From positions 1 through 23,368 of the forward strand of contig JAKSYS010000807.1 in assembly GCA_022925895.1 (NCBI GenBank): a DNA stretch of 23,368 nt, written 5' to 3'. The stretch's first letter is position 1; the number at the start of each line of letters is the position of its first letter. The translations under genes were made by a program, and so were the position numbers. This document shows positions 1-23,368 of this stretch, one piece after another. The notes beneath the pieces were generated by a model. That model saw nothing but the letters and a program-made list of their open reading frames with translations. It was not told the origin of the DNA and did no database searches. Source of the DNA: Fragilaria crotonensis. Lineage: Eukaryota > Bacillariophyta > Fragilariophyceae > Fragilariales > Fragilariaceae.

Positions 1-2330
1 TTTATTCTTTAAGTGGACTCAAACATTCCTTGAACTCTGTGTGATTTAACAACTACCAATCTCATCATCAATCCTTTTTCTTCCGTTTGGCATTCTTGAA
101 CAACAAGACATTAGAGAAAGCAAGGCAGGATCAATCTTCTAAATCTCTTGCTCTACCTTTGCCAACAACAAAATGCAATTGGTATGATGCTTCAATGCTT
201 CCTTGGAGAATTCCTTTGTTGGTGCCAAGCAAGATAGCCAGAAGATTTGGTAGAACCAGGGTAAAAATGTAGCATATAGCAACCTGCGGCCGGGTTTACT
301 TACCCCAGTCATCAATTTAGCTAGTTCAGCAAGAATGCCTGCTGGAGAACTAACTGTCCTCCTCTACACCAATAATTGTGCTGACTCAAGTGAAAGCACA
401 TTGAGCAGTACATGTCAGTGTTGCAACAAATCAAATTGTGCATGTCAGTGCTGAGCAAAAGTGTTCAAAATGCACTGTTGCCCATATCTGGATGCATGAA
501 GAATCACAATTTATGCGGCCATTGCTCAACTTGTTGAAGGAATGCCCTGTCATCCTCTTGTGGCACTCCCTATCCCAATTTGATATCGGTATGATGCATC
601 TTACTTTGAGAATCTTAACTGAACTAAGGCACTTATGCAGTGCCAAGGCAGTGAAGAAAATAAATGCAAGAAACATTGCTGGCTTTGAATGCTCCACAAA
701 CAATTACCACTAAATTCCTTCCACCCATCAAAGTCATCATTGATGGATGGCATATTCACCTTCAACTTCTCTTGATGGCAGTGGCACATTCTTCTTGATG
801 ATTAACTTGCCTTGCTCCATCCAAAATGAATGCGGCTTTCTCACGTTCTTTACTATCCTCCTATGGGATATTGATGCGAAGAATGTTGTCATCATAATTC
901 CTTCCCCTACATGAGCTCAAGATTTCCTGCCAATAATGGTGGAATTCGTGGCAAAGCTTGTATTGTCACGGGAGTGAACTAGCTACACTAGTGGTGGTGG
1001 TGAAACAACTGAACGTCACGATGCTTCCTGGGGCATTAGTGGGGCAGCTGCTGCTGTCCTGGCTGGAAAGAACAGCCAAACAGCAGCCACTTGTCCCAGA
1101 GTCCTAAAAACTTTGACTTGTTGCGATCAAGAAGGCGGGACAGCTCATTTTGGCATCGATAGCTCCTCAATGCTCTTGCGCAGCATTCAATTTCCATAAC
1201 AGAACATCACTGTCACCTATCACGTCAAATGCCACGAAAGAACATTCAATCACTAACGCCATGTAACACAAGAACATCAGGAAGCAGCTTGTTGGTTGAG
1301 GGCAAGGTGTCAGTAGCAAACAGGGAAGTTGTATTGACTTACTATAGTAGATTCTTTTCTTGTCAAACAGCATGCAGGTGAGGATCCCTTGAGCTTGCCC
1401 AATTGCAGGGGGTTAGCAACTGCCCCCACCAATCTCTGATCGCCTACCACACCGAAGACAAGATGCGCTGAAGACACAAATGCCTTCCCCATACCGTGTT
1501 TAGTTTCACTGGATACCTCTGGGATCATTCTCTAAGTGCCTACAGGGGTCATCACACTCACAGCCATTGACATTGAATAATCCCGAGAAGTTGAGACACA
1601 ATTTTGATGACCTCACATTTGTGATGGACTGTACTATCTCACTTGAAAAGTCTTTCATGGGCTTCAATGGAAGTGCATGTCGTAGAAGGGACCAAATAAA
1701 GGCAAATTGTACAAACTTTCATTTTCATGTTGCATCATTGATGCTGTGACACTAAACAGCAGAGGTCACATTGTGTCCTCTCTCATCACCCTTTGCTGAA
1801 GCAATGAATCGAGCACATCATTTCTCTCTTTTCTTGCTGAATTGATATTGATATAGTGGATGTCATGGTCACGAAACCCTTGGAGTGAAAAAATATACAA
1901 GTCAGCTCCACAATGTTTAAGGACTTCATTACCAACAACGTTGAGGAACCCCTCCCCTGCTGCTCCTTGCCTCAATTGGGGTTGATATCAATGAGATGTC
2001 AAAGTCAGACATTCCCGGGAATGGAAAAAATCACTCAAAAAGTTCAGCTCCATAATTTTTTAACACCTCCAGTACCAAACAACATTCTGCAATCCGCGAT
2101 GTAAATTATGCAACCATTCACTCAAGATAAGACGGAGCATTTCTGAGTTGGTCAATACGGTGTACAGGGTTTATGAATACCAAGGGTGTTTATTCCTCCC
2201 ATCGGGTGGCGAGTCAATAGCCTCTCATTTAAAACCTACACCTGCAAATGGAGAACGACCAGCTAAGGAAACAGGAAAGGCGGATGAGGACCGGATTCCG
2301 AGGACTGATACTCTGATTGCCCAACTGAGT
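1..2330. other. Gene-poor, decayed region
   Basis: No open frame above about 90 codons is present and none shows a motif I recognise. Short frames lie on both strands (for example minus 1310-1528 and 1766-1975, plus 438-713 and 2148-2348) and are interrupted by stops in a way typical of old, decayed coding DNA, probably mobile-element remains. I see no terminal repeats, tRNA or simple repeat that would delimit an element. The plus frame 2148-2348 is rich in charged residues near its end and could be a coding scrap, but its only start is TTG. Confidence 0.4.
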
Positions 2331-3063
2331 GCTACAACTAATCATTAGATTCATTCGGATATCAGTGAATTTCGATCAGAGCCAATGCCGACGAAATTGT
2401 CCGACCAGCCTGATTAGACGGTTTCGTTTTCTTTCAACCCGTCCGTTTCTAACGAAAGCAGTTGGCACTTCCAGCATAATTGATCCGCCTGAAATGACAT
2501 TGGCACCAGCCGAAGTTGCCACCCAGCTGGCTGAGTCCCCAGGTCAACTTTCTTGTTTCGATATTGAGGTAACGGAAAGAACTTCCAGCCTCCGCAACGG
2601 GCAATGCGTCATGCCCCTCTTGCAACGTCAGGACGACAATATCATGCAGAAACCTCACGTATCGTTTGCTAGGTTCCTTGTTAGCTGGTGGATGTGTTAT
2701 TTCCAAGGATTCATTTCCCTCGCACTCACTGCCGTTTTGGAAGAATCCATTCACTAGCACAGAAGCGGCAGTCTTTTCAGCTGCCTGTTCAGTTTCAGTG
2801 CTGAATCAGGGCTTTTGCAATTCCTCGAGGCATCCTCCGCTAGACTGTCTGCACTATCCATAACCTCAGCTGCTCTTTTAGCCCCAGATACTGGTCTCCC
2901 AGACGAGTTGGAGCAAACAAGACGCACCGATGGCGTCGTGGTTTGGGCATGTCATCGCCGACGTGCGGTCTTTAGTATCGCGACGTCCTTGTGCCTGTCG
3001 AGAAGGGCCCATCCCTCACGAGTTCTCGCGTATGCCCATTCAGTAATCACCTCGCGTCTTTGA
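2328..3063. other. Unassigned open region beside the DUF6824 gene
   Basis: The plus strand is open in one frame across this stretch apart from a single TAG at 2755-2757. The minus strand has two long frames, an open stretch of about 100 codons ending at 2449 and another between about 2990 and 2770. The minus frames are rich in Ser, Asp, Glu and Ala, as in the tails of many diatom regulatory proteins, and lie directly downstream of the minus-strand DUF6824 gene. They may therefore be further exons or a frameshifted tail of it. The plus frame has no recognisable motif and may be a shadow. Neither reading is secure. Confidence 0.3.
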
Positions 3064-3075
3064 CCTGGGCGTTAC
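2995..3075 (-). other. Possible second intron of the DUF6824 gene
   Basis: An 81-nt GT-AG candidate: donor GTAACG after the ATG codon of EM, a TTACTGA branch-like motif, and acceptor CCCTTCTCGACAG. It is in phase 0 and similar in length to intron 1. If used, it removes the stop at 3040 and replaces the last 10 residues with a 38-residue tail ending at TAA 2878-2880. There is no domain evidence for the tail, so this is only a candidate. Confidence 0.35.
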
Positions 3076-3557
3076 CATCTCTACGTAGTCCATTATTGCA
3101 ATACCTTCCCTCTTCAGCTGACTTCTTGTTTTGAGATTCAAGTCAAGATGCTTCTGCACCAACCCTGATCGGTCTCGAAGAGAATGTCCGACCTGCAAAG
3201 GAGAAAATTGTGAGGCTTCTGAGGACTGCGCTGGTGGTTCAATACTACGAGTAAAATCCACGCTTCAAACCTTACCTTCATTTTCGTCGCACTGTACGTG
3301 ATCTCTGCAAATATTCCTCTTTTGTCTCGCTGAAAGCGATATCCTGCTGCTAGTGCAATATCGATGACGGTGCGGACGAGACCGGTTTTAAAGCTGCGGG
3401 ATTTACTGTCAACGTACTCCTGAATAAACATATCCACAAGTCGTCGAAAGCGTCGATTCCCAATGAAGTTGTACATATTATGCCCTCGACCGATCAATAT
3501 GTCTCGGTCTCCTGGTCGTACCAGATAACTCGATTCTGAGCGGGGAGATTTCTCCAT
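3040..3557 (-). CDS. DUF6824 domain protein (two exons)
   Basis: Exon 1 is complement 3276-3557 and exon 2 complement 3193 minus one (3192) to 3040, giving 144 residues. The domain starts near residue 17 with RDILIGRG, followed by GNRRFRRLVD, a basic stretch with KTGLVRTVID, GYRFQRD and, across the splice site, SATKMK then VGHSLRDR. This order (D-x-L-x-GRG, GN-x-x-FR, GRFL-like, A-x-x-K-x-x-x-x-LR) is the signature of DUF6824, a family expanded in diatoms whose biochemical function is unknown to me. The basic, compact fold suggests nuclear or DNA-related work, but that is inference. I chose the ATG at 3557 because its context (CACCATGG) is strong; an upstream in-frame ATG at 3710 has a weak context and would add 51 residues. 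No membrane segment or signal peptide is seen. The 3' end is uncertain because a second intron is possible at 2995-3075. Confidence 0.75.
3193..3275 (-). other. Intron of the DUF6824 gene
   Basis: An 83-nt GT-AG intron: donor GTAAGG, acceptor preceded by TTTTCTCCTTTGCAG. It sits on a codon boundary (phase 0). Its length is not a multiple of three. Removing it moves the reading from a meaningless tail into the frame that supplies the last conserved block of the domain (VGHSLRDR), which is the strongest evidence that it is spliced. Confidence 0.85.
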
Positions 3558-3691
3558 GGTGCACGTTGTGCTGACAGAAACGTCGAGGCATTCGCTGCTG
3601 TGGATTCGTGTGATTGAGCCCTGAGTGAAACTGATGCAAAAAGGACCTTGAAAGAAGTTCCGCTGTTCGGAAAATCGCCTTTCTGCATGGT

Positions 3692-4436
3692 GTACTTGCA
3701 TTGGTATCATACCCGAGACCCGAGTATGCTGTTACGGTACTGTACACCTACCTACGACGTATGCATATAATACAAAAAAAACACGGCATGCATAGGCCAC
3801 AGGATGTACCAGGTACTAGTACCACGTACCACGTACCATATACAGTGTACAGGTAGATGTATGCATACGTCATGCAACGTGCAGCCACAAAAGCATAAAA
3901 CGGAACTTTGGCATGAACATATATACCGATACGATGTATAGGTATATATATCGTGTCATGCATCATGCATCATGCATCATATGAACAAGCAGAATTTGCT
4001 ATATGTTTGGTGTGTGCATATTCATAAAAGTGCAACAACGCAACAACTCCTTGTGAGCATACGCATACGTACGACAGCGACGCGCACCGCACCTTTGCAC
4101 ATGGTTACCTGGTTACCTAGAGTTGTACGACGGATATAAGCGAACGACGCTTACAAGAACTTCGGTACCACGGTACGAATACCCTATCGCCTGAAGGCAA
4201 ACGAATGACCTTGACAACCAGGCTGCAGAAATGATCGCAACAATCAAGCGATTTATTGTCTACATGTACAAGTACCAGGTATGCATACAGTACAGATCAA
4301 AGTATGATATCTTCACATAAGTTGTTGACTGTTCCCAGTTCCCGGTCACATGTGAAACCCGCCCTGTGTGAAGATAGCCCAATGCTTCCTCTCTATACAG
4401 TACATTTATCTGATACCAGGTACTAGTACAAGGTAC
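3692..4436. repeat. GTAC-rich palindrome cluster
   Basis: I count 20 GTAC tetramers in about 745 bp, where about three would be expected at random. Five lie within 31 bp at 3806-3836, spaced 6-7 bp apart. A 15-bp string, ACCAGGTACTAGTAC, occurs twice (3808-3822 and 4415-4429). Many are embedded in longer palindromes such as GGTACC and AGTACT-like strings. Confidence 0.7.
3957..3980. repeat. 7-bp tandem repeat (CATGCAT)
   Basis: Three exact copies of CATGCAT followed by CAT. Each unit is itself close to palindromic (ATGCAT). Confidence 0.9.
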
Positions 4437-4621
4437 ACGTCGACAGCGATCATGAACCGTTTCGAATTCGTGCGCACGAAATTGCAATTTATTCGTCTTT
4501 CGGAAACGTCAATTTGCGAACACGAAAGACTGACGCACGCTGACAATTTAAATATTGAACATACACATACCAATAGGCAGCCATAGCAAATTGAGAACGA
4601 CCATAAAGTCATACATGCATG

Positions 4622-4647
4622 GTACCAGTTAAAAAGGGCTTAGAACC
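4622..4647 (+). repeat. Left terminal inverted repeat of the MITE
   Basis: Exact reverse complement of 5321-5346 over 26 bp. The outermost GTAC may be target duplication and not part of the element. Confidence 0.9.
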
Positions 4648-5320
4648 GATAAAATGGCTTAGGACCATTAATGCGTTAAATTTTTTTGTGCCTACACAAA
4701 AAGCTCGCATTTTGTCGAATTCGACCTGTACTTGTATGCAAAAGTTGCTCGTATACCCATCCCACACAAGTAACTGACTGGGTGCAAAACGGCATCTCAA
4801 CTTCATTTCAAGGAAATTGAACTGGCAGATTCGCTGAGAATTTCAATGCACCTTGCAAAATTTCACGCTTCAAGCTGGGCCAGCCGTTTGATGATACATC
4901 ATAGGACTCAGTTTTTTCTATACCTGCGAAAAAAATATTAACTCCTATAACGTCAGTATTGATCCTAAACTCACTCATGTCCGTGGATCAAAAAACTCTT
5001 GGATATCTTGGTACAAAATCTACAGCAGAAGTAACGTAGCAGTAAAAGTGGATCATTCGGCAAATGCGTGAAAAAAAATTCCCGCCAACATATAAATTTT
5101 ACCTCATGTACGGATAAAATTGTATGTATGGCTTTGAACCAATGCAGCGACGAACGAGTCAATTGAGAAGGTGAATGAATCGACAACTTTGTTGTCCAGT
5201 ACTTAAATGATTAACTTTTAGTGTGTAAAAGAAGCAAAATAAGCTTTCCTAAACGAGCTGAAGTTGGAAAGGATGCATTTTGAGAAAGATACTGTGAGTC
5301 GAAAAATGCGTTAAATCATT

Positions 5321-5346
5321 GGTTCTAAGCCCTTTTTAACTGGTAC
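5321..5346 (-). repeat. Right terminal inverted repeat of the MITE
   Basis: Exact reverse complement of 4622-4647. It begins GGTTCTAAGCCC and ends AACTGGTAC on the plus strand. Confidence 0.9.
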
Positions 5347-5584
5347 TCGTCGCAACTTATCTGGATTACAAAGTACTTGTACCATACTCGGAGTATGTCG
5401 TAAAAGTTGTGACGCTCGCGTTATGATCTCGTCTCAACCCCCTAAACGTAAAATCTGTACTGGGCATGGTCTTTTCACTGATGTTCAGCCATCATCAATT
5501 CAGTTGACGGGCAAGGCGTAACTTCATGCCGTGTAGGATGTCCCAGACCAAATGGCCACGCTTCTGCCTACCCGGCAAGATGAT

Positions 5585-5965
5585 CTAAGTACACAAATTG
5601 GCAGGATTGTTGTGAGTCGAGACATGGCTGGTGATGCATTTGCCTATTGCTGCAGACTTCTTGCACTGTGTGGTAGCATTCTGAATTGAACTTCTTCCTT
5701 GACATTGACTCAGGTTAAATGTCTGACATTTTGTCACAAGAATTGGACTTCTTCCTTGACTTTGACTCTGGTTCAATGTCTGACATTTTGTCACAATAGA
5801 TGAAAGATGGCCCACTAAAGGGAACACCCCCAGCATATGCAGTTTATAGCAAAGTCCCCTCAATGATTCCACGCTATTCTTTGTACCTCCATCTCCATTC
5901 TCAAACATGATGGGTTCAATTGTTGCCTTGTTCTTCAAAGAGGACCATGCCATGACAGGAGACAT
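5585..5965 (-). pseudogene. Unidentified coding remnant with tandem repeat
   Basis: A 126-codon frame. Its first half looks coding (WSSLKNKATIEPIMF, then a run with GTKNSVESLRGLCYKLH), while its second half is two 19-residue tandem units around VTKCQT and SQCQGRSS. The frame can be extended upstream by about nine codons before a TGA. I do not recognise the family. The AT-rich, stop-laden setting suggests a mobile-element or host-gene remnant and not a working gene. Confidence 0.35.
5683..5796. repeat. 57-bp tandem duplication
   Basis: Two adjacent 57-bp units (5683-5739 and 5740-5796) that begin GAATTG and end TTTTGTCACAA, with about five mismatches. The length is a multiple of three, so the minus-strand frame through it stays open. 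Confidence 0.85.
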
Positions 5966-6896
5966 GTTGAGGTCATTTCGGAACCCATTTTGTGATCACC
6001 TTGTACATTGATCTCCTGTTTGATTGAAGTCTAAAAGAAGTTGCATATCAGCATCCTTCCCTTAGGTGGAGGTGGTGCATTTGGTGTCATTGTCTATCAG
6101 ATGTTACCATTATGATTTTGTAAAGACACAACAAATTTCATAGGTTAATCTCTGGTAGAACCTTTTCCAAGAGGATGCAGGCTTTAAACAACCTTGGCAG
6201 ATCACTATCTGTGAGAGTGCCAAGGTCCAGGGAAGAAGGCAGCCATACATTGTTGGGTAGTGCTTTTCCTAGCTGTGTTGGGTGGAAGTAGTTGGTGTGG
6301 AGGAATGTGAGTAGATTCCTAGTAAGCATTGGACAAGGAATCGTTTATTTCTTTTCTGTGTTTTGCCTTCTTTGAGATATGTAGCTGGTGTTGTCTTAAA
6401 TTGTTGCAGCCATTGTGGTCAGACAGCCCAGATGGGCAAATTTGAAGGAGCTTGGTCAAAGTGACAAGAATGTTGCGGCATAACACTTAAACTCTGATAC
6501 ACGTTTCTTACCACTAACTAGAGTCTATTTCTAGGTGAGTGCCTTTCATGTTGCTGGCCCTGAGGCCTGGACATTTTGGGAATTATATTTGAAGAGAACA
6601 AGGGTAGTGTGAACTAATGCATCTCCAATAAGAGGAAGCACTCAGCATTAGGAAAAAAATCAGACCTTATGAGCAGCAGCAACAAGAATACCAGAGTAGT
6701 CGTGGAGCAACAAGCAAGAATCCAGCCAAAGGGGTTGAGGAGGTACACTGAAGGATCAGTGGAACAGAAGGGGTGTCGGGTGACAAAGACATTGGCTCCT
6801 CGGACCAAACATAGATAATCACATTCCTCCTTACCGTCAGATACAGTGTCGCCTGTGAACTAGTAATGAACCCATTGCAACAAAAAACCATCTATT

Positions 6897-7970
6897 TTAC
6901 GTACTGCCGCAGCGACCATGACTGAGATACGCTCGACCCTCACGGTTAGACACATCTCCCGAAGGAGTGCGTCCAACGTTTGTAGTCCCATACTGTCCCC
7001 GAGGTGACCCTGCTAAGGGGTCCTCATCCCTGTGCCGGTGCGTAGTACTCCCGGATGGACCGTACGTTTTGGATGGCTTTAGCTTTCCCACTATGAAGAC
7101 TCTGAATGAAAGTCGGCCCGTTGATTGTTAACCATGTCTGAATAACCCAGGAGGGTTGTTCCAGGTGAGTCCTTACATCAGGAAATAACAGAGCCTGCGC
7201 ACTTCGTTCCATATTGTTTCGTTGATCGTAGATCCATTTTAACTTCCGTGTCATTTCTTGCTTCTCCTTGTTTATCGCTCTTGTGGCCTCATCTTTACCA
7301 TGCACATCCGCGTTCCGCTGGATCCATAACTTATGCCATTCTTTCCAGATAACCATGATAAAAGTGACCTGGCGGCCACATTTTCCAGGGTTGTCTTTTG
7401 TAAACTGATTCCAAATTTCATACAAATGCGTGTTTTGAATATCTGCCCAATGCTGACAAAACCTGCCATTAAACAGCTGCCTCCAACCTATTCTCTTTTG
7501 AGCATCAATGAGAGGCAGGATGTAATTCTTGCGCAAAGTAGACCGCTTGCGGTGCGTCGTGGAGTTCCTGTCCCAAATAGAGCCATAGACCGCTTGCGGT
7601 GCGTCGTGAGTTCCTGTCCCGAATAGAGCCACTGCCGGACTGCTTCCAAAAGCAAGCTTGACTAGGTGCGTACGTATTATTGGTGATACACGCATCACAA
7701 AGGTCGTGAGCAATTAATGACGCCGTTGATTTCGTTTGGCCGATGGACACCTGAGTATAGTATGATTGCAATCCTGGTGAAGGGACGCACAGCAAGTTGT
7801 CCTTTATGCATTCGGTTCTTCTGGCTGTGGGTTGGGAGAATACCATGAGCAACCTTAACGTAGTGCCGACGACGGGGAATCTGCTTCCAAAGCATTCTTC
7901 CATGTGCCTGCCAATTGATGGATGCTGTGGTAGCTTCCGACCATTTATTTCTTGTTCGTATGTATTCCAA
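6897..7970 (-). pseudogene. LINE C-terminal domain
   Basis: Covers the part after RNase H. An upstream frame (7695-7970) holds WQAHGRMLWKQIPRRRHYV followed by VAHGILPTHSQ, typical of the Trp/basic block that follows RNase H in this family. A longer frame (7024-7713, 229 codons) contains IWNQFTKDNPGK, VIWKEWHKLWIQRNADVHG and SIREYYAPAQG. The putative zinc-binding block between them is damaged by frameshift and by a 47-bp duplication. The C-terminus near 6897-7024 is shifted again. The role in the element is presumably RNA or target-DNA contact; this is inference. Confidence 0.7.
7541..7630. repeat. 47-bp tandem duplication inside the LINE
   Basis: Units at 7541-7584 and 7588-7630 both read GACCGCTTGCGGTGCGTCGT, then GAGTTCCTGTCCC and AATAGAGCC, with one indel and one substitution between them. 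A third partial echo lies just beyond (AGAGCCACTGCC). It repeats the HDAPQAVYG coding block in two frames. Confidence 0.85.
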
Positions 7971-8041
7971 TAAGGGAGGGCCGCAATACGCTTGGCGTAC
8001 AGCTGCCGCCAGAGATGGTGATGTGACGGTACCTTGTTTGA

Positions 8042-8640
8042 TTAAATATACTGGACTCTAGCATGTGATGTGAGAGGCACTATTGTGCAATATTGTCCGT
8101 GATGATTTTGGAATTGCCCTGACAAGGTATCTGCATCAACGTTCAGACGTGCCATTAGTGGGAGTTGGTCATATGGGAGTTTGTCGTCCTGTTGACCTTT
8201 GACGTATTTTAGACATGACCCATCAGGTAATTGTTCCAAGGCACTTTGAATCTCAATAAGAATATCGCAGTCCGGGCATAAGACATCGAGAACGACTTTG
8301 GCACCATCAATTTGCACCGGCTCATCTTATGGCAGAAGATTTTTATCTCCTCCTCCAATGGTCTTGAGAACACTTTGATTATCCGTTGTAAGTTCTCCAT
8401 TCCAAGGGTTGACCTTCCCAGTGAATTCTGCGATTCAAATGAGGAACCTCAGAATGGAAAACAATCTGTATGCTTCGGAGCGATACAATAATGGATAAAG
8501 ACCTTGCGCAGGTCCCATCCCTGTTGGCGCTTGGACACCAAGATCCGTACTAAGCACCCATCTAAAGGCTCATTGGGTCATAAACCGGACCGAGCCATCT
8601 TACGCTGCTCGGAGGCCGTGTGAAAGTGCTTCGCGTAGCG
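8042..8640 (-). pseudogene. LINE RNase H domain
   Basis: The four acidic positions of RNase H can be followed on the minus strand: D in DGSV (about 8600), E in YRSEAYRL (about 8480), D in TTDNQSV (about 8375) and D in NVDAD (about 8140). The conserved KYVKGQQDD and YDQLPLMARLN blocks precede the last one. A TAA interrupts the first strand after HGLRAA, further stops lie near 8570 and 8325, and the frame shifts near 8400. The catalytic residues therefore survive although the reading frame does not. In a live element it would degrade the RNA strand of the RNA-DNA hybrid. Confidence 0.8.
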
Positions 8641-8879
8641 CGTTGGGGTCGTCTACATGCATAGTAGTCAATTGGAGGACATCAAATTCCCCTGGTTCCA
8701 ATGTGTTCACGTAAGCGTGGAATATTGCTGCGCGATCCGTCGGTCTTGGAAGTCACAGAGTTGGGTGAACTACTGTGTCCCATAGCCAGTAATAAAGGGT
8801 TGTGTGCATATGCTTTGACATCAATTGAACTGCATGCGTCATTCTTCTTGATCTTATTGTGCTGTCGCCGACGAGGGTT

Positions 8880-9610
8880 GAGACGATATTCGCCTGGCTG
8901 GGTGGTTTGTTGGAGTACAGACTTGGTACAAGTCTAAGTCGACTCGGATGTAGAGTCTCCGTTTACGAAGGTGAGCAAAATGTTGTAGGCGTTGCAGTTA
9001 TCTCGGATGTAGCCACGAGCCTATCGGTTTGTGAAGTTGTCCGTTTCCTATACTCCATAATTTGTTCGCTCTTCTCCATAGCATCCATTTGTCTTCGGAT
9101 GGTGGGTCTTGATTAACGTGAAGTCACGTCGTTGCACTGCTCTGTATTGACGGGTTTCCTGCCAGTTTGTTGAGATCAAGTGAAGTGCCAGAAGTGTCAG
9201 TGAGGCAGATCCAAGACAGTGATTGCCTGTAGGAATAATTGACAATAATCTAAACGACGAATCTGTGCTGCGGTGAATTTTTTGGATTTTAAAATGTGAT
9301 CCATGATATGTTTGTCAGCTTGGCACTGGAGTGTTGGCACTCTTGTTTCAACAAGTTAGATGGTTGCATTGATGATGTTGGCCATGAATGTGCGCATCCA
9401 TGTCAACCATCGCCACTCGAGATGAGGCAAATCTTCGTATACTCGTTGGAGGATTGAATATGATGTCCCGGCTGTCATTTGTGTCCATGCCATTGTACAG
9501 TGTAACAGTTTTCCAGAAATGGTATTTGGTTGTCGCAAATCTTTTATTGATGTGGTAATTTGACCGACGCCTTGATGCATGTAGAGGTGTCTGAAGTTTG
9601 CTCCTCCATA
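8880..9610 (-). pseudogene. LINE region downstream of the RT core
   Basis: Carries the blocks that follow the RT thumb in this family: GGANFRHLYMHQGVGQ (about 9600-9570), SILQRVYEDLPHLEWRWL, TRVPTLQC, IMDHILKSKKFTAAQIRRLDYC (quoted here in part) and, further on, LWRRANKLWSIGNGQLHKP. Stops lie at the end of NATI (near 9357), after DLPH and after WLHPR. The block order is right but the part that should precede it, with the catalytic YxDD, is absent. Confidence 0.7.
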
Positions 9611-9629
9611 CGCCATAAGTCCATACCGC

Positions 9630-10345
9630 CTGATAAAGTGCAATTCTCCACTTCATTCCAAGCATCATATCATAATCTGCTTTATATATATGTATGACGC
9701 GCGTACGATGGAAACAGATCTGATTGTCGGGATCTTTAAAAGGATTGTGTTAAAGACAGTCCTCCACAGCTGGTAAGCATATCCTCTTTCCAATGCATAA
9801 TCTATGTCAACATGGAGGGTCAGCAAACAGCCTTGCATGTGATTCCATTTGTCTTTCTTTGCTTCTTCCTCTGGCATTCCATCCTCTAAATCAGAATAGG
9901 CATGTCGCGATATCAATGCTTTATAATGTCCAAGGTGCATACTGGATGGGGGAGTTGATGTCGATTCTGTCCACACTCGTAATTTGTCCACGTATTCTTG
10001 CTCCGTGATTTTAAGGTATGATTCTCTTGCCGCCATTTCTGCCGAATGCTGCAAGTGGTGTGTAAGAAAAGCTACGTTTTCGTCGAGACCCGTTGCATCA
10101 TACGTCCCATTCAATACATCATCTAAACTGACCCCATTGCCACAAAAATCAACTTGTTTGATCAACTGTGCGACAGTAAACAGAGGTCCATGCTTTTGCC
10201 CGAAATGCTTCTGATTGCACTGAAGTAAATGGTACAATATTTCTGTGAGAACTACGATTTGCCTCCATTGCATACAGTGCTTAGGATCACTACTAGCAAG
10301 GTGGAGTGGTGTTTTGATCCTTGTAACTCCCTGACGCTCGTTCAC
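9630..10345 (-). pseudogene. LINE reverse transcriptase, N-terminal part only
   Basis: The 226-codon frame 9665-10345 holds the fingers region: STPPSSMHLGHYKALISRH, then an acidic stretch and WRTVFNTILLK. A frameshift at the TTTTAAA run near 9735 leads into DPDNQICFHRTRVIHIY and ADYDMMLGMKWRIALYQ at 9650-9735, which match the family. After KWRIALYQAV the sequence jumps straight to the far-downstream block GGANFRHLY. The palm with its catalytic aspartates and the thumb are missing, so the copy cannot reverse transcribe. Confidence 0.8.
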
Positions 10346-10990
10346 CTGAACTGCTTTCAGCTTCCTAAACAGTTGTTTTATATCTTCCGATTTTACAGGT
10401 TCTGAAGTTTTGTACTGTGTTCTTTGTCTGATTTAAGTGGAGAAGCCGATAGGACTTTGATCAGTTCTCTCTTCTAAGTTCGTTGTCACGATGTGGGAAA
10501 GTATTCCTCACAATTTCCTTAACGTGTTGTTTGGCTTCTCGCAGCTGTTTAGAACATTGCTGAATTGCTGGTGGTGCTATGAACGGAGTATCCCACTCGG
10601 CTTGTGTTGGTGGAATCAGGTACCGTGTGATCATGTCCAAGCCAGTAGGAGCCATGGATAAGCATCATTTTGTTAAGCTGGTGACAGACTTCGCGCCTTT
10701 TATAGCGTGTCAGACCGAGCTGGATTGCCTAATTTCCTCAGTTGTTGTTCAGGAGCAAGCAAGACTTGTGGAAAGGGCATCTCAATCCAATCCTTCGGCA
10801 AAGGCGTGTGTTTCTCCTGGAAAAGTGAATCAATTTCCTCTGTTGAACTCATTGTGAGCTATGAGCATATCATGCATACTGCAATTCTATGTACGGAGTG
10901 GTTTGAGCGACATTATTGGAGCGGAGGATCCGTTCCGAGTGTGTTCCAAGTTGTTGAGTGTATGTACCAAAGAGCCTTACTGTATTGAAA
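10346..10990 (-). pseudogene. LINE linker between endonuclease and RT
   Basis: Coding traces are visible in all three minus frames but none stays open for more than about 65 codons (the longest is 10461-10655, including IQQCSKQLREAKQHVKEI). Many stops are present. Position between SDHRA and the RT fingers identifies it as the linker. Confidence 0.5.
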
Positions 10991-11890
10991 TCAAGGGAAT
11001 GCTCTGTGGTCGGATGGAAATTTTGAGCTGAACGGCTTGTATCCTGCTTTTGAGAAAGAAGCAGCGATATGAGCGGTGGCGAGTGCATAATCCAGACGTG
11101 TACGACCTCGAGCATATGTGGCTGGTGGGGTTGAAGAGCGTCGTATGCGCATGAGATCCTGAAGTCCGCATGTGTTTGCAAGTCGTATCATTCCGTCAAC
11201 ATCTGCTCCAAATGTTTCATTAAAATCTCCTACTAATAACAGAATCTTGTGGCCCGAAGCAATACTTGTCTGAAGTGCAATTGTGAGATCCCGCCTGAAG
11301 GCTGAATAAGGATTTGTAAGGTGATCTTGAGTTTGCATCAATAAACTTTGCTGTTGGGATGCTGTTGTAATACTTCCAATTTTGATATCTTAGTCAAGAA
11401 CCACTTGGTACGCCAAATAAATTGATTTTTTTGTGCCTCCTCGACCTTGATATGTCTGATTCACCCATCTGCCCCATTTGTCCAGCGTCTGCGCTATTAC
11501 TCTCCCTTTGAGATCGCCAGCTGTTATCATGAAAACGTGCGCCTGGCTTATACTGTTTCGGGATGGTAATCGGCGTGTTCCAAACGTAAGTCTAGACCTT
11601 TTCCAATGTTGGCGTGCCGTATGATAGAGGATCTGCCAAACTTTGGTAGTTTCTGACCACATGTTATGTTCTTGACCACAGAATACGTTGGCTTGAACTT
11701 CTTACATCACTTTACATAAGACATCCAGCTGTCCTCCGCGTTGATCAAGGCTTAATCCATTCACGTTCATTCCATATACTCGAGTGATGGCAGGTGGCTT
11801 TTCGTTTAAAATGTCACCCCATGCAGCATTGGCTTTCTGATTTTCCAAGCATAAGATGATTGGTCGACTGCCATCTGCAGGTACAGTTGC
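10991..11890 (-). pseudogene. LINE APE-type endonuclease
   Basis: The endonuclease/exonuclease/phosphatase motifs appear in order: N in GMNVNGL (about 11766-11750), E in FCGQEHN (about 11680), LTFGTRR, GRVIAQTLDKWGRWV, D and N in LLVGDFNE (11230-11216), D in TRLDYALAT, and SDHRA (about 11017-10995). All catalytic residues of the family are kept. The frame is broken by a TAA after LCKVM (about 11705), and by a shift between 11390 and 11341. In a live element this enzyme nicks target DNA to prime reverse transcription. Confidence 0.85.
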
Positions 11891-12590
11891 TTCTTCTGAG
11901 GTAAAAAAGATTTCTGCTGCCCATAACGTTTGCGCTTGTTGGAACTGCGCCTTGAGGTGTCATCTGTGTTTCCGTTTGGGCAGTCGGGCTTGGTGCTGTT
12001 TCTGAGTCTTGTATGTTCTTTGGATCTCGTTGGACTGTAGTCATTATTGACGGAGATTCCATAATCACTTGGATCGGTATCAATATGTTACGAGGATTAG
12101 TGGTTGGTGTATCCATTGGTATTTGGGGATTGGTAGTGATGGTGGTGGTTCTCACGGTCACATTAGGTACAATGAGGTGGGACACGTGGGTGGAAAAAGT
12201 CTGATATGTAATGGTTTGAGTGATTCTATGTGGTGTTGGGGCTGGTGGAGTATGATTGGTACTCTGCATCGATTGCTTCTGAAAAACATCCCTCGTCATT
12301 CTTTCATTGAGAATGTGGTTCGTTGTCATAATGTCAGGAGTTTGCATCCAAGATCTACCAAGTCGATCATACGCATAATGACATGTACCACAAACTGTGT
12401 ACGATGACTGAAGAGCCTCACCACAATCATGATATGGAATGCATACTACTACTCTCATCAGTGCCATCACCATCAATACAAGAAATGAAGGGGAGAGCGA
12501 CTTCATTGCTTCTCCTCCTCCTGACACTCTCCAAGACCAGTCATGAAGAGCAGAAAGTGGCAATGCCTCCTCCATGTGGTGCTGCTGGAT
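11890..12590 (-). pseudogene. LINE leader or ORF1-like Pro/Thr-rich region
   Basis: The minus frame 11814-12575 is open for 253 codons. It starts with a basic and hydrophobic stretch, holds a possible Cys pair block (CGEALQSSYTVCGTCHYAYD) and then a long Thr/Pro/Ile-rich low-complexity run. A frameshift near 11890 is needed to join the endonuclease frame. It may be the N-terminal part of the polyprotein or an ORF1. No RRM or zinc knuckle is certain. Confidence 0.5.
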
Positions 12591-12616
12591 TTGATGTAAC
12601 TATTGCTGTTGCTGCG

Positions 12617-12870
12617 TATGGATTCGATTGGAGTAGAGTATGTTGGTGGCATGGTGGTTTTGGATTCCATTGGAGAAGTGGATGTTTATGGTGTGGTTGC
12701 TTGTGGATTTGCCTATTGGAGTTCTGGCTGGATGTTGGTGGTGTGGTGGTTATGGATTCTGCTACAGAAGTGGATGTCCCCAGTGATGCGTTTTGACTTC
12801 TGTTGGAGTTGTGGTAGTGGATGTTGGTGGTATCATGGTTTTGGATTCCATTGGAATAGAAGTGGACAAT
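12617..12870. repeat. Degenerate tandem repeat, about 90-bp period
   Basis: Three related blocks starting near 12653, 12745 and 12835 share GGTTTTGGATTCCATTGG or GGTTATGGATTCTGCTAC followed by AGAAGTGGA. A shorter, looser copy lies at 12617. It is T/G-rich on the plus strand and lies at the probable 5' end of the LINE, so it could be the promoter-type repeat of its 5' UTR. Confidence 0.6.
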
Positions 12871-13389
12871 GCCGTTGGTGCGGTTTCACGTACTGGTGCT
12901 AGTAATGGAGTAATACTAGTCTAGGATCATGGTGCAGTTATGGATACTGCTTGGTCTACTGGAGAAGTTGAGGATATAAAACATGGCGCCTACATTGTAA
13001 AGGATATTCCATGATGATGCCGCAATACCACTGTTGGCTGGCATCAATCTACAACAATGATGATAAAATCATCATTCACTCTAGGAGCATTACTAATTCA
13101 CTGGACCTGGAGCATGGTTGTCGGATTCAATGCCAATACATGCAAAGTTAGCATTTGCTAATGAAATAACCTCTTGACTACGGGAACCTGACGGTGCATC
13201 TGCTTGCTTATGCATTCCTTGCTTCCTTCAAATCAGATTTCAATCTTGTCATTCTTCCAACCATCTCAGGCCTTGGACTGTTTGAATACTGAACCACATT
13301 GCCCCATTTTTGCAAGAGCACCAGAAATACCAAGACAACCCTGTGGAGGTTGTTAATGGTTCCGATCAATGCCAATGTCAAGGTCAAGC

Positions 13390-13423
13390 TTTTCGTGCTG
13401 CCAAAGTTTTCGTGCTGCCAAAG
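13390..13423. repeat. 17-bp perfect tandem duplication
   Basis: Two exact, adjacent copies of TTTTCGTGCTGCCAAAG. Confidence 0.9.
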
Positions 13424-14374
13424 TTTGGACTGTGGACAACCGACTGAATAATCTATCGAAATGTAGTATGCTCCCAAGAAATGAACCTAAAGTCCGGCCG
13501 CATAATGTACCGCCAACTAATCAATCAAACGCCATGGGTGCCACCCATAATGCTGTTTGACAGGCTTTGAGGCCCATCACAAGAAGGGCCGCCACTTCAA
13601 ACTACTCATGAGAATTATTTCCAAGTATGATCAGGCTGAGGATTTCCAATCCAGATCAAGGCCTTACAGTTGTTCTTGCGTAGTATCAATGACAAACTTT
13701 GTAATAGTTCCAAAGGTGTTTAATGCATTTTCTGACCACACTGACATCTGGTCCTGGCAAGCAGATGGTATTGTCCGATGGCTCAATTGACGGGCCTATG
13801 CAAGGTCTCAATTCACTCATCCTGAATTTCAGCAATTACAATTGTAACAATGTGTCATTTCAGTCCAGCACTTTTGTTGAGATAATGTTAGCACTCATCA
13901 CCAAGATTACTGATAGGGGCTTCAACAATCCTCCTCTGTGGAATGATTAGGCAATAAATCTGTGTATGATGATGCACAAATAACATCCCAGGCCTACAAC
14001 ATATTTATGCAGAACCTTCTTGTTGGCATTTCTGACTGTCATCTGCGCTGCTCCATGGCTCACGCCGATGTGCAAAGACAACTGTCGTTGAGATTAGCAG
14101 CAATAAGAATGCAGCAGTGCAAGACTGTTGTTGGTTGTGGCATGAATGCCAAACAGTCCACCAGATTGCCTGCAGCGTAGCATTTGATGGAACAACGGCG
14201 TAAACCTGTCTGCATGCTGCTGGTACTGTTGGCATGTGCACCTTCAACCACATCTGCCCTTCAACCCGTTGGCAATGAATTGTTAAATACCATCTTAATT
14301 GAGGAGCTGACCAAACTTCCAAAAGAGCAGCTGGCTTAGGAGGCATTTATTGCAGTGAAATCCTTCCAGCCCAG

Positions 14375-14561
14375 ATGCCAAATGTGACCAGCAGGTCACA
14401 AATGGCTTTGCTGGCTGTCCAGCCGCAGCATGTCAACTCCAAATCGGACTTTATCCAGCAGGTTCTTGAAATTGTGAGGCATCAGTGCCCGGTACCTTCT
14501 TGGGTTATTCTGGTGATGGAGCGCATGCTACCACGATTAGGAAAGATGAGCTTCTTGGATG
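14375..14561 (+). pseudogene. Frame interrupted by the retrotransposon (left part)
   Basis: An open plus frame that runs to the left edge of the inserted element and would end two codons inside it. If the element (14562-19738) is removed, the frame continues without a stop into 19739-19857, giving 101 codons plus stop. No family is recognised, and the length alone does not prove it was coding. Confidence 0.35.
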
Positions 14562-14857
14562 CGAAATAAATTCCGAGTCTTGTCCAAATTTCTCTAAGTC
14601 CGTTTAGTCGGATGAGTCGTCTGCTTCGTGGTTTCGTCGTACCGTTGTCTCGCGCACTGTCGTGTCGATTCGTATGTTGTCTGTGGTCATTTTCGTTTCT
14701 CTTTTGTGCTCGTGAGACTAGTAGAAATAAATAGATGGCATCGGAATCTGGTCCTAATAGTTTTGTCTCTCTCTCCTGGTTCGTCTCGCGGTGTCGGTCC
14801 CGTGATAGTTATCTAGCGGGGTCCGTCGCGCGATTGTGAGTCGACCTGGTTTCCGCC
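14562..14857 (-). repeat. Split direct repeat B2 (outer copy)
   Basis: 296 bp, from CGAAATAAATTCCGAG to GACCTGGTTTCCGCC on the plus strand. It matches 15094-15387 with one substitution and two 1-nt indels. It forms the 3' end of the element in coding sense. Confidence 0.95.
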
Positions 14858-14954
14858 CATGCAGAGCATGGCCGGAGGTAACCGGCGCCAGGGGCGCCGA
14901 TGAACCTAGGCATCGGGCCAGGAGGAGGTGTGGGTGGGTGGGATTAACTAGAGT
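14858..14954. other. Spacer between A2 and B2, palindrome-rich
   Basis: 97 bp found once in the window. It contains CATGCAGAGCATG (inverted repeat around AGA), GGCGCCAGGGGCGCC (two palindromic GGCGCC sites) and a G-rich run GGAGGAGGTGTGGGTGGG. Its role is unknown; it may fold or bind a protein. Confidence 0.6.
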
Positions 14955-15093
14955 AGTGTCTTTGTCGATTCGAGTTCGTCTGGGATTGTGAGCAATCGTA
15001 TCTTGTGTTGTGTTGTGTCGTGGTGTTCGTCTGTCTGTGTCTCGTGTTCGTCTGTCTGGTGGCGACTGCTCGTCTTGATCTTCGGACATGCCA
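14955..15093 (-). repeat. Split direct repeat A2
   Basis: 139 bp, from AGTGTCTTTGTCGATTCGAG to TTCGGACATGCCA on the plus strand. It matches 19595-19738 with a few substitutions and indels, the largest a 5-nt gap near CTCGTC. It abuts the B1 repeat exactly. Confidence 0.95.
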
Positions 15094-15387
15094 CGAAATA
15101 AATTCCGAGTCTTGTCCAAATTTCTCTAAGTCCGTTTAGTCGGATGAGTCGTCTGCTTCGTGGTTTGTCGTACCGTTGTCTCGCGCACTGTCGCGTCGAT
15201 TCGTATGTTGTCTGTGGTCATTTTCGTTTCTCTTTGTGCTCGTGAGACTAGTAGAAATAAATAGATGGCATCGGAATCTGGTCCTAATAGTTTTGTCTCT
15301 CTCTCCTGGTTCGTCTCGCGGTGTCGGTCCCGTGATAGTTATCTAGCGGGGTCCGTCGCGCGATTGTGAGTCGACCTGGTTTCCGCC
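15094..15387 (-). repeat. Split direct repeat B1 (inner copy)
   Basis: 294 bp, almost identical to 14562-14857. It follows the recombinase gene in coding sense and joins A2 without spacer; this B1-A2 junction mimics the junction of the circular DNA form. Confidence 0.95.
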
Positions 15388-15483
15388 ATTTTCCGGTTGT
15401 CGTTCGTCCGCAGAATCTGGGGCGATCGTGTAGAAAGATTGTCGACTCGTCATCGTGGGCTACTCCGAGTGTCGAGTCTGGCA

Positions 15484-16290
15484 CTTGAATCGGAGGTATC
15501 TCATGAACGTCTGGCTTCGCCACCTCCCCACCATCTGAATCGTCTCACTCGGAACTCCGGCGAGGTGCATGGCCATCGCGGCGCCTGATCTGATCAGTGA
15601 GTGCCGATGCTACTCGCCTGGAGGCCAAGCCTCTTCCCCTGAGTCGTCGCCATCCTGAGCTGCCTCAGTATGGACTTGGAAGAGATGTGTTGGGGTTCGT
15701 CTGAGTCCTGCGTCCTGACGGCGTTAATCTTCGGGTTCGTCCGTGAATGGCAATCGTAACCCCGTACCCTCGTCGTCAGGTCCGCTAGCACGCGGACGGG
15801 GCAGATGTCCGTTTGTCCCTGCCTGTCGTTTCGATGCTGAGTCACTGTCGCGCCTTTGTCCCCGTTCTTTGTCGCCGGAAGGTGATCGACACGGTGTCGG
15901 CATTCTCCAGTTGTCCTCGGTCGGTTGTCTGCAGGTCCTGTCCCTTCTGTCGGAAACGAACGTCGTCCACTCTGATCACTGATGTCGTCCGTCGGCTTCC
16001 GACATCGGAATATTCGCACGACCTCATGGCGAAAAAGAACGCGACCACCACAAGCTGTCCAATAGCGATGTCAGTCTCGTTTCTTGCCCAGGATCGAACC
16101 TTTCGAATCACCTCTAACGGCAGCGCCTGCTGTGGGGTAGGTCCTGGGTCCTCGTCGGCGTAACGTTTCAGTTGTAAAGCCAGAAGGGGGTCGAGTCGTC
16201 CGGCGGCGTCGTGGATTGGGCTCTCAAATTTGTTAAGCCTGAAGGCCTGAGCCACACTGTCGAGGGTGGCACGAATGGAACCGGACAAGG
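15484..16290 (-). pseudogene. Tyrosine recombinase of the DIRS/PAT element
   Basis: The frame 15842-16288 holds LPLEVIRKVRSWA and VVVAFFFAMRSCEYSDV, with the first catalytic Arg in MRSCEY. After a frameshift near 15870 the next frame (15594 onward) carries the ICPVRVLADL block and ends SSIGTH at a TGA. In a third frame follow LIRSGAAMAMHLAGVP, IQMVGRW and TFMRYLRF. These supply the H of GTH, the second Arg of RSGAA, the Trp/His position in GRW and the nucleophile Tyr of MRYL (about 15500). All catalytic positions I can check are kept; two 1-nt shifts break the frame. The enzyme would insert the circular cDNA. Confidence 0.85.
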
Positions 16291-16619
16291 GTCCATTGCC
16301 AGCTTCCTGAGGTTGTCGGGAGCGAAGCCGTCCGTCCCGAAGGGCGGCGGCGAAGCAGGCGAACGTTTCTGCTTTCGCTTCTCGTCCGAGTCCTTGGAGA
16401 AAAGGTTCTCCGACTCCGTCGATTCGTCCGAGAATCTTTCGTAACAGCGCCAGCTGCTATCGCGCTTGGCACGGGTTGAGTCGGCAAGAGCTGCGTTTTG
16501 GGCAGCAGCTGCAGCCAGCCTCCAATCTGCGAAATAAGGGCTGGCCGCAAAGGGATGATCCTGAAGTTCTGTGGAACAAACGGTGAGCAGTTTTTCGTGA
16601 TCAAGTCTGTCAGTGCCGC

Positions 16620-17139
16620 GTCGTCTAGTGCGAAATCTCGGAGAGCATGTCCGCCACCTTGTTCTCTTTCCCGGGGAACCACTGCGTGTAGTGGTCTATC
16701 TCGTGCGTGAGGCAGAAATCAGCGAAAGCTCGGGCTATCGTCAGGTGAAGCGGACAATCGTCGTTGAAGTTCGACTTAGCAAGCCATCCCGCTGCTGAGG
16801 TGCTGTCTCCCTGACTGAGCAGAACGTCTTCGTCCGTCCACGCGGCCCCTTCGTGGAATTCCACGATCATCCCCACAAAGGCAGCAAGGAACTCGAGAGT
16901 GTTTAGGGTCGCCGCCCCAGCAGGTGCTCTGGTAGCTGATATCGCCACGCCAGGCCGCTCTTGAGGCAGTAGCCTCCGATGCCTTGTGGGCATGCGTCCA
17001 CCCTCACTATGCGCGTCGGCCACCGGCAAACCAGCCTGTTGATCGAGATACCTCGCGACGCCTTCTGAAGGAAAGCCTTCCACAGAATCAGGTCGTCCAG
17101 TTGGGGTTTGGTCAGTCTCGCCTTCCCGGCCTGCTTCAA
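16620..17139 (-). pseudogene. RNase H domain of the DIRS/PAT element
   Basis: Two overlapping minus frames (16903-17139 and 16625-17083) are joined by one shift near 16910. They carry the four acidic residues: D in RVDACPQGIGGY (about 17000), E in LNTLEFLAAF (about 16900), D in LLSQGDSTSAAGW (about 16810) and D in NKVADMLS (about 16650). WFPGKEN precedes the last. This is the RNase H placed after RT in DIRS-like polyproteins. Upstream, KPQLDDLILWKAFL belongs to the RT-RNase H connection; downstream, FALDDAALTDLI and IGGWLQLLPKTQ lead to the recombinase. Confidence 0.85.
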
Positions 17140-18330
17140 CGCTCGCAGGCCTTGTATAGCCTTCCCATAAAGTGTCTTGCGTAAGGGATGACGTAGGCGG
17201 CGTGGCTAAAACGTCCGAGGGTCGTCTCTAGGTCTCTCGTCGTCACAAGGCATGTCTGTGCGCCAGCATCCTGTCAACGGCTTGCGTCCAGCTCGTGTGC
17301 TTATCGTGAGGCAGTGCGACGATGAAGCGGCGTGTGTCCACGATCCATCCGAGGATCATCTTCCTCTCGGATGGTTTGGCCTCGGCCAGGAACTTTGGGA
17401 TCGCAAGGATATCGTCTCTGGGAAAGTCTCCTCAACCTCGGGGTCGCAAGGCCTCCCGACCAGGTGAAGCGCCAGCGGGATCGCGGCAGCGCTCTTTCTG
17501 CGTCGCGGGTTGAAGGCCCCAAAATGTCGTCCAGGTAGCAGTCGAAGCGAGGAGGTCGTCGTAGGGTGGATAGTTCACTGCGAAGTAGTCCGCCTTGCCG
17601 AAACACTCATTTTGTCGACCGACCCTTTGTCATTGTCCACTGCCCCTCGGTGTCCAGGAGGTGCTGGTGCGGCGAGTGGTAGACGCTTGATCCCAGTCGT
17701 CCCTGCGGACAAGATCGTTTGCCAAGTCCGTGATCATCTCCGACACGTCGCTCCATTGCGATGGGTTTGGCGCTCCACCGAACGTCATCCTCAGCGCCAC
17801 TAACAGCAGGTCGTCGATACTCGTGCAGGACTTCATGGCTGTGGCTGCTTTGAGATGGATTCGTCTGTAGGCGGATTTGCAGTCGACCTTCGTCATCCAG
17901 ATAGGCTCTGGCCATAGTTGGCGCAGGAGATGATGTACATGAGTCTGCTGAATGCTTTTCCAAACGTGCTTCTGTCAGTTGGGATGTGTCCACGCCGTTC
18001 GTTTACGCTTCGTCCTGCCACTCCGCTCGGGCTGAATGACTGGTCGTGTCAGTCGGAGTTCTCTATTGAATTTCCTTTCGTCGATCGACGTCTGCGCGAC
18101 CATCCCCAGAGGCGCGACCTCGCATCCCTTGATCTCTAAGGCGGCTCGCGGCAGTGGTAGCTGCCAACCCCTTGAGGCTTCGTCCTTCAGCATGGATATC
18201 AACTTTGCCTCGTGGCCTCGGGCCGATTTGTGATTGCCGCGAGCTAAGTTGGCGCGCACGTCTGCGAGGCGGTCAGAATCCGAGATCTCGCGAAGCGGAA
18301 CTCGGCCCTTCGGAGATGCGCTCCTGAAAA
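17140..18330 (-). pseudogene. Reverse transcriptase of the DIRS/PAT element
   Basis: Minus frames 17975-18259, 17630-17896, 17301-17606 and a further one at about 17170-17450 carry, in order: ARGNHKSARGHE, GWQLPLPRAALEIKGCEVA, PLGMVAQTSIDE, TKVDCKSAYRRIHL (first catalytic Asp), DDLLLVALRMTFGGAPNPSQ, RFDCYLDDILG (YxDD box, 17549-17517), MILGWIVDTRR and RHFMGRLYKA. The LRMTFGGAP and YLDD blocks are diagnostic of DIRS-like RT. At least three shifts and one stop (after WTHPN, near 17975) interrupt it. Confidence 0.88.
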
Positions 18331-19734
18331 CGCGGCCAGAGAGGGTGGGCGGACAGGAGCGGGGCGAGAAGTTCGGTGGCGAAACTCGGATCCCGGCGTC
18401 AGGGCGCTGAACGGCTGGGCCCGAAGGGCGGCGTCGAGGTCGAGGGCGTACCGTTTGAGCACCGCGAGGTTGTGGCGGGCGGCGTCATGCGTCCAGTCGA
18501 AGCGAAACTCCGTCGCGTGTGCGCGGTTGGCCGGAGTGCAAAATGGTGGCAAGGGCATCGGCCAGGCGTGGTTCGGAAGTCGGGAACGGCGAGTCGACGT
18601 TCGGGAGCGGGATCGTCGGCAATGGCACCAACGATGGGAACTTACCGGGAAGCGGGCGTGGCGTGTCTGCGAGGGCTGATGTCGGCGCGTCGTGGGCGTC
18701 TCCGGGCGACAATGCGCGCGCCACGGTGGTCGGTCGGTGGCGAGTCGAGGGCGGAGCGTAGCGCCCAGGCCCGACTTCGTTTCGTGACGGGTCGTCGCAG
18801 GCTGGCGAGAGATGCGGGGCGTCGGCGACGTGGCGGGGGCGAGAAGGTTCGTGCGCGTGGGTTCCCGCGGGACGGTCTCGGGCGGCATATTCCGATAAGG
18901 TCCGGGGCGTCCTACGTGGCGTCTGTTGTGGAACTCGGCCGTCGACCGTTCCTGGTCGAACGCCCATGGTGACGGCTGTGCGACGAAGGCGGGCTGGAAG
19001 TAAGCAGATGCAGAGGGTCCTAATTTTGTTTTCTTGCTGGGCGGCGTCGCGTCGGACGAGGCGGCGCATGCGCGCCCGGCACTGCTCTATCCACGCTCGT
19101 ACGGCGGTCGTCTGTTCGGTCGTGAGGGCGACGTGCGAGGCGCTCAAGAAACAGCTCTTGACGCACTTCCCGTTTAGGTGCCACCTGCAGCACATGTTCG
19201 GGATCGGTCCACTTCGGACGTGATCGAGGAACACCTGCCAAGTGTCGTTCGCGTCTCTCGAAAAAGGTCCTGCTGTGGGTTTGTGACTGTGTCCGCGGGT
19301 TGCCCGCGACGTCCGGCTCGAGCGCTCCCGGCGGCGGCTACAGGCTGCGAGTCGCCCTTTTGGTCGACTCCACGTCCCAGCCGCTCCTTGAGGAAATCGC
19401 AAGCCGGGAAGACAAAGGCGCCGTCCTCCAACTGCTGCCGGGTGGACCTGAATTCCAGGAGTGCTGGGTTGATCTCGTCCTCGTGTTCGACTCCAGCGCA
19501 GAGAACTAGGTATTGTTGCATGCGTTTTTCGATGAACCAACCTAACCTGCACGCGGCTGAGGGGTCGGCGTGCGCTAGCTGGCGAAGCGTCGCCAGTGTC
19601 TTTGTCGATTCGAGTTCGTTCGGATTGTGAGCAATTCGTATCTTGTGTTGTGTTGTGTCGTAGTGTTCGTCTGTCTGTGTCTCGTGTTCGTCTGTCTGGT
19701 GGCGACTGCTCGTCCTTACCCGATCTTCGGACAT
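18330..19734 (-). pseudogene. Gag-like protein of the DIRS/PAT element
   Basis: The first ATG is at 19734, only five bases inside the element, in the A1 repeat. The N-terminal part is encoded by the repeat and is polar and repetitive (HQTDEHETQTDEHYDTT). It continues with LRQLAHADPSAACRLGWFIE and a helical stretch to QQDLFRE. A shift at the run of five T (near 19262) moves into frame 18485-19552, with DTWQVFLDHVRSG and a zinc-binding pattern CRWHLNGKCVKSCFLSASH (C-x7-C-x3-C-x5-H, about 19190-19135). A long Pro/Arg/Thr-rich tail follows. A further shift near 18530 leads to RHNLAVLKRYALDLDAAL. The order fits a capsid/nucleocapsid protein. Confidence 0.7.
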
Positions 19735-19738
19735 GCCA
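19595..19738 (-). repeat. Split direct repeat A1
   Basis: 144 bp matching 14955-15093. It forms the 5' end of the element in coding sense and encodes the first residues of Gag. Confidence 0.95.
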
Positions 19739-19857
19739 GTGAGATCAACGGGGGCAACTTCATCGCAGAACAGGACATCAACCACAAAAAAATAAATGAT
19801 CTTAGTGCTGCACAGGTGGGTGGGTGGAATGCTTGCACGCTCTTACGGCAGCATTAG
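19739..19857 (+). pseudogene. Frame interrupted by the retrotransposon (right part)
   Basis: Open from the right edge of the element to TAG at 19855-19857, including NGGNFIAEQDINHKKIND and QVGGWNACTLLRQH. Joined to 14375-14561 it keeps the frame. Unrecognised family. Confidence 0.35.
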
Positions 19858-21789
19858 TAAAAAACGGCAAAGGGTCTTGGCGGCCAACATGCCATTTCGA
19901 TGGTGGCATCGGTCATCTAGCTATTGAACGTGATGGTCTTTAGATTGATCCTTCAAGGTCAGGAGCAGCACAAATTGCCGCTGACTTATCGTCAATGATT
20001 TCTGATGCATCCTGCGGCTTGAGGTGCACAATGAACCAAATTGGGTATACATAAGGCGATTTATGTCCCTTCTTGGATCCATTCCGCTGAACGAGTTTAT
20101 AAAAGTGAACAACCAAGAAATGAAGCACAGGGAAGAGTTGGTGAAACAGGATGACCTAGACAAGCCGCAATCCACAACCAACGTGCTGTCCTACGCTTTG
20201 ACAGCTTCCTGGCTTTTGAGGGCAATGAGGAGCTGCACCAGCAGAGGCCACCAAAGCCACTCCGCATGGTGAGTGAAGACAACTTGTTGCTGCCAGCAAT
20301 GGACATGTTCCTGTGAATGCATTACTCAACTTGAACAACATCCCCATTGTACAAAGAGGCAGGAGCAGGTATGACAATCATGCTCAAATGGCACCTGGCA
20401 GTTGCAGGATGCACCAGGCATGCAAGGTAAGCTCGCTTGGGTCACGCAGGCGTGGCAAATGCCTCAACATCAAACACCAAATGGAGTTCATCCTCATCGA
20501 TGCATGTGATGTAGCTAAAGATGACTCAACCACCGCTGAAAAACTTAGCACAGCAGGAGCTTGAGCTGTAACTCTTGCAGACTCACCATCTTGTGAGCTC
20601 AAATTTCACCTGGGTGGAAGTTGGCATTATGCTCCAGGATGAACAGCCCAGATATTTGCTGGCTGGATGATTGATCCAATGGAGCACCCATTTTGTTGGC
20701 ATCATTGTTCACGTACTAGCCCATATAGTAGGTGGTTCTTGTGCAAATTGAAAGGAAGTCCCTAATCATGTTGAGATGTTGTGGAGCATGAGTATGTTCA
20801 GTTGGCAACACATCCAGCATTGTTTGGTATGCTTTCTTTGATGAAAATGAAGGTTCAATCCCGCAAAGCTATAAGCCTTTTACTCATGGCCCCATCCCTA
20901 TTCCTGGTGAGCTGATGGGACAACAAATGTGGAGAGGATGCGCCTTCCATCATACAGCAAGCTCACAACACAAAAACACTACAAGAACAAGTTTCAGCCA
21001 GCAATTTGCCATCAAAGACTCAGCACCAACAACTGAAACAGAACAAGTGTTGAAAGACAGGAATACTTTGCTAATCTTGACAATGTCGTTCTAATGGTGG
21101 ATACGGACAAGAATATCACTGGTTACAGATTAATCATCTGCCAAGTGAAAGCAATAGGTTAAGGCTATAAAAGCGGAGCAAACATGTGAATTGCTCCTAG
21201 TATGGAATCCAGTTTGGGCAATGAAGAAGATCAAATGGTCACTTCAAGAAAGCAACACAGAATTTGTGCGGGGAGTACGTTGTAAGTCATTGTTATACAT
21301 GGAAGAGAAAAATGAAGGACATAACAACTAACAACTCCGCCTTTACATGTTATTTCCCGTGCCAAGCGCGAAGGGCAGCCATTTCAGGGACATCAAATTT
21401 AGCAGATCAAATTTGCAATGTTGGCCTGGGCCTCGGACCATTGTCATGACGCTCACGCCTCTGGGCAATAACATGGGCATACACGACTATTGAGAAGCAA
21501 TCTCGATCACGAGCTCCATCAACATTTGGTGCTAGTTTCCTAGATTTGCAGAGGACTGTGAACTGATCCATGAGGATACTCGCACAATCCACCAATAAAG
21601 CCGGAACAGACCAATGACGAATGACTCGAAGAGGGATAAAATATTAGTGAATTATTGTCAAAGCATTAGCCCGAGGGAACGAGGCGATTCTAATACTTGA
21701 ACTAGAATAACCTTGAAGAGCAAAACTATAACTGAGGTCCGCAAAAAGCCGAGTATGTTCGTTGGCCATAAGACGCCAGCGCCTATCAC
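19858..21789. other. Decayed region right of the element
   Basis: Plus-strand coding traces occur in several frames, for example RFDSFLAFEGNEELHQQ and LRMVSEDNLLLPAMDMF near 20190-20310, CLNIKHQMEFILIDACDV near 20460-20520, and a 61-codon frame at 21264-21449. All are short and stop-bounded. No motif is recognised. It is probably one degraded element or gene together with 12900-14561. The last few hundred bases before 21790 may include the 3' untranslated region of the desaturase. Confidence 0.4.
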
Positions 21790-23272
21790 TTAAAGCGACG
21801 CAGCTGAGTCGCCAGGCTTGTTCAGCGAAAAGACGAATTCCAAACATTCTCGACAGGCCGATGCCAAGTCAAGTGTCTGTCGAGGAACAACTCCATGCTT
21901 TCGACAGATGTGTTCGTACTCATCATACATCTCGGCGAAATGCGCTGAACAGATGGTCGGCATTGTATGGTGTAATCCCTGATTATTGAGTCCCCGGTGG
22001 CCCACGTCATGATCGGATTACCGACTGAATAATCGAGCGCAGTACTTATCTGTTGCGCGGTCCAACATGAATCGTGGTGCCACTCCATTGCGTCGCTTCC
22101 TGCACATGAGATGTCTGTGTCATCGTCGTCCAGATGATACTCATTCCAATCCACGGCCAAATCTCGGCAAAGAGTGCCTCAGAAGGGAGCATAACCCCTG
22201 CAACGCAAGCAAAAACTGGGTATAACAGCACAAAGAATGAGGGAAGCATGCTGAGTAGTAGCGTTCGTTTGCTTACAGCTGCAGGTATAGGGGTGATATT
22301 CACGTCAAAGTTCGGCGTTGTCGTTTCCAACAAGGTTCGCAACGGCTGCAAGATGCAGGTTCCTAATGTAGTTAAGCAACCTTTCCATATAAATGTCCAT
22401 CCTTGGTTAAAATTGGATGGTTGCACGTAAGGCTCTTGTTCGCGAGCCAGTCGTGCAGCGGCGAAATGATGTACATCAACGTCGTGCTGAGGGTCGTTGG
22501 TATACTGGTGGTGCGACAAGACATGCTGCGGAATCCATACATACACGTTGAATAGAATTGGATGCGCCGTGAACTGAGCCCAAAAGTTGATAGCAGGGTT
22601 TGAACTGAGAGCACCATGGGTGGCCTCATGGACAGTGTGAGCCGCCAGGAGCCACTGAGCCAACGGCAGCATGAGCGTAGCAAGAAAGTGACCTCGCAGC
22701 CATCCCATCCAACAAGTGGCGCACAGCATGGCAAACCCTACCGTTCTCGCCCAGTGTTTCGGAGTCGCCTTCATAGATTCGGTATTTGGGAATCTCCTGA
22801 GAACCATGGCCTGAAGGTCGCGGCGTAGAGCAGAATTAATCTCAGGCACTTGACGAACAACACTATCATCCAACGCAAAGACGTAAGGACCTTGAAGAGC
22901 TCGTTCACTTTCTATTTGACTGCGACGCAGCCCTGCTCGAGTCGGTAATGGAACTTCTGAAACGTCAAGAGTTGGAAGATTAGCGAGCACTGCTTTGGCT
23001 TTCTTTTCACCGTGCATGTGAATAGCATGAAAGATGGGGGTCACGTCTCTTCCTCGAGCGTATTCTAACAACCACCTCCCGCCCTTGTGTTTGTCAGCGT
23101 AATCCTTCAAGTCATACCAAACACCATCAATGCGAAGTGGCAATACTCCGAGACCATTGGCAGTTTGCGTGGTGAGCGACTTAACGCTTTCGCAAGGAAC
23201 ACTGATCATGCATGACGCCGATGGCAAGAAGAAAAGGAGCAAAGACCGAGGTGTTGTTAAGACGCCCTTCAT
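21790..23272 (-). CDS. Cytochrome b5-fusion fatty-acid (front-end type) desaturase, frameshifted
   Basis: The ATG at 23272 opens a frame of 408 codons; two 1-nt shifts (near 22088 and 21993) are needed to reach the stop at 21790, for about 490 residues in all. Residues 1-22 form a hydrophobic leader (SLLLFFLPSASC) that may be a signal or organelle-targeting peptide. A cytochrome b5 domain follows at about 45-100 with HKGG at 62-65 (normally HPGG) and the second heme His in IFHAIH near 82. The desaturase part has HEATH (215-219), HVLSHH (250-255) and, after both shifts, GLNNQGLHH, a QxxHH third box. Hydrophobic segments flank the first box and lie near 335-385. The layout is that of front-end desaturases, which act on acyl lipids in ER or plastid membranes; substrate and position of the double bond cannot be told. 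Frameshifts may be sequencing errors. Confidence 0.8.
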
Positions 23273-23368
23273 GGCCAAAGTCTTGGCGACTTAGTGCCGA
23301 CGTGCTGGCATACGTTGGAAGTGCCAACATAAGTTTTAGAGTGCGTTTAGATGTTTAGATTTTCAAGG
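23273..23368 (-). promoter_or_regulatory. Start of the desaturase upstream region
   Basis: Only 96 bases are available. There is an out-of-frame ATG about 60 bases upstream of the chosen start. No TATA box or other motif can be assigned. Confidence 0.25.

Follow-up and report, generated by a model that had tools for sequence, protein, structure and literature searches.

A probable full-length, frame-interrupted Ngaro-type tyrosine-recombinase retrotransposon from a eukaryotic, probably stramenopile genome

Introduction

The window, the whole 23,368-nucleotide stretch of DNA that was analysed, contains a GC-rich insert on its minus strand, which raises the question of what kind of mobile element this is and in what state it has been preserved. 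The GC content of the insert is 0.585, compared with 0.445 in the 5 kb of its left flank and 0.474 in the 3.6 kb of its right flank. We conclude with high confidence that a eukaryotic, probably stramenopile genome carries here a full-length but frame-interrupted Ngaro-type tyrosine-recombinase retrotransposon of the order DIRS. A diatom is a plausible host. The window encodes a DUF6824 protein, and DUF6824 proteins are typical of diatoms.

Results

Split direct repeats define the ends of the element

Read along the minus strand, repeat alignments reproduce the order given in the original prediction: A1, coding region, B1-A2, spacer and B2 (Table 1). A1 and A2 are 98.6% identical over aligned bases (136 matches, 2 substitutions, 4 gap runs), and B1 and B2 are 99.7% identical (293 matches, 1 substitution, 2 gap runs). 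The longest exact repeat measures 155 nt; shuffling the 6.3-kb region 200 times under a first-order Markov model gave a maximum of 17. At the internal B1-A2 junction, the sequences of the two outer ends, TGGCATG... and ...TTTATTTCG, meet again. This supports 14562 and 19738 as the true ends, which had been placed exactly, and the claim of full length is upheld as well. No shared word of 4 nt or more adjoins both ends as a target-site duplication would; the best word common to both flanks, CTCA, precedes one end at a distance of 1 nt and follows the other at a distance of 11 nt.

Table 1. Features of the element, with window coordinates
Feature	Coordinates	Strand	Length (nt)	Remarks
Whole element	14562..19738	minus	5,177	
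A1, 5' half-repeat	19595..19738	minus	144	first ATG at 19734
Gag-like region	19016..19737	minus		open frame 1 (19177-19737), then frame 0
Reverse transcriptase	17324..18271	minus		pieces in three frames, read by motifs
RNase H	16628..17124	minus		split between frame 1 and frame 0, read by motifs
Tyrosine recombinase	15463..16456	minus		open frame 0 segment 15845-16456, then frame 1
B1	15094..15387	minus	294	
A2	14955..15093	minus	139	adjoins B1, 0 nt between
Spacer between A2 and B2	14858..14954	.	97	
B2, element 3' end	14562..14857	minus	296	

Two local candidates were rejected. The spacer (folded as 14855-14955) has a predicted 9-bp stem with a z-score of -1.45, no stronger than those of shuffled sequences, 15 of 200 of which fold equally well or better. 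A 5-bp inverted repeat near the B1-A2 junction (TCGGA/TCCGA) was considered as a recombinase core site and dismissed, because 747 of the 5,137 windows of the element hold an equally well centred one.

Motifs of a retrotransposon with a tyrosine recombinase

The predicted order of Gag, reverse transcriptase (RT), RNase H and tyrosine recombinase was recovered as motifs in the sequence, with shuffle controls for the last three. In the RT we read DCKSAYRRI at 17884, MTFGGAP at 17788 and YLDDI at 17537, the last being of the YLDD type. RT motifs A and B each occurred in 0 of 300 element shuffles, and YLDD in 1 of 300. The Pfam profile RVT_1 matches the RT with an E-value of 0.083, at 13.0 bits against a cut-off of 29.6 and ranked under an unrelated family.

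The RNase H is divided between frame 1, with VDACPQGIGG at 17001, and frame 0, with NTLEFLAA (16903), QGDSTSA (16813) and PGKENKVADMLS (16675). Its PGxxNxxADxLS motif was absent from all 300 element shuffles; the expressions for the Glu and the second Asp matched 20 and 5 of 300, respectively, and the first-Asp motif, for which the expression gave no match, was positioned by eye. No Pfam family matched the RNase H, and neither the RT nor the RNase H pieces matched NCBIfam.

In the recombinase, the frame 0 segment contains AMRSCEY (Arg-I) at 16030, with Arg-I read at 16027-16001. Frame 1 follows with HSLIRSGAA... and then GVPSETIQMVGRWRSQTFMRY at 15558; GRW and the Tyr are readable within 15558-15496. 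The GRW...Y box was found in 0 of 300 shuffles, whereas the Arg-I expression also matched 37 of 300. The recombinase had been predicted to retain all catalytic positions, which the reading does not bear out: of the full set for the DIRS order (Arg, His-x-x-Arg, His/Trp, Tyr), Arg-I, GRW and Tyr can be read, but in the Tyr frame the His and Arg are spaced H-x-x-x-R (15603-15591) in place of the canonical His-x-x-Arg. In 15463-16300, HxxR occurs three times and never where expected: as HAPR (15571, in frame 0), which overlaps the Tyr box in a different frame, as HSRR (16134) and as HLPR (15807). The recombinase pieces matched no Pfam or NCBIfam family. An AlphaFold model of the recombinase segment, computed without relatives, has a mean pLDDT of 41.8 and a pTM of 0.25 and is too poor to use; it places helices before a strand pair, an arrangement compatible with a recombinase.

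The region upstream of the RT is termed Gag-like from its position and a cysteine/histidine cluster, C-C-x7-C-x3-C-x5-H, in frame 0 at 19192-19133; none of its Pfam matches had a meaningful E-value.

Relatives were searched for with single-frame pieces. In PHROGs, the RT, RNase H and recombinase pieces found only an unnamed family (E 0.22), and PDB sequence searches gave one meaningless match for each. Among viral contigs, none of 20 pattern stretches for the RT piece and none of 11 for the recombinase piece were confirmed, and the RNase H piece gave no pattern match; tblastn of the RNase H piece against phages found nothing. A degenerate DNA pattern for RT motif B picked out 12 viral loci. 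We rejected these as chance, because the best E-value in tblastn of 11 pieces was 0.019 over 9 residues, which are the pattern itself. In genome contigs, a stricter motif-B pattern had 0 matches, and 0 of the 193 pattern stretches for the RT piece were confirmed.

Layout and domain content favour Ngaro

The DIRS order is characterized by an RT, an RNase H and a tyrosine recombinase that takes the place of a DDE integrase; all three are present here as motifs judged against shuffle controls, with profile matches that are sub-threshold or absent. Elements of the order also lack a target-site duplication, which agrees with the ends of this copy. In the segments scanned against Pfam there was no integrase family. 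An LTR retrotransposon of the ordinary kind, with repeats that seem split after rearrangement, would be compatible with RT and RNase H motifs taken alone and with weak profile matches. We rejected it on the layout, in which the B1-A2 junction matches the outer ends base for base; in addition, the recombinase box never arose in 300 shuffles, and there is no duplication directly at the ends. We regard this explanation as extremely improbable. A DIRS1-like element, which would have inverted terminal repeats and an internal complementary region, was rejected as well, since 14000-20300 contains 0 pairs of inverted repeats (at least 25 nt, seed 12).

Within the order, split direct repeats of the form A1 - ORFs - B1A2 - B2 are shared by Ngaro and PAT elements and, together with the domain order, agree with the PAT/Ngaro kind to which the element had been assigned. 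Ngaro elements lack a methyltransferase and PAT elements have one. No methyltransferase was found in Pfam scans covering 18 whole and 1 partial (85%) of the 29 open minus-strand segments of at least 60 aa; of the remaining 10 segments, 7 are situated within the B1-A2-B2 repeats or extend into them. At most 171 nt separate the end of RNase H (16628) from the recombinase segment (16456), and 75 nt the end of the recombinase (15463) from B1, which leaves no room for a methyltransferase after either domain. A PAT-like element whose methyltransferase has been lost, or is hidden in its sequence, would share the repeat layout seen here. Such a loss is published for a Pat1-like lineage in PMC4157794, a source that also gives a zinc finger as a Pat1 trait, and the Gag-like region may contain one; in addition, the brown alga Ectocarpus is listed with 5 PAT-like families beside 15 Ngaro families (PMC12477816). 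Given that no scanned segment matched a methyltransferase and that space for the domain is lacking after RNase H and after the recombinase, we consider a PAT-like element improbable. The layout and the absence of a methyltransferase from the scanned segments favour Ngaro over PAT; the choice of Ngaro rather than PAT or VIPER is a purely structural one.

Interrupted reading frames

The copy is not intact. Within a pol span of 1,644 nt, reading through RT-RNase H requires at least 8 changes of frame. No stops occur in 1,236 nt of hand-chosen pol pieces, an absence that is biased because the pieces were picked by eye. Some of the breaks may be sequence errors, since frame shifts are also present in the neighbouring cytochrome b5-desaturase gene at 21883-23278 (one at 22088-22052, another at about 21990), and since the repeat copies differ by more gaps than substitutions.

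We give about an even chance to the explanation that errors of sequencing or assembly account for most of the breaks and that the element is intact and young in the organism. Together, the repeat pairs show 6 gap runs and only 3 substitutions, and the many frame changes in pol come with no stop in the chosen pieces, a point weakened by their selection. The downstream piece of the desaturase matches positions 213-249 of the FA_desaturase profile, collinear after 8-186 in the main ORF. That match is weak, however (fourth in its list, with an E-value of 0.046 that misses the cut-off), and the middle piece matches no profile; the numbers are small, and the desaturase gene may be a pseudogene in its own right. 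The stronger proposal, that the element represents a young, truly intact and possibly mobile diatom lineage of the Ngaro type, with a distinctive A2-B2 spacer, sequence errors as its breaks and divergence that has carried it below every Pfam cut-off, appears unlikely.

Discussion

The published biology of the group, from which every step is drawn, suggests how a Ngaro-type element of this layout would move. The element would be transcribed from the minus strand, its RNA packaged by Gag and copied by RT-RNase H. The internal B1-A2 block may serve as the template that allows the cDNA to close into a circle, because both ends are already joined there. The recombinase would then join the B-A circle junction to a genomic site, an insertion expected to leave A1 and B2 at the ends without a target-site duplication. 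In this copy A1 and B2 lie at the ends, which carry no duplication directly beside them.

If confirmed with sister copies, the locus would provide, probably from a diatom, a base-exact, full-length split-repeat recombinase retrotransposon whose internal junction is defined along with its two ends. It would be of use to repeat libraries and to the question of inheritance across stramenopiles. Its general importance is small, because elements of this kind, with their layout, have already been described from stramenopiles (PMC8547959, PMC12477816), and a DIRS class is listed for Phaeodactylum (PMC5859163). The Phatr3 table of PMC5859163 lists 14 DIRS copies and 1,434 Copia copies; this one table agrees with the predicted scarcity of such elements relative to copia in diatom annotation. 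The parallel with Phaeodactylum 'DIRS' is that of an order-level label in a diatom genome.

Among other systems, PAT, TOC and kangaroo share the split direct repeats and the RT-RNase H-recombinase content, but are described in PMC3266345 and PMC4157794 with a methyltransferase domain, which was not found here. VIPER, according to the description in PMC6681497, has A1 at its 5' end and B1, A2 and B2 at its 3' end without a methyltransferase, an arrangement shared by our element, in whose scanned segments no methyltransferase was found; VIPER is known only from kinetoplastids (PMC6681497), whereas the window encodes the DUF6824 protein.

The remaining parallels lie in stramenopiles. The Ngaros of Cafeteria burkhardae are given in section 11 of PMC8547959 as A1-[ORFs]-B1A2B2 elements of about 6 kb, GC-rich, with GAG, RT, RH and YR. 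The present element, at 5.2 kb, resembles them in repeat layout, in the order Gag-RT-RNase H-YR and in being a GC-rich insert, but differs in the 97-nt spacer between A2 and B2, in its interrupted coding frames and in that no virophage was seen around this copy. In the photosynthetic stramenopile Ectocarpus, likewise compared by description, PMC12477816 reports the same split-repeat groups of tyrosine-recombinase (YR) retrotransposons, Ngaro and PAT-like, to which the layout of our element corresponds.

Repeat architecture of the element

The segment at 14562-19738 is a real, well-delimited element of a known kind, which we read as a Ngaro-type tyrosine-recombinase retrotransposon. Its two pairs of direct repeats lie in the order given by the original prediction, as borne out by the repeat coordinates. 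The longest exact repeat measures 155 nt; in 200 shuffles none exceeded 17 nt. Between A1 and A2 there are 2 substitutions and 4 gap runs; the B1/B2 pair has 1 substitution and 2 gap runs. At the internal B1-A2 junction, the sequence that opens A1 (TGGCATG) meets the one that closes B2 (TTTATTTCG), which fixes the ends of the element with base precision, apart from any flanking bases that are shared. Neither end shows a target-site duplication: no word of at least 4 nt stands immediately next to both, and the best 4-nt word common to both flanks, CTCA, is 1 nt away from one end and 11 nt from the other. The GC content is 0.585, compared to 0.445 and 0.474 in the flanks, and no 16-mer of the element recurs elsewhere in the window, except one at 21356. 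The possible 9-bp hairpin in the spacer is no stronger than in shuffles. A short dyad near the B1-A2 junction was rejected as being at chance level: 747 of 5,137 windows match it.

In the internal B1-A2 block the two element ends stand side by side. According to the accepted model for such elements, this block is the template on which the cDNA is closed into a circle, and the recombinase inserts that circle without target duplication. Judged by its anatomy, the element appears to agree with this model: its B1-A2 block would be the template for circle closure, and recombinase-driven insertion of the circle would leave no duplication.

Features of the element and of neighboring genes
Feature	Position	Strand	Remark
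A1	19738-19595	minus	direct repeat, paired with A2
Coding region		minus	between A1 and B1
Gag-like open frame	from ATG at 19734	minus	first in order
Cysteine/histidine cluster	19192-19133	minus	after Gag-like frame
RT DCKSAYRRI	17884	minus	
RT MTFGGAP	17788	minus	
RT YLDDI	17537	minus	
RNase H VDACPQGIGG	17001	minus	placed by eye
RNase H NTLEFLAA	16903	minus	
RNase H QGDSTSA	16813	minus	
RNase H PGKENKVADMLS	16675	minus	
Recombinase AMRSCEY	16030	minus	Arg-I
Recombinase GVPSETIQMVGRWRSQTFMRY	15558	minus	Tyr box
B1	15387-15094	minus	direct repeat, paired with B2
A2	15093-14955	minus	immediately after B1
Spacer	14954-14858		97 nt, GC-rich; between A2 and B2
B2	14857-14562	minus	direct repeat, paired with B1
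Cytochrome b5-desaturase	ORF 22046-23278	minus	Pfam FA_desaturase, E 1.5e-10, profile 8-186
DUF6824 protein	3138-3710	minus	Pfam E 4.5e-11

Coding motifs and the state of the copy

Eight of nine motif regexes matched in the element; that for the first RNase H Asp, as formulated, did not, and all four acidic positions are present among the four RNase H motifs. The functional reading of the reverse transcriptase (RT), RNase H and recombinase motifs is general background. In a three-frame search of 300 first-order shuffles of the element, four motifs (RT A, RT B, RNase H D3 and the recombinase box) never appeared; YLDD occurred in 1 shuffle, RNase H D2 in 5, RNase H Glu in 20 and Arg-I in 37. Because the commoner motifs also turn up in shuffles, the identification rests on the rare ones and their order.

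The identification does not draw its strength from profile searches. For the element, the best Pfam match was RVT_1 (E 0.083; 13.0 bits, cut-off 29.6), which an unrelated family outranked; pieces of RNase H, recombinase and Gag had no meaningful Pfam match. In NCBIfam nothing matched the pieces of RT, RNase H or recombinase, in PHROGs no named family did, and PDB sequence searches with three pieces returned nothing meaningful. The AlphaFold model of a 204-aa recombinase segment was too poor for use. Splitting into short frames is a likely cause of the weak profile matches, and divergence is another.

The RT-RNase H region can be read only by moving among three frames, with 8 frame changes over ten hand-chosen pieces that cover 1,236 of the 1,644 nt at 16628-18271. 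In the recombinase, Arg-I lies in frame 0 and the Tyr box in frame 1. In the Tyr frame the His/Arg spacing is H-x-x-x-R rather than H-x-x-R, and none of the three HxxR words in 15463-16300 is at the expected place; the claim of a recombinase with all catalytic positions is therefore not supported. As read, the element is probably a broken copy.

These frame breaks contrast with the closeness of the repeat pairs, between which gap runs (6) outnumber substitutions (3), an excess that in our judgement is uncommon under neutral decay. In the desaturase gene (21883-23278), the C-terminal part appears to lie in two extra frames within about 200 nt: the gene seems to run on at 22052-21990, which matched nothing in the profile search, and at 21990-21883, which aligns with positions 213-249 of the FA_desaturase profile below threshold (E 0.046). 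Its frame changes hint at sequence errors or a pseudogene. For the element itself, sequence errors and true decay are evenly balanced.

Neighborhood and host

The DUF6824 protein, presumably typical of diatoms, is a clue to the host. Minus-strand open frames at 9665-10345 and 7024-7713, with only sub-threshold, unrelated Pfam matches, look to us like pieces of a further algal element with a reverse transcriptase. Two 57-nt units (93% identical) stand in tandem at 5683-5796, and a 47-nt direct repeat (12628-12855; 85% identical, copies 181 nt apart) sits in a stretch of strong GC skew (12001-13000, 0.284).

Classification and comparison with known elements

By published structural definition, Ngaro (and VIPER) elements have split direct repeats and no methyltransferase, and PAT elements have the same repeats plus a methyltransferase (PMC3266345, PMC4157794, PMC3783388, PMC6681497). 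The methyltransferase scan covered 19 of the 29 open minus-strand segments of at least 60 aa, 18 of them whole and one to 85%, and found none. The usual place after RNase H offers no room for one, since at most 171 nt separate RNase H from the recombinase segment and 75 nt separate the latter from B1. DIRS1 is disfavored because no inverted repeat pairs were found in the element region.

Viral, phage and prokaryote collections yielded no relatives, as expected for a eukaryotic element and uninformative on rarity. In the open-licence literature searched, no split-repeat element was described from a diatom. The Phatr3 table for Phaeodactylum gives 14 copies of DIRS and 1,434 of Copia (PMC5859163), an older review mentions DIRS/Ngaro-like elements from the annotation of a marine-stramenopile genome (PMC3145265), and in Ectocarpus the Ngaro families number 15 and the PAT-like ones 5 (PMC12477816). 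By layout, the closest described relatives are the Cafeteria Ngaros, GC-rich elements of about 6 kb with the order A1-[ORFs]-B1A2B2 and GAG, RT, RH and YR (PMC8547959).
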